NCBI RefSeq assembly: GCF_020687785.1
Contig: NZ_JAJEWI010000010.1
Coordinates: 496,001-560,000 of the forward strand
DNA: 64,000 nucleotides
Source of the DNA: Sphingopyxis yananensis
GTDB lineage: Bacteria > Pseudomonadota > Alphaproteobacteria > Sphingomonadales > Sphingomonadaceae
Direction: 5' to 3'
The translations under genes and the position numbers were made by a program. This document shows, piece by piece, positions 1-64,000 of the stretch. The notes beneath the pieces are model-generated. The model was not told the DNA's origin. It ran no database searches and saw nothing but the letters and a program-made list of their open reading frames with translations. The stretch's first letter is position 1, and every line of letters begins with the position of its first letter.

Positions 1-2
1 AG

Positions 3-917
3 CCTGCCGCGGCTGAAGCATGGCTGCGGGAACAGGGCTTGGTGTATGACGGTGTGCTGGAAGCGCCAAAGGGTGAAACCCCAGATGATTGGGAACCCGT
101 GGAACTGCCGCTGTTTCGGTCGACCCAATTTGGCGATGATCAAGACCGTCCGATTAAGAAATCGGATGGCAGTTGGACCTATTTTGGTGCCGACTTGGCC
201 TATCATTATCAAAAGGCACAGTCTGCGGACGAGTTGATCGATATTTGGGGCGCGGACCATGCGGGAACCGTCAAGCGGATTAAGGCGGCGGTAGCGGCGC
301 TGACCGATGGTAAAACGCGTTTTGACGTGAAGCTGGTTCAGATGGTGCGTCTGTTGAAAAATGGCGAGCCGTTCAAAATGTCCAAGCGAGCTGGTAACTT
401 CGTTACCTTGGCTGATGTGGTGGATGAAGTGGGCAAAGACGCCGTCCGCTTTACCATGCTGACCCGCAAAGCCGATGCCCAGATGGATTTTGACTTTGCC
501 AAAGTCATTGAAGCATCGCGCGACAACCCCGTATTTTATGTTCAATATGCCCATGCGCGTATTGCGTCGCTGAAGCGCCGCGTAGCGGATGCAGGGATTG
601 TTCTGGTTGATCCGGCACCATCGCGCCTGAGCGACGATGAATTGCCGTTGATCAAGCTGATGGCGCAATTCCCACGTATCGTGGATGCCGCCGCTTCGGC
701 GCGCGAACCGCATCGCATCGCTTTCTATTTGGGCGACATTGCTGCCGCGTTCCACGCATGGTGGAATATGGGCAATGACAAACCCGAAGCCCGTGTTGTC
801 CGCGCCGATGACCCAGAGTTGACGGCCACACGTTTGTATCTGGCCGATGCTATTGGACAAATCATTCGCAATGGTATGGCCTTGATGGGTGTCACCGCGC
901 TTGAGGAGATGAACTGA
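3..917 (+). CDS. argS: Arginyl-tRNA synthetase, C-terminal part (cut by window start)
   Basis: Class I aminoacyl-tRNA synthetase that charges tRNA-Arg in the cytoplasm. The frame is open from base 3 to a TGA at 915-917 and has no start here, so the N-terminal HIGH-motif half lies outside the window. The visible part has the second class I signature KMSKRAGN at about 361-384, followed by the helical anticodon-binding domain typical of ArgS (VQYAHARI region, then the HAWWN and RLYLADA segments near the end). It overlaps the next gene by one base (TGATG), which suggests translational coupling. The identity is firm from KMSK plus the C-terminal domain. Confidence 0.95.
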   Translation, partial: PAAAEAWLREQGLVYDGVLEAPKGETPDDWEPVELPLFRSTQFGDDQDRPIKKSDGSWTYFGADLAYHYQKAQSADELIDIWGADHAGTVKRIKAAVAALTDGKTRFDVKLVQMVRLLKNGEPFKMSKRAGNFVTLADVVDEVGKDAVRFTMLTRKADAQMDFDFAKVIEASRDNPVFYVQYAHARIASLKRRVADAGIVLVDPAPSRLSDDELPLIKLMAQFPRIVDAAASAREPHRIAFYLGDIAAAFHAWWNMGNDKPEARVVRADDPELTATRLYLADAIGQIIRNGMALMGVTALEEMN

Positions 918-1732
918 TGATCCAGGATCGGGATGGGGGGCTTGGCTTGGATGATGAAGAACGTTTGCCGTGGCTAGAGCCGGTCGACGACTTTGATGAT
1001 GATGGTCAGGCTTCTCCCGCCCGATTGCTGGCGATTGTGATTGGCGGCTTGGTCTTGATTGGCGCTGTTTTGGGCGGCTTGTGGTGGTATCAAAATGGCG
1101 GACCGCGCGGCGATGGCGAATTGATTTTGGCCGAAGCGGGCGAATATAAGACCGCCCCAACCAATGATCGCGCCAAGGTGTTTGAAGGCGAAGGCGATGT
1201 CGCCTTTGCCGCTAGCGAGGGGGTGTTGCCTGCTGGCACGGTGGACCCCAATCGCTTGCCCGAAGAACCGGCTGTTACCCCCGAAGAACGGGCTGCGGCT
1301 GCCGCTGCGGCGCAAAAGGCCGCAGAAGAAAAAGCGGCCGCCGAAAAATTGGCTCGCGACCAACTGGTTAAGGATAAGGCTGCGAAGGATGCTGCTGCCA
1401 AGGCCAATGCTGCAAAGGCGGCATTGGCAGAGAAGCGTCAAGCCGAACGGGCTGCAACGCCAACGCCAGCACCAACGCCCGCTGCGGCACCGTCGCATAG
1501 CGGGACGGTTCAATTGGGTGCGTTTTCCAGCGAGGCAGCGGCAAACAAGGCTTGGGCTACTTTATCCAAGCGGTTCAGCTATTTGGAGCAACATGGGCGC
1601 AGCATTGCCCCTGCCAAGGTCGGTGACCGGACCGTTTATCGCTTGCGGGTCGGCGCGGGCAGCGTAAGCAATGCCGAGGCCTTGTGCCAAAAACTGCGGG
1701 TTGCGGGCGAGGGCTGTGTGATCGTTCGCTGA
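917..1732 (+). CDS. SPOR domain membrane protein
   Basis: A 271-residue bitopic inner-membrane protein. An acidic cytoplasmic N-terminus (1-34) is followed by one membrane segment at about 37-57 and a long Ala/Lys/Glu-rich linker (about 125-180) that looks helical or coiled. The C-terminal SPOR domain (about 192-271) begins with VQLGAF. SPOR domains bind denuded peptidoglycan at division septa, so a role at the septum is likely from the family. The ATG overlaps the argS stop. Alphaproteobacteria commonly have argS, a SPOR gene and nagZ in this order, which fits a wall-related job. The exact partner is unknown. Confidence 0.88.
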   Translation: MIQDRDGGLGLDDEERLPWLEPVDDFDDDGQASPARLLAIVIGGLVLIGAVLGGLWWYQNGGPRGDGELILAEAGEYKTAPTNDRAKVFEGEGDVAFAASEGVLPAGTVDPNRLPEEPAVTPEERAAAAAAAQKAAEEKAAAEKLARDQLVKDKAAKDAAAKANAAKAALAEKRQAERAATPTPAPTPAAAPSHSGTVQLGAFSSEAAANKAWATLSKRFSYLEQHGRSIAPAKVGDRTVYRLRVGAGSVSNAEALCQKLRVAGEGCVIVR

Positions 1733-1833
1733 TTTTCATCATTTCGGCGCAGGGCGATTGTCGATGCGCTGAAATGTGGCATGTATATGGTCTTGCCGTT
1801 CACGAGGGGAGCGGCCCCTTGGAGCCTGAGTTG

Positions 1834-2844
1834 ATGATGACCCCCGCTATATTTGGCCTGTCGGGCCACAGCGTGACGGCTGATGAAATGGCTTTTTTTC
1901 GGGAAAGCCGCCCCGCCGGATATATTTTATTTGGTCGCAATATCGAAAGTCGGGACCAGCTACGGGCGTTGACGGACAGTTTGCGCTCCTTGGATGGCCG
2001 CGAGGACCTGCCGATCTTGATTGACCAAGAAGGTGGCCGTGTCGCACGGATGAAGGGGCCGATTTGGCCTGAATTTCCATGCGGTCAGACATTTGACGTG
2101 CTATATGAAAGGGCCCCCGCCAGCGCGATTGAGGCGGCCCGCCTAAACGCCATGGCACTGGCCGCGATGTTGTCGGATGTCGGCATCAATGTGGATTGCC
2201 TGCCTTTGCTGGACGTCCGGCAACCGGGGGCGAGCGATGTGATTGGCGATCGCGCGCTGGGCAGCGAACCGATGCGTGTGGCGGCATTGGGCCGTGCGAT
2301 GTTGGCGGGGCTGCAAGCTGGCGGTGTGTTGGGCGTTGTCAAACATATACCCGGCCATGGCCGCGCCCAGTTTGATAGCCATAAGCAATTGTCCCGCGTG
2401 GCCGTGGTTGATCAGGAATTGCAAACCGACTTGGCACCCTTTGCCGCACTGCGCGATGCGGCGATGGCGATGACTTGTCATGTGATTTTTGAGGCTTGGG
2501 ACCGCGAACTTCCTGCGACATTATCACCGGTCATCATCAACGAAATTATCCGTGAGCGGATCGGCTTTCATGGTCTGTTGATGACGGATGACATTGATAT
2601 GAAGGCGCTGTCCGGCAGTATCGCGGATCTTTCGCAGCAAGCCATCGCGGCGGGTTGCGATGTGGTGCTGAATTGCTGGGGAAAAATGGACGACATGTTC
2701 GCCATTGCGAACAGCGTCGGCCCCATGACCGACCAAGCCCGTGGGCGCTTAGAAAATGCGATGCAGCGAATTAGCGGCGAGCGTGATGAGCGTAGCATGG
2801 CGGTCTTGCTGGAACAGCGGGACGCCTTGTTGGCCATGGCTTGA
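1834..2844 (+). CDS. nagZ: Beta-N-acetylhexosaminidase (GH3), muropeptide recycling
   Basis: Cytoplasmic glycoside hydrolase family 3 enzyme that removes GlcNAc from anhydro-muropeptides during peptidoglycan recycling. Family marks include GYILFGRNI near the N-terminus, DQEGGRVAR, the conserved KHIPGHG loop with the catalytic His, and LLMTDDIDMKAL with the catalytic Asp. I chose the ATG at 1834 because GGAG lies about 10 bases upstream and MTPAIFGLSG is the usual sphingomonad start; the frame also has an ATG at 1774. Length is 336 residues, normal for NagZ. It follows the SPOR gene with about 100 bases between them. No signal peptide is seen. Confidence 0.93.
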   Translation: MMTPAIFGLSGHSVTADEMAFFRESRPAGYILFGRNIESRDQLRALTDSLRSLDGREDLPILIDQEGGRVARMKGPIWPEFPCGQTFDVLYERAPASAIEAARLNAMALAAMLSDVGINVDCLPLLDVRQPGASDVIGDRALGSEPMRVAALGRAMLAGLQAGGVLGVVKHIPGHGRAQFDSHKQLSRVAVVDQELQTDLAPFAALRDAAMAMTCHVIFEAWDRELPATLSPVIINEIIRERIGFHGLLMTDDIDMKALSGSIADLSQQAIAAGCDVVLNCWGKMDDMFAIANSVGPMTDQARGRLENAMQRISGERDERSMAVLLEQRDALLAMA

Positions 2845-3079
2845 TGGATTTGGGGGGCATTGAACCGCCTGTTCGACAGCCCGCCGGCATGACCATCATT
2901 TAATCGCGATATGGATGCCAGCGTTGCTTTTTATATGAAAATTGGCGGAAAATAGGCGTTCAAGCTACCTTCGCTTATCCGGCCTTGGAACAAGGCTTAC
3001 ATTCGCCGTTCTAAGGTTTAAGAGAAACTGGTAAAATACCAAGAAGATGCCTAAATGAGCCGTTCAAGGAGAAGAATTT
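2845..3079. other. Intergenic gap nagZ-tatA where scpA-scpB are usually found
   Basis: No credible gene lies here. The nagZ stop overlaps an ATG (2844-2846) that opens only a 19-codon frame ending in TAA, much like the junction at which another gene would normally begin by ATGA overlap. The rest holds no long frame, and a purine-rich AAGGAGAAG ribosome-binding site precedes tatA. In many alphaproteobacteria scpA and scpB (condensin accessory subunits) sit exactly here. Their absence is from recall of gene order, not from a search. Confidence 0.5.
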
Positions 3080-3313
3080 ATGGGTAGCTTCAGTATTTGG
3101 CACTGGCTGGTCGTCGGCATTCTTGTGTTGTTGTTGTTCGGCAAGGGCCGCTTTTCGGACATGATGGGTGATGTCGCAAAGGGTTTGAAGAGCTTTAAAA
3201 AGGGCATGGCGGACGATGAAGATGATGTGGTGAAGCCGCGTCATATCGAAGGTGTCCGTTCACCAGAAACCCCAGCACAACAGCCGCAGAACAACGAAAA
3301 TAAGACCCTGTAA
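3080..3313 (+). CDS. tatA: Sec-independent translocase subunit TatA
   Basis: Small membrane protein (77 residues) that forms the pore-like assembly of the twin-arginine pathway, moving folded proteins across the inner membrane. It has the standard layout: a short N-terminus with one membrane helix (about 7-22, [19 protein letters not shown]), the FGKGR hinge, an amphipathic helix ([18 protein letters not shown]) and an acidic, polar tail. A strong AAGGAG site lies before the ATG. It begins the tatA-tatB-tatC operon, with tatB 29 bases downstream. Confidence 0.96.
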
Positions 3314-3342
3314 ACCAGCACTTATGCGGGATAGGCACATAG

Positions 3343-3801
3343 ATGTTTGATATTGCGCCCACCGAATTTTTGCTGGTGGTGGTGGTGGCCTTGGTTGTCA
3401 TCGGCCCAAAAGATCTGCCCAAGGCCATGCGTTTTGTTGGCAAATGGATGGGCAAGGCCCGCGCGATGGCGCGCCATTTCCGCGCGGGCATGGACACGAT
3501 GATGCGCGAAGCGGAATTGGAAGAGCTAGAGAAGCAGTGGAAGGCGCAGAATGAAGAGATTATGCGCCAATTTCCAAGCGCTACAGATGTGGGTACTGAC
3601 ACATCAGCCAGCAAGCCAAGCGCACAAGGCGGCTCTGGGGCCGTCGATGATGGCGATCCTATGGCAAATGGAACGTCGGTCCAAAGCGACTTTGATGCAG
3701 CTAGTCAAAGCCCAAATCCGATGGAATCCAGCGGGAATGCGGGCCCACATCCTGACGCTGAAACCCATATTGTGCCCCCGCGCAGCAGTGAATTGCCATG
3801 A
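3343..3801 (+). CDS. tatB: Sec-independent translocase subunit TatB
   Basis: TatB (152 residues) works with TatC as the receptor for twin-arginine signal peptides. The sequence begins MFDIAPTEFLLV with a membrane helix at about 7-21, the conserved GPKDLP hinge that separates TatB from TatA, and a long charged amphipathic helix (about 28-75). The tail after residue 80 is low in complexity, rich in Ser, Ala and Asp. Its TGA overlaps the tatC ATG by four bases, so TatB and TatC are probably made together. Confidence 0.96.
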   Translation: MFDIAPTEFLLVVVVALVVIGPKDLPKAMRFVGKWMGKARAMARHFRAGMDTMMREAELEELEKQWKAQNEEIMRQFPSATDVGTDTSASKPSAQGGSGAVDDGDPMANGTSVQSDFDAASQSPNPMESSGNAGPHPDAETHIVPPRSSELP

Positions 3802-4583
3802 CAGATCAAAGTGACGACGAACTGGGCGGGAAAATGCCGTTGCTCGATCATTTGATCGAGCTACGCTCGCGTCTGCTAAAATCTTTGTTGGCGATTGGCG
3901 TCGCATTTGGTGTCTGCTTATATTTCGCGAAAGAAATTTTCGCTGTGCTGGTTCAGCCGTTGGTCGCGGCAGGCCAAGGGAAACTGGTTTATACCCAATT
4001 GTTTGAAGCATTTTTTGTCGAAATCAAGGTGGCCTTATTTGCGGCGATGATGCTGGCCTTTCCGATTTTGGCGATACAATTGTGGCGTTTCGTCGCGCCC
4101 GGATTGTTTAAGCAGGAAAAGCGTGCCCTGTTGCCATTTTTGCTGGCAACGCCAGTGCTCTTTGGGATTGGGGCCAGCTTTGCCTATTTCATAACCATCC
4201 CCATTGCGTTGAAATTTCTGTTGGGATTTCAAGGCGAAGTTGGCGGGGTTACGCAAGAGGCGTTGCCGAGTGTCGGCAATTATCTTAGCTTCACAATGCA
4301 ATTTATCATGGCGTTTGGCATCGCATTTTTATTGCCAATTTTGATCATGCTGATTGAACGCGCCGGCATAGTTACCCGAGAACAATTGGTCGGAGCGCGG
4401 CGCTATATGATCGTCGGCGCATTTGTCATTGCGGCGGTATGCACGCCGCCGGATGTGCTGAGCCAATTGTTGTTGGCGGTGCCTTTGTGCATCTTATATG
4501 AGCTCACATTGTTCGCCATTTGGTTTACACGGCGCAAGGCTGGCAAGGGGACCACGGATTTGGATGTGCTACCCCAAGACTGA
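3798..4583 (+). CDS. tatC: Sec-independent translocase subunit TatC
   Basis: Polytopic core receptor of the Tat pathway (261 residues). Conserved features are MPLLDHLIELRSRLLKS at the N-terminus, which holds the glutamate that contacts signal peptides, and LWRFVAPGLFKQEKR with the usual FxxPGL-like loop. Six hydrophobic segments are spread to about residue 243. It is the last gene of tatABC. serS, which often follows in other alphaproteobacteria, is not here. A very strong hairpin follows the stop within 10 bases. Confidence 0.97.
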   Translation: MTDQSDDELGGKMPLLDHLIELRSRLLKSLLAIGVAFGVCLYFAKEIFAVLVQPLVAAGQGKLVYTQLFEAFFVEIKVALFAAMMLAFPILAIQLWRFVAPGLFKQEKRALLPFLLATPVLFGIGASFAYFITIPIALKFLLGFQGEVGGVTQEALPSVGNYLSFTMQFIMAFGIAFLLPILIMLIERAGIVTREQLVGARRYMIVGAFVIAAVCTPPDVLSQLLLAVPLCILYELTLFAIWFTRRKAGKGTTDLDVLPQD

Positions 4584-4591
4584 GCCGCTTT

Positions 4592-4659
4592 GATAACAAG
4601 CAACATGAAACAAAACAGGCGCCAGACGGCGCCTGTTTTGTTTCATGTTGCTTGTTATC
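4592..4659. terminator. Perfect 32-bp inverted repeat, probable bidirectional terminator
   Basis: Bases 4592-4623 and 4628-4659 are exact reverse complements with a 4-base loop (AGAC). The GC-rich core GGCGCC next to the loop has AAAACA on the left and TGTTTT on the right, so it can work as a Rho-independent terminator in both directions. It lies between convergent tatC and the small lipoprotein gene. A stem this long without one mismatch is unusual for a plain terminator. Confidence 0.85.
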
Positions 4660-4675
4660 CGTTCGCTCTGGTCGG

Positions 4676-4804
4676 TTAATTGATAACCTCTTCGGCTTTG
4701 TTGCCAACGGATTCAATGTCGCGGCCAGCGCCTTTTACCGTGTTGCAGCCAGAAACGACCACACAGGCCAACAGCGATAACATGATGATACGGGTCTTCG
4801 ACAT
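4676..4804 (-). CDS. Entericidin A/B-like small lipoprotein
   Basis: A 42-residue lipoprotein precursor. The start at 4804 is preceded by GGGAGGATC, a strong ribosome-binding site. The N-terminus MSKTRIIMLSLLACVVVSGC is a lipoprotein signal with the lipobox ending at Cys20. The mature part (NTVKGAGRDIESVGNKAEEV) carries the short GxGxDI...G pattern of the entericidin EcnA/EcnB family. These are tiny envelope lipoproteins; in enterics they form a toxin/antidote-like pair, but a single copy such as this has no assigned role. It converges on tatC across the 32-bp hairpin. Confidence 0.85.
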   Translation of the reverse strand: MSKTRIIMLSLLACVVVSGCNTVKGAGRDIESVGNKAEEVIN

Positions 4805-4859
4805 AAGATCCTCCCAACAAAAACTCACATAGATGCAAAGATGGCCCGGCACGTTTCGA

Positions 4860-4870
4860 GGGGGGGGGGG
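4860..4870. repeat. Homopolymer of 11 G upstream of the small lipoprotein gene
   Basis: Eleven consecutive G residues on the plus strand, about 55 bases upstream of the lipoprotein start codon on the minus strand (where it reads as poly-C). A second run of seven G lies at 4910-4916. The tract sits in the promoter or 5' leader region, where slippage could change spacing. It could equally be an assembly-sensitive site. Confidence 0.7.
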
Positions 4871-5031
4871 AGGGATACGCACCGGGCCAATATTGCTGAG
4901 CAGCGCTGCGGGGGGGCGATATTCGCTGCTCATAGGGGAAACCCATGGACATGGCAGGAGTTCCCACAAAATCTATTTTGATCGAAATAATAATGAAGGC
5001 AGTTGGTATTGCTTATCAATCTGCCCATTCA

Positions 5032-6498
5032 TTAACCCATGGTGGTGATACCGCTGGCGACGGCCAGCCCCAGCAAGGCAAAAAAGCCCATGGAATCGGT
5101 TATCATGGTCACGAAAATGGAACTGGCTACGGCGGGGTCTTGATCCAGTCGATCAAGGAGCAGCGGAACGCCAACCCCCGCCAATCCGGCGATAAAAACA
5201 TTGGTGACCATGGCAACCCCGATGACAGCGCCCAGCATCGGGTCGTGGAACCACAGGGCGGCGATCGTTCCGCTGATGATGGCGACTGTTGTGCCGTTCA
5301 TCAAAGCGAGGCGCATTTCGCGGGCAATGGCCCGCCAATTGTTCGAATCTGTGAGCTGGTTCATGGCAAGCGCGCGAACCGTTACCGCCAAAGTTTGCAT
5401 GGCCGCATTGCCGCCAATGGTCGCAACAATGGGCATCAGAACCGCCAAGGCAACCATTTGTTCGATTGCGCCTTCGAACAGGGCAACGATGCTGGATGCG
5501 ACCAAGGCCGTGCCCAAATTGGCGATCAGCCAGCGGACGCGCGAGCGATAGGTTTCCCGCAGCGGTTCGTTAATGTCGCCGTCGCCAGCACCGGACAGGC
5601 GCAAAATATCTTCGCCCGCCTCTTCTTGGATGATATGCACAACGTCATCGACGGTGATCATGCCGACCAAACGGCCCGCTTGATCGACGACGGCGGCGGA
5701 AATCAGCGCATATTTTTGGAAGCGAAGCGCGACTTCTTCTTGATCCATATCGACGGGGATCAAGGTTTGCTCGCGCTTCATGACCTCGCCCATGGTAACA
5801 TGGCGCTGGGTGCGCAAAATCCAACTGAGTTGGCACGTGCCAATCGGGTGGTGCAGGGGGTCTACGACAAAAATTTCCCAAAAATCTAGGGAGGCGTCAT
5901 CGTCTTCGCGCAGACGGTCGATTACGTCGCCAACCGTGACATGTTCGGGAACCGCCACATATTCCCGCTGCATCAATCGGCCAGCGGTTTTTTCGGGATA
6001 GGATAGAGCGTCTTCGATGGCCGCGCGGTCGCGCGGTTCCATCGCACGCAGCACCGCCTGCTGGTCGGCAATTTCCAAATCTTCGATCAACGCGACGGCG
6101 TCGTCAGTATCCAGTTCCGATGCGATTTCAGCGACCTGTGATGGGTCCAACAAATCCATCAATCGTTCGCGAACGTGATCGTTCAATTCCGCGATGACGT
6201 CGGCGGTCAACAATTCGCCCATGACGCGGGCGAGCAAAGGTTGCTCATCATCCGCTACCAACTCGATCAAGTCGGCCATGTCAGCAGGGTGCAAGTGCGC
6301 AACACGGGCACGCACGGCTTCATAGTCGCCAGCGTCAACCAATTGCATGACATCGCGCACAAATTCGGGTTTCAGCCGGTCATCTTCGTCCAGCTCATTG
6401 GTCTGCGACCAGCGAGGCTCGGCGTCATCGCGCTGATGTTCGTCCAAAGGATCTGGCTTGCGTTCGGGTTCGGGGGAGATACTTTCGCGGCTATCCAT
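5032..6498 (-). CDS. mgtE: Magnesium transporter MgtE
   Basis: Inner-membrane Mg2+ channel of 488 residues. It has the full MgtE layout: an N-terminal superhelical domain of acidic repeats (about 45-150, e.g. LHPADMADLIELV), two CBS domains (about 165-290, VPEHVTVGDVIDRL and DQEEVALRF) that sense Mg2+, a connecting helix, and a C-terminal block of five membrane helices from about 320 (ANLGTALVASSIVALFEG). The acidic first 40 residues are an extra tail. It is divergent from the cyclophilin gene. I see no recognisable Mg2+ riboswitch in the 170-base gap before it. Confidence 0.96.
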   Translation of the reverse strand: MDSRESISPEPERKPDPLDEHQRDDAEPRWSQTNELDEDDRLKPEFVRDVMQLVDAGDYEAVRARVAHLHPADMADLIELVADDEQPLLARVMGELLTADVIAELNDHVRERLMDLLDPSQVAEIASELDTDDAVALIEDLEIADQQAVLRAMEPRDRAAIEDALSYPEKTAGRLMQREYVAVPEHVTVGDVIDRLREDDDASLDFWEIFVVDPLHHPIGTCQLSWILRTQRHVTMGEVMKREQTLIPVDMDQEEVALRFQKYALISAAVVDQAGRLVGMITVDDVVHIIQEEAGEDILRLSGAGDGDINEPLRETYRSRVRWLIANLGTALVASSIVALFEGAIEQMVALAVLMPIVATIGGNAAMQTLAVTVRALAMNQLTDSNNWRAIAREMRLALMNGTTVAIISGTIAALWFHDPMLGAVIGVAMVTNVFIAGLAGVGVPLLLDRLDQDPAVASSIFVTMITDSMGFFALLGLAVASGITTMG

Positions 6499-6668
6499 CG
6501 CGTGTTTCTCCTGTCCTAGTCAAAATCAAATTCTTGCGGGCAATGGCTTCCCACTAAATGCAGAGCCTTCGCTTGGCAACGCTTCCTTGGCACCGTTGAG
6601 CAAATAATGGGTAGCATAATGACACAGCGCCGCTATGGCTCGCTCCAAGTTTTTTTAAGGAGCATCAG

Positions 6669-7124
6669 ATGTCTGAACAGACCCTTACCCTGACGTTGTC
6701 GACCGGCGACGTTGTCATCCGCCTGCGCCCTGATCTGGCGCCGCAGCATGTTGAGCGTATTTCGACGCTGGCGAAAGAAGGCTTTTATGACGGTGTGATC
6801 TTCCACCGCGTCATCGACGGTTTCATGGCGCAGGGCGGCGACCCGACGGGCACTGGCATGGGCGGCAGCAAGCTGCCCGACCTGCCTGCGGAATTCAACG
6901 CCCAGCCGCACGTTCGCGGCGTTTGCTCGATGGCCCGTGCGCAGAACCCGAACAGCGCGAACAGCCAGTTCTTCATTTGCTTCACCGACGCTCGTTTCTT
7001 GGACAAGCAATATACGGTGTGGGGCGAAGTGACTGAAGGCATGGAAAATGTTGACGCGCTGCCCAAGGGTGAGCCGCCCCGCGAACCGGGCAAGATCGTC
7101 AAGGCGACGGTTTCCGAAGCCTGA
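6669..7124 (+). CDS. ppiB: Cyclophilin-type peptidyl-prolyl isomerase
   Basis: Cytoplasmic cyclophilin of 151 residues that speeds cis-trans isomerisation of prolyl bonds. The core motifs are FHRVIDGFMAQGGDPTGTG with the catalytic Arg, then SMARAQNPNSANSQFFICF and VWGEVTEGM. There is no signal peptide, so it is PpiB-like and not the periplasmic PpiA. The ATG follows TAAGGAGCATCAG, a good ribosome-binding site. A clear hairpin terminator lies just downstream. The ppiB symbol is by similarity to the short cytoplasmic class. Confidence 0.93.
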   Translation: MSEQTLTLTLSTGDVVIRLRPDLAPQHVERISTLAKEGFYDGVIFHRVIDGFMAQGGDPTGTGMGGSKLPDLPAEFNAQPHVRGVCSMARAQNPNSANSQFFICFTDARFLDKQYTVWGEVTEGMENVDALPKGEPPREPGKIVKATVSEA

Positions 7125-7137
7125 TCTTCAAGGCCTA

Positions 7138-7172
7138 AAAAATGCCCCGGACCGTTGGCTCGGGGCATTTTT
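7138..7172. terminator. Bidirectional hairpin terminator
   Basis: AAAAATGCCCCG (7138-7149) pairs perfectly with CGGGGCATTTTT (7161-7172) around an 11-base loop. A-rich and T-rich flanks give U-tracts in both directions. It lies between the convergent cyclophilin and nitronate monooxygenase-like genes and probably serves both. Confidence 0.9.
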
Positions 7173-7189
7173 GATTCTGAATAGCTGTA

Positions 7190-8326
7190 TTAATCTTCGA
7201 TAAAGCCGTTGAGGCGGGCGCAGGCGTTAATCCAATCCTCTTTGAAGGCTTGCACAACTTGTCCCGCGCCCAGTGCCTCGTTCATCAGGCCGACGCCTTG
7301 GCCGACCCAATAGGTCGCGAGGGCTTTTGCGCCTTCATGGCCTGTTTGGGACAGTTTATCGATTTGGCGCAGTGCGGGTTCGCTGATCAATGACTGCATC
7401 GGCATGGGTAGCGGAGACGGGGCACCTTGGCCTTCCCACGCATCGGTCCATGTGGAGCGCAATTGGCGCGACGGCTTGCCGGTGCGGCTGCGCGAACGAA
7501 CAGTGTCCTTGGCGGATGCGGCCAACATTTTCTCTTTGACGATGGGATTGGTTTCGGCCTCGGCAGTGGTCAGCCAGACGGAACCTGTCCATGCGCCATG
7601 TGCGCCCATCGCCATGGCGGCGGCCATTTGGCGTCCTGTTACAATGCCGCCTGCGGCCAAAATGGGGGTGTTGTCCCCAATGGCATCCAGCGCGGCGGCC
7701 ACTTCGGGGACCAGCACCATGGTCGCGACGTCGCCGCAGTGTCCGCCTGCTTCGCCGCCCGCGACCACCAAAATGTCCACGCCAGCGCGGACTTGGGACA
7801 AGGCATGGTCTTTGGTGCCGACCAAGGCCGCGACGGGCACCTGATGTTGACGGCCCAAGTCCAGCATGATTTGCGGCGGAATGCCAAGGGCGTTGGCGAT
7901 CAGGCTTATGGGATGGCGAAAGGCCACTTCGAGCAATTTTGCAGCGCCATCATCATGCATATTGTCGCCAAAGCTTTGGCGCTGGGCCATGGCACCGCCA
8001 TAAACATCGGTATGAATGTCGTGACGGGCCATGATGTCTGTTGCAAAATCGCGGTGGGTCGCGGGCAATTCAACGGGGGCGTGATCAATATCTTCGCCTT
8101 TGCCCTGAAACTTGTTCGGCACGATTAAGTCGACGCCGTAAGGTCTGCCGCCGATATGCGCGTCAATCCACGAAAGCTCTTCCTCCAATTGTTCGGGGGA
8201 GCAGGCGGCCGCACCAAAAACCCCCATGCCGCCTGCTTTTGATACAGCCACCACCACGTCGCGGCAGTGAGTGAAGGCGATCAACGGGAATTCGATGCCA
8301 AGCATGGACGTAATAGGCGACTTCAT
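7190..8326 (-). CDS. Nitronate monooxygenase family FMN enzyme
   Basis: TIM-barrel flavoenzyme of the 2-nitropropane dioxygenase/NMO family (378 residues). Visible marks are the N-terminal MLGIEFPLIAF strand, GGMGVFGAAA, the GGEAGGHCG loop with the conserved active-site His, and the phosphate-binding ILAAGGIVTGRQMAAAMAMGA. The start at 8326 follows GGGAGAGAGAAATT. NMO-family members act on nitronates, but many relatives act on other substrates (some as enoyl reductases), so the true substrate is open. It is divergent from nadC, and a LiuR-like palindrome lies in the promoter region, which would fit fatty-acid or branched-chain acyl metabolism. Confidence 0.88.
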   Translation of the reverse strand: MKSPITSMLGIEFPLIAFTHCRDVVVAVSKAGGMGVFGAAACSPEQLEEELSWIDAHIGGRPYGVDLIVPNKFQGKGEDIDHAPVELPATHRDFATDIMARHDIHTDVYGGAMAQRQSFGDNMHDDGAAKLLEVAFRHPISLIANALGIPPQIMLDLGRQHQVPVAALVGTKDHALSQVRAGVDILVVAGGEAGGHCGDVATMVLVPEVAAALDAIGDNTPILAAGGIVTGRQMAAAMAMGAHGAWTGSVWLTTAEAETNPIVKEKMLAASAKDTVRSRSRTGKPSRQLRSTWTDAWEGQGAPSPLPMPMQSLISEPALRQIDKLSQTGHEGAKALATYWVGQGVGLMNEALGAGQVVQAFKEDWINACARLNGFIED

Positions 8327-8367
8327 AATTTCTCTCTCCCTTATCTTTTGTGGCGATAACATACGTA

Positions 8368-8384
8368 GTTTACGTAAACGTCAA
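8368..8384. promoter_or_regulatory. Palindromic operator, LiuR (MerR)-like
   Basis: GTTTACGTAAAC (8368-8379) is a perfect 12-bp palindrome. It extends into TTTACGTAAACGTCAA (8369-8384), which can be read as two heptamers TTTACGT and ACGTCAA around AA with one mismatch. That matches the general form of LiuR-type MerR operators (TTTACGT-NN-ACGTAAA) that control branched-chain amino acid and acyl-CoA degradation genes. It lies 42 bases upstream of the NMO-like start and 18 bases upstream of nadC. The regulator itself is not in the window. Confidence 0.55.
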
Positions 8385-8402
8385 GTTGATTTGCTGGGCG
8401 TC

Positions 8403-9269
8403 ATGATTATCGGTCAGAACATGACCCATGTTTTGCAAATCGATTTTGATATCGACTCGTTCGTCCGTGCGACTTTGGCCGAAGATTTGGGCAGTGGCGG
8501 GGATATTACGTCTTTGTCTGTCATTCCGGCTGACGCGCGGTTTGACGGGGTGATGCAAAGCCGTGATGCTATCACCGTCGCTGGCCTGCCGATCGCAGAG
8601 GCTTTTTTCCGTGCGCTAGACTCCAATATGACCATCGAGATTTTGGTGGAAGAAGGGACGGCTGTGCCCGCCGGTTCTGAGCTGATGCGCTTGTCAGGCG
8701 CGGCGCGGGCCATGCTGACGGCAGAGCGTTCGGCGTTGAACACCGTACAGCATCTGTCCGGTGTGGCGACATTGGCGCGAACCTATGTCGATGCCATTGC
8801 CGGAACGGGCGCAACTTTGCTGGACACCCGTAAAACCATTCCCGGCCTGCGGCAGTTGGAGAAATATGCAACGCGTATGGGCGGGGCGACCAATCATCGC
8901 ATGGGCTTGTGGGATGCGGCGATGATCAAGGATAATCATGTCGCGGTGGCTGGATCGGTGGAGGCGGCGGTTGGCCGCGCTGTGGCTGCTAAGATCGAAA
9001 ATATTATCGTCGAGGTCGATCATATCGACCAGATCACGCCTGCATTGAATGCAGGGGCGACGCATTTATTGTGTGATAATATGAACAATGATCAACTGCA
9101 TGAAGCGGTGGCCTTGGTCGGCGGCCGTGTTCCCGTCGAAGCATCCGGCGGGGTGCGATTGGACAGCATTCGGGCGATTGCCGAAACAGGGGTGAATTTC
9201 ATCTCAGTTGGGCGGTTAACCCAGTCAGCCCCCGCAGCAGATATTGGGCTGGACTTTGCGGTGGCCTAA
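8403..9269 (+). CDS. nadC: Nicotinate-nucleotide pyrophosphorylase
   Basis: Quinolinate phosphoribosyltransferase of de novo NAD synthesis: it joins quinolinate and PRPP to give nicotinate mononucleotide and CO2. Typical segments are AEDLGSGGDIT, LSGVATLAR, the catalytic DTRKTIPGLRQLEKYA followed by GGATNHRMGLWDAAMIKDNH, and EVDHIDQ/VEASGGVRLD for phosphate binding. Length with the 8403 start is 288 residues; a second ATG at 8421 is also possible because neither has a clear ribosome-binding site. nadA and nadB are not adjacent. The stop lies inside the next gene's proposed start region. Confidence 0.95.
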   Translation: MIIGQNMTHVLQIDFDIDSFVRATLAEDLGSGGDITSLSVIPADARFDGVMQSRDAITVAGLPIAEAFFRALDSNMTIEILVEEGTAVPAGSELMRLSGAARAMLTAERSALNTVQHLSGVATLARTYVDAIAGTGATLLDTRKTIPGLRQLEKYATRMGGATNHRMGLWDAAMIKDNHVAVAGSVEAAVGRAVAAKIENIIVEVDHIDQITPALNAGATHLLCDNMNNDQLHEAVALVGGRVPVEASGGVRLDSIRAIAETGVNFISVGRLTQSAPAADIGLDFAVA

Positions 9270-10041
9270 CCATTGTTTGGCGGGCATCGCGCCGCTGTTG
9301 TTGCTGGTCACGCCGATAACGGCGATAGCCCAGCAAAGCAGCGCGTGCCGCTTGCCAGACCCCATGCCAGTGCCGCGCCCTGTGCCGATCCCGCGGGGCG
9401 AGGCGGTGCAGAGGCAGAGTGACGGTGGCTATTTGTTGGCGCTGAGTTGGTCGCCCCAATATTGCGCTAGCGTGCGGGACCCCGCATCGGCGCAAAATAA
9501 AGATCAATGTGCAGCGCCGCGTGCCAGCGGGTTTTGGGATCATATTTTATCGGGCCAGCGCCAACAGCTGGCCAATTTTGGATGGGTGCTACACGGCTTG
9601 TGGCCGCAATCCGTCAAGGGCGAAAATCCGCAATGGTGCCGGCCCGTCCAAATTGTGCCCAAGCACGTCTTGCGCCAAAATTTTTGCGTCAGTCCGTCGG
9701 TTCATTTGATGCAATATCAATGGGCTAAACATGGTAGCTGTATGAGCATGGCGCCCCAAGCCTATTTCGAGACAGGGGCTCGCTTATTTCGCGCCACAAG
9801 GTTTCCCGACATGGTAGCACTGGCGCGTAGCCCGCAAAATAGTGCTAGCATAAGGCGCGCCTTTGCGCGGCAAAATGCTGGGACGTCGGACAATATGTAT
9901 TCGGTTCATGCGGACCAACAAGGCTGGCTGCGTGAAGTACGTATATGTTTGAACAAAGCCATGCGGCCCAGATCTTGCCCGGTGGGTCAACAAGGGCTGA
10001 TGGGGCATCGGCGGATCATGATTCGTCCGGCAGGCGCTTAA
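9244..10041 (+). CDS. Secreted RNase T2 family ribonuclease
   Basis: Endoribonuclease of the T2 family, up to 265 residues. The two catalytic segments are present: GWVLHGLWPQ (CAS I, first His) and QYQWAKHGSC (CAS II, with Glu replaced by Gln-Trp context, Lys and second His). Several cysteines are placed as in secreted members. The N-terminus has a hydrophobic signal (LAGIAPLLLLVTPITAIA), so the product is periplasmic or exported. The start is uncertain: TTG at 9244 would overlap nadC by 26 bases, TTG at 9277 is the alternative. It likely degrades external RNA for nutrients. Confidence 0.85.
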   Translation: MGWTLRWPNHCLAGIAPLLLLVTPITAIAQQSSACRLPDPMPVPRPVPIPRGEAVQRQSDGGYLLALSWSPQYCASVRDPASAQNKDQCAAPRASGFWDHILSGQRQQLANFGWVLHGLWPQSVKGENPQWCRPVQIVPKHVLRQNFCVSPSVHLMQYQWAKHGSCMSMAPQAYFETGARLFRATRFPDMVALARSPQNSASIRRAFARQNAGTSDNMYSVHADQQGWLREVRICLNKAMRPRSCPVGQQGLMGHRRIMIRPAGA

Positions 10042-11327
10042 TTATCGGCTGCCGCCACGGCGCTCGCTTTGTTGAGACGGGTCGCGAGATAAGCGGAAAC
10101 CAGACACATGGCGGCGACGAAAAATAGCGTGTCCGCTATGGTCAGTTTGAGCGCGATCAACACGGCGAGCACCAAAGCCGATGCCACCATGAAAGCGCTG
10201 TTGACGATATTGTTGGCGGCTACGGTTCGCGCCGTTTGTGACTTGGGTACGGTCGTCGTCAAAAAGGCATAGAGCGGAACGACAAACATGCCGCCAGCGA
10301 CCGCAATACCGAATAGGGCGAAGATAATTCTGTCACCTGCTGTCAGGTCGAGGAAGGCTTTCCAATTCATCAACTCGCTGCCCAGATGCGACCAATGGGA
10401 CACATTCCACCACAGGTCCAGTACGAACAGGGACATGACGATGACGGAAATGGGCGAATATTTCGCTGAGACTTCGCCTCTGAGCAGGCGGTTGACGATG
10501 ATCGAACCAATGGCCACGCCAACCGAAAATATGCCCGTGAACATGGTCGCGACCGTATTATCGCCGCCCAAGGCATTTTTTACCAAGGGCGGGAACTGCG
10601 CCGCCAAAATAGCCCCGATGGCCCAGAAAAAGCTGATGGAGATAATGGCCAGATATAGACGCGGGATTTGCATCGTACCCGCCACCAATTGCCATGACGA
10701 CCGTATAATATTATAGTCTATTTTCAAATCTTTGGCGTCATCCTCTGGCGGGGCCGGGGGGACATAATTGGCTGTATGTCTACCAATTATGGCGACGATC
10801 ACAATACCGAACATAGAAATTTCAGCTGGAATTAAGCCGCCTACGATGGTGCCAGCCAAGATCGCAATATAGGTCCCAGCCTCCACCCATCCGGTGCCAA
10901 CCAAGACTTCATTATCATTCAAATGCTGGGGTAAAATGGCATATTTAATGGGGCCGAAAAAGGAGGAGTGAACCCCCATTAAGAACAGCGCCGTCAGCAT
11001 GACGACCACATTGTGGGTATAAATGCCAATGGCGCCCACCAGCATAATTCCAATTTCGGCCGATTTTACCCATCGGATAATTTGGCTTTTATCCCCTCGG
11101 TCCGCCAATTGGCCAGCCAGCGCAGAAAATAGAAAGTAGGGAAATATGAACAATCCGCCGGCCAAGGCGTTGAACCAAGCCTCATAGGTTGGGTCTTTGT
11201 AGATGGTGAAGGTAACCAACACCACCATCGCCATTTTATAAAAATTATCGTTGAAAGCATTGAGGGCTTGTGTCGCAAACAACGGAAGGAAACGGCGTTG
11301 GCCCATCAGTGCGAATGTACCAGCCAT
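10038..11327 (-). CDS. MFS transporter, LplT-like
   Basis: Polytopic major facilitator protein of about 429 residues with 11-12 hydrophobic segments. The start RRFLPLFATQALNAFNDNFYKMA and HSSFFGPIKYAILP are the hallmark of the lysophospholipid transporter LplT and of the N-terminal part of fused MFS-acyltransferases. No acyltransferase domain is attached. I placed the start at 11327 (MAGTFALMGQ); the frame stays open to an ATG at 11423. It is convergent with the RNase T2 gene, with the two stops overlapping by 4 bases. By family it would return lysophospholipids to the inner leaflet; that is inference. Confidence 0.8.
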   Translation of the reverse strand: MAGTFALMGQRRFLPLFATQALNAFNDNFYKMAMVVLVTFTIYKDPTYEAWFNALAGGLFIFPYFLFSALAGQLADRGDKSQIIRWVKSAEIGIMLVGAIGIYTHNVVVMLTALFLMGVHSSFFGPIKYAILPQHLNDNEVLVGTGWVEAGTYIAILAGTIVGGLIPAEISMFGIVIVAIIGRHTANYVPPAPPEDDAKDLKIDYNIIRSSWQLVAGTMQIPRLYLAIISISFFWAIGAILAAQFPPLVKNALGGDNTVATMFTGIFSVGVAIGSIIVNRLLRGEVSAKYSPISVIVMSLFVLDLWWNVSHWSHLGSELMNWKAFLDLTAGDRIIFALFGIAVAGGMFVVPLYAFLTTTVPKSQTARTVAANNIVNSAFMVASALVLAVLIALKLTIADTLFFVAAMCLVSAYLATRLNKASAVAAADN

Positions 11328-11468
11328 AAAAATTGTCCCGTCACTGAATGAATTCTGTCGTGCGATCAGCACCGCAAAGCGGTTTCCTATGGGTGACTTA
11401 TCGGTTAGGGAGGGCATGGTCAAAGCCCAAATTTCTATCCCCGCTTTGTTTTGCTGGAATGCCGGATC

Positions 11469-12041
11469 ATGTTAAGTTTGCCTAATATTTTGACATTGTC
11501 TCGAATTTTAGCGGTTCCCATCCTGCTGATTTTGCTGTGGCCGGGGATGTATCAAAATTTGCATCAGCCGCCGCCGCTGAACTATGCGCTCGCATTTGTC
11601 TTATATTGTTTGATGGGCATCACCGATTATTTTGACGGCTATGTTGCGCGCTCGCGCGGTGCGGTTTCGCGCTTGGGTATATTTTTAGACCCAATCGCCG
11701 ACAAAATTATGATCGCAGCGGTTATTTTGTTGCTGGTGTTTACACGTGATGTCGATGGCATTCATGTGGTGGCGGCTTTGGTGATTTTGCTGCGCGAAAT
11801 CATTGTATCGGGCCTGCGCGAATTTTTGGCGACACTGAGTGTGTCGATGCCCGTCACCAAATTGGCGAAATGGAAGACGACTTTCCAACTCGTGTCATTT
11901 GGGGCTTTGATTTTTGCTGGAATTTTTCCGCAAGAATTGTGGATTAAAACTGTGGGGCTGGCCACATTGTGGGCGGCGGCGGTGCTGACGTTAATCACCG
12001 GATGGGATTATCTGCGCGTCGGCCTGAAGCATATGGATTGA
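11469..12041 (+). CDS. pgsA: CDP-diacylglycerol-glycerol-3-phosphate 3-phosphatidyltransferase
   Basis: Inner-membrane enzyme that makes phosphatidylglycerol phosphate from CDP-diacylglycerol and glycerol 3-phosphate. The CDP-alcohol phosphatidyltransferase signature is complete: DYFDGYVARSRGAVSRLG then FLDPIADK (the D-x2-DG-x2-AR-x8-G-x3-D-x3-D pattern) at about residues 58-84. Length is 190 residues with the start MLSLPNILTLSRI at 11469; an ATG six codons upstream is less likely. A strong terminator follows. In sphingomonads moaD and moaE often follow pgsA, but here they do not. Confidence 0.94.
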   Translation: MLSLPNILTLSRILAVPILLILLWPGMYQNLHQPPPLNYALAFVLYCLMGITDYFDGYVARSRGAVSRLGIFLDPIADKIMIAAVILLLVFTRDVDGIHVVAALVILLREIIVSGLREFLATLSVSMPVTKLAKWKTTFQLVSFGALIFAGIFPQELWIKTVGLATLWAAAVLTLITGWDYLRVGLKHMD

Positions 12042-12057
12042 TTTAAGGCGCTCGGCA

Positions 12058-12087
12058 TGGGCGGCGTTGGCCGCCGCCCAATTTTTT
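12058..12087 (+). terminator. Rho-independent terminator after pgsA
   Basis: TGGGCGGCG (12058-12066) and CGCCGCCCA (12072-12080) form a perfect 9-bp stem with a 5-base loop, followed by ATTTTTTC. It ends pgsA transcription just before the convergent oxyR. Confidence 0.9.
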
Positions 12088-12097
12088 CAAGACGCGA

Positions 12098-13000
12098 TCA
12101 GCTTTTATAGCGGCGGAAAATATCGGCCAATAAGCGAAACTCTTCGGCGCGGGGGCTGCCTTTGCGCCAAACCAGCGCAATGGTTCGCCAGTCATGGTCT
12201 GATGCCAGTGGGCGGGTGTCGATATCGGTATGATCCAAAATCCCAGCCTCTATGGCCATTTGTGGCAGCATGGTAATACCCAAACCATTGTCGACCATTT
12301 GTACCAAAGTGTGCAGCGACGTGCCCATCATTCGTGCGCCTGCACGCAATTCTGGGCGGTTGCATGCCGCAAGGGCGTGATCCTTCAGGCAATGCCCGTC
12401 CTCCAGCATCAGCATTTGGCCTGGGTCAATTTGGCTGGCACTGACCATTGCGGGTAAATCATCGGATTGCTCGCCGGGAAAGGCCACGAACAGGGCGTCG
12501 TTGAACAATTCCTCTGTTTCCACGTCCCCGCAAGCAAAGGGCAGGGCGAGAAGGACACAGTCCACAGCGCCGTGATGCAGCGATTCGCAGGCCTGGGCAC
12601 TCACTTCTTCGCGCAGGAATAATTTTAACGAAGGGCGTTCTTGGCGCAGGCGCGGCAATAGACCGGGCAGCAAAAAGGGCGCGATGGTGGGTATGACGCT
12701 CATCCGCAATTCGCCGACGAGAGGCGCAGCGGCAGCGGCGGCCATATCCGCCAGTTCCTCTGCCTCGCGCAGGACACGATGTGCTTTTTCGACAATCGCA
12801 TTGCCTAGCGTTGTGAAGCGCACCACGCGGCGCGTTCGTTCGACCAATGTCTGACCGAGCAGGGTTTCCAATTCACGGATACCCGCAGAGAGCGTGGATT
12901 GCGTAACATTGCAAGCATCGGCGGCGCGGCCAAAATGACTATGTTCGTGTAACGCAACCAAATATTGCATTTGCTTTAAGGAAGGCAGGTAATTGTGCAT
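12098..13000 (-). CDS. oxyR: LysR-family peroxide sensor OxyR
   Basis: LysR-type regulator of 300 residues. The N-terminal winged helix (SLKQMQYLVALHEHSHFGRAADACNVTQSTLSAG) is followed by a substrate-like domain with the two redox cysteines in EDGHCLKDHALAAC, nine residues apart as in E. coli OxyR Cys199/Cys208. Oxidation by H2O2 to a disulfide would switch it on. The family controls catalase, peroxiredoxin and iron genes. It is divergent from a small EF-hand gene across 149 bases, so that gene may be in its regulon or just share the gap. No clean OxyR box with correct spacing was found. Confidence 0.92.
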   Translation of the reverse strand: MHNYLPSLKQMQYLVALHEHSHFGRAADACNVTQSTLSAGIRELETLLGQTLVERTRRVVRFTTLGNAIVEKAHRVLREAEELADMAAAAAAPLVGELRMSVIPTIAPFLLPGLLPRLRQERPSLKLFLREEVSAQACESLHHGAVDCVLLALPFACGDVETEELFNDALFVAFPGEQSDDLPAMVSASQIDPGQMLMLEDGHCLKDHALAACNRPELRAGARMMGTSLHTLVQMVDNGLGITMLPQMAIEAGILDHTDIDTRPLASDHDWRTIALVWRKGSPRAEEFRLLADIFRRYKS

Positions 13001-13149
13001 CGAACATATATAGATATGAATGGTAAAAATTAAAACTATCGTGTTGCGGAACGATAGGAAGTCCGTCGCGGGATAGTGGTCGGATAGGGATGTATTTGCA
13101 TCAGAACGGCTGCATGATAGCTTGAACGGCGTTTCTCGGGGGAGGGATT

Positions 13150-13632
13150 ATGGATAAAGCTCGATTTTCGGGGCCGCGCTTTCTTGGCGGGGCCATGGCG
13201 GGCATTTTGATGCTGATCGGCGGGATGTTTTTGTGGCAGGGGCACAGCCAAGGCGTGAGCGAGGTGGCGATACCCAAACCACCGCCGCCCTTGCCATTGA
13301 TCCCAGAATCTGGACCGGATGCTCCGCGTCGGGGTGCCCCGCCACCAGAATTGCCCACCGCCAAACAGGAAAGTAAGGAAGCCAAGCGTTTCAATCGCTA
13401 TGATCGTGACCGCAATGACCGCATCAGCCGCGTCGAAATGATGTCCACGCGCAGTGCTGCTTTTCGCAAACTAGACAAAAATGGGGACAATCTTTTGTCA
13501 TTTGAGGAATGGGCCGCCGCGACCAGTGACAAATTCGCCAAGGCCGATGTGGACCAATCGGGTGACTTAAGCCGCGCCGAATTTGCGACCACAGCGCCCA
13601 AAGCCGCCGCCAAGCCCCGCTGCGCTTGTTAA
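13150..13632 (+). CDS. Membrane-anchored EF-hand protein
   Basis: A 160-residue protein with one N-terminal membrane segment or uncleaved signal (about 12-31, GAMAGILMLIGGMFLWQG), a proline-rich linker (about 42-68), and three EF-hand loops: DRDRNDRISRVE, DKNGDNLLSFEE and DVDQSGDLSRAE. The second and third keep the acidic positions for Ca2+. It ends with Cys-Ala-Cys. This fits a periplasm-facing calcium-binding protein seen widely in sphingomonads with no fixed function. The GGGGGAGGG sequence before the ATG is a strong ribosome-binding site. Confidence 0.8.
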   Translation: MDKARFSGPRFLGGAMAGILMLIGGMFLWQGHSQGVSEVAIPKPPPPLPLIPESGPDAPRRGAPPPELPTAKQESKEAKRFNRYDRDRNDRISRVEMMSTRSAAFRKLDKNGDNLLSFEEWAAATSDKFAKADVDQSGDLSRAEFATTAPKAAAKPRCAC

Positions 13633-13663
13633 CGGCTCAGCGGGGGTGGTGATGGTGGCGATC

Positions 13664-15013
13664 TCAGTTTGTTTTTATTGAATTTTCATTCATCCAGACA
13701 GCGAGCGACTGGCCGGCACGCTGTGTATAGCCCAGCTTGCGGTCTTTTTTGCGAACGCCATCCGCCAATGGTGGGAATAGACCGAAGTTGACGTTCATCG
13801 GCTGATAGCTATCCGCATCTGCGCCGCCGGTGATATGGCCCAATAGCGCCCCCAAAGCGGTGTCGGATGGCGGCGGTGGCAGGGTTTTTCCGCCCAGTTC
13901 CGCAGCCGCGAAACGCGCGGCGATCAGGCCGATGGCTGCGCTTTCGACATAGCCTTCGCAGCCCGTAATCTGGCCAGCAAAACGGATGTGCGGGCTGGTT
14001 TTTAGGCGCAACTGTGGGTCGAGCAGATCGGGCGAGCGAATAAAACTATTGCGATGCAGGCCGCCGAGGCGAGCGAATTCGGCTTTTTCCAAGGCTGGAA
14101 TGGTGCGGAACAGGCGGACTTGTTCGGCATGTTTTAACTTGGTTTGAAAGCCGACCATATTCCACAAGGTGCCAAGGTCATTATCTTGGCGTAGTTGAAC
14201 GACAGCATAGGGCCAGCGGCCCGTGCGCGGATTGTCCAGTCCCACACCCTTCATGGGGCCAAAGCGCAATGTTTCAATACCCCGTTCGGCCATCACTTCG
14301 ATAGGCATACAGCCTTCAAAATAGGGTGTTTCTTTTTCCCAATCCTTAAAGTCGGTTTTTTCGCCGTCCAGCAGCCCTTGAACGAAGGTATAATATTGAT
14401 CCTTGTCCATTGGGCAGTTGATATAGTCTTTGCCATCGCCGATAGGGCCGACTTTGTCCCACCGGCTGGCTTTCCATGCGATGTCCATATCGATGGTGTC
14501 GCGGTACACAATCGGTGCGATTGCGTCGAAGAAGGTTAGGCTGTCTTTTCCTGTGGCGTCGCCAATACTGTGCGCCAAGCTTTCTGCGGTCAGGGGGCCT
14601 GTGGCGACAATGGTCATGCCATCGGACGGCAGTTGATCAATGCGTTCGCGCACAATTTCGATATTGGGATGTTCCATTAGGCGGCGCGTGACGCCGTCGG
14701 AAAAAAGGTCGCGGTCCACCGCCAGCGCTGACCCAGCAGGAAGCTTGTGTTGATCGGCGACGTTCATAATCAGGGAGTTCAGCGCGCGCATTTCGCGGTG
14801 AAGCAAACCGACGGCATTGCTGTCACCATCGTCGCTGCGAAAGCTGTTGGAACATACCATTTCCGCCAAGCCGTCACTTTGGTGGGCTGGAGTCATGTCG
14901 CCGCCGCCACGCATTTCTGAAAGGCGCACCCGAATGCCAGCTTCGGCCAATTGCCATGCTGCCTCGGAACCGGCCAAGCCGCCGCCGATGATATGAACCT
15001 GATGCTGTGACAT
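13664..15013 (-). CDS. trmFO: Folate/FAD-dependent tRNA (uracil-54) methyltransferase TrmFO
   Basis: Makes ribothymidine at position 54 of tRNA, using methylene-tetrahydrofolate and FADH2 instead of SAM. The protein (449 residues from ATG at 15013, [12 protein letters not shown]) begins with an FAD-binding fold, [19 protein letters not shown], then [25 protein letters not shown] with a conserved cysteine, and [17 protein letters not shown], all diagnostic for TrmFO. The frame extends upstream to 15142 but that part is not conserved. An unrelated TrmA/RlmD-type methyltransferase also occurs near 60.5 kb. Confidence 0.95.
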
Positions 15014-15129
15014 GATGCTATCCATTGACTTTACGAGTTTCTGCTCTGACCATGCGACGGTCATTAAAATATTTGTTCTGCCTGTGGCACGCTGGGGCAA
15101 AGAAGCAAAGTTTTTGATGCTGGGGGGCC

Positions 15130-15822
15130 GTGATGATGACAAAAAAATGGGATCGGGCGCCTTGGGCGTGGATGCTGGCGCTGCTTGGGGGCATCAGCTA
15201 TTTATATGTCGTCGCGACGGGCATCGACGGGTTGTTGGTGTCCGTTTGGAAAACGTCGGGGGTGGCTTTTCTGGCTCTTTGGGCTTTTTTCAATGCACGG
15301 ATCAGCGCCCATCAATGGATCGCGGCAGTTTTGGCTTTTGGTGCCGCAGGGGACTTTTTGTTGGCCGAATTTGGCTTGGTGGTGGGGGGCACGACCTTCG
15401 CCATTGGGCATATCATTGCCATCCGATCCTATTGGCTCAATCGTCGCCCAGAATGGACGCCGTCCCAGCGCTTGTTGATATATAGTGTTACACCCTTGGC
15501 GCTGATCATTGCATGGCAATTGGCCCGCCAATCGGAGCCGGGGCTGTTGGGAGCGGCGCTCGCTTATACATTCATCGTGGCGATGATGAGCGCGGCTGCA
15601 TGGGCGAGCCGCTTCCCCCGCTATCGCACTGGATTGGGAGCCATGATGTTCTTGCTGAGTGATTTGTCCATTTTTGCAGGGGCAGGTGGCATGATGGACC
15701 AGTCGGTTTCTGCATTATTTGTCTGGCCGCTATATTTTGCGGGGCAGGCGTTGATCGCTTGGGGGGTGGTGTTGACCTTATCGAACGAGGCCATATGGTC
15801 GTCAAAGCAAATGCAGGTTTAA
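15130..15822 (+). CDS. Lysoplasmalogenase family (YhhN/TMEM86) membrane protein
   Basis: A 230-residue polytopic membrane protein with about eight hydrophobic segments. The family marks are GDFLLAE in the middle, [10 protein letters not shown], and [14 protein letters not shown] near the C-terminus, as in YhhN/TMEM86 proteins. Eukaryotic and Legionella relatives cleave the vinyl ether of lysoplasmalogens. Since plasmalogens are not general in aerobic proteobacteria, the substrate here is not certain. It is divergent from trmFO and convergent with the DUF952 gene. Confidence 0.85.
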
Positions 15823-15869
15823 TGTCCCGCATTTGGATGGCCACGTTGGAATTGCTGGTAAGCGCATCT

Positions 15870-16175
15870 CTATGCGCTGCGAATAGTCCCGATCGCCGAC
15901 ATGGGAAGAGGGCCGTAGAGGTGGGGAAATAACTGCCCCCCGCGCGATGGTTCCCAACGCAAAATTTCTGTCACCGCATCTAAATGAACTTCGGCAATCG
16001 TCAGCTTGCTTTGGCCCGCATAATGTTTGTCGAGCGTTTCTTGAAGCTGGTCAGCGGTTGACAGGTGGATATAGCCATCAGCCTTATCCACCTGTGAACC
16101 ATATAAAATCTGATCGCGTTCAAAATCCGCCCACTCTGATGCGGTCAGGATTTTGAACGCGGTCTGGTCGCTCAT
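15870..16175 (-). CDS. DUF952 family protein
   Basis: A 101-residue soluble protein with the DUF952 pattern: an N-terminal FKILTASEWADF, a central DGYIHLSTADQLQETLDKHY, and a C-terminal PHLYGPLPMSAI. The fold of this family is known, but its biochemical role is not. The ATG overlaps the gyrA stop by four bases, so it is translated after gyrA in the same message. This linkage hints at housekeeping co-expression, without a known functional tie to gyrase. Confidence 0.85.
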   Translation of the reverse strand: MSDQTAFKILTASEWADFERDQILYGSQVDKADGYIHLSTADQLQETLDKHYAGQSKLTIAEVHLDAVTEILRWEPSRGGQLFPHLYGPLPMSAIGTIRSA

Positions 16176-18964
16176 TCTGCGTCGCCTGCGGCCTTGGCAT
16201 CGGTGGCGTCACTTGCACTGTCGGTGCCATTCACATTGGTTTCGGCTGGGATATTGCCTTCGGCTTCATCCTGCGCGTCGTCGTCATTCTCGCTTTCTTC
16301 GATCAAGGCGGCAGATACGACCAATTCCTTGTCAGCGACATTGAACAGGCGCACACCCGCCGAACCACGGCCAATCACACGCAAGCTTTCCAAGCTCATG
16401 CGGATCAGCTTGGCTTGATCGGTCACCAGCATCAGTTGATGCGCTTGGGTGGCCGGGAAGCTGGCGACAACAGGGCCGTTACGGGTGATATTGTCGATAT
16501 TGGTGATGCCCTGACCACCACGACCCGTGCGGCGATATTCGTAGGCCGACGACAATTTGCCATAGCCATTGGCGCACACGGTTAGGATGAATTGCTCTTT
16601 CTCGCGCAACTCGTCGAAACGCTCTGTCGTCATTTGTGGCGAGCTGTCTTTTTCAGCCTTCCAAGGTGCGTGACGCAGATAATCGTCTCGCTCCTCTTGG
16701 TCTTTGACGCCCACCTTGTGCAACACAGAGAGGGACATTACTTCGTCCCCATCGGCCAAGCGCATACCGCGCACGCCGGTGGAGTTGCGGCTTTGGAATT
16801 CGCGAACATCGCTGCCGGCAAAGCGAATGGCTTTACCTTGGCGAGTGGCCAGCAAAATGTCGGCCCCTTCGTCCAGCAACGCCACACCAATCAGGCGGTC
16901 GTCTTCATCGTCGCCTTCAAATTTCATGGCAATTTTGCCGTTTGATGGGACGTTGGTAAAGGCATCCATGCTGTTGCGGCGGACATTGCCTTTTGCTGTG
17001 CCGAACATCACGTGCAATTTGCCCCATTCCGCCTCATCCTCTGGCAGAGGCAGGACGGTGGAGATCACTTCGCCAGCGGCGAGTGGTAGCAAATTGACCA
17101 TCGGGCGGCCACGGGTCGCCGGACCACCTTCGGGCAGACGCCACACCTTCATGCGATAGACTTTGCCGATGTTCGAGAAGAAGAGCACCGGTGTATGGGT
17201 CGATGTGACGAACAATTCCGTCACGACATCCTCATCCTTCGTGGCCATGCCAGCGCGGCCTTTGCCCCCGCGGCGCTGGGCGCGGAATGTGTCGAGCGCA
17301 GTGCGCTTGATGTAACCGTCCATCGTGACGGTGACGACCATATCCTCGCGTTCCAGCAAGTCTTCGTCGTCAATTCCGTCGGCTGCCGGGGCCATGAGTG
17401 TGCGGCGCGGAGCCGCGAATTCCGCGTGAACCGCAACCAATTCGTCGCGCATCACCTGATAAAGCTTTTCGCGGTCGGCCAAAATCGACAGCAATTCTTC
17501 GATTTCTGATGCCAAAATCTTGAGTTCGTCGCCGATTTCGTCGCGGCCCAATGCCGTTAAGCGGTGCAAGCGAAGGTCCAAAATGGCTTTCACTTGAAGT
17601 TCAGACAATTGATAGGTCGCAGAGGCGGCCATTTCCCCTTCGATGGCCTCGACCAAACGAATATAGGGCGCAATTTCACCAATGGGCCATTCGCGGGCCA
17701 ACAGGGCTTCGCGGGCCGCCGCAGGGCTGGACGATCCGCGAATGATGCGCACGACTTCGTCCAAATTGGACACGGCGACAACCAAACCCAGCAAGATATG
17801 GGCGCGGTCGCGCGCTTTGTTCAGGTCAAATTTGCAGCGGCGCGTAATCACTTCTTCGCGGAAGTCGATAAAGGCGGTCAAAATATCCCGTAGGCCCAGC
17901 ATTTCTGGACGCCCGCCACGAATGGCCAGCATGTTGGCAGGGAAGCTGGATTGGGCTGGCGTGTGACGCCATAGTTGGTTCAATACAACTTCGGGCGTTG
18001 CATCGCGCTTGAGCTCGATGACAACACGCACACCTTCGCGGTTGGATTCGTCGCGAATATCCGATACGCCTTCGATGCGCTTGTCGCGCGCCGCTTCGGC
18101 AATTTTTTCCACCAAGCCGGATTTGCCAACCTGATAAGGAATGGATGTCAGGACGATGGCGCGCCGATCATTACGGCCTTCTTCGACTTCATGGGTCGAA
18201 CGCATGATGATCGAGCCGCGACCCGTGTTATAGGCGTTGCGAATGGACCCTTGGCCCAAAATCATCGCGCCTGTGGGGAAGTCAGGGCCAGGAACGATCT
18301 GGATCAGTTCGTCGGTGGTCATTTCTTCGCCGCCGGACAGTTTGCGATCAATCATCGCAAGGCACGCGGTTACGACTTCGCCCAGATTATGGGGTGGAAT
18401 ATTGGTGGCCATACCGACCGCAATGCCGCCCGCGCCGTTAACCAACAGATTTGGGTAACGCGCTGGCAAGACCTGCGGTTCATTGCGGCTGGCGTCATAG
18501 TTGGGTTGGAAATCAACCGTGTCTTTTTCCAAATCGGTCAGCAACGCCATCGCGGATTTGGCTAGGCGCGCCTCGGTATATCGCATGGATGCCGGCGGAT
18601 CGGGATCCATAGAACCGAAGTTCCCCTGACCATCGATCAATGGCAGGCTCATCGACCAATCTTGGGTCAGACGTGCCAAGGCATCGTAGATCGCGCTGTC
18701 GCCGTGCGGGTGATAGTTACCCATCACGTCGCCGACAATCTTCGCCGATTTTTTATAGGGGCGCCCAGGAACGAAGCCACCTTCTTGGGCCGCGTAAAGA
18801 ATACGGCGATGCACGGGTTTCAGGCCGTCGCGAACGTCGGGCAGCGCACGGCTGACGATAACGCTCATCGCATAGTCGAGATAAGATGTTTTCATCTCAT
18901 CGACGATGTTGATCGGGGAAATGCCGTCAGTGGACGGGGGATTCTGCGGAGTTTCTTCGGTCAA
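16172..18964 (-). CDS. gyrA: DNA gyrase subunit A
   Basis: Type II topoisomerase subunit (930 residues) that breaks and rejoins DNA to add negative supercoils. The catalytic Tyr is in [13 protein letters not shown]. The quinolone region reads [14 protein letters not shown], keeping Ser and Asp at the positions matching E. coli Ser83 and Asp87, so no classic resistance change is visible. The C-terminal beta-pinwheel repeats carry the GyrA box [10 protein letters not shown]. The last 60 residues are acidic and Ala-rich, as is common. It is followed by the overlapping DUF952 gene. Confidence 0.98.
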
Positions 18965-19153
18965 GGCCTAGCCTTCATAGCATCTATAAAATAATAGCTA
19001 TGGGCTAGCCTATGGCCAACGAAAAGGCCAGAGATTTGGAGGATTGAAGCATAATTTTTGTGACGTCGGTCGGAGCGATCTGGTAAAAGAATTATGTCAC
19101 CGATGTCGCTTTTTGACGCATGTCCTGCTTGCTTCTTCGCTGGTCATCCGTAA

Positions 19154-20410
19154 ATGTCGCGCCTTGATGATTTTTTGCCGAATAGGGGGTTGCCAGTGGC
19201 GATGATTGCGCTGGTCGGCGCTAGTGAAATTTTGCCCGATGGTGGGCTGCGGGCGCTCGCGACGATTGCAGGGGAATCGTTGCTGGAGCGCCAAGCTTTG
19301 CGCCTATCTGACGTCGGGGTTCAGCACATCGCATTGGTGGTGGGCACCGTAACGGCTGAATTGCTCGATATTTGTGATCGTATCCAGCGGCGGGGGATGA
19401 AAATTTCGCCGGTGCGTACACCGCAGGATTTGGCGGCAATGGTCGGTGACGATGATCGGGTCATTTTGGTCACAGATGGGTTGCGCGCTGGCGCGACCCA
19501 TTATGCGGCCATCGCCAAGCCTGGCGCGCCCGCAATATTGGTGACGGGCGATGTTCCGCTAACCCAGAGGTTTGAGCGTATTGACGCTGCGCGCCGATGG
19601 GGCGGTCTGGCGTCGATTTCCGGCGAGATGGTTGCGGAATTGGCGGCGGTTCCTGGTGAATGGGACATGATCTTGACTTTGCTACGCATGGCCGTGCAAC
19701 GCGGGTCGCGTCGTTTATATTGCGAACCTGCGTTGTTTGAACGCGGTGAAATTGCGATCATCTCAGATCGGCCAACAGCAGAACTGATTGAACAGGCCAG
19801 CCTGCAACTGGTTGAATTTGGTGGCATGGGTTTTGGCCGTTCGGCCATTATGATGCCGTTGGTGCGTTTGGCCGGACCTTTGTTGGTACGCACATCCATT
19901 GCCTCCATCTATCTGCCTTATATTACCGGATTTTTATGGTTGATTGCTGCATTGCTTACCGCTGGCGGGTTGGCTGCAGCAGGGGCTATTGTGGCACTGT
20001 TCGGTGGTTTGGCTTTGGCGGCGTGGCAGTTTTTGTCCTCCTTTCGCGCCGAGCGCCCGATACAAGACCGCGCCCGCGAAGCGGTGCGCATCTTCAGTTT
20101 GGTCCTGATTGCCATTTCGCCATGGTTATTATCGGTTGGGGGGCCTGCGAATAAAGTGCCGACATTTGCCGAGGCAGCTTTGGCACCCTGTCTGGCTGGG
20201 TTATTGTTTTTGGCGCGTGCCTTATACGAAGATAGCGGGGATCGTCGCCGCTTTCATTGGCTGTTGCCAGACACGGACCAAGCGTGGCTTATGTTGGCGC
20301 CAGCTTTGCTATTTGGTTTTGCGCCGTTGATGTTTGCCATTTTGCCGCTGTTGGCGATTTTTCAAATCATCATCTGGTTGCGGATGGCGGGGCGTCCTCA
20401 GGCGGTTTAG
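19154..20410 (+). CDS. Membrane protein with nucleotidyltransferase-like N-terminus, function unknown
   Basis: A 418-residue protein I do not assign to a named family. Residues about 15-230 resemble the alternating strand-helix layout of sugar or inositol-phosphate nucleotidyltransferases (GESLLERQALRLSDVGVQHIALVVG, then DDRVILVTDGLRAG), but the usual glycine-rich GxGTR loop and metal-binding Asp motif are not clear. The C-terminal half has about five hydrophobic segments (about 245-300, 312-332, 342-362, 382-412). The CDP-alcohol phosphotransferase signature seen in fused inositol-lipid synthases is absent. It stands 89 bases before the next gene in the same direction. It may be a degenerate relative of such bifunctional enzymes. 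Confidence 0.6.
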   Translation: MSRLDDFLPNRGLPVAMIALVGASEILPDGGLRALATIAGESLLERQALRLSDVGVQHIALVVGTVTAELLDICDRIQRRGMKISPVRTPQDLAAMVGDDDRVILVTDGLRAGATHYAAIAKPGAPAILVTGDVPLTQRFERIDAARRWGGLASISGEMVAELAAVPGEWDMILTLLRMAVQRGSRRLYCEPALFERGEIAIISDRPTAELIEQASLQLVEFGGMGFGRSAIMMPLVRLAGPLLVRTSIASIYLPYITGFLWLIAALLTAGGLAAAGAIVALFGGLALAAWQFLSSFRAERPIQDRAREAVRIFSLVLIAISPWLLSVGGPANKVPTFAEAALAPCLAGLLFLARALYEDSGDRRRFHWLLPDTDQAWLMLAPALLFGFAPLMFAILPLLAIFQIIIWLRMAGRPQAV

Positions 20411-20499
20411 TTCGATAATGATACAACGTCCCCGCTAATCAGCACTATCCCTACATTCAGTTTACAGGGCATTAAGCCTATTGGGGTAGGGACGGAGAT

Positions 20500-21405
20500 A
20501 TGAGTCCGACATCTGTATCACCACCGCGCGGCAATGGGTCGCCGATTTTGTCGGCGCGGATGGCTGAACTTGTTCAATATATGGGCACACCATTATTGGG
20601 CCGTTTGACGGATGAACAAAGGTCGTTGTCATTGGCCATTGCCCGCCGATTGGTGACCAATGTCGCGCGGCATATTGATGCAGATATGGATATGGCGGCA
20701 TTGTGGGGCGACTGGACCCGAGACGGCATTCCGGTCACCGAGGAATTCGCGCGTGCCTGTTTTACCCGGGCCGAAGAACATCGCTGGCGGGTCGCTACCG
20801 AACATTCTGCCTTAACCGTCAATTTGAACAATCAACAGGGAAATCAGCATGTTGCGGCAAGGGCTGGCGATGTTTGGCCAAATCATGCCTTGGCGGCGGC
20901 ATATCAACAATTTCAACTGGCGGACCGCCGCCGCTTTGATGCTTATGGTTATCCGGCATTGGGCATCACGGATATAAGCGATAACTTGTTTCGGCACTTG
21001 TTGAACGAAATTGCGCGCTGGCGGCTTGAGGTGCTGAGCGCCGATCGGAAGTCGTCAGCGGGACTAGGGGACGCAGTCCGCTATGCGTGGCAACAAAAAA
21101 CGGCGGAGAAAGGGATTGACGCGGCCGCCCAAGATTTCTTTCATCAGCTTTTAAACGCCAATCTGCTGTATGATTATGTGAATGAAGCCATTTTGCGCCA
21201 TGAATGGCCCAGTTTTTTGGCCCTCGCCAGTGTCGCACAGGCCCAACGATATGCTGATATGTCGCTATTTTTTATGACAGCGACGCCTGATCAATGGGCA
21301 AAAATTTTAAACCCATTACGTGTCAGTGATGCGGCCAAATTAACGCTGGAAGAAGCGATTATGCTGCTGCCCGCGCGGGCGTCCGCTTCGGATGGCTGGA
21401 TGTGA
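20500..21405 (+). CDS. Mostly helical hypothetical protein
   Basis: A 301-residue protein with no signal peptide and no membrane segment. The composition and heptad-like spacing suggest an all-helical soluble protein, e.g. RMAELVQYMGTPLLGRLTDEQ near the N-terminus and QDFFHQLLNANLLYDYVNEA later. No catalytic motif is visible. GGAGAT precedes the ATG. Its stop overlaps the GTG start of the kinase-like gene by four bases (GTGA), so the two products are probably made in fixed ratio and may act together. A partner or regulator of that kinase-like protein is a reasonable guess. Confidence 0.6.
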   Translation: MSPTSVSPPRGNGSPILSARMAELVQYMGTPLLGRLTDEQRSLSLAIARRLVTNVARHIDADMDMAALWGDWTRDGIPVTEEFARACFTRAEEHRWRVATEHSALTVNLNNQQGNQHVAARAGDVWPNHALAAAYQQFQLADRRRFDAYGYPALGITDISDNLFRHLLNEIARWRLEVLSADRKSSAGLGDAVRYAWQQKTAEKGIDAAAQDFFHQLLNANLLYDYVNEAILRHEWPSFLALASVAQAQRYADMSLFFMTATPDQWAKILNPLRVSDAAKLTLEEAIMLLPARASASDGWM

Positions 21406-22769
21406 GCCCGTCTCTCGTCCGATGCCGTGTCGACGCGCAGGGCATTTTGATATCCGCTGATGCGCCGTTACTCCGCTTGCAGCAATTGACTGGGGCAGAT
21501 CTTGGCGACCCTATGGCGTTGCCAGGCTTGGCTCAGCTTTTGCACTCGGCGGTGGCATCGATGCGGCGAATGTCGCGTGCGGTGATGATGGGGGACGCCA
21601 GATTTTTGATGACGGGTGTTGCGCAAATCACGCCGCACGGGGACGGCGCAGACATTGTCATTCAGGACTGGCGGTCGATAGAACGGGTGGTGACTGAACC
21701 GATCACGCTGCACGCCAGTTTGCCCAGCCCTATGGGATGGAGCTGGGAGACGGATGCCGATTTGAACCTGTTGGCGATGAGAGTGGGAGCATCGGCGCCG
21801 CCGCTATCTGTCGATTGGGATGGACGGCCTTTGGGTGAGGTCCTGCATTTAACGGCGGATCAAGATGGGGATATGCCGATCATAAGTGCCCATGAAGATA
21901 AGCAAATATTCGCCGGACAACAGGCATCAACGGGTAAGCCGCCGAAGACGGTGCATGATATGATCTTGACCGGAAATCCGATTTTTGATGCGAAGGGCGG
22001 TTTGCGCGGTTTTCGTGGGATTGCCGAGCCTGCCCCGCATATGGACATTAATCAGTGCCCGCATTTTCAAAATGACGGTGAAATATATGCGGAACTGCGA
22101 TTTAATAAACGCGTGGACGATGCGCTAAGGCAACCACTTAACCAGATCATCGGCAAGGCAACATCGATTGCGGACCAGTTTGATGGCCCAATACGAGCTG
22201 ATTATGCCCGCTACGCAAGCGATATTGCGCAGGCTGGACGACATTTGCTGGGGCTGGTGGATGATTTGGCAGATGTCCAGAATATCGAAAGCCCGACCTT
22301 CCATCTTGACGCGCAGAATATTGATCTGTTGGATATTGCACAGCGCGCCGTGTCACTGACCGCTAGTCAGGCGGATGAAAAGCACATTGCGGTGCGATTT
22401 TTGGTGCCTGAGCAGGGCTGTGTCGGAAAAGGCGAGCCTCGACGGGTGCTTCAAATCCTGATTAATTTGTTGAGCAACGCCGTGCGATATTCATCATCCG
22501 AAACCGAAATTGTGGTGCATGTCGAAAGATTTGAGGACCGGATTAGCCTTGCTGTATCTGACCAAGGGCCGGGAATTTCCGTGGAGCATCAGCGGGTGAT
22601 ATTTGATAAATTTGAACGTCTGGGGCGGCGAGACAGCGGCGGATCTGGGCTGGGTCTTTACATCGCGCGCAAATTGGCAAGGGCGATGGGCGGCGATTTA
22701 ACCGTAACAAGCCGTCTTGGTCATGGCGCATATTTCACCTTATGGCTGTCGGCGGTGAATGCTGCCTAA
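21402..22769 (+). CDS. PAS-containing histidine kinase-like protein lacking the phospho-acceptor His
   Basis: A 455-residue cytoplasmic protein starting at GTG. A PAS-like domain (about 105-210) ends in the usual LRGFRGIA. A DHp-like segment (about 225-285) reads DDALRQPLNQIIG and later AGRHLLGLVDDLADVQ. Against the standard H-E-L-R-T-P-L-N box, His is Asp and Glu is Ala. The ATPase domain is intact: N-box NLLSNAVRYSS, G1 DQGPGIS, F-box FDKFERL, G2 GGSGLGLYIARK. So ATP binding looks preserved while histidine phosphorylation is not possible at the usual site. No response regulator is adjacent. It could be a pseudokinase that partners another kinase. Confidence 0.85.
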   Translation: MSPSLVRCRVDAQGILISADAPLLRLQQLTGADLGDPMALPGLAQLLHSAVASMRRMSRAVMMGDARFLMTGVAQITPHGDGADIVIQDWRSIERVVTEPITLHASLPSPMGWSWETDADLNLLAMRVGASAPPLSVDWDGRPLGEVLHLTADQDGDMPIISAHEDKQIFAGQQASTGKPPKTVHDMILTGNPIFDAKGGLRGFRGIAEPAPHMDINQCPHFQNDGEIYAELRFNKRVDDALRQPLNQIIGKATSIADQFDGPIRADYARYASDIAQAGRHLLGLVDDLADVQNIESPTFHLDAQNIDLLDIAQRAVSLTASQADEKHIAVRFLVPEQGCVGKGEPRRVLQILINLLSNAVRYSSSETEIVVHVERFEDRISLAVSDQGPGISVEHQRVIFDKFERLGRRDSGGSGLGLYIARKLARAMGGDLTVTSRLGHGAYFTLWLSAVNAA

Positions 22770-22810
22770 ATAATCTTAAATGTTTTGCCTGACAGGGCAG
22801 ACATGAAATA

Positions 22811-22835
22811 TGGCGACGCAAAGAATTGCGCCGCC
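22811..22835. terminator. Weak hairpin between convergent kinase-like gene and gltA
   Basis: GGCGACGCAA (22812-22821) and TTGCGCCGCC (22826-22835) pair with one A-C mismatch around AGAA. No clear T-run follows on either strand, so terminator function is only possible. Confidence 0.4.
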
Positions 22836-22860
22836 ACAAATTTAACGCGAATATAGAAAA

Positions 22861-24147
22861 TTAACGCTGGTCCATGGGGACATAGCTACGCTGCGGCGCG
22901 CCAGTGTAAAGCTGACGAGGACGGCCAATTTTCTGAGCAGGATCCGAAATCATTTCGTTCCATTGGGCGACCCAGCCCACGGTGCGAGCCAAAGCAAAGA
23001 GCACGGTGAACATGGTGGTTGGGAAGCCGATAGCAGACAAAATCACGCCGGAGTAGAAGTCGACGTTCGGGAACAGCTTCTTTTCACGGAAATAATCGTC
23101 GTTCAGCGCCATTTCTTCCAGTTGCAAAGCAACGTCAAACACTGGGTCATTGACTTTCAGTGCTTCAAACACTTCGCGAACCGTTTTTTGCATTACCGTG
23201 GCGCGAGGGTCGTAATTTTTATAAACGCGGTGACCAAAGCCCATCAGGCGGAACGGATCATTCTTATCCTTGGCGCGAGCGATAAATTCTGGAATGCGTT
23301 CTGGACGACCAATTTCACGCAGCATGTTGAGGGCCGCTTCGTTGGCGCCGCCATGGGCAGGACCCCACAGGCAGGCAATGCCAGCCGCCATACAAGCAAA
23401 GGGATTGGCGCCCGACGAACCGGCCAAACGAACGGTCGAGGTCGACGCATTTTGTTCATGATCAGCGTGCAGGATGAAAATACGATCCATTGCGCGCTCA
23501 ACAGCTGGGATGACTTCATATTCTTCGGCAGGAACGCCAAAGGTCATACGCAGGAAGTTTCCGGTGTAGCTCAGATTATTGTCTGGATAGACAAAGGGTT
23601 GGCCGACCGAATATTTATACGCCATCGCTGCAATCGTAGGCATTTTCGCGATCAGGCGGTGGCTGGCGATCATGCGTTGTTGCGGGTCCGAAATATCGGT
23701 CGAATCATGGTAAAATGCCGAAAGCGCACCCACAACGCCGCACATGATAGCCATAGGGTGAGCGTCACGGCGGAAGCCGCTATAGAATTTGGTCAGTTGT
23801 TCATGCACCATGGTGTGGCGCGTGATGGTGTTTTCAAACTTGGCCAATTCGTCGCCGTTCGGCAGTTCGCCATTCAGCAACAGGTGGGCGACTTCCATGA
23901 ACGACGAATGTTCCGCCAATTCGCCAATCGGATACCCGCGATGCAGCAAAACGCCTTCGTCACCGTCGATATAGGTGATCTGCGATTCGCAGCTAGCGGT
24001 CGACGTAAAACCTGGATCGAACGTGAAGGCACCCGTTTGGCCATAGAGCTTACGAATGTCGATTACGTCGGGACCAACCGTGCCCTTCAGGACAGGGCTT
24101 TCGACACTCTTGTCGCCAAGAGTGAATTTTGCGGTCTGATCGGTCAT
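22861..24147 (-). CDS. gltA: Citrate synthase, hexameric type II
   Basis: Condenses acetyl-CoA and oxaloacetate to citrate in the TCA cycle. The enzyme (428 residues from ATG at 24147, with GGGGAAAAA upstream) carries the catalytic set: His in GPAHGGANE, His in [14 protein letters not shown], and Asp in VDFYSGVIL. The N-terminal small beta domain ([24 protein letters not shown]) marks the NADH-sensitive Gram-negative class. It lies 40 bases after gltX on the same strand, so a gltX-gltA message is possible. Confidence 0.97.
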
Positions 24148-24187
24148 ATTTTTTCCCCTATTCTGACGTCGGGATGTGTAAACTGAT

Positions 24188-25657
24188 TTAAGTCCCTGCC
24201 GGATAATTGTGCGCTGCGTCAAGTCGTGCGAGGCTGTTATCTCGGCCCAACAGGGCTAAAACATCAAAAATGCCTGGCGAGACACTCCGCCCAGTCAGCG
24301 CGGCCCGCAAAGGCTGCGCTAATTTTCCAAGACCAAGGCCGGCTTCTTCGCTGGTTGAACGAACCGCATGTTCGATATCTTCTGCAGACCATCCGTCAAT
24401 AGCACGCAATTTTGCCGTAACAGCCGCTAAAATGCCATCGGGTGCGTCGCGTAGTTGCTGCGCCGCTTTTTCTTCAAAATTCAGCGGCGCTGTTTCGAAC
24501 AAAAATAACGCGCTATCAGCAACTTCGATCATGGTCTTCGCGCGTGGTTTCAAAGATTCCATCGCTGCGGTCAACAAGGCCAAATCGGCATCGCTCAGGG
24601 CGCGACCAACTAGTTTTTCGACTCGTGGCTTTGCGATGTCGGCCAGATAGGAATTTTCGGATTCCCGAATATAATGGCCATTCAAATTTTCCAGCTTTTT
24701 AAAGTCAAAGCGCGAGGGAGAGCGTCCGACATTGTCGATCCCGAACCACGCGATGGCTTCGTCGCGGCTGATGATCTCTGCGTCGCCATGGCCCCAGCCC
24801 AAACGCAGCAGGTAATTATTTACAGCCTCGGGCAAGAAACCTAGCTCATCGCGATAAGCGTCTACGCCCAATGCGCCGTGGCGCTTTGATAGTTTTGCTC
24901 CGTCGGCACCGTGAATCAACGGCACATGGGCATAGGTCGGCTCGCGCCAGCCCATGGCCCGAATAAGCGCCAACTGACGAAAAGCGTTGTTAAGGTGGTC
25001 GTCGCCGCGAATGACGTGGGTAATTCCCATATCATTATCGTCGACAACAACGCTTAGCATATAGGTGGGTGTGCCATCGCTACGCAGCAGAATGAAGTCG
25101 TCCAGTTCTGCGTTTTGAACCGTCACATCGCCTTGAACCTTGTCGGAAATGGTTACTTCACCATCTTGAGGGGCCTTGAGACGGATGACGTGCGGTACAG
25201 ATAAGTCACCGTCCGTCCGGTCGCGCCAAGGGCTGCGGACGCGGAAGGGTAGGCGCTTTTCTTGCGCTTCTGTCCGCATCGCAGCCAGTTCATCTTGGGT
25301 CAGGTAGCAGCGATAAGCTTCACCCTTTTCAAGCAGTTCCTGCGCGACAGCGGCGTGCCGATCAGCACGGGAAAACTGGTAAACCGTGTCGCCATCCCAA
25401 TCCAGCGACAGCCACTGCATCCCGTCGATGATCGCATCGATGGCCGCGTCCGTGGAGCGTGCGCGATCCGTATCTTCGATACGCAGCAAAAATTTTCCGC
25501 CGTGGTGACGTGCGAACAACCAGTTGAACAAAGCGGTACGAGCGCCGCCAATATGCAGGAAACCGGTGGGCGATGGGGCGAAACGGGTTACGACCTGTGC
25601 GCCGGTTGCTTCATCTGATTGCGTTGGGTTATGGCTTGCCACGAAGGCCTCTTTCAC
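24188..25657 (-). CDS. gltX: Glutamyl-tRNA synthetase
   Basis: Class I synthetase charging tRNA-Glu, 489 residues. [20 protein letters not shown] contains the HIGH-like motif and AKLSKRHG the KMSKS-like motif. The zinc site cysteines of the E. coli type are not evident ([12 protein letters not shown]), as in the zinc-free form. The first 20 residues are an unconserved tail. It is divergent from comEC with 44 bases between the starts. Whether this copy also serves tRNA-Gln through the GatCAB route cannot be told from this window. Confidence 0.96.
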
Positions 25658-25701
25658 TAGTCTGCGTCCAAACGGGACGGGGATTGGGGGTAGCCCCTAG
25701 C

Positions 25702-27840
25702 ATGGCGGCAACACAGCATCAAACGCGCAATGACATAATTGGGTTCAGCTTTTTGCAATCTTTAGTCGCATGGCTTGAGATACAGTTGGACGACGAACGC
25801 GAACGGCTGGCATTATGGGTTCCGGTGCTGTTTGGCAGTGCCATTGCTTTATGGTTCACATTGGGATCCGAGCGGGCTTGGGTCGGGGCGTTGCTTATTA
25901 TGTTGGGGCTGGTCGGCCTTGGCTTTCAAATCGGAAAGACCCGCCGTGTCGGGCAAATATTGATTGTTGGCGGCAGCGCGGCGATCTTCGGCTTGCTGTA
26001 TATCTGGTTTCGGGCAGTGTGGATTGCTGCTCCTGTATTGGCATATCCTGTCACCACCGAATTTTCTGCGCAGGTCCAATCCGTGGAGGTGCAGGGCGCA
26101 CGGGACAGAATAAGGTTGTTGGTACGGCCCATCGATAGAATTGATTTGCCGCTGTTGATCCGACTGACGGGGACGACGCAGCAAGCCACAGATATTGTGG
26201 CGGGGCAATATATTGGGCTGCGTGCGCGGCTGACGCCGCCGCCCAAACCAAGTTTGCCAGGCGGATATGATTTTGCGCGCCGTGCTTGGTTTGACGGGAT
26301 TGGCGCGGTTGGGACGGTGCTCGGTCCGATTGAGCGCGGGAGTGTTGAAAACAATGCTGCGCGCTGGGAAATCCGGCAACGATTGACGGGGCATATTTAT
26401 CGGCAGGTGGATGGGCGCGTGTCCGGCATTGCGGCGGCTTTGGTGACAGGGGATCGCGGGGCGATTTCGGATGCGGATGAAGACGCGATGCGGCGCAGCG
26501 GATTGGCGCATTTGCTGTCGATTAGCGGGTTGCATGTAACCGCTGTGGTGGGATTTACGATGTTGGCGGCGCTGCGTATCTTGGCGCTTTGGCCGCGATT
26601 GGCGCTGATGGGTTGGGTTTTGCCTGCCGCCGCGGCCGCTGCCGCGATGGTTGGCGGCGGCTATACGATGTTGGCGGGGGCGGAAGTGCCGACGCTGCGG
26701 TCGTTCATTGCGTCTTTGCTGATTTTGGTGGCCGTTTTGATGGGGCGGGATGCGCTGACGCTGCGGTTGGTGGCGGCGGGGGCGTTATTGGTTCTGTTGT
26801 GGCGGCCCGATGCGGTAGTGAGCGCGAGTTTTCAGCTGAGTTTTGTGGCGGTTGCGACGATTGTAGCGCTGCATGAGCATCCGAAAATGAAGGCTTTTGC
26901 GGCGCGGCGCGATGAATATTGGCTGCGAGGGATTTTGCGAGGGTTGGCCGTGTTGCTGATCACCGGATTAGCCGTGGAATTGGCGTTGACGCCGATCGGA
27001 TTGTTCCATTTTCATAAGTCCGGTATTTATGGTGCGATGGCCAATATGATTGCCATTCCATTGACAACATTTGTGATTATGCCAGCCGAAGCGGCGGCAT
27101 TGGCGTTGGACACGGTGGGCGCTGGCGCGCCATTTTGGTGGGTGGCGGAGCGGGCTTTGCTGTTTTTATTGGCTTTGGCGCATGGGGTTGCTGAGACGCC
27201 GGGGGCCGTGCGGATGATGCCGGATATGCCGGTTTTGGCCTATGCCATGATCATGATAGGTGGGCTTTGGATGTTGATATGGCAAAATGGATGGAGATTA
27301 TATGGTTTAATACCAATATTTTGTGCCATTATTTTGATATTTGTTCAGCATCAACCCGATCTGATTGTCAGCCGTGATGGGCGGCATGTGGCCGCGCGCA
27401 TGGATGCGGGCGGTTATGCGATGTTGCGGATGGGGCGGGGTGGCTATGCGCGGGATATGATGATGGAGGCGGCAGGGTCGGATGTCGAGCCTGTGGCAAT
27501 GAAGGATTGGGCGGGCGCGGAATGTAATGATGATTTTTGCCGGTGGACGCAGGCGGGCGATGGGCGGAATTTTCAGATTTTGGCATCGCGCAGTGACCGA
27601 TGGAGCGATTATTCGACGTTGATTGCGGCATGCCATGCGGCCGATATTGTCGTTAGTGATCGGCGCTTGCCAAAGGCCTGTGTTCCGCGCTGGTTGTTGT
27701 TGGACCGCTATGAGCTGGCGACGCGCGGCGGGGTGATATTGTCGCTGCAACATCAACCGAAATGGGTGGGGATGAGTGCGCTGACCACGGACCATCCGTG
27801 GAATAAGGCCGAGCAAGTGAGCGGGAATGATGAGCGGTGA
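25702..27840 (+). CDS. comEC: ComEC/Rec2 family DNA uptake channel protein
   Basis: A 712-residue polytopic membrane protein of the kind that moves single-stranded DNA through the inner membrane in transformation. It has an N-terminal membrane pair, an OB-like periplasmic domain (about 90-190), and the competence domain with SGLAHLLSISGLHVTAVVG at about 263-281, followed by many membrane helices. The C-terminal soluble part (about 550-712) is beta-lactamase-like in position but lacks the metal-binding HxHxDH motif. Natural competence cannot be claimed from this gene alone. The start MAATQHQTRN is the first good ATG. Confidence 0.9.
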   Translation: MAATQHQTRNDIIGFSFLQSLVAWLEIQLDDERERLALWVPVLFGSAIALWFTLGSERAWVGALLIMLGLVGLGFQIGKTRRVGQILIVGGSAAIFGLLYIWFRAVWIAAPVLAYPVTTEFSAQVQSVEVQGARDRIRLLVRPIDRIDLPLLIRLTGTTQQATDIVAGQYIGLRARLTPPPKPSLPGGYDFARRAWFDGIGAVGTVLGPIERGSVENNAARWEIRQRLTGHIYRQVDGRVSGIAAALVTGDRGAISDADEDAMRRSGLAHLLSISGLHVTAVVGFTMLAALRILALWPRLALMGWVLPAAAAAAAMVGGGYTMLAGAEVPTLRSFIASLLILVAVLMGRDALTLRLVAAGALLVLLWRPDAVVSASFQLSFVAVATIVALHEHPKMKAFAARRDEYWLRGILRGLAVLLITGLAVELALTPIGLFHFHKSGIYGAMANMIAIPLTTFVIMPAEAAALALDTVGAGAPFWWVAERALLFLLALAHGVAETPGAVRMMPDMPVLAYAMIMIGGLWMLIWQNGWRLYGLIPIFCAIILIFVQHQPDLIVSRDGRHVAARMDAGGYAMLRMGRGGYARDMMMEAAGSDVEPVAMKDWAGAECNDDFCRWTQAGDGRNFQILASRSDRWSDYSTLIAACHAADIVVSDRRLPKACVPRWLLLDRYELATRGGVILSLQHQPKWVGMSALTTDHPWNKAEQVSGNDER

Positions 27841-27900
27841 GACGCTGTGCGTTGAGGAGATCGCCGTTAGCGCGGTGTTTGAGCCTAATTGGATAGGAGG

Positions 27901-27925
27901 CCGCGCCGCTGGGTGAGCGGCGCGG
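27901..27925. terminator. GC hairpin between comEC and lexA
   Basis: CCGCGCCGCT (27901-27910) and AGCGGCGCGG (27916-27925) form a perfect 10-bp stem with a 5-base loop in the 91-base gap between the convergent comEC and lexA stops. There is no U-tract on either strand, so it may stall transcription or protect 3' ends instead of acting as a classic terminator. Confidence 0.5.
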
Positions 27926-27931
27926 GGGTGA

Positions 27932-28645
27932 TCAGTGGTAACGGCGCAGAAGGCCCGATAGGCGGCCTTGGACCAAGACGCGGTCGGCGCTGTAAAATTG
28001 CGGTTCGTGGCTGCTGTTCGCAGGGTCGAGCCGGATCATTTTGCCTTCGCGGTGGAAATATTTCAGCGTGGCGTCCTGACCGTCGATCAGGGCGACGATG
28101 ATTTCCCCTTCGCGGGCGCTTTGCGCCTTTTGGATGAGGGCATAGTCGCCGTCCAAAATGCCGGCGTCGATCATGGAGTCGCCCGATACTTCGAGCGCAT
28201 AATGTTCGCCGGAGCCGAGCAAGGCGGCAGGAACAGCGAGGTGGTTATGATCTTCGATGGCTTCAATGGGGGCGCCAGCCGCGATTTTGCCGTGCAGTGG
28301 CAGTTCAATCACATCATTGGCCGGAGCCGGACGGGCTGTGGTAGAGGCGAGGTTGCTTTTCGCCTTGGGCGAAAGGTCATTGGCAGGAGCCGCAGACGAG
28401 GGGCCGGATGCGCCATGCGTGACGGGCGAGCCGTCGGGAAGTCGGATCACCTCGAGCGCGCGGGCGCGATTGGGAAGGCGGCGCAGGAATCCGCGTTCGA
28501 CCAAGGCGCTGATCAGGCGATGGATGCCCGATTTGGATTTCAGGCCCAAGGCTTCTTTCATTTCCTCGAAGGACGGGGAGATGCCGCCGTCGTCGAAGCG
28601 CTGTTGAATGAAACGTAGCAGTTCATGTTGTTTGGCGGTCAACAT
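27932..28645 (-). CDS. lexA: LexA repressor
   Basis: SOS repressor of 237 residues. The N-terminal winged helix ([19 protein letters not shown], then [19 protein letters not shown]) binds DNA. The linker of about 50 residues is longer than in E. coli, as is usual in alphaproteobacteria. The cleavage site is KIAAGAP (Ala-Gly), the catalytic Ser is in [10 protein letters not shown] and the Lys in DATLKYF. An SOS box lies 41 bases upstream of the ATG at 28645, so it controls itself. moaC and moeA, which often precede it in sphingomonads, are missing. Confidence 0.96.
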
Positions 28646-28685
28646 GCGGTTCTCCTTAACCCAGCAATCCATCAGGACATATCAA

Positions 28686-28700
28686 GAACGATAGTGGAAC
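28686..28700 (-). promoter_or_regulatory. LexA-binding SOS box of the alphaproteobacterial type
   Basis: GAACGATAGTGGAAC is the reverse complement of GTTC-N7-GTTC, the direct-repeat LexA site known for Alphaproteobacteria. It sits 41 bases upstream of the lexA start on the coding strand, where an autoregulatory operator is expected. Confidence 0.9.
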
Positions 28701-28968
28701 ATTTTGGCACTTGTCAAGCCTGATGCCATGGGAATAAGCAAGAGATTGAAAGATGGGGAGTGTTGGATTGGAAGTTGTCGAAGTTTAGGGTGTCAATGGC
28801 GGGGCAGGAGTTCCTATTTTACCGATTTTCTAGGGATTTTTAAGATCTTACCCGCGTGTGTGGGCGAGTTGGAGCAGTTTGGCTGCTGGGCCTTGGGCCC
28901 CTGCGCCAGCCCATATGATGACATATCGTAGGGGGCTGGTCATAGGGGCTGGGCGGAAAGTGGCGGAG
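28701..28968. other. Non-coding gap between trpC and the lexA promoter
   Basis: These 268 bases hold no supported gene, only short frames. No repeat or insertion sequence end is obvious. In related sphingomonads I recall moaC and moeA between trpC and lexA, so this may be the scar of a deletion. Confidence 0.5.
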
Positions 28969-29757
28969 TTATTCGCCTGTTAACAGGGCCTTGGTGGCGA
29001 CGGTGACGTCGGCTTGGCGCATCAGGCTTTCGCCGACGAGGAAGGTTTTGACGCCGGATTGGGCGAGGCGGAGGCAGTCGGCGTGGGTGGCGATGCCGCT
29101 TTCGCCCACAAGCAGGGCGTCCGATGGGACCAATTTCGACAAGCGTTCCGTGTTGCCCAAATCGGTCGTGAAGGTACGAAGGTCGCGGTTGTTGACGCCG
29201 ATCAGGCGCGATTTCAATTTGCTGAGCGCGCGTTCCAGTTCTGCTTCGTCATGAACCTCGACCAGCACATCCATGCCGCGTTCAAAGGCGGCGGTTTCGA
29301 TGTCTTGCATCACGCTGTCTTGGAGCGCCGCAACGATGATCAGGATCGCGTCGGCGCCGATGGAGCGGGCTTCGGCGACTTGCCATGGGTCGACCATGAA
29401 GTCTTTGCGCAGCACGGGCAGGTCGCAGGCGGCGCGGGCGGCGATGAGATAATCTTCATGGCCTTGGAAATAGGGGGCGTCGGTGAGGATGGACAGGCAA
29501 GCGGCCCCGCCAGCCTGATAGTCGCGGGCGTGATTTTCGGGTGAAAAATCTGGCCGGATCAGACCTTTGGAGGGTGAGGCTTTTTTAATTTCTGCGATGA
29601 GGGCGAAGTGACCTGCATCGATTTTGGACTGCAGAGCGGCTTGGAAGCCACGTGTGGGCCCCGCGTTGATGGCGTCCAAGTCGGCGATGCTGCGCAGGGC
29701 GCGGCGCTGGGCGACTTCTTGAGACTTGGTGTCAAGAATTTGCGTTAACTTGTTCAT
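28969..29757 (-). CDS. trpC: Indole-3-glycerol phosphate synthase
   Basis: TIM-barrel enzyme of tryptophan synthesis that closes the indole ring from CdRP. The sequence (262 residues) has the signatures [12 protein letters not shown] with catalytic Lys, [26 protein letters not shown] and [10 protein letters not shown], plus the phosphate site GESGI and FLVGESLM. The ATG overlaps the trpD stop by four bases. It is the last gene of a ppiD-trpE-trpG-trpD-trpC run. trpB, trpA and trpF are not here, which is normal for a split trp pathway. Confidence 0.97.
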
Positions 29758-30752
29758 TTATAGGCAATCCAGCAATCGAGGAGCGTATTGGCGAGGCCCT
29801 TGTCAAGGGCTTCGGCGGCTTCTTCGACGCCGCGTGCCAAAGTTTCGACTTCGCCAGCGACCTGCAAAGCGGCCGCCGCATTATAAAGGACGGCGTCACG
29901 ATAGGCGCCGGTTTCGCCCATTAGCAAGCCCCGCAGGGCTTTGGCATTATGAGCCGGGTCGCCGCCGCGAATGGCGGTGACGGGATAGTTGGGGAGGCCC
30001 GCATCAGCGGCATTGCTGCGCTGCATCTGCACGCCTTCAGGGGTGATGATCGCGACTTCATTGCCGCCCGCCATCGAAAGTTCGTCCAACCCTTCGTCGC
30101 CGCAGACGACTTGACTATGCTCGGTACCCAAATGATGCAGCGCCTCGGCATAAATCGGCACATAAGCGGGGCGTGCGATGCCGACGAGTTGGCGCGTGAC
30201 GCCAGCGGGGTTGGCGAGTGGGCCCATCAGGTTGAAAATGGTGCGCGATGCCAATTTTTTGCGAATTGGCATGACATATTTCATCGAGGGGTGATGTTTG
30301 GCGGCGAAGAGGAAGCAAATGCCGAGATCGGCAAGCTGTTCTTCGGCCTTTTCGCCTGCGATATCGAGATTGAGGCCCAGCGCCTCGAGCGTGTCGGCGG
30401 CGCCCGCCTTGGAGGAGGCGGCGCGGTTGCCATGTTTGGCGACCGGAACGCCGCATGCAGCGACAACCAAGGCCACGGCGGTGGAGACGTTGAGGGTGTG
30501 ATGCCCATCGCCACCTGTGCCGCACACATCAATGGCATTTTTCGGCGCTGCGATGGGGATGAGGCGGTCGCGCATCGCCTGCGCAGCCGCCGCGATTTCG
30601 ACCATGGTTTCACCGCGATTGGACAAAGCGACCAAGAAATTGGCCAAGGCTTCGTCATCGGCTTTGCCGTCCAATATGTCGGCGAAAGCCTGAGCGGCTT
30701 CGTCATGGCCCAGCAGGTGGCTAGGGTCAGGGAGAATGCCGAAACTGGTCAT
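29754..30752 (-). CDS. trpD: Anthranilate phosphoribosyltransferase
   Basis: Transfers phosphoribosyl from PRPP to anthranilate, second step of the tryptophan branch. At 332 residues it has normal length. The PRPP loop reads [17 protein letters not shown], followed by [21 protein letters not shown] and MGPLANPAG. It overlaps trpG by four bases upstream and trpC by four bases downstream, so translation is tightly coupled. It is a stand-alone TrpD and is not fused to TrpG. Confidence 0.97.
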
Positions 30753-31339
30753 AGCGAGACACCTTCGCGCGGGGTGAGGCCCGCTTCGCGCATGAAATTG
30801 GCGATCATATCATGCCCATATTCGGTGGCGATGCTTTCGGGATGGAATTGCACGCTATGGATAGGCAATTCGACATGGCGAAAGCCCATGACGGCGCCGT
30901 CATCGCTGGTCGCGTTGATCGACAGGCATTCGGGGATATTGACCACTTCGAGGCTGTGATAGCGGGTGGCGGTGAGCGGCGAGGGCAGGCCCGCAAATAG
31001 GCCCGTGCCGTCATGGCAGATGGGCGAGGTTTTGCCGTGCATCAAATGGCCGCGCTGGACAGTGCCGCCGAAATGCTGGCCAATCGCCTGATGGCCCAAG
31101 CAAACGCCGAGCAGCGGACGGCGAGCCTCGGCACAGGCACCGACCAGTTCGAGGCTGATGCCCGCTTCATTGGGGGTGCAAGGGCCGGGGGAAATGAGGA
31201 TGGCGTCTGCGCCCGTTGCCAAAGCTTCGGCGGCGGTGAGCGCGTCATTGCGTTCGACGCGAATGTCCGCGCCCAGTTCGATCAGATAATGCACCAGATT
31301 GAAGGTGAAGCTGTCGTAATTGTCGATAACAAGGATCAT
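30749..31339 (-). CDS. trpG: Anthranilate synthase component II (glutamine amidotransferase)
   Basis: Supplies ammonia from glutamine to TrpE. The class I amidotransferase triad is clear: Cys in [13 protein letters not shown], and His/Glu in [10 protein letters not shown]. Length is 196 residues from ATG 31339 ([14 protein letters not shown]), which has TGGA at suitable spacing. An in-frame ATG at 31351 is possible but has its GGA too close. The start lies immediately after the trpE stop. Since no separate pabA is seen, it could also serve folate synthesis; that is inference. Confidence 0.96.
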
Positions 31340-31340
31340 T

Positions 31341-32861
31341 TTATTGTCCATATTCCGATGACGTCGCGAGGCGCACAGCCTCTTGAGCCGCAGCGAAGAG
31401 CGCGCCCGCCTTGGCTTCGCATTCGCGTTGTTCATATGCGGCGTCGCTGTCGGCGACGATGCCAGCACCGGCTTGGACGTGCATTTCGCCGTCTTTGACG
31501 ATGGCGGTGCGCAGCACGATGCAGCTATCCATATTGCCATTGGGCGCGAAATAGCCGACGCCGCCCGCATAGGCCCCGCGCACATCGCTTTCGAGCTCGG
31601 CGATGATTTGGCAAGCGCGGACCTTGGGTGCGCCGCTGACGGTGCCTGCAGGGAAGCCCGCGAACATGGCGTCAATGGCGTCCTTGTCATCGGACAGGCG
31701 GCCCGTGACGTTGGAGACGATGTGCATGACGTGGCTGTAGAATTCAACCGTGTAGCTGTCGGTCACGGTGACCGTGCCGCCCTTGGAGGCGCGGCCCACA
31801 TCGTTGCGGCCCAGATCGAGCAGCATCAGATGTTCGGCGCGTTCCTTGGGGTCTGCCAGCAAGCTTTCGCGGTTTTCCATATCCTCTGCATGGGTGCGGC
31901 CACGTGGGCGGGTGCCAGCGATGGGGCGGATGGTGACTTCGCCGTCGCGCACGCGGACCAAGATTTCCGGCGACGAACCAATGAGCGCGAAGCCGGGCAG
32001 GTCGAGGAAATAGAGGAAGGGTGAGGGGTTGATACGGCGCAGCGCACGATAGAGATCGAAGGGCGGCAGGTCGAAAGGCGTCGAGAAGCGCTGGGATAGC
32101 ACCACCTGAAAAATATCGCCGGCGGCGATATATTCCTTGGCGGTGGCCACCATGTCGCGGAATTTTTCCGGCGGTGTGGCGGCGGTTTTTTCGATCATAG
32201 CGGGGACGGCAGGGCGTTCGCCAAGGCTGGCTGCCACTGTGCCATGATGGAGGCGCGCGGCGACGGCGTCGAGACGGTCGCGCGCGGCGTCGATCATCCG
32301 GTCAATCGCGCCATTGGCGTCGGGCCAGATGGGAGCGATGAGGAAGAGTTGATCGGTCAAGCGGTCGAACACCAAGATGGTGGTGGGACGGACAAAGATC
32401 ATGTCCGGCAGCCCAAGGCCCGCATGTGGGGCGCGGGGGATGCTATTTTCGACGAGGCCGATGGTTTCATAGGCAAAGAAGCCGACGAGGGTGGCGAGCG
32501 CCTTTGGCAAGGCTTCGGGCACGTCGAATTGGCATTCGGCGACGAGGTCGCGCAGAGCCTGAAGCGAGGAACCGGTGATGGGTTCAAAGGCGCTTTTGTC
32601 CGTCCGCCATTGGCGGTTGATGCGGGCTTGGGGGCCGGTGACGTCGAACATCAGATCGGGGTCGATACCGATCAGGCTGTAGCGGCCACGGGTTTCCCCG
32701 CCTTCGACCGATTCCAAGACCCAATCGCCGCGACCCGGCTCGATCAATTTTAAGGCCGCCGATACGGTGGTTTCCGTATCGGCGATCAGGCGTTGCCATA
32801 CGGCAGCGCCGCGACCTTGAGCCAACGCTGCGAGTGCTTCAGCTTTCCCCTCTAATGTCAC
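31341..32861 (-). CDS. trpE: Anthranilate synthase component I
   Basis: Converts chorismate to anthranilate, the committed step to tryptophan (506 residues). Chorismate-binding motifs include [59 protein letters not shown] and [13 protein letters not shown]. The N-terminal [18 protein letters not shown] covers the usual tryptophan feedback site. It begins 11 bases after the ppiD stop, leaving no space for a leader peptide and attenuator directly before it. Confidence 0.97.
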
Positions 32862-32872
32862 TTGCGACCAAC

Positions 32873-34816
32873 CTATTCTGCTGTTTGCGTGGCGCCGGTC
32901 AGTTCCTGACGCAGACGGTTCAATTGCTTTTGATCAATTTTTACGCCGATGCGGCGCTTGGCTTCGGCCATGAAGGCGGCGGCTTGTTCGGCACCAAAGG
33001 CCGAGGCCAGCGGGGCCGCGATGGCGGTCACGCGGGCGGCGTCGATGCTTTTCGGGTCGGGGCGCTCAACCTTATTGAGGGCGACGACCATCCAGCCGCG
33101 ATTGCCCGGCAATTCGGTGCTTTTCACGCTGCCTTTGGCCATGGAAAAGAGCAGGGCCAATTCCTGTGGGATGGGGGCACCATTTTGGCCGAGCTGCGCG
33201 CGGCGACCGCCGATATTTTGCACGGTGCCAATGTTGCCGCCAGCCGCAGCGATGGCGTCTTGCAGCGACTTGCCGCCCTTGGCTGCTTTGACAATAGCTT
33301 CGGCCTTGGTGCCAGCGACCTTATGTCCTTCGGCGAAGCGCCAGTCGGCCAGCACATTTGCGCGGATTTTTTCAAAAGGCGGCGGGGCTGCTGCGATGAT
33401 GGTTTTTACCGCGTAAATAGCGAATTTTTCATTTTCTTGCAGCGTGGCCAAATGGCCTTCGCCTTCGGCGTTGGATTGGAAGGCTTGGGTGATGATGCCA
33501 GCGATTTCGGGTGCGGGCGCGAAGCCGGGTTGGTCAGGCGATTGGCCATTCGGTAGCACCGCAGGGGTGGTGACGACGGTCAATTTGCGATCAGCCGCGA
33601 CTTCTTCGATGGATGCGCCGCCATTCACCGCGTCTTGGATGGCATTGTAATAATCGACCACGACTTCATTGGCTTTGTTACGGGCCAATTCTGCGCGAAT
33701 GTCTGGCGTTGCTGCCGCAAGGTTGCGGGCGGGGGTGTCGGTGATTTGCGCGACCTTGATCACGCTCCAGCCAAGTGGGGTTTGTACGGGGCCGACCACG
33801 GCGCCTTGGGCCGCCGCAAAGGCCAGCTTGGCGGCATTGGCGCTGGCGGTGGCGCCAAATTCGGATTGGGTGACCGATCCGGTGGTGGTGGACGACAGGC
33901 CCGCACCGCGCGCTGCCGCGCCAAGGTCGCCGCCCGCCGCCGCAGAGGCGATTTTGGCGGCTGTGGCTTGGTCAGGGGCGGTGACTTGTTCGAAACGGCG
34001 GCTTTGTTTGGCGGCAAAAGCGCTTTCATTCTTTTTGAAGAAATCGGCGATTTCGGCGTCGGTTACCGCAGGAACAGGGGCCTGTGAGCGGTCAAAGACA
34101 GCATATTGCACAATGCGGCGTTCCGGCACGGTGAAGCGCGCCACATGGGTTTTAAGATATTGTTGCAGCACGGCGTCCGATGGGGCGGTGGTGGGGGCAA
34201 AGGCGCTGGCCGGAATGAAGGTCGCGCTACCTTCGCGTTCTTCCATCAGCAAGGCGGCATAAGGTTGCGCCATAGCGGGAGCAATTACTGGCATGTTCGA
34301 AATGGGGGCCAAGATTTGGCGGGCGAGCAATTGTTGCTTGAGGTCCTTGCGGAAGGCAGCTTCGTTCAGGCCATTTTCGCGCAGCAAGGCTTCAAAGCGG
34401 GTTTGATCGAAAGAACCGCTGACGCCGCGAAAGGCTGGGATGTCGGCAATTTCGCCGTCGATCATGCGCTTGGAGACGCTGAAGCCCAATTTTTCGGCAT
34501 ATTGTTCAAAGGCGATGCCTTCGATCATGCCGTTCAATGTGGCGTCCAAACCGCCCGATTCCAGAAAGGCTGCCATGCTGAGTTCGGGGTTTTGCTGGCG
34601 GGCTTGGTCATAGGCCTGACGAACGCGTTCGCGCAGTTCGCCCGATCCGATTTCTTCTTTGCCAACTTTGGCGACATTGCCGCCACCGACGCCGCCAAAT
34701 CCGCCAGTTCCGCTGACGTCGCCCAAGGCGAAGGCCAGACCGACGAGGGCCACAAAGCCGAGCGCCAATATCTTTCCAAGCGTTGATCCGAACAGGCTGC
34801 GAATGGCTGTAATCAT
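32873..34816 (-). CDS. ppiD: Membrane-anchored periplasmic SurA/PpiD-like chaperone-isomerase
   Basis: A 647-residue protein with a short cytoplasmic start, one membrane helix (about 13-32, LGKILALGFVALVGLAFALG), a SurA N-terminal-like chaperone domain (about 45-235) and a parvulin-type isomerase domain around 265-375 (WSVIKVAQITD). A less conserved domain follows to the end. This matches PpiD, which assists folding of proteins leaving the Sec channel. It is the first gene of the run leading into trpEGDC and is divergent from tpiA. The symbol is by domain order, not close identity. Confidence 0.88.
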   Translation of the reverse strand: MITAIRSLFGSTLGKILALGFVALVGLAFALGDVSGTGGFGGVGGGNVAKVGKEEIGSGELRERVRQAYDQARQQNPELSMAAFLESGGLDATLNGMIEGIAFEQYAEKLGFSVSKRMIDGEIADIPAFRGVSGSFDQTRFEALLRENGLNEAAFRKDLKQQLLARQILAPISNMPVIAPAMAQPYAALLMEEREGSATFIPASAFAPTTAPSDAVLQQYLKTHVARFTVPERRIVQYAVFDRSQAPVPAVTDAEIADFFKKNESAFAAKQSRRFEQVTAPDQATAAKIASAAAGGDLGAAARGAGLSSTTTGSVTQSEFGATASANAAKLAFAAAQGAVVGPVQTPLGWSVIKVAQITDTPARNLAAATPDIRAELARNKANEVVVDYYNAIQDAVNGGASIEEVAADRKLTVVTTPAVLPNGQSPDQPGFAPAPEIAGIITQAFQSNAEGEGHLATLQENEKFAIYAVKTIIAAAPPPFEKIRANVLADWRFAEGHKVAGTKAEAIVKAAKGGKSLQDAIAAAGGNIGTVQNIGGRRAQLGQNGAPIPQELALLFSMAKGSVKSTELPGNRGWMVVALNKVERPDPKSIDAARVTAIAAPLASAFGAEQAAAFMAEAKRRIGVKIDQKQLNRLRQELTGATQTAE

Positions 34817-35095
34817 GGACGGCTTTTCTTTCGGGCATCTGGAGCGCCGGAGCGCGGGTTTGGGGATGCTTTAGGCGGCTGGGGCGGTGTCATCAAGGCG
34901 GATTGCGATTTTTACCGATGCTTTGGGCGTAGTGGCCGGTGTTTATTTTGTGGGATGGGAGGATTTATGCGTCACTTTGTTGCGGAAGGGGCTTTTTGGA
35001 CATGGGGCCCTTGCCGAAGTGGGGGGAGCATAGCTAGAGGGCTGGCAAGAGTGAGCCGAACGGGCTTGGAGTTTGTCATGAAGGAGTATCGGGGC

Positions 35096-35845
35096 ATGGC
35101 ACGGCGCAAATATGTGGTCGGCAATTGGAAGATGAACGGCCTGAAGAGCGCGTTGGGCGAAGCGGAAGCGATTTTTGCCGCAGCCGGTCAGCAATCTGCC
35201 GTTGATGTGGCGCTGTGCCCGCCCTTTACGATGGTTGGTGCGTTGGCGGCTTTGCCCAAGGCGGTGGTTGGCGGACAAGATTGCCACGCCGCGCAAAGCG
35301 GTGCCTATACGGGCAGTGTGTCGGCGCCGATGCTGGTGGATAGCGGTGCGAGGCTGGTGCTGGTTGGCCATAGCGAACGCCGCGAAGGCTTTGCCGAGAG
35401 CGATGCGGATGTGAAAGCCAAGGCGGAAGCCGCGCTGGCGGCTGGCTTGAACGTCATCCTATGCTGCGGTGAGCCACTAAGCGTGCGCGAATCAGGCGAT
35501 GCTATTGCCTTTGTCTTGAACCAAATTGAACATAGCCTGCCCGATGCGTTTGATGCAGATCGTTTGGCCATTGCCTATGAACCCATTTGGGCGATTGGCA
35601 CCGGCTTGGTTCCGACGCTGAATGATGTGAGCGCGATGCATGGCGCTTTGCGGGAGGCGCTGCGGGGGCGTGTGGGCGGCAAGGCCGATCAGATGCGTTT
35701 ATTATATGGCGGTTCGGTGAACGGCGAAAATGCCGCTGAATTGCTGTCGGCAGGCGATGTCGACGGGGCGTTGGTGGGCGGTGCCAGCCTGTCGGCGGCG
35801 AAATTTAATCCCATTGTTGACGCTGCGGCCGCACTGGCGGGTTGA
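35096..35845 (+). CDS. tpiA: Triose-phosphate isomerase
   Basis: Glycolytic TIM-barrel enzyme that interconverts dihydroxyacetone phosphate and glyceraldehyde 3-phosphate. Catalytic residues: Lys in VGNWKMNG, His in VLVGHSERR and Glu in AYEPIWAIGTG; the phosphate loop is LYGGSVNGEN. Length is 249 residues from the ATG at 35096, with AAGGAG 9 bases ahead. The frame is open upstream to 34955 but that part lacks similarity. It begins a tpiA-secG-pyrG order that is common in alphaproteobacteria. Confidence 0.97.
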   Translation: MARRKYVVGNWKMNGLKSALGEAEAIFAAAGQQSAVDVALCPPFTMVGALAALPKAVVGGQDCHAAQSGAYTGSVSAPMLVDSGARLVLVGHSERREGFAESDADVKAKAEAALAAGLNVILCCGEPLSVRESGDAIAFVLNQIEHSLPDAFDADRLAIAYEPIWAIGTGLVPTLNDVSAMHGALREALRGRVGGKADQMRLLYGGSVNGENAAELLSAGDVDGALVGGASLSAAKFNPIVDAAAALAG

Positions 35846-35918
35846 AGCGGCGGCCTTTCGCCTCTATGTGGCCCAATGTCCTGCCATTGTCGGGTGGGCG
35901 CAAGTTCAGGAATTTTGA

Positions 35919-36359
35919 ATGTCCAGTCTCTTCACCTTTTTGCTGGTTGTGCAAGCGATCGTTGCCGCAGCGATGATTGCGGTCATCCTGATGCAAAAGT
36001 CCGAAGGTGGCGGTTTGGGTGTTGGTGGTAGCCCCACCGGCTTGCTGTCTGCGCGCGGCGCGGCAGATTTTATGACCCGCGCCACAACCGTTTTGGCGAC
36101 CTTGTTCGTTGGCCTTTCCATTTTGTTGGCAGCGATGGCCGCAGCGGGCACCAGCGGTAGCGCCATTGATACGACCCTGTCGAAATCCGCGCAGCAGCAA
36201 AGCGGCGGTGGATTGGGTTCGTTGACGGCGCCTGCAGCATCGGCCGATGGTGCAGCGGTTCCCGCACAGCCGGTCGCCAGTGATGATCCGTTGGCTGCAG
36301 CGGCAGCCGCCGCAGCCGCATCACAAGCTGCACCGGCGAAGGCCCCCGCAACGAAATAA
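35919..36359 (+). CDS. secG: Preprotein translocase subunit SecG
   Basis: Small partner of SecYE in the general secretion channel. Two membrane helices (about 4-24 and 53-74) flank the conserved loop KSEGGGLGVGGSPTGLLSARGAADF. The length of 146 residues is longer than the classic 110 because of a C-terminal tail (about 90-146) rich in Ala, Pro and Ser with a run of alanines, a common addition in alphaproteobacteria. It follows tpiA by 73 bases. Confidence 0.94.
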   Translation: MSSLFTFLLVVQAIVAAAMIAVILMQKSEGGGLGVGGSPTGLLSARGAADFMTRATTVLATLFVGLSILLAAMAAAGTSGSAIDTTLSKSAQQQSGGGLGSLTAPAASADGAAVPAQPVASDDPLAAAAAAAAASQAAPAKAPATK

Positions 36360-36362
36360 TTT

Positions 36363-36425
36363 TTCGCGGTTTTTCGCCGCGAAGTTCATCAGCCTGTGAA
36401 CGGTGGAAAAATATTTTCCACCGTT
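36363..36425 (+). terminator. Two consecutive hairpins between secG and pyrG
   Basis: Hairpin one: TTCGCGG (36363-36369) with CCGCGAA (36377-36383). Hairpin two: AACGGTGGAAAA (36399-36410) with TTTTCCACCGTT (36414-36425), a perfect 12-bp stem with a 3-base loop. The T-rich strand in hairpin two could end secG transcription, or the pair could tune pyrG expression as a leader. Which is right cannot be decided from sequence. Confidence 0.55.
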
Positions 36426-36478
36426 TGTGATTCGGCGGCTTGCGTCGCCACCCACCTTTTGAGTAAGTCTTTTCTCCC

Positions 36479-38110
36479 ATGGCGCGGTTCATTTTTATCA
36501 CCGGCGGCGTGGTCTCCTCCCTTGGAAAAGGTTTGATGGCGGCTAGCCTCGCGGCCCTGTTGCAAGCACGTGGATATCGCGTGCGTATCAGGAAATTCGA
36601 CCCTTATTTAAATGTCGATCCGGGCACGATGTCGCCCTATCAACATGGTGAAGTATTTGTGACCGATGACGGGGCCGAAGCGGACCTTGATTTGGGCCAT
36701 TATGAACGCTTTACGGGTGTTGCGGCGCGGCAGAGTGATAATATTACCTCTGGTCGTATTTATCAGGATATTATCGCCAAGGAACGTCGCGGCGACTATT
36801 TGGGCGCGACCGTTCAGGTGGTGCCCCATGTGACCGATGCGATTAAGGCCTTTGCCCGCGCGGACACGGCGGACCTTGATTTCGTTTTGTGCGAAATTGG
36901 CGGCACGGTGGGCGATATTGAATCACTGCCCTTCATTGAAGCCATTCGTCAGCTGCGCAACGAAGTGGGCCGCGAAAATTCGCTGTCCGTTCATGTGACC
37001 TTGGTGCCTTATATTGCCGCAGCCGGCGAATTGAAGACCAAGCCGACCCAGCATAGCGTGCGTGAATTGGCGTCGCTGGGCGTGCAGCCGGATATTTTGC
37101 TGTGCCGTTGTGAAAAGCCATTGCCCGACACAGAACGTGCGAAAATTGCCCAATTCTGTAATGTGCGCAAAGAAGCGGTTATTCCGGCGTTGGACGCCGA
37201 CAGCATCTATGCTGTTCCTGCCCAATATCATGGCGAAGGTTTGGACCGCGAAGTGTTGCGGGCCTTTGGTATTCATGATGCCCCAGAGCCGGAATTGGCC
37301 CGCTGGGACGACATTATGGACCGCAAGAACAACCCCGAAGGGGAAGTGACCATTGGGGTGGTGGGAAAATATGTGTCCTTGCCCGATGCCTATAAATCTT
37401 TGAACGAAGCCTTGGTGCATGGTGGCTTGGCCAACCGCGTTAAGGTGAACATCCGTTGGTTGGACGCGGAAATGTTCGAAGAAGAAGATGATCTGGTTGC
37501 CAATTTGGAACCGATGCATGGCATATTGGTGCCCGGCGGTTTTGGCGAGCGCGGATCGGAAGGCAAGATTAACAGCGTGCGCTTTGCGCGCGAACGTGGT
37601 GTGCCTTTCTTGGGCATTTGTCTGGGTATGCAGATGGCCTGTATTGAAGCCGCGCGCAACACCAGCGGCATTGCCGACGCATCGAGCACGGAATTCGGCC
37701 CAACCAGCGAGCCTATTGTTGGTTTGATCACCGAATGGATGAGCGAAGAAGGCCTGCAACAGCGCGGCGCGGACACGGACCTTGGTGGAACCATGCGTTT
37801 GGGCGCTTATGATGCCAAATTGTCACCAAATAGCCGTGTTGCGGCTGTATATGGCACCAAGGATATTAGCGAACGTCACCGTCATCGTTATGAAGTGAAC
37901 AATGACTATCGCGAAAAGCTGGAGGCGGGCGGTTTGCTCTTCACCGGATTGTCGCCCGATGGCATGTTGCCGGAAATTGTTGAACGTCCGGACCATCCTT
38001 GGTTCATTGGCGTGCAATTTCATCCGGAATTAAAGTCGAAGCCGTTTGAACCGCACCCGTTGTTCAAGGGCTTTATTGAGGCTGCGGTCAAACAAAGCCG
38101 ATTGGTATGA
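36479..38110 (+). CDS. pyrG: CTP synthase
   Basis: Makes CTP from UTP, ATP and glutamine-derived ammonia (543 residues). The N-terminal synthase domain opens with [20 protein letters not shown], followed by [20 protein letters not shown] and [16 protein letters not shown]. The C-terminal amidotransferase has Cys in [13 protein letters not shown] and His/Glu in [10 protein letters not shown]. Length and domain order are standard. It is followed 21 bases later by a Crp/Fnr regulator. Confidence 0.98.
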
Positions 38111-38131
38111 TGTAAAGTTGGGGAGGGAAAT

Positions 38132-38815
38132 ATGGTCCATGAAGAGCTTGCGGTGTTGCAAGGGGCGGACAGCATATTTTCCGGCCTGACGGAAAAACAT
38201 TGGGGTGAGCTGGTCGCTTTGGCGCGGCTCATCCCCTTTAAGCGCGGCAAAGAATTGCTGGCGCAAGGGGATGCGGGCGATAGCCTGATTATCCTGACCG
38301 AAGGCGCTGCGCGCGTTTCTATGTTATCCCCCGGTGGCCGTGAAATTGTTTTGGCTTATGCCGAAGCGGGGGCGGTGCTGGGTGAAATTGCGTTGCTGGA
38401 TGGCGGGGAACGCACGGCGTCGGTGATTGCCACCACCAATGGGCAGGCGTTGCAATTAAGCCGTGCGGCGATGCGCGAATTTGCCGCGAGCCACCCTGAT
38501 TTTGCTTGGTCGTTGATGCAGCAATTGGCGCGCCGGTTGCGGACGGCCAATGAAACCATTGAAAGCGACCGTGCTTTTGCGTCTGGTCCGCGTCTGGCCC
38601 GTTATTTGCTGCGCCTGATCCGCAGCGGAGCGGAGAGCAATTTGCGTGTGGAGTTGAGCCAGACAGAGCTGGGCAATTTTGCGGGGATGAGCCGCGAGCA
38701 TATCAACCGCCAATTGCGAAGCTGGGAAGAGTCCCAGATTATTGCGCTGGAGCAAGGGCGCGTGCGGGTGCTGGACCCCGAATTGCTGGTGGATATTGCC
38801 GACGCTGATGGATGA
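38132..38815 (+). CDS. Crp/Fnr family transcription regulator
   Basis: A 227-residue regulator with an N-terminal cyclic-nucleotide-binding beta-roll (about 10-125) and a C-terminal winged helix (about 165-210, SQTELGNFAGMSREHINRQL). The ligand loop GEIALLDGGERTASV keeps the Glu and Arg that contact cAMP in CRP, with Thr in place of Ser. There is no cysteine in the protein, so it is not an iron-sulfur oxygen sensor like FNR. GGGAGGG precedes the ATG. It may share the pyrG message. Its targets are unknown. Confidence 0.88.
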   Translation: MVHEELAVLQGADSIFSGLTEKHWGELVALARLIPFKRGKELLAQGDAGDSLIILTEGAARVSMLSPGGREIVLAYAEAGAVLGEIALLDGGERTASVIATTNGQALQLSRAAMREFAASHPDFAWSLMQQLARRLRTANETIESDRAFASGPRLARYLLRLIRSGAESNLRVELSQTELGNFAGMSREHINRQLRSWEESQIIALEQGRVRVLDPELLVDIADADG

Positions 38816-39223
38816 CGTTGGCGGGTGAGGCAGATAGCACAACGCCCGAGCATCGCGTGGATACTCGGGCGCCTGTGACGAACTTCGCCATCCCCCTTGT
38901 GGATGTAGACCTGACGAAGGATCTACGCTCCCCGGAACCGGGCCTTTGGGCCGCATCTGAACCAGATATGTTCTGGCTAGGGACTGTTTCGGTGTTTGTC
39001 ATCGCCTTGTTTGAAAGATCATTTCTTTTTGGCTGTGGCTGTTGCACAATCGCAACAGCGGCGGCTGATGGGTCGGCACATGCTTTGTCCCGATATTTTC
39101 GGTGCTTGCTGGGCGTTGCGCGGATATCGGGCTGGCTGGGTGAAGGCGGCCATTGCCAGCGGCGGCGCTGCCCCCTAAAAGCCCAGATATGAATATTGAT
39201 CACGCGTCTGGGACGGTAAGTTT
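38816..39223. other. 408-base intergenic region with strong potential RNA structure
   Basis: I find no convincing gene. A perfect 8-bp hairpin CGCCCGAG/CTCGGGCG (38843-38850 with 38864-38871) follows the regulator stop, and a second perfect one, GCTGTTGC/GCAACAGC, lies at 39038-39045 with 39052-39059. Between them is a set of nested stems listed separately as a candidate RNA. A frame overlapping the regulator stop (ATGA, to 39192) has unlike-protein composition and no recognised motif. Confidence 0.5.
38868..39006 (+). ncRNA. Candidate structured RNA (multi-hairpin, closed by a long stem)
   Basis: GGCG (38868-38871) plus GTGACGAAC (38875-38883) can pair with GTTTGTCAT plus CGCC (38994-39006), giving a 13-pair closing stem with a 3-base bulge. 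Two of the pairs are G-U and only work in the plus-strand transcript. Inside are small stems: CATCC/GGATG (38889-38905), GTAGA/TCTAC (38905-38926), CCCGG/CCGGG (38931-38942) and ATCTG/CAGAT (38955-38967). I do not recognise an RNA family. This is a proposal from pairing only; no folding energy or covariation was computed. Confidence 0.35.
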
Positions 39224-40474
39224 ATGATCCTTCGCCCCTATGAGCGCACCATCTTTAAACGCTATTTATTACCCCAGCGCGGTGAAGGATTTATCTTTGT
39301 CGCGGCGGCGTTCAGCTTTGTAGCTGTGATGCTGGGCGTGGCGGCGCTGGTCATTGTGATGAGCGTGATGAATGGTGTGCGCGCCGATTTGTTTGAGAAA
39401 ATCGTGGGGTTGAATGGTCATGCCGTCGTTCAAGGCTATGGTGGCCGGTTGGACGATTGGCAGGATATCGTCAACAAAGCCAAGGCAACGCCGGGGGTGA
39501 CGTCGGCCACGCCGTTGATTGAACAGCCATTATTGGCGACGTTCAATGGGCGCGTCGAAGGCGTGCTGGTGCGCGGTATGCGGATGGAGGATATTCAGCG
39601 CAACGACACGCTGGGCGGCAAGGTGCTGCAAGGGCGCTTGTCGGATTTGACGCCGGAAGCCGGAACGGTGGCGATTGGGTCGGAATTGGCGCGCAATTTG
39701 GGCGCGGCAGTGGGGACCAACATCACCATCATCAACCCCGCTGGACGATCGACGCCATTTGGCACGGTGCCGCGCGAGATTAGTTACCGCGTGGCGGCGA
39801 TTTTTGAAATTGGCGTTTATGATTTCGACAAGGCCTATGTTGTGATGCCGATGCAGGATGCGCAATTGCTGCTGTTGCTGGGCGATCAGATTGGCATGGT
39901 TGAAGTGAAGGTCCATGATCCCGATAAGGTCGGGGAGATTTTGGCGCCCTTGGTTCGGCAGGTGTCGGGGCAAGCGGTGGTGCAGGATTGGCGGTCGATG
40001 AATGCCAGCCTGTTTGAAGCCTTGGCTATTGAACGGGTGGCGATGTTTGTCATTTTGTCGCTGATTGTGTTGGTGGCGGCGTTTAACATTATTTCGTCGC
40101 TGATCATGTTGGTGCGGGCAAAGACGCGGGATATGGCGATTTTGCGGACCATGGGCGCGCCGCGGGATGCGGTGCTGCGGATATTCATGGCGATTGGCCT
40201 GTCCATTGGCATTTCGGGCACGATTGTCGGCATGATTATTGGCTTTTCCTTGCTCTATTTCCGGCAGCATGTGCTGAAAATTGCGGAATATTTGACGGGG
40301 CAGTCGCTGTGGGACCCCAGCATTAGATTTTTGACCGAATTGCCGTCCAAGCCGGATCCTTTTGAAATTGTCGGTATTGCGCTGATGGCGGTGGTATTTA
40401 GCTTTTTGGCGACGCTATACCCCGCGTTGAAGGCGGCCAATACGGACCCTGTGCAGGTGCTGCGTTATGAATAA
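39224..40474 (+). CDS. lolC: Lipoprotein-releasing ABC permease LolC/E
   Basis: Inner-membrane permease (416 residues) that extracts outer-membrane lipoproteins and hands them to LolA. Four membrane helices: one near 24-50 after [12 protein letters not shown], and three after a large periplasmic domain (about 270-300, 318-345, 380-400). The N-terminus and the motif [14 protein letters not shown] are typical of LolC/LolE. There is only one permease gene beside lolD, as in alphaproteobacteria with a single hybrid permease (sometimes called LolF). The last eight bases overlap lolD. Confidence 0.92.
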
Positions 40475-41144
40475 GCCGGTTTTACAATTGGCGGATTTGC
40501 GCCGCAGTTTCACGCAGGGCGATGTGACCATCCATGTTTTGCGCGGGATAAATGCCACGCTGCGTCGCGGGGAAATTGTGGCTTTGCTGGGGCCTTCGGG
40601 GTCGGGAAAGTCGACCTTGCTGCAAGCTGTCGGCCTGTTGGAAGGCGGGTTTGAAGGCAAGATCGAGATTGACGGCGAGAATGTGACCCGCCACGACCAA
40701 GGCGAGCGGACCCGCGTACGGCGCGAAAAAATTGGCTTTATTTACCAATTCCACCATTTGTTGCCGGATTTTAATGCGGTGGAAAATGTGGTTTTGCCGC
40801 AGTTGATCCGTGGGACGGAGCAAAAGATAGCCGAGCAACGCGCCGAAGAATTGCTGGCGGGGTTGGGGCTGGGCGAGCGATTGCACCACAAGCCCAGCAA
40901 ATTGTCCGGCGGTGAGCAGCAGCGTGTGGCGGTGGCACGGGCGCTGGCCAATCAACCCTTATTGGTGTTGGCCGATGAACCAACAGGCAATTTGGATGAG
41001 GCGACAGCGGACCGCGTATTTGAGCAATTTATGGCGCTGGTGCGGGACCATGGGTCCGCGGCTTTGGTGGCCACGCATAACGAACGACTGGCCGAGAAGA
41101 TGGACCGTGTGTGGCGCTTGCATGACGGGCAGATCGCGGCATAA
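40467..41144 (+). CDS. lolD: Lipoprotein-releasing ABC ATPase LolD
   Basis: ATPase that powers lipoprotein release (225 residues). Walker A is GPSGSGKST, the Q-loop is in [17 protein letters not shown] (a LolD-type segment), the signature is [15 protein letters not shown] and Walker B is [14 protein letters not shown]. It starts inside the last codons of the permease gene, so both are made together. An LolA gene is not in the window. Confidence 0.96.
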
Positions 41145-41224
41145 TCGTGGTAGCGCCCCGTCTGCCCGCGATGGTGGGAAGTTTGGGGCGCGGCCATGGC
41201 ATAATAGGATGATGGGGGTCGGTG

Positions 41225-41701
41225 ATGGACTTATATGATTTTTCAGCGGCCTTGCCCGGTGGTGGTAGCCAGTCTTTGGCGGATTATCGCGGCAAAGTGG
41301 TGTTGATCGTCAACACCGCGTCCAAATGTGGCTTTACCCCGCAATATGCGGAGTTGGAGCAATTATACCGCGATTATAAGGACCGTGGGTTTGAAGTGCT
41401 GGCCTTTCCCTGCAACCAATTTGGCGCGCAGGAACCGGGGGATGCGGCGGAGATCGCGAATTTTTGTTCGCTGACCTATGATGTGAGCTTTCCCGTCATG
41501 GCGAAAATTGATGTCAATGGGTCCGATGCAGACCCGATTTTTAAATATTTGAAATCGGAACAATCGGGCATTTTGACCAGCGCGATTAAGTGGAATTTCA
41601 CGAAATTTCTGGTGGACCGCGATGGGAAAATTGTGTCCCGCCACGCGCCGACCACCAAGCCATTGGATTTGGCCAAAGAGATTGAGGCTTTGCTGGGTTG
41701 A
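41225..41701 (+). CDS. Glutathione peroxidase (thiol type)
   Basis: Reduces H2O2 and organic peroxides, by thioredoxin or glutathione. The 158-residue protein has the peroxidatic Cys in NTASKCGFTPQY, the FPCNQFGAQEPG loop with Gln, and WNFTKFLVD with Trp and Asn of the catalytic tetrad. Cysteine replaces selenocysteine. A second Cys in FPCNQF may resolve the disulfide, which would point to thioredoxin as donor. The ATG at 41225 is preferred over the adjoining GTG at 41222. Confidence 0.94.
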   Translation: MDLYDFSAALPGGGSQSLADYRGKVVLIVNTASKCGFTPQYAELEQLYRDYKDRGFEVLAFPCNQFGAQEPGDAAEIANFCSLTYDVSFPVMAKIDVNGSDADPIFKYLKSEQSGILTSAIKWNFTKFLVDRDGKIVSRHAPTTKPLDLAKEIEALLG

Positions 41702-41981
41702 CGCCTTGCTGAGCCGTTAGGCGCAGCAGTTTTGCGTGGGCGGATGGGAGGCCCGATGGAAATCGCGTGATGGGCCTGATGGTTTGGGTGAGCATGGGTG
41801 CTAGCCCGCCGTGCCGCCGACCCTGATGTGCCGCAAGACCGTTGCAACCCCATGAAAATATGGGGTAATATGATGTATATTCAATATTCGCCTGATAGGT
41901 CGGGTCGCCAGAGGTTGCGCAGGGTCGCAGACTGGGGCGGTTCGATTGATCGGCATGATGTGACCGAGATAGTATTTCCAT
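41702..41981. other. Intergenic region before dnaE
   Basis: These 280 bases hold no supported gene. A small hairpin ACCCCAT/ATGGGGT (41847-41853 with 41860-41866) lies in an AT-rich stretch that could include the dnaE promoter. A 64-codon frame running into dnaE has no recognisable features. Confidence 0.45.
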
Positions 41982-44900
41982 ATGGCCCATAGCAATTTCG
42001 TTCCCCTGCGGGTGTTTTCCAGTTTCACCATGCTGGAGGGGGCGATTGATCCCAAGGCCATCGCCAAGGCCGCCAAAGAGCGCGCTTTTCCGGCCGTCGC
42101 GGTGACGGACCGCAATGGCTTATATGGCGTCATGGCCTTTGGTGATGCGTGCAAAGGCGCGGGCGTGCAGCCGGTGGTCGGGGCGCTGGTCAGTGTGGCG
42201 CGGCCTGGGGTGCGGATGCAAAATGGTGCGCCGATTGTCGATTGGCTGGCGCTTTATGCCCAAGATGCGGTGGGTTATGACAATTTATGCGCGCTGGTGT
42301 CGGCGGCCCATTTGGACCGTCCGGTCGAGCAAGAACCGCATGTGCCCTTTGACGCGCTCATTGGCAAAAGCGATGGTTTGCTATGTTTGACGGCGGGCGG
42401 CGAAGGGGCGTTGGCGCGTTTGTTGGCCGATGAGCAGATGGAAGCCGCCACCCAATATGCCGAGCGGTTGGAGGCTTTGTTTCCGTCGCGCCTTTATGTG
42501 GAATTGTCGCGGCGCGGGGATGCGGTCGAAGAGGCTGCCGAAAAGGCGCTGATTGACATGGCTTATCGCCGCGCTTTGCCCTTGGTGGCGACCAACCCCG
42601 CCAATTTTGTTGAGCCGGATTTTCATGATGCGCATGACGCGATGCTGTGCATTGCCCAATCCGCTTATATTGAGACGGAAGGGCGGCGGACCAGCAATCC
42701 GCAGGCTTGGTTGAAGCCCGCCGATGTGATGCGCGAATTATTCGCGGATTTGCCGGAGGCGCTGGACAATAGTCTGGTGGTGGCACAGCGTTGTGCCTTT
42801 ATGGCGCCCAAGCGCAAGCCAATTTTGCCCAGCCTTGCGGGCGACCGTGAAGGTGAAGCGGCGCAGTTGCGGCAATTGGCGCTGGAGGGGCTGGAGGCCC
42901 GCCTTGCTGTTTATGATGAGCTGAGTGACGAAGACCGCAAAGCCTATGCCGAGCGGCTCGATTATGAGGTGGGCATCATCATTCAGATGGGATTCCCCGG
43001 TTATTTCTTGATCGTTGCGGACTTTATTCATTGGGCGAAATCGAACGATATTCCGGTGGGACCGGGCCGTGGTTCGGGTGCGGGCAGTTTGGTGGCATGG
43101 GTGTTGACCATCACCGATTTGGACCCGCTGAAATTGGGCTTGCTGTTTGAACGCTTTCTGAACCCAGAACGCGTTTCCATGCCCGACTTTGATATCGACT
43201 TTTGTGAAACGCGGCGCGGCGAAGTCATTCGTTATGTGCAGGAAAAATATGGCCGCGACACGGTGGCGCAGATCATTACCTTTGGTAAATTGAAAGCGCG
43301 CGCCGTGTTGAAGGATACGGGCCGTGTGTTGCAGATGAGCTATGGGCAGGTGGACCGGTTGGCGAAACTGGTGCCGAACCACCCGACCGACCCATGGACG
43401 CTGGACCGCGCGCTGAACGGTGTGCCGGAACTGGCCAACGAATTTAAAAATGATGAGGGCGTACGGCGCTTGTTTAAGCTGGCGGGGCAGTTGGAAGGCT
43501 TGCCGCGTCATAGCTCGACCCATGCGGCGGGGGTGGTGATTGGCGACAGGCCGCTGGACCAATTGGTGCCGCTGTACCGCGACCCGCGTTCGGACATGCC
43601 GGTGACGCAATTTGACATGAAATTTGTCGAAACGGCGGGTCTGGTGAAATTCGACTTTTTGGGGTTGAAGACGCTGTCGGTGTTGAAGGAAGCACGGCGG
43701 TTGTTGGCGCTGCGCGGCGTGGATGTCGATTTTGATACGCTGTCATGGGATGATGAAGCGGTTTATGCCCTGTTGCAACGCGGTGATACGGTGGGCGTGT
43801 TCCAGTTGGAATCGGAAGGGATGCGGCGCACGCTGTCGGCGGTGAAACCCACCAATTTCGGGGATATTGTGGCGCTGGTGGCGCTGTATCGACCCGGCCC
43901 GATGGACAATATTCCGTTATTTGGCGCGCGGAAAAATGGCCGCGAAGACATTGCTTATCCGCACCCCTTGCTGGAGGGGATTTTGGCGGAAACCTATGGC
44001 ATTTTTGTTTACCAAGAACAGGTGATGCAGGCCGCCCAGATTTTGGCGGGCTATAGCCTCGGCGGCGCGGATTTGCTGCGCCGTGCCATGGGTAAGAAAA
44101 TTCAGGCGGAAATGGATGCGCAGCGCGAGGCCTTTGTGAAGGGATCGGCGGAGTATAATGATATTGACGCCAAGACGGCAAACGAACTGTTTGACTTGAT
44201 TGATAAATTTGCGGGTTATGGTTTTAACAAAAGCCATGCGGCGGCTTATGCTTTGCTGTCCTATCAAACCGCATGGGTGAAGGCGCATTATCCGCATGAG
44301 TTTTTCGCGGCGTCGATGTCGTTCGACAGCCATCAGACGGATAAGCTGACGATTTTTGTGGACGATATGCGCCGTTTGAACATCGAAATTGCGCCGCCGT
44401 CGGTGAACCATAGCGAGGCGGATTTTTCGGTCGGCCGTGTCGAGGGCGAGTTGGCCGTGCGCTATGCGTTGGGGGCGCTGAAAGGCGTGGGCGAGAAGGC
44501 GATGGAGGCCTTGGTCGCGGAACGGCATAGCAAGGGGCATTTCAAATCCTTGGATGATTTTGCCAATCGCATTGACCCCAAGATGTTGAACCGCCGCCAG
44601 ATTGAGGCTTTGGCCGCTGCAGGCGCTTTTGATGAGATTGAGCCCAACCGGCCCAAAGCTTTTGGCGGGGCGGAGACATTGTTGGCGTCGGCCAGTGCGA
44701 TGGCGCGGGAACGGATGACGGGGCAGGGCGGCTTGTTTGGCGGTGACATGGATTTGGCCCCCGTGCTGCATTTGCCAAGCGCCGAGCCATGGACTTTGGC
44801 GGAGCGGATGACCAAGGAAAAAGATGCCTTTGGTTTCTACTTTTCGTCGCATCCGGTCGAGCAGCATGAGGCGATATTGGCGGCGCGTAAGGCGCGTACC

Positions 44901-45473
44901 TATGGTGATATTTGCGAAAATGTCGAGATGACCCCAGGGACACGCGTGCCGATGGTGATGGCCGCGATGGTGGAAAGTGCGCGGGCGCGCATGTCGCAGC
45001 GCGGAAACCGTTTCTTGAACCTGACTTTGTCGGACCGCAGCGGTCAGTTCCAATCGAGCTGTTTTGACGAGACGGCTGGTAAGGTTCTGGAAGAAATAGC
45101 GAAAAAAGGAGGCTGTGCGCTGTTGAACGTAGAGTTAGACTTGCTGGAAGGGGAGGAAACGCCGCGTGTGACCGTGCGCGGGGCGCAGGATTTGGATGAG
45201 ATGGCGGCGACGGCGGCGCTGCAGTTGCGGTGCCGCGTCGAACGGGCCGAGGCGGTGGCCGAGATGGCGCGCTTGTTGCAAATCCATGAGGACGCGCGTG
45301 GGCGGGTGACAATTGTCACGCGGGACCCGTTGAATGATGCGGATATTCCGATTTTGCTGGGGCGCCGGTTCAAGCTGAGCGCTGATTTGGTGTCGCGGCT
45401 GGAGATGGTCGAGGGCGTGCATGATATGAAGCTGAGTTTGGTGCAGGCCAGCGATTTTCGCTTTCGGAGTTAA
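41982..45473 (+). CDS. dnaE: DNA polymerase III alpha subunit
   Basis: Main replicative polymerase (1163 residues). The PHP domain at the N-terminus opens FVPLRVFSSFTMLEGAID, where the metal-binding His seen in RVHS is replaced by Phe, so PHP metal activity is probably lost. The catalytic aspartates are in MPDFDIDFCETRRGEVI and KFDFLGLKTL. GPGRGSGAGSLVAW and SSTHAAGVVIGD are also typical. The C-terminal part contains an OB fold and a beta-clamp region. Length is right for DnaE1. Confidence 0.97.
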   Translation: MAHSNFVPLRVFSSFTMLEGAIDPKAIAKAAKERAFPAVAVTDRNGLYGVMAFGDACKGAGVQPVVGALVSVARPGVRMQNGAPIVDWLALYAQDAVGYDNLCALVSAAHLDRPVEQEPHVPFDALIGKSDGLLCLTAGGEGALARLLADEQMEAATQYAERLEALFPSRLYVELSRRGDAVEEAAEKALIDMAYRRALPLVATNPANFVEPDFHDAHDAMLCIAQSAYIETEGRRTSNPQAWLKPADVMRELFADLPEALDNSLVVAQRCAFMAPKRKPILPSLAGDREGEAAQLRQLALEGLEARLAVYDELSDEDRKAYAERLDYEVGIIIQMGFPGYFLIVADFIHWAKSNDIPVGPGRGSGAGSLVAWVLTITDLDPLKLGLLFERFLNPERVSMPDFDIDFCETRRGEVIRYVQEKYGRDTVAQIITFGKLKARAVLKDTGRVLQMSYGQVDRLAKLVPNHPTDPWTLDRALNGVPELANEFKNDEGVRRLFKLAGQLEGLPRHSSTHAAGVVIGDRPLDQLVPLYRDPRSDMPVTQFDMKFVETAGLVKFDFLGLKTLSVLKEARRLLALRGVDVDFDTLSWDDEAVYALLQRGDTVGVFQLESEGMRRTLSAVKPTNFGDIVALVALYRPGPMDNIPLFGARKNGREDIAYPHPLLEGILAETYGIFVYQEQVMQAAQILAGYSLGGADLLRRAMGKKIQAEMDAQREAFVKGSAEYNDIDAKTANELFDLIDKFAGYGFNKSHAAAYALLSYQTAWVKAHYPHEFFAASMSFDSHQTDKLTIFVDDMRRLNIEIAPPSVNHSEADFSVGRVEGELAVRYALGALKGVGEKAMEALVAERHSKGHFKSLDDFANRIDPKMLNRRQIEALAAAGAFDEIEPNRPKAFGGAETLLASASAMARERMTGQGGLFGGDMDLAPVLHLPSAEPWTLAERMTKEKDAFGFYFSSHPVEQHEAILAARKARTYGDICENVEMTPGTRVPMVMAAMVESARARMSQRGNRFLNLTLSDRSGQFQSSCFDETAGKVLEEIAKKGGCALLNVELDLLEGEETPRVTVRGAQDLDEMAATAALQLRCRVERAEAVAEMARLLQIHEDARGRVTIVTRDPLNDADIPILLGRRFKLSADLVSRLEMVEGVHDMKLSLVQASDFRFRS

Positions 45474-45619
45474 TCGCCGCATTGCCGTGGTTGGTGGCGC
45501 GGCGGGCAGGAAACGCGCCAAGCCCATCATCATGAGGTTTGGGGGTTGAAAAGGCTTGCGTAGGGGACATTCTCTGCTCACTCTGGCGACGATATAAAAA
45601 TAAGCGAGAGGATGCCGAT

Positions 45620-47221
45620 ATGACCATGCAGGGCCGCCCATTGTTGATCACCGATTTGATCGACCATGCCGCGCGGGAACATTTTGGCCGTGAAATTGTC
45701 ACGCGCTGGACCGATGGGCGCGTGTCGCGCAGCAATTGGGGCGAGGTGGGGCATGATGCGCGCCGCTTTGCTGCTGCGTTGACGCGGCTCGGCATGGGGA
45801 AGGGCGACCGCATTGGCACGCTGGCGATGAACCATGGGCATCATTTGGTGAGCTGGTATGGCACGGCGGGGATGGGCGGCATTTTGCACACCATCAACCC
45901 GCGTTTGTTTGACGATCAATTGGTTTACATTATCAACCATGCCGAAGATCGGCTGATTTTTGTGGATGAGACATTTATTCCAATTGTTGAGCGACTGCGC
46001 GATCAATTGCCCAGCGTCGAGCATTTCATTTTGTTCGATGCACCAGCGCGGGATGGCTATTTATCCTATCAGGATTTGATGGACGCCGAGGATGGTAGCT
46101 TTATTTGGGCGGAACTGGATGAGCGCGACCCGATGGGGCTGTGCTATACGTCGGGCACGACGGGCAACCCCAAGGGGGTGATTTATGAGCATCGGTCCAA
46201 TGTGATCCATGCGATTACGGAAATTCAGCCCGATGTGTTTGACTTGGCGAACCGGAGTGTGGTGTTGCCGATTGTGCCGATGTTCCATGCCAATAGCTGG
46301 GGCGTGCCTTATGCCGCCGCGACGGTGGGGGCGAAATTGGTGTTTTCGACCGTCAATGATGCCGCTGTTTTGTGCGATTTGATGCACCAAGAAGGCGTAA
46401 CACACAGTGCGGCGGTACCGACCGTGTGGCTGGCGATGTTTGCCCATATGGATGCCACTGGCATGGATTATGGCAAGTTGAAGCGCGTGTTGATTGGCGG
46501 ATCGGCGGCCCCTCGTTCGATGATTGAGCGCTTTATGAGAGCAGGGGTGGATGTGGGCCATGCATGGGGGATGACGGAAACCAGCCCTGTTGGCACCACC
46601 GGAAAGCGTCCGTGGAATTGGGATGAGATGAGCTTTGACGAGCAAGTCGATGTGGTGAGCCGCCAAGGCTGCCCGCCCTTTGGCGTGATGCTGCGCATTG
46701 TTGACGATGAAGATCAGGTCTTGCCGCGTGATGGGGTGACCAGTGGCCGTTTGCAATGCCGTGGGCCGTGGATCATCCAACGCTATTTTCGTGCGGACGA
46801 GGATGCGACGGATGAGGATGGCTGGTTTGATACCGGTGACGTGGCGGTTATTCACCCTGACGGCGTGATGCAAATTACTGACCGCGCCAAGGATGTGATT
46901 AAATCGGGCGGCGAATGGATTAGCTCGATTGAATTGGAAAATGCTGCGGTGGGTGCGCCAGGGGTGCAAGAAGCGGCGGCGGTGGGCGTGTTCCACCCCA
47001 AATGGGATGAGCGGCCGATTTTGCTGGTTGTGCCCAAGGCCGGCGTGACTGTGGACCCTACGCAGGTGCAGGATTATTTGCGGGATAAAATCGCCAAATG
47101 GTGGATGCCCGATGAGGTTCTTATTGTCGACAGCTTGCCGCATACGGCGACGGGTAAAATTTTGAAGCGGCAGATCCGCGACGATTATAAGGATTATCAG
47201 TTGAAATCGATCAGCGCCTGA
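45620..47221 (+). CDS. Fatty-acyl-CoA ligase (AMP-forming)
   Basis: Activates a carboxylic acid to its CoA thioester through an acyl-AMP (533 residues). The AMP-binding loop is [13 protein letters not shown], the A5 region [11 protein letters not shown], then [15 protein letters not shown] and the C-terminal lysine loop [14 protein letters not shown]. The profile fits medium- to long-chain fatty acid ligases. The ATG at 45620 follows GAGAGG by 8 bases. No other beta-oxidation gene is next to it, but ETF-QO at 52 kb would accept electrons from that pathway. Confidence 0.92.
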
Positions 47222-47248
47222 GCGGTGTGATTGAGTGAAATTGATAGG

Positions 47249-47286
47249 AAAGCCGCTGTGCCAGACAAATGGCACGGCGGCTTTTT
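47249..47286 (+). terminator. Rho-independent terminator after acyl-CoA ligase
   Basis: AAAGCCGCTGTGCCA (47249-47263) pairs with TGGCACGGCGGCTTT (47270-47284) with one G-U position and a 6-base loop, followed by TTAT. The A-run on the left also allows use by the convergent radical SAM gene. Confidence 0.88.
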
Positions 47287-47297
47287 ATGTGCGTGGG

Positions 47298-48368
47298 TTA
47301 GAATAGCGACAGTTGGCCGCTCGGGGATGGCGGGGTGAAGAGGTCGCAGCGCAGCGGGGCGAGCGGCGTAATCAGATTATGGCGTTGGCACGCTTTGCGG
47401 ACGCGTTGGCGGATGAGGTCGGCCCAAATTCCGCGACCCTTCATGCGGGTGAAAAAGTCGGACTGATAATCGCGGCCGCCCTGTGTTTCTTGGACAATAT
47501 GCATCACCTTGGCGGCGCGGTCTGGGAAATGCTCGGCCAGCCACGCGCGAAACAGCGGCGCGACTTCGTGGGGCAGGCGCAGCAGGATGGACGAAATGGC
47601 ATGGGCCCCCGCCGATGAAGCGGCAGCAATCAGCGTTTCAATTTCATGATCGGTGATGTCGGGGATGATCGGGGACAGATTGACCTGAACCGGAATGCCC
47701 GCGTCGCGTAGGGCGCGCACCGCCGCGAGGCGGCGCTGTGGATGCGGGGCGCGGGGTTCCAAGCGGCGGGCAAGATCGGCATCCAAGGTGGTGATGGATA
47801 TGGCCACGGCGACCAATTGTTGGTCCGCCATTTGCGCCAACAAATCTATGTCGCGCAGCAGGCGGTCGGATTTGGTGGTGAGATAGAGCGGGTGGCGGGT
47901 TTCTAGCAGGATTTCGAGGATGCTGCGCGTAATGCCCCATTCGCGTTCAGCGGGTTGATAGCCATCTGTATTGGTGCCGATGGCGATGGGCGCGGCGCGG
48001 TAATTGGGTTTGGCCAATTCGGTGCGGAGCAGCGCGGCGGCGCTGGGTTTGGCGAATAAGCGGCTTTCGAAGTCCAAGCCGGGCGAGAGGTCGTGATAGG
48101 CATGGCTGGGGCGCGCATAGCAATAAATACAGCCATGTTCGCAGCCTGCGAATGGATTGATAGAACGGTCAAATCCGATGTCGGGGGATTTGTTGTAGCT
48201 GATGATCGTCTTGGGCTTGAGAAGCGTAACGCTTGTTTTGAGCCGCGGGGGCTCTCCGTCGATCAGGCGTTGTTCGTCCAGCCAATCACCGTCGACTTCC
48301 CGTTCTGGAAGGCCGAAGCGGGAGCTTGTCTTGTTGTGTGCCGCGCCGCGTCCAATATTTGTGACCAT
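47298..48368 (-). CDS. PA0069-type radical SAM protein
   Basis: A 356-residue radical SAM enzyme related to spore photoproduct lyase-like proteins. The cluster motif is GCEHGCIYCYARP (Cys-x3-Cys-x2-Cys) at about residue 75. Other conserved parts are INPFAGCEHGC, DFESRLFAKP, TNTDGYQPAERE and LTTKSDRLLRD. The substrate is unknown; DNA repair is sometimes proposed from the SplB likeness. I start at the ATG 48368 (MVTNIGRGAAHN); the open frame extends another 81 codons but without conservation. Confidence 0.87.
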   Translation of the reverse strand: MVTNIGRGAAHNKTSSRFGLPEREVDGDWLDEQRLIDGEPPRLKTSVTLLKPKTIISYNKSPDIGFDRSINPFAGCEHGCIYCYARPSHAYHDLSPGLDFESRLFAKPSAAALLRTELAKPNYRAAPIAIGTNTDGYQPAEREWGITRSILEILLETRHPLYLTTKSDRLLRDIDLLAQMADQQLVAVAISITTLDADLARRLEPRAPHPQRRLAAVRALRDAGIPVQVNLSPIIPDITDHEIETLIAAASSAGAHAISSILLRLPHEVAPLFRAWLAEHFPDRAAKVMHIVQETQGGRDYQSDFFTRMKGRGIWADLIRQRVRKACQRHNLITPLAPLRCDLFTPPSPSGQLSLF

Positions 48369-48599
48369 GGCGCATTGGAACATATGGGGAACAAATTTAC
48401 AAGGGCGAAAAATTGGATAGAACTTCTGCTCACGACCCAATGTAGGCCATTGACAATGTTTCGGCAGCTGACGAAAAGCGGACATAGCAGAAGGAGGTTT
48501 ATGCGCAGAGGCTTGTGATTTCGACCGTAAATTTGCGGCTTCACTTGGCACCAATATTGGTTGCCAGACCTTTTTGCATATCTCTTCTTTGGAATTCTC

Positions 48600-49052
48600 A
48601 TGAAGAACCACGACGTTGTAATCCGGCCCTATGCGCCGGAACGCGATTTGAAAAAACTGTCCCGCATCTGGCTCGAGGCATCCCTGTTAGCCCATTCTTT
48701 TATCGGCGACCGGCGTTTGCGGGAGCAACGAGTCCTGATTGAAGATCAATACCTACCCAATGCCGAGACATGGGTGGCATGTGTGGGTGGCCAGCCCTGC
48801 GGCTTCATCAGCCTGCTCGGCACCTTCGTTGGCGGAATTTTCGTTTCTCCCGACCGGCAAGGGCTTGGCATCGGACGTCAGCTCATCTCTCACGCACTGA
48901 ACCTGAAAGGGAACCTTGAGCTTGAGGTTTACACCGCCAATCAGCAGGCAGTAGATTTCTATGCTGGGCTCGGCTTTCAAGAGCTGTCACGCCGTCCTTT
49001 TGATGATGAAGGCTACGCTTTCGAAAATGCACGTTTGCGCTTGATCGGCTAA
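48600..49052 (+). CDS. GNAT family N-acetyltransferase, atypical codon use
   Basis: A 150-residue acetyltransferase, YjaB-like. The acetyl-CoA motif is VGGIFVSPDRQGLGIGRQLI at about 80-100, followed by LEVYTANQQAVDFYAGLGF. Leucine codons are mixed (CTG 7, CTC 4, TTG 4, CTT 3, CTA 1, TTA 1 by my count), unlike the TTG/CTG-dominated neighbours. It is flanked by about 230 bases of gene-free DNA on each side. This suggests recent gain. The substrate is unknown. A hairpin (49059-49066 with 49078-49085) follows. Confidence 0.85.
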   Translation: MKNHDVVIRPYAPERDLKKLSRIWLEASLLAHSFIGDRRLREQRVLIEDQYLPNAETWVACVGGQPCGFISLLGTFVGGIFVSPDRQGLGIGRQLISHALNLKGNLELEVYTANQQAVDFYAGLGFQELSRRPFDDEGYAFENARLRLIG

Positions 49053-49058
49053 TAGTTC

Positions 49059-49085
49059 GTCGGGCGGCAACTACTGTCGCCCGAC
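49059..49085 (+). terminator. Hairpin after the GNAT gene
   Basis: GTCGGGCG (49059-49066) and CGCCCGAC (49078-49085) form a perfect 8-bp stem with an 11-base loop, followed by TGACATTTTG. The U-tract is weak. Confidence 0.55.
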
Positions 49086-49292
49086 TGACATTTTGACCGT
49101 TGGAAAACCAAAAACTGCCAGTCCGGTTCCCACCCCAAATAAGACATTTGATCAAAATATTGGCGGGACAAGGCGGTTAGTCGCTTGAGTCAACTTGTCC
49201 ATGCGCCGGATTGTCGCCGCCTTCTCGTAGCCGATGGGGCTGACGGGCGATGGTAGAAGCTGATCTTGGAGAGGTTGTGCGTTGCGGCGACG

Positions 49293-51068
49293 CTAGCGGC
49301 GGGAGGCGGCGGCGTCGGTTAGGCGGGTGCCGCCGCGTTGGTCGGGGAAACGGGGCCAGTCGCCGCGTGCCAAGGCTTCGCGGCTGTCGGATTTTTTGCC
49401 TTGCTGGGCTTCGTACATCCAATAGTTGCGCAGCACGATGGCGACATAGCCGCGCGTTTCCCAATAAGGGATGCTTTCCATATAGAGCAGCGGGTCGCCT
49501 TGGTCGCGGATTTCGCTTTGCCAGCGGGCGATGGGGGCGGGGCCCGCGTTATAAGCGGCAATGACCTTGGGCAATTGGCCGCCCGTAGACGGGTCGCGGC
49601 TGAGGTGCTGGAGGTAGCTTTGGCCCAATTCCATATTCACAGATGGGCTTTTGAGGTCGTTGACATTGACGCCAATGCTTTGCCAGCGGGCGACGTCGCG
49701 GGCGGTACCGGGGCGCACTTGCATCAAGCCTTGTGCGCCAGCGGGGCTAACGGCGGCGCGTTGGAAGCGGCTTTCTTGGAGGGTGTGGGCATAGACCAGC
49801 GCGGGGTCGACTTTCCAGCCGGATGAGGGTTGCCAATTGGGCTGGGGATAGCGGGCCGAGGCCGCGATGGGGCGGCCGCCCGGTGTGTTATGGGCCAAGA
49901 AAAGCTGGGTTTCGGGTAGGTTGAGCGCGCTGACCATCGCCAGCAATTGTGGATGGTCTTCGGCCCTGCCGATGCGGGCCTGATGCCGGATGAGGTCGTC
50001 GGCATATTTATCCTCGTCCAATTCGGTCATCGCGATGGCGGCGCGGATATTGGGCAAGTCGTTGAGGGCGCGCCATGCTTGGCGGTCGGCGCGCAGATGT
50101 TCTTGCTGGCGGGTCGGTTCGACAGCCAGAGCTTCGATGGCTAGCAATCCGTAAAAGGTTTCTTCGTTGGCGGCGGCCATGCGTAGGCGGTTTTGGACAC
50201 TGGCAGGGTCGCCAATCGCGATGGCGGCGCGGGCGGCCCAATAATGGCCAGCGGCGCGGATTTCGCTGTCGCGGCCTTGGCGGGCGACTTGGTCGAAAGC
50301 GAGGGCGGCGGTGCGATAATCCTTGAGACGCCATGACGCCAGCGCCTTGACCCACGCAGCTTGGGCGGCCCATGCGCTGCGCCCTTCGGCGGCGGGATAA
50401 GCCAAGCGCAGCGCGTTGGCATCGTCATTTTCGATATAATAGGACCATGCGATTTTCTGTTGCCATTCTTCGCGGGCATCGGGGGTGAGGCGATCCGCGA
50501 CGGCTTGATAGAGGGCCTCGGCGCCAGCAGGGTCGTCATTTTTGATGCGGTCAGGGATGGTAACGGACAGGCTGGCCGAGACGGGGTCGCTTTTGGCGGT
50601 TTCGGCGTTGAGGCGGCGCGGTGCGCTGCCCGCCCATGTCAGGCGGCCTGCGTTGGGCAGCATCGGCACATCCGTCGCGCCGCGCCGCGAGGCCAGAGTG
50701 GCGAGACGCTGGGCTTGGGGAAGCTGGGGGCTGCGGCCCAAAATGGGCATGATGTCCGCCACTTCGGCGCGGGGGCTGTTGGCGGCGAGCAGAAGTTCGG
50801 CGCGCAGGAAATCGTCCAATGGGCCGTTTTGCGCATTGGCGAGCAGGGATTTGGCTTCGTCCCAGCGTTGGCTGCGAATGGCGGCCATGACCATTTGGTA
50901 GAATTGCCGTTCGCGGGCGTCGAGGATGCGCGGGGCGGATTGCTGGTTAAGATTAAAGCCGGCGGCGCGGTCGGCGCTGCTGTTCGCGGAGGCGGACGTG
51001 GCGGTCGCCGTGCCAAGAAGCAGGCCGATGGCCGTAAGCCCTGCCGCCGAGATTGTTCGTATCGCCAT
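49293..51068 (-). CDS. slt: Periplasmic soluble lytic transglycosylase
   Basis: Cleaves peptidoglycan between MurNAc and GlcNAc with anhydro ring formation (591 residues). A signal peptide (about 1-28, GLTAIGLLLGTATATSASA) is followed by a long helical superhelix (about 50-410) and a C-terminal SLT domain with catalytic Glu in HTLQESRF, GAQGLMQV, and AAYNAGP. This is the Slt70-like layout. Its products would feed NagZ-type recycling. It lies 3 bases after the stop of the uracil-DNA glycosylase-like gene on the same strand. Confidence 0.92.
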   Translation of the reverse strand: MAIRTISAAGLTAIGLLLGTATATSASANSSADRAAGFNLNQQSAPRILDARERQFYQMVMAAIRSQRWDEAKSLLANAQNGPLDDFLRAELLLAANSPRAEVADIMPILGRSPQLPQAQRLATLASRRGATDVPMLPNAGRLTWAGSAPRRLNAETAKSDPVSASLSVTIPDRIKNDDPAGAEALYQAVADRLTPDAREEWQQKIAWSYYIENDDANALRLAYPAAEGRSAWAAQAAWVKALASWRLKDYRTAALAFDQVARQGRDSEIRAAGHYWAARAAIAIGDPASVQNRLRMAAANEETFYGLLAIEALAVEPTRQQEHLRADRQAWRALNDLPNIRAAIAMTELDEDKYADDLIRHQARIGRAEDHPQLLAMVSALNLPETQLFLAHNTPGGRPIAASARYPQPNWQPSSGWKVDPALVYAHTLQESRFQRAAVSPAGAQGLMQVRPGTARDVARWQSIGVNVNDLKSPSVNMELGQSYLQHLSRDPSTGGQLPKVIAAYNAGPAPIARWQSEIRDQGDPLLYMESIPYWETRGYVAIVLRNYWMYEAQQGKKSDSREALARGDWPRFPDQRGGTRLTDAAASRR

Positions 51069-51071
51069 TGA

Positions 51072-51848
51072 TCAAATCCTGTCGCTGAACAGTTTCAAAC
51101 TGTCCCAAGCCGCCGCCTTTTGAGCAGGGCGATTTAACAATATGGCAGGGTGCGGTACTGCCACGGTCGCTATATTGCCGTCATTGATACAGACTTCCAG
51201 TGTTTTTCCACGGGCGGCTGTCAGGCTATGTTGCGTCATGATGCGCGTAATGTCTGGCCCTAGCAGCAAAATATGCTGGGGCCGGGCCAGTTGGATGTGG
51301 TGCCGCATCAAGCGTTCCAGTTCCGGCAGGTCGCGCGCGCTGCATCGCCCGCCAGCGGGGCGGGTGATCGCCATGGTCGCCAGATAGCAATCGTCACGGG
51401 TGAGGCCGATGGCCCGCAGCATCCGGTCCAGAAGCAAGCCCATGTCCCCGCAATATAGGGCACCGGTTTGTTGGCATTCCGGTTCGGGCCAAGCGGCGAT
51501 GACCATCAATTTGGCCCCGACTTGGCCCACGGGGAGCACCCGATTGCCGTCCCAATGGGTGCCGGGAACATGGTCGTCAGAGGCCAGCCATTGCTGGAAC
51601 TCGGGCCATGTTGACGGAAAAACGACCGGTTCATTGGTTGCTTTTTCTGTCGGAGCGGATTTTTTCTGAAGAATTTCGGGAAGAGCAACCGGTGTCGCTT
51701 CGGGCGCGGGGGCCGCTTGGCTGTTTGGGGGCGCATTGTCGTTTAGCGCCTTGTTAACAGGGCGAGCATCCAGCCAGCCAGCAGGGCTTTCGCCGACAAG
51801 CGCATCGACGCCCGCCAGTGACCACCAGTGAATATAGCTATATGCCAT
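51072..51848 (-). CDS. Uracil-DNA glycosylase superfamily protein, divergent
   Basis: A 258-residue protein whose C-terminal part (about 85-258) has the UDG-superfamily order: a motif 1 region KLMVIAAWPEPEC, GDMGLLLDRMLRAIGL, DCYLATMAITRPAGGR, LLLGPDITRIM, and a motif 2-like VPHPAILLNRP. The usual GEAPG/ED acidic motif 1 reads AWPEPE, and the CxxC pair for the 4Fe-4S cluster of type 4 enzymes is missing at the N-terminus. The first 80 residues are low complexity. It may be a weak or altered glycosylase. An ATG at 51872 is an alternative start. Confidence 0.75.
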   Translation of the reverse strand: MAYSYIHWWSLAGVDALVGESPAGWLDARPVNKALNDNAPPNSQAAPAPEATPVALPEILQKKSAPTEKATNEPVVFPSTWPEFQQWLASDDHVPGTHWDGNRVLPVGQVGAKLMVIAAWPEPECQQTGALYCGDMGLLLDRMLRAIGLTRDDCYLATMAITRPAGGRCSARDLPELERLMRHHIQLARPQHILLLGPDITRIMTQHSLTAARGKTLEVCINDGNIATVAVPHPAILLNRPAQKAAAWDSLKLFSDRI

Positions 51849-51994
51849 CGAAGAAATATTAGGCCCACCCATGCGAAATATGCAAACACCCTGTTGACGA
51901 CACCGTCAATTGGCGGGCATCGCGTTTCATGACAAGATGAGCGTCACTTACGATGATATGATGACGCGGGGACGGCATGGAAAGGTGACAGACA

Positions 51995-53650
51995 GTGGTT
52001 GAACGGGAATCGATGCCCTATGATGTGGTGATCGTTGGTGCTGGTCCGGCAGGACTTTCCGCAGCGATCCGCCTGAAGCAATTGGCAAATGAGGCTGGCA
52101 GCGAGCTGTCGGTCTGTGTGCTGGAAAAGGGTTCCGAAGTCGGTGCCCACATATTGTCGGGGGCGGTTATTGACCCGCGTTCGCTGGATGAACTGATTCC
52201 CGATTGGCGGGAACAGGGCTGTCCGCTGGCGGAAGTGGCGGTCAATGATAATCAGCACTGGGTTTTGACGGCCAAGAAAAAGCTGTCGGTGCCGCATTTT
52301 GTGACGCCTGGCTTTATGCACAACAAGGGCACCTATACGGGTAGCCTTGGCAATTTATGCCGTTGGTTGGCGGAGCAGGCCGAGGGGCTGGGCGTGGAAA
52401 TTTTCCCCGGATTTGCCGCAGCGGAAATTTTATACCATGACGATGGGTCCGTGAAGGGCGTTGCCACCGGTGATATGGGTATTGCCCGTGATGGCACCCA
52501 CAAGGGCGATTATGCGCCTGGGTTGGAATTGCATGCGAAATATACCTTCTTTGCAGAGGGTGTGCGCGGCCATTTGACCAAGATGCTGAAGCCGCAGTTC
52601 CAATTGGACGCGGATTGCGAGCCGCAGGTTTATGGTATTGGTATCAAGGAATTGTGGGACATTGATCCTGCCCTGCATGCGCCGGGCCGTGTGATCCACA
52701 CCCAAGGATGGCCGCTGGACCAACATGCCAATGGCGGCGGTTTCCTGTATCATCAGGCCAATGGTCAGGTGGCCTTGGGCTTTGTGACATGGTTGAATTA
52801 TCGCAACCCGCATATTTCGCCATTCCAAGAAATGCAGAAATGGAAAACCCACCCTGAAATCGCCAAGATTTTGAAGGGCGGTAAGCGCATTTCTTATGGT
52901 GCCCGCGCGATTAGCGATGGTGGATATCAATCGGTTCCGCATTTGGCGTTCCCCGGCGGTGCGCTGATCGGTGACACGGCTGGTTTCTTGAACGTGCCGC
53001 GCATCAAGGGTACGCATACGGCGATGAAGTCGGGCATGATGGCCGCTGAAGCGGCCTTTGCTGCCGTAACAGCGGGCCGGACCAGCGATGTTCTGAGCGC
53101 TTATCAGGATGCTTATGACGAAAGCTGGGTCAAGAAAGAGCTGAGCGTGGTGCGCAACGTGTTGCCGCTGGTCGAAAAATATGGCGACTTGGCGGGGACG
53201 ATGTTGAGCGGCATCACCATGTGGCTGGAGAATTTCGGCATCAAATTGCCGTTCACCATGAAGCATCATCCCGACAATACAACGCTGTATCGCGCGGATA
53301 TGATGCCCAAGCCCGATTATCCCAAGGCGGATGGCGTGTTGACCTTTGATCGCTTGTCGTCGGTGTTCTTGTCGAACACCAACCATGAGGAAGATCAGCC
53401 GGTTCACCTTCAGTTGAAGGACCCGTCCATTCCGGTGGAATATAATTTGCCGATGTATGACGAACCAGCACAGCGTTATTGCCCCGCTGGCGTCTATGAA
53501 ATTGTTGGTCAGGAAGAAGGCGATCCACGTCTTGTTATCAACGCACAAAATTGCGTCCATTGTAAAACTTGTGACATCAAGGACCCAACACAGAATATTA
53601 ATTGGGTTACGCCAGAAGGCGGCGGTGGTCCCAATTATCCGAACATGTAA
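51995..53650 (+). CDS. etfD: Electron transfer flavoprotein-ubiquinone oxidoreductase
   Basis: Inner-membrane-associated flavoprotein (551 residues) that passes electrons from reduced ETF to ubiquinone, linking acyl-CoA dehydrogenases to respiration. The FAD fold is VVIVGAGPAGLSAAIRL; the 4Fe-4S cysteines are in RYCPAGVYEI and NCVHCKTCDIKDPTQNINW. The quinone-binding central part includes GYQSVPHLAFPGG. GTG at 51995 or ATG at 52013 could start it. No etfAB is adjacent. The symbol follows usage in some genomes. Confidence 0.96.
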   Translation: MVERESMPYDVVIVGAGPAGLSAAIRLKQLANEAGSELSVCVLEKGSEVGAHILSGAVIDPRSLDELIPDWREQGCPLAEVAVNDNQHWVLTAKKKLSVPHFVTPGFMHNKGTYTGSLGNLCRWLAEQAEGLGVEIFPGFAAAEILYHDDGSVKGVATGDMGIARDGTHKGDYAPGLELHAKYTFFAEGVRGHLTKMLKPQFQLDADCEPQVYGIGIKELWDIDPALHAPGRVIHTQGWPLDQHANGGGFLYHQANGQVALGFVTWLNYRNPHISPFQEMQKWKTHPEIAKILKGGKRISYGARAISDGGYQSVPHLAFPGGALIGDTAGFLNVPRIKGTHTAMKSGMMAAEAAFAAVTAGRTSDVLSAYQDAYDESWVKKELSVVRNVLPLVEKYGDLAGTMLSGITMWLENFGIKLPFTMKHHPDNTTLYRADMMPKPDYPKADGVLTFDRLSSVFLSNTNHEEDQPVHLQLKDPSIPVEYNLPMYDEPAQRYCPAGVYEIVGQEEGDPRLVINAQNCVHCKTCDIKDPTQNINWVTPEGGGGPNYPNM

Positions 53651-53672
53651 GCCGCGCGCACTTTACGGATGG

Positions 53673-55328
53673 ATGGCGGTTGCCGCGGCGGGGGTGATTT
53701 TATTCCCCGTCGCGGCTTCGGCTGCAAATGTGCCCGTGGATGTGGACCGCGCGGCGCTGGGCGCGTTGGTGGCTGCCGAACTGGCCGAGCAGGAGGGCGA
53801 CGCCCGCCGCGCATTGGCCGAGTGGGAACGCTTGGCGGTGTTGGTGCCGGACCTGCCAGATCTGCAAGAAAATATGATGTATCAGGCGCTTGCGGCTGGT
53901 GATTATGTTTCGGCAGAAAGATATGCGGCATCGCTTTGGAAAAGCGGAAATGTTTTGATTGATGCGCGAGTGGTTTTGTTGACCGCCGCGATCAAAAAGC
54001 AAGATTGGAAAAGCGCCGACCAGTTGACGGTTGAGGCGTTGGATGACCCGCAAAAACGCGAGTGGGAGCGCATGTTTGCGCCCATTTTGCGCGGCTGGAT
54101 TGCGGTGGGGCGCAAGGACCGTGCGGGCGTTGTGGCGGCCATGCCCAAGGACCGCAACATTGTGCATCCGTCGATGCGGGCGCATGAAGGGTTGATGTTG
54201 TTGGCGCTGGGCGACAAGCGCGGCGCGGCCGAGGTTGCGGCGGCGCTGCGGCCATCGGATCGCATCAGCCAATTGGCGGCGGCGCAATTGGTCATCGAAT
54301 TGCGCGCGGCGAAGTTGGTCGACGAGGCCGAAAGCCTGAGGCTGCGGGTGCCGATTATGGACCCTGCGGCGCATGACCCATCGCAAATGTTACCGGAACG
54401 GCGCGTGAGAACCGCGGCCGCGGGCGTCGCGAGTTGGTTTGCGCCCATGGCGGCAAGCTTTAGCCGCGTGGCGGATATGCCATCGCCCTTTGGCGAGACA
54501 TTGGCGCGGTCGGCCGTGGAATTGGCACCGGAACATATGGGCGCGCGCCTGACCTTGGCCGAGGATTTGCGGTCGCTGAGCCGGTTTCAAGATGCGTTGC
54601 GGGTGCTGACGGTGAAGGGACCTGTTCCGCCCTTGATGCATTTGGTCCGTGCCGAAGTTTTGCTGGAGATGGGTGATGAGCGCGCGGCCATGCAAGCGGC
54701 CGACTTGGCGGTGGCCAGCCCCAATGTTGGGCGTGATTTGCTGGTGCGGCACACGGATTTTGTACGCAAATTGGGCGATCCGGCGAAAAGTGATCAGGCG
54801 CTGAGCCGATTGCTGGCAAATTTGACGGCCACGGGCGATGAGCCGCAGTTGGAAGCACTGATTTTGGTGGCTCTGGCGGATTTGCGGTTGAAAAATCAGC
54901 CGTGGGACGATGTTTATCCCTTGGTCGAGCGAGCGGTGGCTTTGGCCCCCAATGATGCATCCGTGCTGAATTTTGCGGGATATTCGGCCATTGAACGGCG
55001 CAAGGACTTAAATCAATCGCTGAAGATGATTGCCAAAGCGGCTGAATTGGAACCGACAAATGCGAGCATTATCGATTCCTTGGGCTGGGCTTATCATCTG
55101 TTAGGGCAGCATGAGGAAGCGGTTCCCTTGTTGGAGCAGGCATGGCGCGGACAAAGCGGCAATGCGGTGATTGGCGAGCATTTGGGCGATGCCTATTGGA
55201 TTGTCGGACGCCGGTTTGAAGCGCGCAACATGTGGCGGGCGGCAGATTTTCTGGCCGATGCCGATATGCGGGGCCGCTTGGAAGCCAAATTGCGCGATGG
55301 ATTGACGGCGGAAACGGCCGCGCCATGA
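53673..55328 (+). CDS. Exported TPR-repeat protein
   Basis: A 551-residue protein with an N-terminal signal peptide (about 1-20, MAVAAAGVILFPVAASAA) and TPR-like helical repeats over most of its length. The clearest repeats are near the C-terminus: LNFAGYSAIERRKDLNQSLK, then IIDSLGWAYHLLGQHEEAVP and GEHLGDAYWIVGRRFEA. This layout occurs in periplasmic or outer-membrane assembly proteins of alphaproteobacteria next to ispE. It begins 22 bases after the ETF-QO stop and precedes ispE by 25 bases. Its binding partner is not known. Confidence 0.85.
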   Translation: MAVAAAGVILFPVAASAANVPVDVDRAALGALVAAELAEQEGDARRALAEWERLAVLVPDLPDLQENMMYQALAAGDYVSAERYAASLWKSGNVLIDARVVLLTAAIKKQDWKSADQLTVEALDDPQKREWERMFAPILRGWIAVGRKDRAGVVAAMPKDRNIVHPSMRAHEGLMLLALGDKRGAAEVAAALRPSDRISQLAAAQLVIELRAAKLVDEAESLRLRVPIMDPAAHDPSQMLPERRVRTAAAGVASWFAPMAASFSRVADMPSPFGETLARSAVELAPEHMGARLTLAEDLRSLSRFQDALRVLTVKGPVPPLMHLVRAEVLLEMGDERAAMQAADLAVASPNVGRDLLVRHTDFVRKLGDPAKSDQALSRLLANLTATGDEPQLEALILVALADLRLKNQPWDDVYPLVERAVALAPNDASVLNFAGYSAIERRKDLNQSLKMIAKAAELEPTNASIIDSLGWAYHLLGQHEEAVPLLEQAWRGQSGNAVIGEHLGDAYWIVGRRFEARNMWRAADFLADADMRGRLEAKLRDGLTAETAAP

Positions 55329-55353
55329 CGGGCTTGGCCAAAAGGATGGCGGC

Positions 55354-56205
55354 ATGACAGCGGTGATGCGCGGCACAGCATGGGCAAAGGTTAATTTGGC
55401 GCTGCACATAAGGGCGCGGCGCGATGACGGCTATCATGAACTTGAGACAATTTTTGCTTTTGTTGACCAAGGTGATGATTTAACAATTGAAATTTCAGAT
55501 CAGGACCGTCTGGTCATTGATGGGGAATTTGCTGAGGGCTTGGCGGCGGACGCCGACAATTTGGTGATGCAGGCGCTGCGGATTTTGCGCAGCGCGGGCG
55601 GAGCAGGGCTGGTGCCGCCCGTGGCAGTCCATTTGACCAAAAATTTGCCGGTGGCGGCGGGTATTGGTGGTGGGTCGGCGGACGCCGCCGCGATGGCGCG
55701 CTTGGTACGAGACCATTTCTTGCCCGATATAGGGCGCGTGCCGCTTCGGCACTTGGTCGCCCCCTTGGGCGCGGATGTTGCAGCCTGTGTGGATAGTGAA
55801 ACCTGTATCGGTATGGGGACGGGTGCGGACTTGCAGCCTGCGACGCATGTCAATGTGTCGGGGATACCGATTTTGTTGGTGAACCCGCGCCAGCCGGTGG
55901 CGACAGGGCCGATTTTCAAGGCGTGGGACCAGATGGACCGAGGTCCGTTATTTGTGGGGCAGGATATGCGCGGGGCGTTACTGGCGGCGCGCAATGATTT
56001 GCAGCGACCCGCCATCGCGCAATGCCCAGCCGTAGCGGAGATATTGACGGTTTTGGGCGGGTTAAAGCCGTGGCTGGCGCGTATGTCGGGTTCGGGTGGG
56101 ACATGTTTTGCCTTGTTCGATTCCGCCGCTGATCGCGATGCTGCTGCTGCCCATTTGGCGTCGCATCATCCGCATTGGTGGCGCTGTTCGGGCGTGCTGC
56201 GATGA
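55354..56205 (+). CDS. ispE: 4-diphosphocytidyl-2-C-methyl-D-erythritol kinase
   Basis: GHMP-family kinase of the MEP isoprenoid pathway (283 residues). The N-terminal AWAKVNLALHIRARRDDGYHEL and the ATP loop LPVAAGIGGGSADAAA are diagnostic, with the C-terminal MSGSGGTCFALF. Its product leads to IPP and DMAPP for ubiquinone, carotenoids and the lipid carrier. It follows the TPR gene closely, an order common in sphingomonads. Confidence 0.96.
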   Translation: MTAVMRGTAWAKVNLALHIRARRDDGYHELETIFAFVDQGDDLTIEISDQDRLVIDGEFAEGLAADADNLVMQALRILRSAGGAGLVPPVAVHLTKNLPVAAGIGGGSADAAAMARLVRDHFLPDIGRVPLRHLVAPLGADVAACVDSETCIGMGTGADLQPATHVNVSGIPILLVNPRQPVATGPIFKAWDQMDRGPLFVGQDMRGALLAARNDLQRPAIAQCPAVAEILTVLGGLKPWLARMSGSGGTCFALFDSAADRDAAAAHLASHHPHWWRCSGVLR

Positions 56206-56264
56206 AAATCGCGGGGCGCGATGGGATGATATGATATGAGCCGTGAAGCGTCGGTGGTGAGTGA

Positions 56265-57020
56265 ATGATGATGGATATGATAAGCGAGAGCGCCGAAGCT
56301 TGGACGGTGCTGGGAACCCCAAAAAAGGGCGGCATCTTGGTGATTTCGGACCATGCGTCCGCCAAAGTTCCCGATGATATCGACTTGGGCATTGATCCGG
56401 CATTGTTGGACCAACATATTGCCGTGGATATTGGCGTGGCAGATGTGGCGGCGCAGATGGTCGCTGGTGGCCATGCTGACGCCGCGATATTGGGCGGTGT
56501 GTCGCGGTTGGTGTTGGATGCCAACCGCGATGTGGACGCCGCAGGCTTGATCCCGATGGTCAGCGACGGCCATGAGATATTGGGAAACCGGCTGGATGAC
56601 GCGCAACGCGCGGAGCGGGTGGCGCGGTTTTTCACGCCCTATCATGACAAAATTTCGGATATTTTGGATGAAGTTCGGCCCGCCATGATCTTGTCATTAC
56701 ACAGCTTTACACCCGCCTTGGGAAGCGACCCGTCGCAGCAGCGGCCATGGCATGTCGGTGTGCTATATAATGAAGATGATCGCTTGGCCGCGCCCGCGAT
56801 TGCGGCGTTGCAGGCCGAAGGGCTGAATGTCGGCGACCAGCTGCCCTATAGTGGAAAAATATTAAATGCGACGATGAACCGCCATGCGGAAGGGAATGAC
56901 ATTCCCTATATAGGGATTGAGCTGCGGCAGGATTTGGTGGCAAGCGGCGATGATTTTCGCCTGTGGGCCGAGCGATTGGGCCGTATGTGTGCGAATGCGA
57001 CGTTGAAAATTGTGCCATAG
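56265..57020 (+). CDS. N-formylglutamate amidohydrolase family protein
   Basis: A 251-residue hydrolase of the HutG-type/FGase family. Marks are LVISDHASAKVP near the N-terminus, DIGVADVAAQM, LVLDANRDVDA and LSLHSFTPAL, with acidic and His residues placed for a metal site. Classic members hydrolyse N-formylglutamate in histidine breakdown, but no hut genes are near, so the substrate may differ. It starts 59 bases after ispE. Confidence 0.85.
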   Translation: MMMDMISESAEAWTVLGTPKKGGILVISDHASAKVPDDIDLGIDPALLDQHIAVDIGVADVAAQMVAGGHADAAILGGVSRLVLDANRDVDAAGLIPMVSDGHEILGNRLDDAQRAERVARFFTPYHDKISDILDEVRPAMILSLHSFTPALGSDPSQQRPWHVGVLYNEDDRLAAPAIAALQAEGLNVGDQLPYSGKILNATMNRHAEGNDIPYIGIELRQDLVASGDDFRLWAERLGRMCANATLKIVP

Positions 57021-57073
57021 CATTGTAAGCGGCATCAAATTTTTATGAAATAATATTTCTCGGAGACTGTTTC

Positions 57074-58930
57074 ATGCCTTCTTATCGTTCACGGACGACC
57101 ACCCATGGCCGCAATATGGCCGGTGCTCGCGGGCTATGGCGCGCGACGGGTATGAAGGATAGCGATTTTGGCAAGCCGATTATCGCGGTCGTTAACAGCT
57201 TTACCCAATTTGTGCCTGGTCACGTCCATTTGAAGGATTTGGGCCAGATGGTGGCGCGCGAGATTGAAAAATCGGGCGGCGTGGCCAAGGAATTTAACAC
57301 CATTGCGGTCGACGATGGCATCGCCATGGGTCATGATGGGATGCTGTATAGCTTGCCCAGCCGTGACTTAATTGCCGATAGCGTCGAATATATGGTCAAC
57401 GCCCACTGCGCCGATGCGATGGTGTGCATTTCCAACTGTGACAAAATCACGCCTGGTATGCTGATGGCCGCGCTGCGCATCAATATTCCCGTGATCTTTG
57501 TATCCGGTGGTCCGATGGAAGCCGGCAAAGTAGTATTGAAGGGCAAGGAAGTCGCGCTGGATTTGGTGGACGCCATGGTGGCCGCCGCCGATGAAAGCTA
57601 TAGCGACGAGGAAGTCGCCGAGATTGAGCGTTCGGCTTGCCCAACCTGTGGTAGCTGTTCTGGCATGTTCACCGCCAATTCGATGAACTGTTTGACCGAG
57701 GCCTTGGGCCTGTCCTTACCTGGCAATGGATCGCAATTGGCCACCCATGCGGACCGTAAGGGCTTGTTCCTGCGCGCTGGTGCGATGATCGTACAAATGG
57801 CCCGCCGTTATTATGAGCAGGATGATGAAAGCGTGTTGCCGCGCACCATCGCCAGCTTTGAAGCGTTTGAAAATGCGATGTCTTTGGACATTGCTATGGG
57901 TGGTTCGACCAATACCGTGCTGCATTTGTTGGCGGCGGCGCATGAAGCGGGTGTGGATTTTACCATGGCGGATATTGACCGCTTGTCGCGCAAGGTGCCC
58001 TGCCTGTCCAAGGTCGCGCCCGCCAAGGCGGACGTGCATATGGAAGATGTGCACCGTGCGGGCGGCATCATGTCGATTTTGGGTGAGTTGGAGCGGGGCG
58101 GATTGCTGCACGCGCATTTGCCGACTGTCCATAGTGCGACCTTGGGTGATGCGCTGAACAAATGGGATATTACGCGCACCAATGATGCGGATGTGCAGAC
58201 ATTCTTTTTGGCGGCGCCGGGCGGTGTCCCGACGCAGACGGCGTTTAGCCAAAATCGCCGCTGGGACGCCTTGGATATGGACCGCGAAAATGGCGTGATC
58301 CGCAGCGTGGACCATGCGTTCAGCAAGGATGGCGGTATTGCGGTGTTGAACGGCAATATCGCGCTGGACGGGTGCATTGTGAAAACCGCCGGTGTGGACG
58401 AGAAGATTTTGAAGTTCACGGGCCCTGCCAAAGTTTATGAAAGCCAAGACGCCGCTGTGACCGCCATTTTGACGGGACAAGTGGAAGCGGGTGATGTGGT
58501 GGTTATCCGCTATGAAGGGCCAAAGGGCGGGCCGGGTATGCAGGAAATGCTGTATCCGACCAGCTATTTGAAATCCAAGGGATTGGGCGCGGCTTGTGCG
58601 CTGATCACCGATGGACGTTTTTCGGGCGGCACGTCGGGCTTGTCCATTGGTCATGTATCGCCAGAAGCGGCGGAAGGCGGCGCGATTGCGCTGGTTGAGG
58701 TGGGTGACACCATCGAGATCGATATTCCGAACCGTAGCATCACCTTGGTTGTTCCGGACAGCGAATTGGCGGCGCGCCGTGCGGCGATGGAAGCCAAGGG
58801 TGACAAGGCATGGCAGCCAGAGGCCGAGCGTCCGCGCAAGGTATCATTGGCGCTGCAAGCCTATGCGGCGATGACGACAAGTGCGGCGCGCGGCGCGGTG
58901 CGCGACCTGAGCCAGTTGAAGCGTAGCTGA
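57074..58930 (+). CDS. ilvD: Dihydroxy-acid dehydratase
   Basis: Iron-sulfur enzyme (618 residues) of valine, isoleucine and CoA-precursor synthesis. It dehydrates 2,3-dihydroxy acids to 2-keto acids. Cluster cysteines lie in [12 protein letters not shown] and [18 protein letters not shown]; the C-terminal [21 protein letters not shown] is conserved. The presence of the three-Cys layout suggests the 4Fe-4S or 2Fe-2S type as in E. coli IlvD. It has its own space before it and a terminator after it. Confidence 0.97.
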
Positions 58931-58963
58931 GGTTGGTGCTTCGGCAGCGCGGATAGCGCGGCG

Positions 58964-59009
58964 AAAAGAAAAAGGGGGCGTTGGCGGTGGTCAGCGCTCC
59001 TTTTCTTTT
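58964..59009 (+). terminator. Rho-independent terminator after ilvD
   Basis: AAAAGAAAAAGGGGGCG (from 58964) can pair, with small bulges, with AGCGCTCCTTTTCTTTT (58993-59009), leaving a GC top and a U-rich end. Position 34 bases past the ilvD stop supports a terminator. Confidence 0.7.
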
Positions 59010-59063
59010 GCCGGTTTCGTAACTTTGCTGGTTTAACGGGGCTGGGCGATTTAGGCTGGGGGC

Positions 59064-60488
59064 ATGATGATGCCTGCAGATGCCCCGATTTTGACCGTTG
59101 ATGCGATGCGCGCGGCGGAACATGTCTGCACGAAGCGCGGAACGTCGCTGAGCCTGTTGATGGAACGGGCGGGGCGCGCTGTGGCCGATGCTGCGTGGCG
59201 GGTGGCGGCGGGACGGCCCATTTTAATCTTGTGCGGCACGGGTAACAATGGCGGCGACGGATATGTTGCGGCGCGCATATTGGCAGCGCGGGGCGTTGAT
59301 GTGACGGTGGCGGCGCTGGGGCCAGCCAAGACGGATTTGGCCCGCGCAGCGCGGCAAGGCTGGGACGGCGCGGTGCTGGACTTGGCCGATGCCGCGTTGC
59401 TGCGCCCTGCGGTGATGGTGGATGCCTTGTTCGGTGTGGGGATGAGCCGCCCGCTGGATACGGAGTTGCGGCAGATGTTGGCCCCGCTGGGTGCCGCGCG
59501 GGTGATATCGGTGGATGTGCCAAGCGGCGTAGATGCAGACGGTGTGGCGGATTGGGCGCCGATCTGGCCCGCGCATGTGACGGTGGCGTTGGGGGCGTTG
59601 AAGCCAGCCCATGTCTTGCAACCCAGCGCGGCATGGTGCGGGCAGATATACTATGATGATTTGGGCGAGAAAGGGGCGTGGGCCAGCCGCGCCCGCAGCA
59701 TAGGCTTGGGCGGCGCGGTGGTCGCGGCGCCAAGCCATGATGCCCATAAATTCACGCGGGGAATGGTGTTGGTGGCGAGCGGGCCGATGGGCGGCGCGGC
59801 GAGGCTTTGTGCGGGGGCTGCGATGCGTGCGGGGGCAGGATATGTCGTGATGCGCGGGGGTGATGCAGCGCGCAATGGCACCCCGCCATATGATGCGATT
59901 ATCACGGAGGATCGGGAGCGATTTTCGGCGCGATACCAAGACAAGCGGGTTGGTGCGGCGGTGATTGGCGCGGGCTATCCGGATGGGGAGGCTTTGCGGC
60001 AGGACGTCGCGGAACTGTGGGATAGCGGCTTGGATTTTGTGTTGGATGCGGCGGCGATTGATGTGGCCTTGGGCCATATTGGGGCGCAGGGGCGTGATGT
60101 GGGCCGACGGCGCATGGTGATGACGCCGCATGAGGGTGAGTTTCAGCGGGCCTTTGGCGCGGTGCTGGGGCTGAATATTGGGGGCGACGCGACCGAGAAT
60201 AAGATGGATCGGGCGCGCCGCGCGGCGGCTTTTTCGGGTGCGGTGGTGATTTATAAGGGCGCGGATTTGGTGATTTCTGCGCCAGACGGGCGGCTTTGTG
60301 CGGCATGGCCGGGGTCGCCTTGGTTGGCCAGCGCGGGGACGGGGGATGTGCTGGCGGGGGCGACCGCGGCGATGCTGGCGCGCGGCGGCGATGCTTTTCA
60401 GGCGGCGGTGGATGCTGTGCGCTGGCATATTCGCTGCGCCCAGCGTATAGGCCCCGGCCTGATAGCGGATGATATGATAAGGATTTGA
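59064..60488 (+). CDS. nnr: Bifunctional NAD(P)HX epimerase/dehydratase
   Basis: Metabolite repair enzyme (474 residues) that restores hydrated NADH/NADPH. The N-terminal epimerase domain (about 1-215) has CGTGNNGGDGYVAAR and DVPSGVDADG; the C-terminal ADP-dependent dehydratase domain (about 220-474) has VMTPHEGEFQRAF, KGADLVI and SAGTGDVLAGATAAML. Length and order match YjeF-type fusions. The stop is one base before the next gene's start. Confidence 0.95.
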   Translation: MMMPADAPILTVDAMRAAEHVCTKRGTSLSLLMERAGRAVADAAWRVAAGRPILILCGTGNNGGDGYVAARILAARGVDVTVAALGPAKTDLARAARQGWDGAVLDLADAALLRPAVMVDALFGVGMSRPLDTELRQMLAPLGAARVISVDVPSGVDADGVADWAPIWPAHVTVALGALKPAHVLQPSAAWCGQIYYDDLGEKGAWASRARSIGLGGAVVAAPSHDAHKFTRGMVLVASGPMGGAARLCAGAAMRAGAGYVVMRGGDAARNGTPPYDAIITEDRERFSARYQDKRVGAAVIGAGYPDGEALRQDVAELWDSGLDFVLDAAAIDVALGHIGAQGRDVGRRRMVMTPHEGEFQRAFGAVLGLNIGGDATENKMDRARRAAAFSGAVVIYKGADLVISAPDGRLCAAWPGSPWLASAGTGDVLAGATAAMLARGGDAFQAAVDAVRWHIRCAQRIGPGLIADDMIRI

Positions 60489-60489
60489 A

Positions 60490-61692
60490 ATGACACAGGG
60501 CGCGATCATAGAACGTATCGCGGCGCGCGGTGACGGCGCGACGGCGGATGGACGCTATGTTGCGGGCGCTGTGCCAGGCGATATTTTGCATGATGATGGC
60601 CGCTTGGAAGAAGGGCCGAACCGTGCGACGCCGCCATGCCGCCATTTTGGCAAATGCGGCGGCTGTCAGTTGCAGCATGTGGCGGAGCCGGCCTTGGCGG
60701 AATTTGTGCGCGACCGTGTGGTCGGCGCATTGGCGGGCCAATTGGTGGAAGCGGGCGAGGTGCGACCAGCCTTTTTGTCGGCCCCTGCGTCGCGTCGCCG
60801 TGCGTCGCTGACCGCGCTGAAGAGCGGGAAACAGGTGGCGATTGGCTTTAATGCCGAAAAGAGCAACCAGATTGTCGACATGCGCATGTGCCCATTATTG
60901 GCACCGGAATTGTTCGCGCTGATTGCGCCTTTGCGCCAGTTGCTGGACAAAATTGCGCCGCAGCGCCGCCCTGTGAAGGTCAAATTGCAACTGGTTGACC
61001 AAGGGGCGGAAGTGATTTTGGAAGGCGTGAAGGCCGAGGGGCTGGACGCTGCGATGGGATTGCAGGATTTTGCGGCTGATCATCGTTTGGCGCGTTTGGC
61101 GATCGACCAAGGGGATGGGCTGGAAGTGGTCTGGCAACCCGAAGTGCCGACTATGACCTTTGGCGATATTAGCGTGGAAGTGCCACCCTTTGCCTTTTTG
61201 CAGGCGACCTTGTCGGGTGAGGCGGCGTTGGTGGCGGCGGTGCGCGAAGCGGTGGGCGATGCGGGCGCGGTGGCCGATTTATTTGCCGGCGTTGGGACAT
61301 TTGCTTTGTCATTGGCCGAGGGGCGCAAAGTCTATGCCGCCGAAGGGGCGCGGGATGCCATTGGGGCGTTGACCAGCGCGGTGAACCGCGCGCGGGCGCT
61401 GGTGGCGAGTGAGCATCGCGATTTGTTCCGCCGTCCGTTGGTGCCCGCCGAGTTGGAAAAATTTGGCGCGGTGGTGATTGATCCGCCGCGCGCAGGCGCA
61501 GAGGAGCAGGTGAAGGAATTGGCGGCTTCGGCTATGCCGGTGCTGGCCTATGTTAGCTGCAATCCCGCCAGCTTTGCGCGGGATGCCAAAATATTGGTGG
61601 ATGGCGGTTATCGCTTGGATTGGGTGCAGCCGGTTGGCCAGTTCCGTTGGTCTACCCATGTGGAACTGGCCGCCCGTTTTTCGCGTCCCTGA
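60490..61692 (+). CDS. SAM-dependent RNA uridine methyltransferase (RlmD/TrmA family)
   Basis: A 400-residue methyltransferase that forms 5-methyluridine in RNA. The N-terminal iron-sulfur motif is CRHFGKCGGCQLQH, followed by a Rossmann domain (FAGVGTFALSLAEGRKVYAAE) and the nucleophile Cys in AYVSCNPASFARD. The rRNA target (U747 or U1939-like) cannot be chosen. Since trmFO already covers tRNA U54, an rRNA target is more likely. Only one base separates it from the repair gene. Confidence 0.9.
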   Translation: MTQGAIIERIAARGDGATADGRYVAGAVPGDILHDDGRLEEGPNRATPPCRHFGKCGGCQLQHVAEPALAEFVRDRVVGALAGQLVEAGEVRPAFLSAPASRRRASLTALKSGKQVAIGFNAEKSNQIVDMRMCPLLAPELFALIAPLRQLLDKIAPQRRPVKVKLQLVDQGAEVILEGVKAEGLDAAMGLQDFAADHRLARLAIDQGDGLEVVWQPEVPTMTFGDISVEVPPFAFLQATLSGEAALVAAVREAVGDAGAVADLFAGVGTFALSLAEGRKVYAAEGARDAIGALTSAVNRARALVASEHRDLFRRPLVPAELEKFGAVVIDPPRAGAEEQVKELAASAMPVLAYVSCNPASFARDAKILVDGGYRLDWVQPVGQFRWSTHVELAARFSRP

Positions 61693-61720
61693 AGCGAAAA
61701 AATGATGATTGGTGCGGGGG

Positions 61721-62152
61721 TTAGAGTAGCAAGCCCCGCACCGCATTGATGCACAGGCCAAGCAAGGACAGGCTGCCCAAGGCGAACAATAAGAAGCGCC
61801 ACATGACGCGGTTGACGGTGGCTTGTACCAAGCTGTGCAGGATGCGCAGAACGACATAAGCCCATGCCAATTGGGTGTTCAGGCCGCCCCCCATGCCCGC
61901 AATCGCCAACGCCAGACAGATGGCGTAAAAGACCGTCGGTTGTTCCATCAAATGATTGTAATTATGCGCTTTCCACTGGACCTGTGGCGGCAGGGCATCA
62001 TCGAGATTGCGGCCCGTGGTGCCGACCAGATTTTTGGCGTCGATTTTGGCGCGCTGCATGGCGGGTATGCGCACGGCATACATCCATATCCACATGAGCA
62101 TGGACCAGAGGCCAAGCAAGGCGACAGGCCCCAAAATGCTGTGATCGTTCAT
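61721..62152 (-). CDS. MAPEG family membrane protein (copy 1)
   Basis: A 143-residue protein with four hydrophobic segments (about 7-27, 70-92, 98-118 and 122-142) and the MAPEG segment HNYNHLMEQPTVFYA at about 64-78. MAPEG proteins are glutathione-linked or eicosanoid-metabolising in eukaryotes; bacterial members are little studied. The ATG at 62152 follows GGGAGGGG. It follows the second copy by 34 bases and is clearly its paralogue. Confidence 0.88.
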   Translation of the reverse strand: MNDHSILGPVALLGLWSMLMWIWMYAVRIPAMQRAKIDAKNLVGTTGRNLDDALPPQVQWKAHNYNHLMEQPTVFYAICLALAIAGMGGGLNTQLAWAYVVLRILHSLVQATVNRVMWRFLLFALGSLSLLGLCINAVRGLLL

Positions 62153-62186
62153 ATACCCCTCCCTTATGGTGTTAAAATATTGGATA

Positions 62187-62618
62187 TCACCCCATGGTTG
62201 TGACCACCGCCAAAATTGTGAGTGCGAACAGGCAGATGGTTGACAATGTAAACAGCATGAGGCGCACTGGAATGCGGTTGGTGGTGGCTTGCCACAGGCT
62301 GTGGATGATCCGCAGAGCGACATAGGCCCATGCCAGATAGCGGGTCAGATCACTGGTGCCGCCGGATAGGTGAAGGCAGAGAATGACCGCATAAAATAAA
62401 ACAGGTTGTTCCAGTAAGTGACTGTAATTATGTCTTTTCCAATTGGCCTGTGGCGGTAAAATAGCTTCGAGATCTTGGCCGCGTCCGCCGGGTGGTGCAT
62501 TTTTAACATCGACGCCCGAGCGTGCAATGGCGCTGAAGCGTGAGACGCCAAGCCAAATGAGCATGATCAGTGTCCACAGCGCCAATATGGCTGCGGGTGC
62601 AAGCAGGCTGGTTGGCAT
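62187..62618 (-). CDS. MAPEG family membrane protein (copy 2)
   Basis: A 143-residue protein of the same length and layout as the copy at 61721-62152. The shared core is WKRHNYSHLLEQPVLFYA, with LAWAYVALRIIHSLWQATTNR matching LAWAYVVLRILHSLVQATVNR in the other. The two probably arose by tandem duplication and have diverged by many substitutions. It is transcribed first, with a GGGGG-rich site ahead of the ATG. Function is as uncertain as for copy 1. Confidence 0.88.
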   Translation of the reverse strand: MPTSLLAPAAILALWTLIMLIWLGVSRFSAIARSGVDVKNAPPGGRGQDLEAILPPQANWKRHNYSHLLEQPVLFYAVILCLHLSGGTSDLTRYLAWAYVALRIIHSLWQATTNRIPVRLMLFTLSTICLFALTILAVVTTMG

Positions 62619-62710
62619 ATATATTCCCCCTCATATATTTGCCGAACCAGCCTATTGTATGGCCTGTCAGGCGTAAGATTTGATAATTTATCTTATGTTT
62701 ATGCGCTTTC

Positions 62711-63868
62711 TTACATGCTGGCAGCCTTGGCGCGGAGGCGTGGGCCATCTTCGTTGAGGCGCGGGGCGAAGCCCAAGGGGGCGTGCGGCGCCGCGCCAAA
62801 TTTGACTGGTGGGCGGCTTTCCAAAAAGCTGCCGACGACGGGATGCTCACGTTGTTGAAAATAGCCAATGGCTTGAAGATGGGGGTCTTGTGGCACATCC
62901 GCCAAATCGCGTGCTGGCATGGCGGGAATGTCGTTGGCCGCGAAAATTTCCATCCACTCCGCTGTGCTATGCTGCGGTGTCTTTTTGGAAATTTCGGTGT
63001 AAACTAAGGAAAATACCGTGCCATCTTCATAGGCTTTGGCAAATTCGGGCGTGGCCATGAGGTCGTTGCTGCCGATCAGGCCCAAGATACGCACCATCGA
63101 TTCGGCGGTATAAGGAACAATGGCCATATAGCCGTCTTGGGTTGGGAAAGGCTGGCGCGTGGGGTCCAATTGGCGCGGATATCCGGCGGGGCCGATGGGC
63201 GGAACCAAGGTGGCGTCGCGCAAATGTTCGGTCATCATGAAGGATGTGAAACATTCAAACATCGGAACTTCAACGGCTTGTCCCTCGCCCGTGCGAAGTT
63301 TGTGAACAATGGCCGCTAAGATGGCCTGTGCGCCATAAAGGCCAGCGACCTTGTCCGCGATGAGCGAGGGGAGATAGCGGGGGCGGTCATGACCATCGAC
63401 GCGGGGCAGCAGGCTGGCGGTGCCCGTGGCGGCTTGGATGACGTCATCATAGGCCTGAAGGTCGGCATAGGGGCCGTCCTGTCCAAAACCCGTGGCATGC
63501 ATATAGATGATGTCGGGTTTGATGGCTTTGACGGATTCGTAGGAAAAGCCCAGCCGTTCAATCGCTTTTGCGCGGACATTGTGGACGAAAACATCGGCGT
63601 CCACAATCAATGCGCGTAAAACATCAGCGTCTTCGGGGTTTTTCAGGTCAAGGGCGATGGATTGTTTGCCGCGATTGACGGTTAAATGGATGGACCCCAT
63701 GGTGGCGTCGCCGTTTTTGCCGCTGCCCAAATAGCGCGATACGTCGCCGATATTTGGGGTTTCTACCTTGATAACCTCTGCTCCCATATCGGCCAGCATT
63801 TGTGTGGCATAGGGGCCAAAAATAACTGTCGTTAAATCAATGACTTTAATTCCATTGAGCATGGACAT
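62711..63868 (-). CDS. CaiB/BaiF class III CoA transferase
   Basis: A 385-residue CoA transferase that moves CoA between organic acids without free intermediates. The family marks are the opening GIKVIDLTTVIFGPYATQMLADMGAEVIKVE, SIALDLKNPE, THVFQDGPY-like GFGQDGPYADL, and the catalytic Asp in LPSLIADKVAGLYGAQ. The start is the ATG at 63868 (MSMLNGIKV), after GAGAGG. No neighbour shows the acid used. It lies at the window edge; 132 upstream bases hold no recognisable gene. Confidence 0.9.
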   Translation of the reverse strand: MSMLNGIKVIDLTTVIFGPYATQMLADMGAEVIKVETPNIGDVSRYLGSGKNGDATMGSIHLTVNRGKQSIALDLKNPEDADVLRALIVDADVFVHNVRAKAIERLGFSYESVKAIKPDIIYMHATGFGQDGPYADLQAYDDVIQAATGTASLLPRVDGHDRPRYLPSLIADKVAGLYGAQAILAAIVHKLRTGEGQAVEVPMFECFTSFMMTEHLRDATLVPPIGPAGYPRQLDPTRQPFPTQDGYMAIVPYTAESMVRILGLIGSNDLMATPEFAKAYEDGTVFSLVYTEISKKTPQHSTAEWMEIFAANDIPAMPARDLADVPQDPHLQAIGYFQQREHPVVGSFLESRPPVKFGAAPHAPLGFAPRLNEDGPRLRAKAASM

Positions 63869-64000
63869 CGCCTGGGGTTCCTCTCTCTCTTTGCGGTATC
63901 GGCAGGTCTTATGTCCGCCTGATGCCATTGCTGAACCGGCGCGAGCCAAGGGACAGCAAGGGAAGATGCATCGGCGTTTTGCGGCGGAATATCCCCAACG

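Follow-up and report, generated by a model that had tools for sequence, protein, structure and literature searches.

Ancient loss of the acceptor histidine in a histidine-kinase-like protein paired with DUF2336 in the Sphingomonadaceae

A histidine-kinase-like gene of Sphingopyxis yananensis, located in a 64,000-nucleotide stretch of DNA (the window), belongs to a clade whose phospho-acceptor His was lost long ago, across most of the bacterial family Sphingomonadaceae. The ancestor of the order had a gene pair, encoding a DUF2336 protein and a kinase whose phospho-acceptor was an ordinary His. On the branch that gave rise to most of the Sphingomonadaceae, the His, the Glu next to it and the motif Thr and Asn were lost, and every ATP-binding box was kept. 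The resulting protein probably signals by contact, not by passing phosphate. Isolated examples of kinase-like proteins lacking the acceptor His are known, namely DivL and a few others; this is a widespread, long-conserved second alphaproteobacterial case. His-less members, an intermediate locus and the working kinase of the ancestral type can all be studied side by side, providing a natural comparison of His-bearing and His-less pairs, and opening the question of what a histidine kinase does after ceasing to be one. The unstudied DUF2336 family gains a first candidate partner. We did not find the His-less clade, the traced His loss or the DUF2336 pairing in the open-licence PMC literature searched, nor any paper there on DUF2336, on DivL in Sphingomonas or on acceptor-His-less kinases in sphingomonads.

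The features of the locus are collected in Table 1. The kinase-like gene has a GTG start and its product reads ...RFNKRVDDALRQPLNQIIGKATS..., with DDALRQPLNQIIG as the DHp stretch. In alignments with other kinases, Asp240 falls at the acceptor His and Ala241 (gcg, 22122-22124) at the following Glu; a further Asp, Asp239 (gac, 22116-22118), comes just before. These alignments confirm the exchange of His for Asp and Glu for Ala that a first-pass annotation of the sequence had read in a kinase fold. We compared 97 family members, that is, the window protein and 96 loci chosen among the matches listed (29 directly from the scored list, 60 chosen to spread over genera and 7 more). The annotation was also right in finding the N, G1, F and G2 boxes all present: N355, N359, D387, G389, F401, G416 and G418 occur in 97/97 members, G391 and G414 in 96/97, and the window copy retains every ATP-box residue scored in this alignment. 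In Pfam, HATPase_c (PF02518) is matched in 54/54 family members and HisKA (PF00512) at E 0.01 or better in 43/54; in the window protein the DHp is recognisable, though below threshold, by the HisKA profile. PAS models match 5/54 members, and Pfam returned no PAS match in the window copy. The AlphaFold model (mean pLDDT 88.5) comprises two PAS-like domains, a DHp hairpin and an alpha/beta CA domain. The protein is the sole full-length match in its own genome, the next one having 72 bits and 32% identity.

Table 1. Features of the kinase-like locus in the window
Feature	Position	Strand	Evidence
Membrane protein with weak MobA-like N-terminus	19154..20410	+	Pfam, 19.1 bits (cut-off 27)
DUF2336-family gene, 301 aa, 4-base overlap (GTGA) with kinase-like gene	20500..21405	+	Orthologues match PF10098; family profile E 5e-51 (the profile includes the window copy)
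His-less histidine-kinase-like protein, 455 aa (two PAS-like domains, degenerate DHp, intact CA)	21402..22769	+	ORF, Pfam, AlphaFold
First PAS-like alpha/beta domain, residues 1-97	21402..21692	+	AlphaFold secondary structure
Second PAS-like alpha/beta domain, residues 113-211	21738..22034	+	AlphaFold model
DHp helices, residues 225-261 and 266-296	22074..22289	+	HisKA 24.1 bits (cut-off 26.9); AlphaFold model
Asp240 codon GAT at acceptor-His position; Ala241 next, replacing Glu	22119..22121	+	Alignment
CA (ATP-binding) domain, residues 305-451, four boxes intact	22314..22754	+	HATPase_c 97.6 bits (cut-off 26.4); family alignment
Citrate synthase gene gltA (presumed name), convergent neighbour marking the locus	22861..24222	-	Position next to the kinase-like gene

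The fixed feature of the family is the loss of the whole S-H-E motif, not the Asp. The acceptor column of the 97 members contains Pro (44), Gly (15), Arg (15), Asp (5), Gln, Lys, Glu and Ala (3 each), Thr and His (2 each), Ser and Val (1 each); with these 12 residue types it is the sixth most variable of the 61 DHp columns. The Glu that should follow is found in 0/97 members, an absence that is more than chance, whereas His and Glu are both present in 22/22 relatives that keep the His ('His+'). The Ser before the acceptor, likewise 22/22 in these relatives, gives way to Asp (46/97) or Ala (23/97); the motif Thr at +4 is retained in 3/97 members and the Asn at +7 in 7/97. Leu242 and Arg243 are each found in 92/97 members, Pro245 and Ile249 each in 96/97. 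Two residues are newly conserved in the DHp: Arg248 (91/97, versus Ala in 22/22 His+ relatives) and Asn252 (70/97, versus Phe in 22/22). Gln244 was considered as a conserved phosphatase residue and rejected (Gln 50/97, Gly 16/97).

All 15 same-genus relatives examined carry Gly at the acceptor column, so that Asp240 of the window is a local change. Together with the 12-residue column and the frequency of Asp (5/97), this makes Asp an unlikely substitute acceptor, and a fixed one is ruled out; the kinase with a different acceptor that the first-pass annotation had considered gains no support from the Asp. The annotation had proposed to look for an Asp fixed among homologues, and of this only the loss of the acceptor proves common to the family. 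Its other proposal, a pseudokinase family with an acceptor-less fold and intact ATP boxes, extends to the whole set of orthologues, and the same breadth refutes a recent single mutation. As to the control of another kinase, which the annotation had suggested for such a pseudokinase, DUF2336, a gene it had not noticed, is the firmest link that genome context offers. Homologues with a His at this place, which would have pointed to such a mutation, do exist, but only as deeper relatives in the ancestral state and as two members inside the clade (L053 and L055), which have a His without the adjoining Glu. Being scattered within the clade and lacking this Glu, the latter two resemble chance returns. 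They also offer a way, ready in nature, to see whether a His by itself brings anything back.

Where does the His-less clade come from? All 26 His+ relatives (L184, L185, L192-L211 and L301-L304; the residue comparisons use 22 His+ relatives) carry SHEL(R/K)TPLNAIIG, and they belong to other families of the order and a few genera of the same family. At the 20 loci drawn from six further families of the order (L192-L211), the best relative carries SHEL(R/K)TPLNAIIGFA and lies away from gltA. Within the window's own family, a domain search covering 219 genomes gave seven motif-bearing matches at 49-56% identity (in G053, G320, G322, G298, G262, G377 and G414). For three of these seven, all from one genus (L184, L301 and L302), the His+ gene adjoins gltA and gltX. 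A first tree, from which 21 of 150 rows were dropped, placed L184 beside the His-less clade at 67. A second tree with more His+ rows (54 rows in total, acceptor columns removed) recovered the His-less clade at 98/98 and L184, L301 and L302 as its sister at 99/98; the other His+ members of the family and the rest of the order came next, with weaker support (85/80 to 90/96). Since the gltA-linked His+ loci are sister to the His-less clade, the pair's position at gltA predates the disappearance of the His, for which a single event suffices.

Purifying selection on the His-less helices is strong, with a median omega (Nei-Gojobori) of 0.011 in the DHp, 0.066 in DHp plus CA and 0.21 in the N-terminal half, for 12 same-genus genomes that form 66 non-independent pairs and that exclude the window protein. 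The window copy lies on a long branch (1.08) in the second tree and departs from the family at 5 of the 59 columns conserved to at least 90%, of which two, Gln248 and Gly251, belong to the DHp.

A DUF2336 gene is found directly upstream and on the same strand in 86/95 His-less and 26/26 His+ loci, using a profile of 80 genes. Among the aligned upstream genes, 48/69 match DUF2336 with E-values of at most 0.01, the lowest being 1.3e-71. Divergence among these sequences is rapid (they share 9-42% identity with the window copy); the window copy has no match to PF10098 in Pfam, and its DUF2336 kinship rests on the family profile and on position. In the genomes of the nine loci lacking an upstream DUF2336 gene (L021, L022, L023, L026, L044, L099, L189, L190 and L191), the profile found none in eight cases and, in the ninth, a 19.8-bit match in a gene with flagellar neighbours. 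The kinase-like protein can therefore do without DUF2336. Conversely, there is no DUF2336 match in 16 of 17 genomes without a detected His-less copy, a call that depends on the threshold: the seventeenth (G287) turned out to carry a copy that has diverged and moved. There (L359, on C5), a MobA-like gene, a DUF2336 gene and a diverged His-less kinase gene, with Thr at the acceptor position and 137 bits to the family profile, lie together away from gltA. No clear case of a DUF2336 gene without the kinase-like gene was seen in 31 genomes. Further afield, 60 genomes in a sample of 115 alphaproteobacteria have DUF2336, and 3 of the 30 loci read in other alphaproteobacteria have a kinase directly downstream, all with SHELRTPLNAIIGF and in three other families. 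The pairing is thus old, and most DUF2336 genes are unpaired.

The convergent neighbour, which we take to be gltA for citrate synthase, is nearby in 62 of the 66 His-less loci whose flanks span about 4 kb and in 3/26 His+ loci. We tried a CtrA-type TTAA-N7-TTAA site before the DUF2336 gene and rejected it (3/86 His-less and 4/26 His+ loci as raw counts, none at the window). The DUF2336 protein is modelled as all-helical (mean pLDDT 86); a fold search with this model found nothing in the PDB at an E-value of 0.001 or below, and a DUF2336 profile search of PDB sequences gave none.

For the kinase-like protein, the fold does not decide the mechanism, because DivL (4q20, TM 0.76 by target), RetS (6dk8, 0.80 by target) and ordinary kinases such as ZraS (0.75-0.80) fit its DHp-CA part equally. 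The NifL-NifA complex 9qq6 comes third by E-value, with a TM of only 0.30-0.32. NifL of Azotobacter resembles the window protein in layout: both have PAS-PAS-DHp-like-CA with nucleotide boxes and a partner in the same operon. However, NifL still has its His and pairs with an enhancer-binding activator instead of DUF2336; no nifA gene is adjacent at the window locus, where the neighbours are DUF2336 and gltA. According to PMC9866876, NifL binds ATP and ADP without hydrolysing them and forms a complex with NifA, encoded in its operon, that is tighter in the presence of ADP.

The window protein shares with DivL of Caulobacter (PDB 4q20) a HisKA-type fold without the acceptor His, PAS domains ahead of it and an alphaproteobacterial host. 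We reject an identity of the two, given a separate DivL-like gene in the genome and a different place in the tree. The DivL-like gene (L142, G000 C3:480407-481066) reads SYELRTPL, with Tyr for His, and its best PDB match is 4q20 (E 1.4e-32, the next being 9.9e-25); the group with Tyr (L142, L127 and L180) lies apart from the window clade in the first tree. DivL keeps S-Tyr-E-L-R-T-P-L, whereas the window clade has lost S, H, E, T and N, and its motif is degraded on both sides. DivL is also a weak nucleotide binder (57 uM for TNP-ATP; PMC4211667), in contrast to the invariant ATP boxes of the window family. As for kinases of the DivJ/PleC/PdhS type, they have SHEL(R/K)TPLNAIIGFA in common with the His+ relatives, presumably the motif of that class, and the window clade may be what remains of such a kinase, a class assignment based on this motif. 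The window clade differs from them in lacking the SHELRTPLNAIIGF motif, which was seen in none of the genome's kinase domains read (part of its set), and the NCBIfam DivJ model gives the window protein 107.5 bits against a cut-off of 1000.

How could such a protein work? In HisKA chemistry, autophosphorylation and the usual phosphatase reaction need the acceptor, the Glu and the Thr/Asn; with these residues gone, both reactions are unlikely. The kept ATP site and the new DHp residues Arg248 and Asn252 suggest instead a nucleotide-gated contact with a partner. On balance we lean, from sequence comparison, towards a PAS-PAS nucleotide-binding pseudokinase that would act by contact in the way of NifL or DivL, with DUF2336 as its likeliest partner. 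The protein would form a dimer in the cytoplasm, in which a ligand and the ATP/ADP state would be sensed by the CA domain and the two PAS-like domains; the DHp helices would relay the sensed state as a change of shape, not as phosphoryl transfer, and so control a bound partner. By genome position, the first candidate for this partner is the co-encoded DUF2336 protein; the next would be a response regulator or another kinase docking at the conserved DHp face. A wider proposal is put forward as tentative: DUF2336 proteins might be direct output partners of a class of PAS kinases, which the window's family would have rebuilt into a nucleotide-gated, phosphate-free contact switch, the His+ genes at gltA being the intermediate.

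A rather unlikely alternative is a response-regulator sensor akin to DivL, in which the His-less DHp docks a receiver such as DivK, possibly phosphorylated, and relays its state to another kinase. The genome has the DivL-like protein mentioned above and a single-domain regulator (L226, G000 C1:19643-19975) that we take to be DivK-like. According to PMC4211667, DivL itself is the precedent for repurposing a His-less DHp to a receiver, and its Arg553 is important for the DivK contact; Arg243 of the window family matches this residue. The DivJ-PleC-DivK system is described as degenerate or lost in Sphingomonadales (PMC2877005). Yet Arg243 is common in ordinary kinases too, Phe252 and Ala248 have changed to Asn and Arg where receivers dock, a separate DivL is present, and no response regulator gene stands beside the DUF2336-kinase pair.

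We consider it improbable that the protein forms a mixed dimer with an active kinase, either inhibiting it or phosphorylating its His in trans through the intact CA domain. RetS is a kinase-like protein that acts on another kinase, and a mixed-dimer mode has been proposed for RetS-GacS. The combination of an intact CA and a degenerate DHp would suit this mode, as would the good fit to the DHp-CA fold of RetS and the fact that GacS (7z8n) is the best PDB sequence match of the window protein. However, RetS is a hybrid located in the membrane, the genome yielded neither a counterpart kinase nor a close paralogue of the window protein, and no genetic link to another kinase was detected. A working kinase using Asp239, Asp240 or His281 as acceptor is very improbable: an acid is present at 239 in 50/97 members (Asp 46, Glu 4) and at 240 in 8/97, but much of the clade has Ala, Pro, Gly or Arg instead at both positions. 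His281, found in 97/97 members, is equally invariant in His+ kinases (22/22) and is thus no evidence for a new acceptor, and the Glu needed beside an acceptor is absent throughout. A decaying relic devoid of function could account for the long branch of the window copy and for the absence of the pair from some relatives (at 7 of 16 gltA loci in genomes without a detectable copy, the upstream gene directly adjoins gltA). Such a relic is scarcely credible with an open frame, invariant ATP boxes and the omega found in the DHp.

A scan of further genome contigs gave only three distant loci; a scan of viral contigs gave 34, the best with 38% identity over residues 10-449, at a contig end. In the His-less clade, the usual next gene upstream of the pair is the MobA-like gene (56 of 66 long loci). 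Its copy in the window resembles the beginning of a longer protein at another locus (L291), which we presume to be similar to a cytidylyltransferase-phosphatidyltransferase fusion and to lie beside an inositol-phosphate synthase-like gene.
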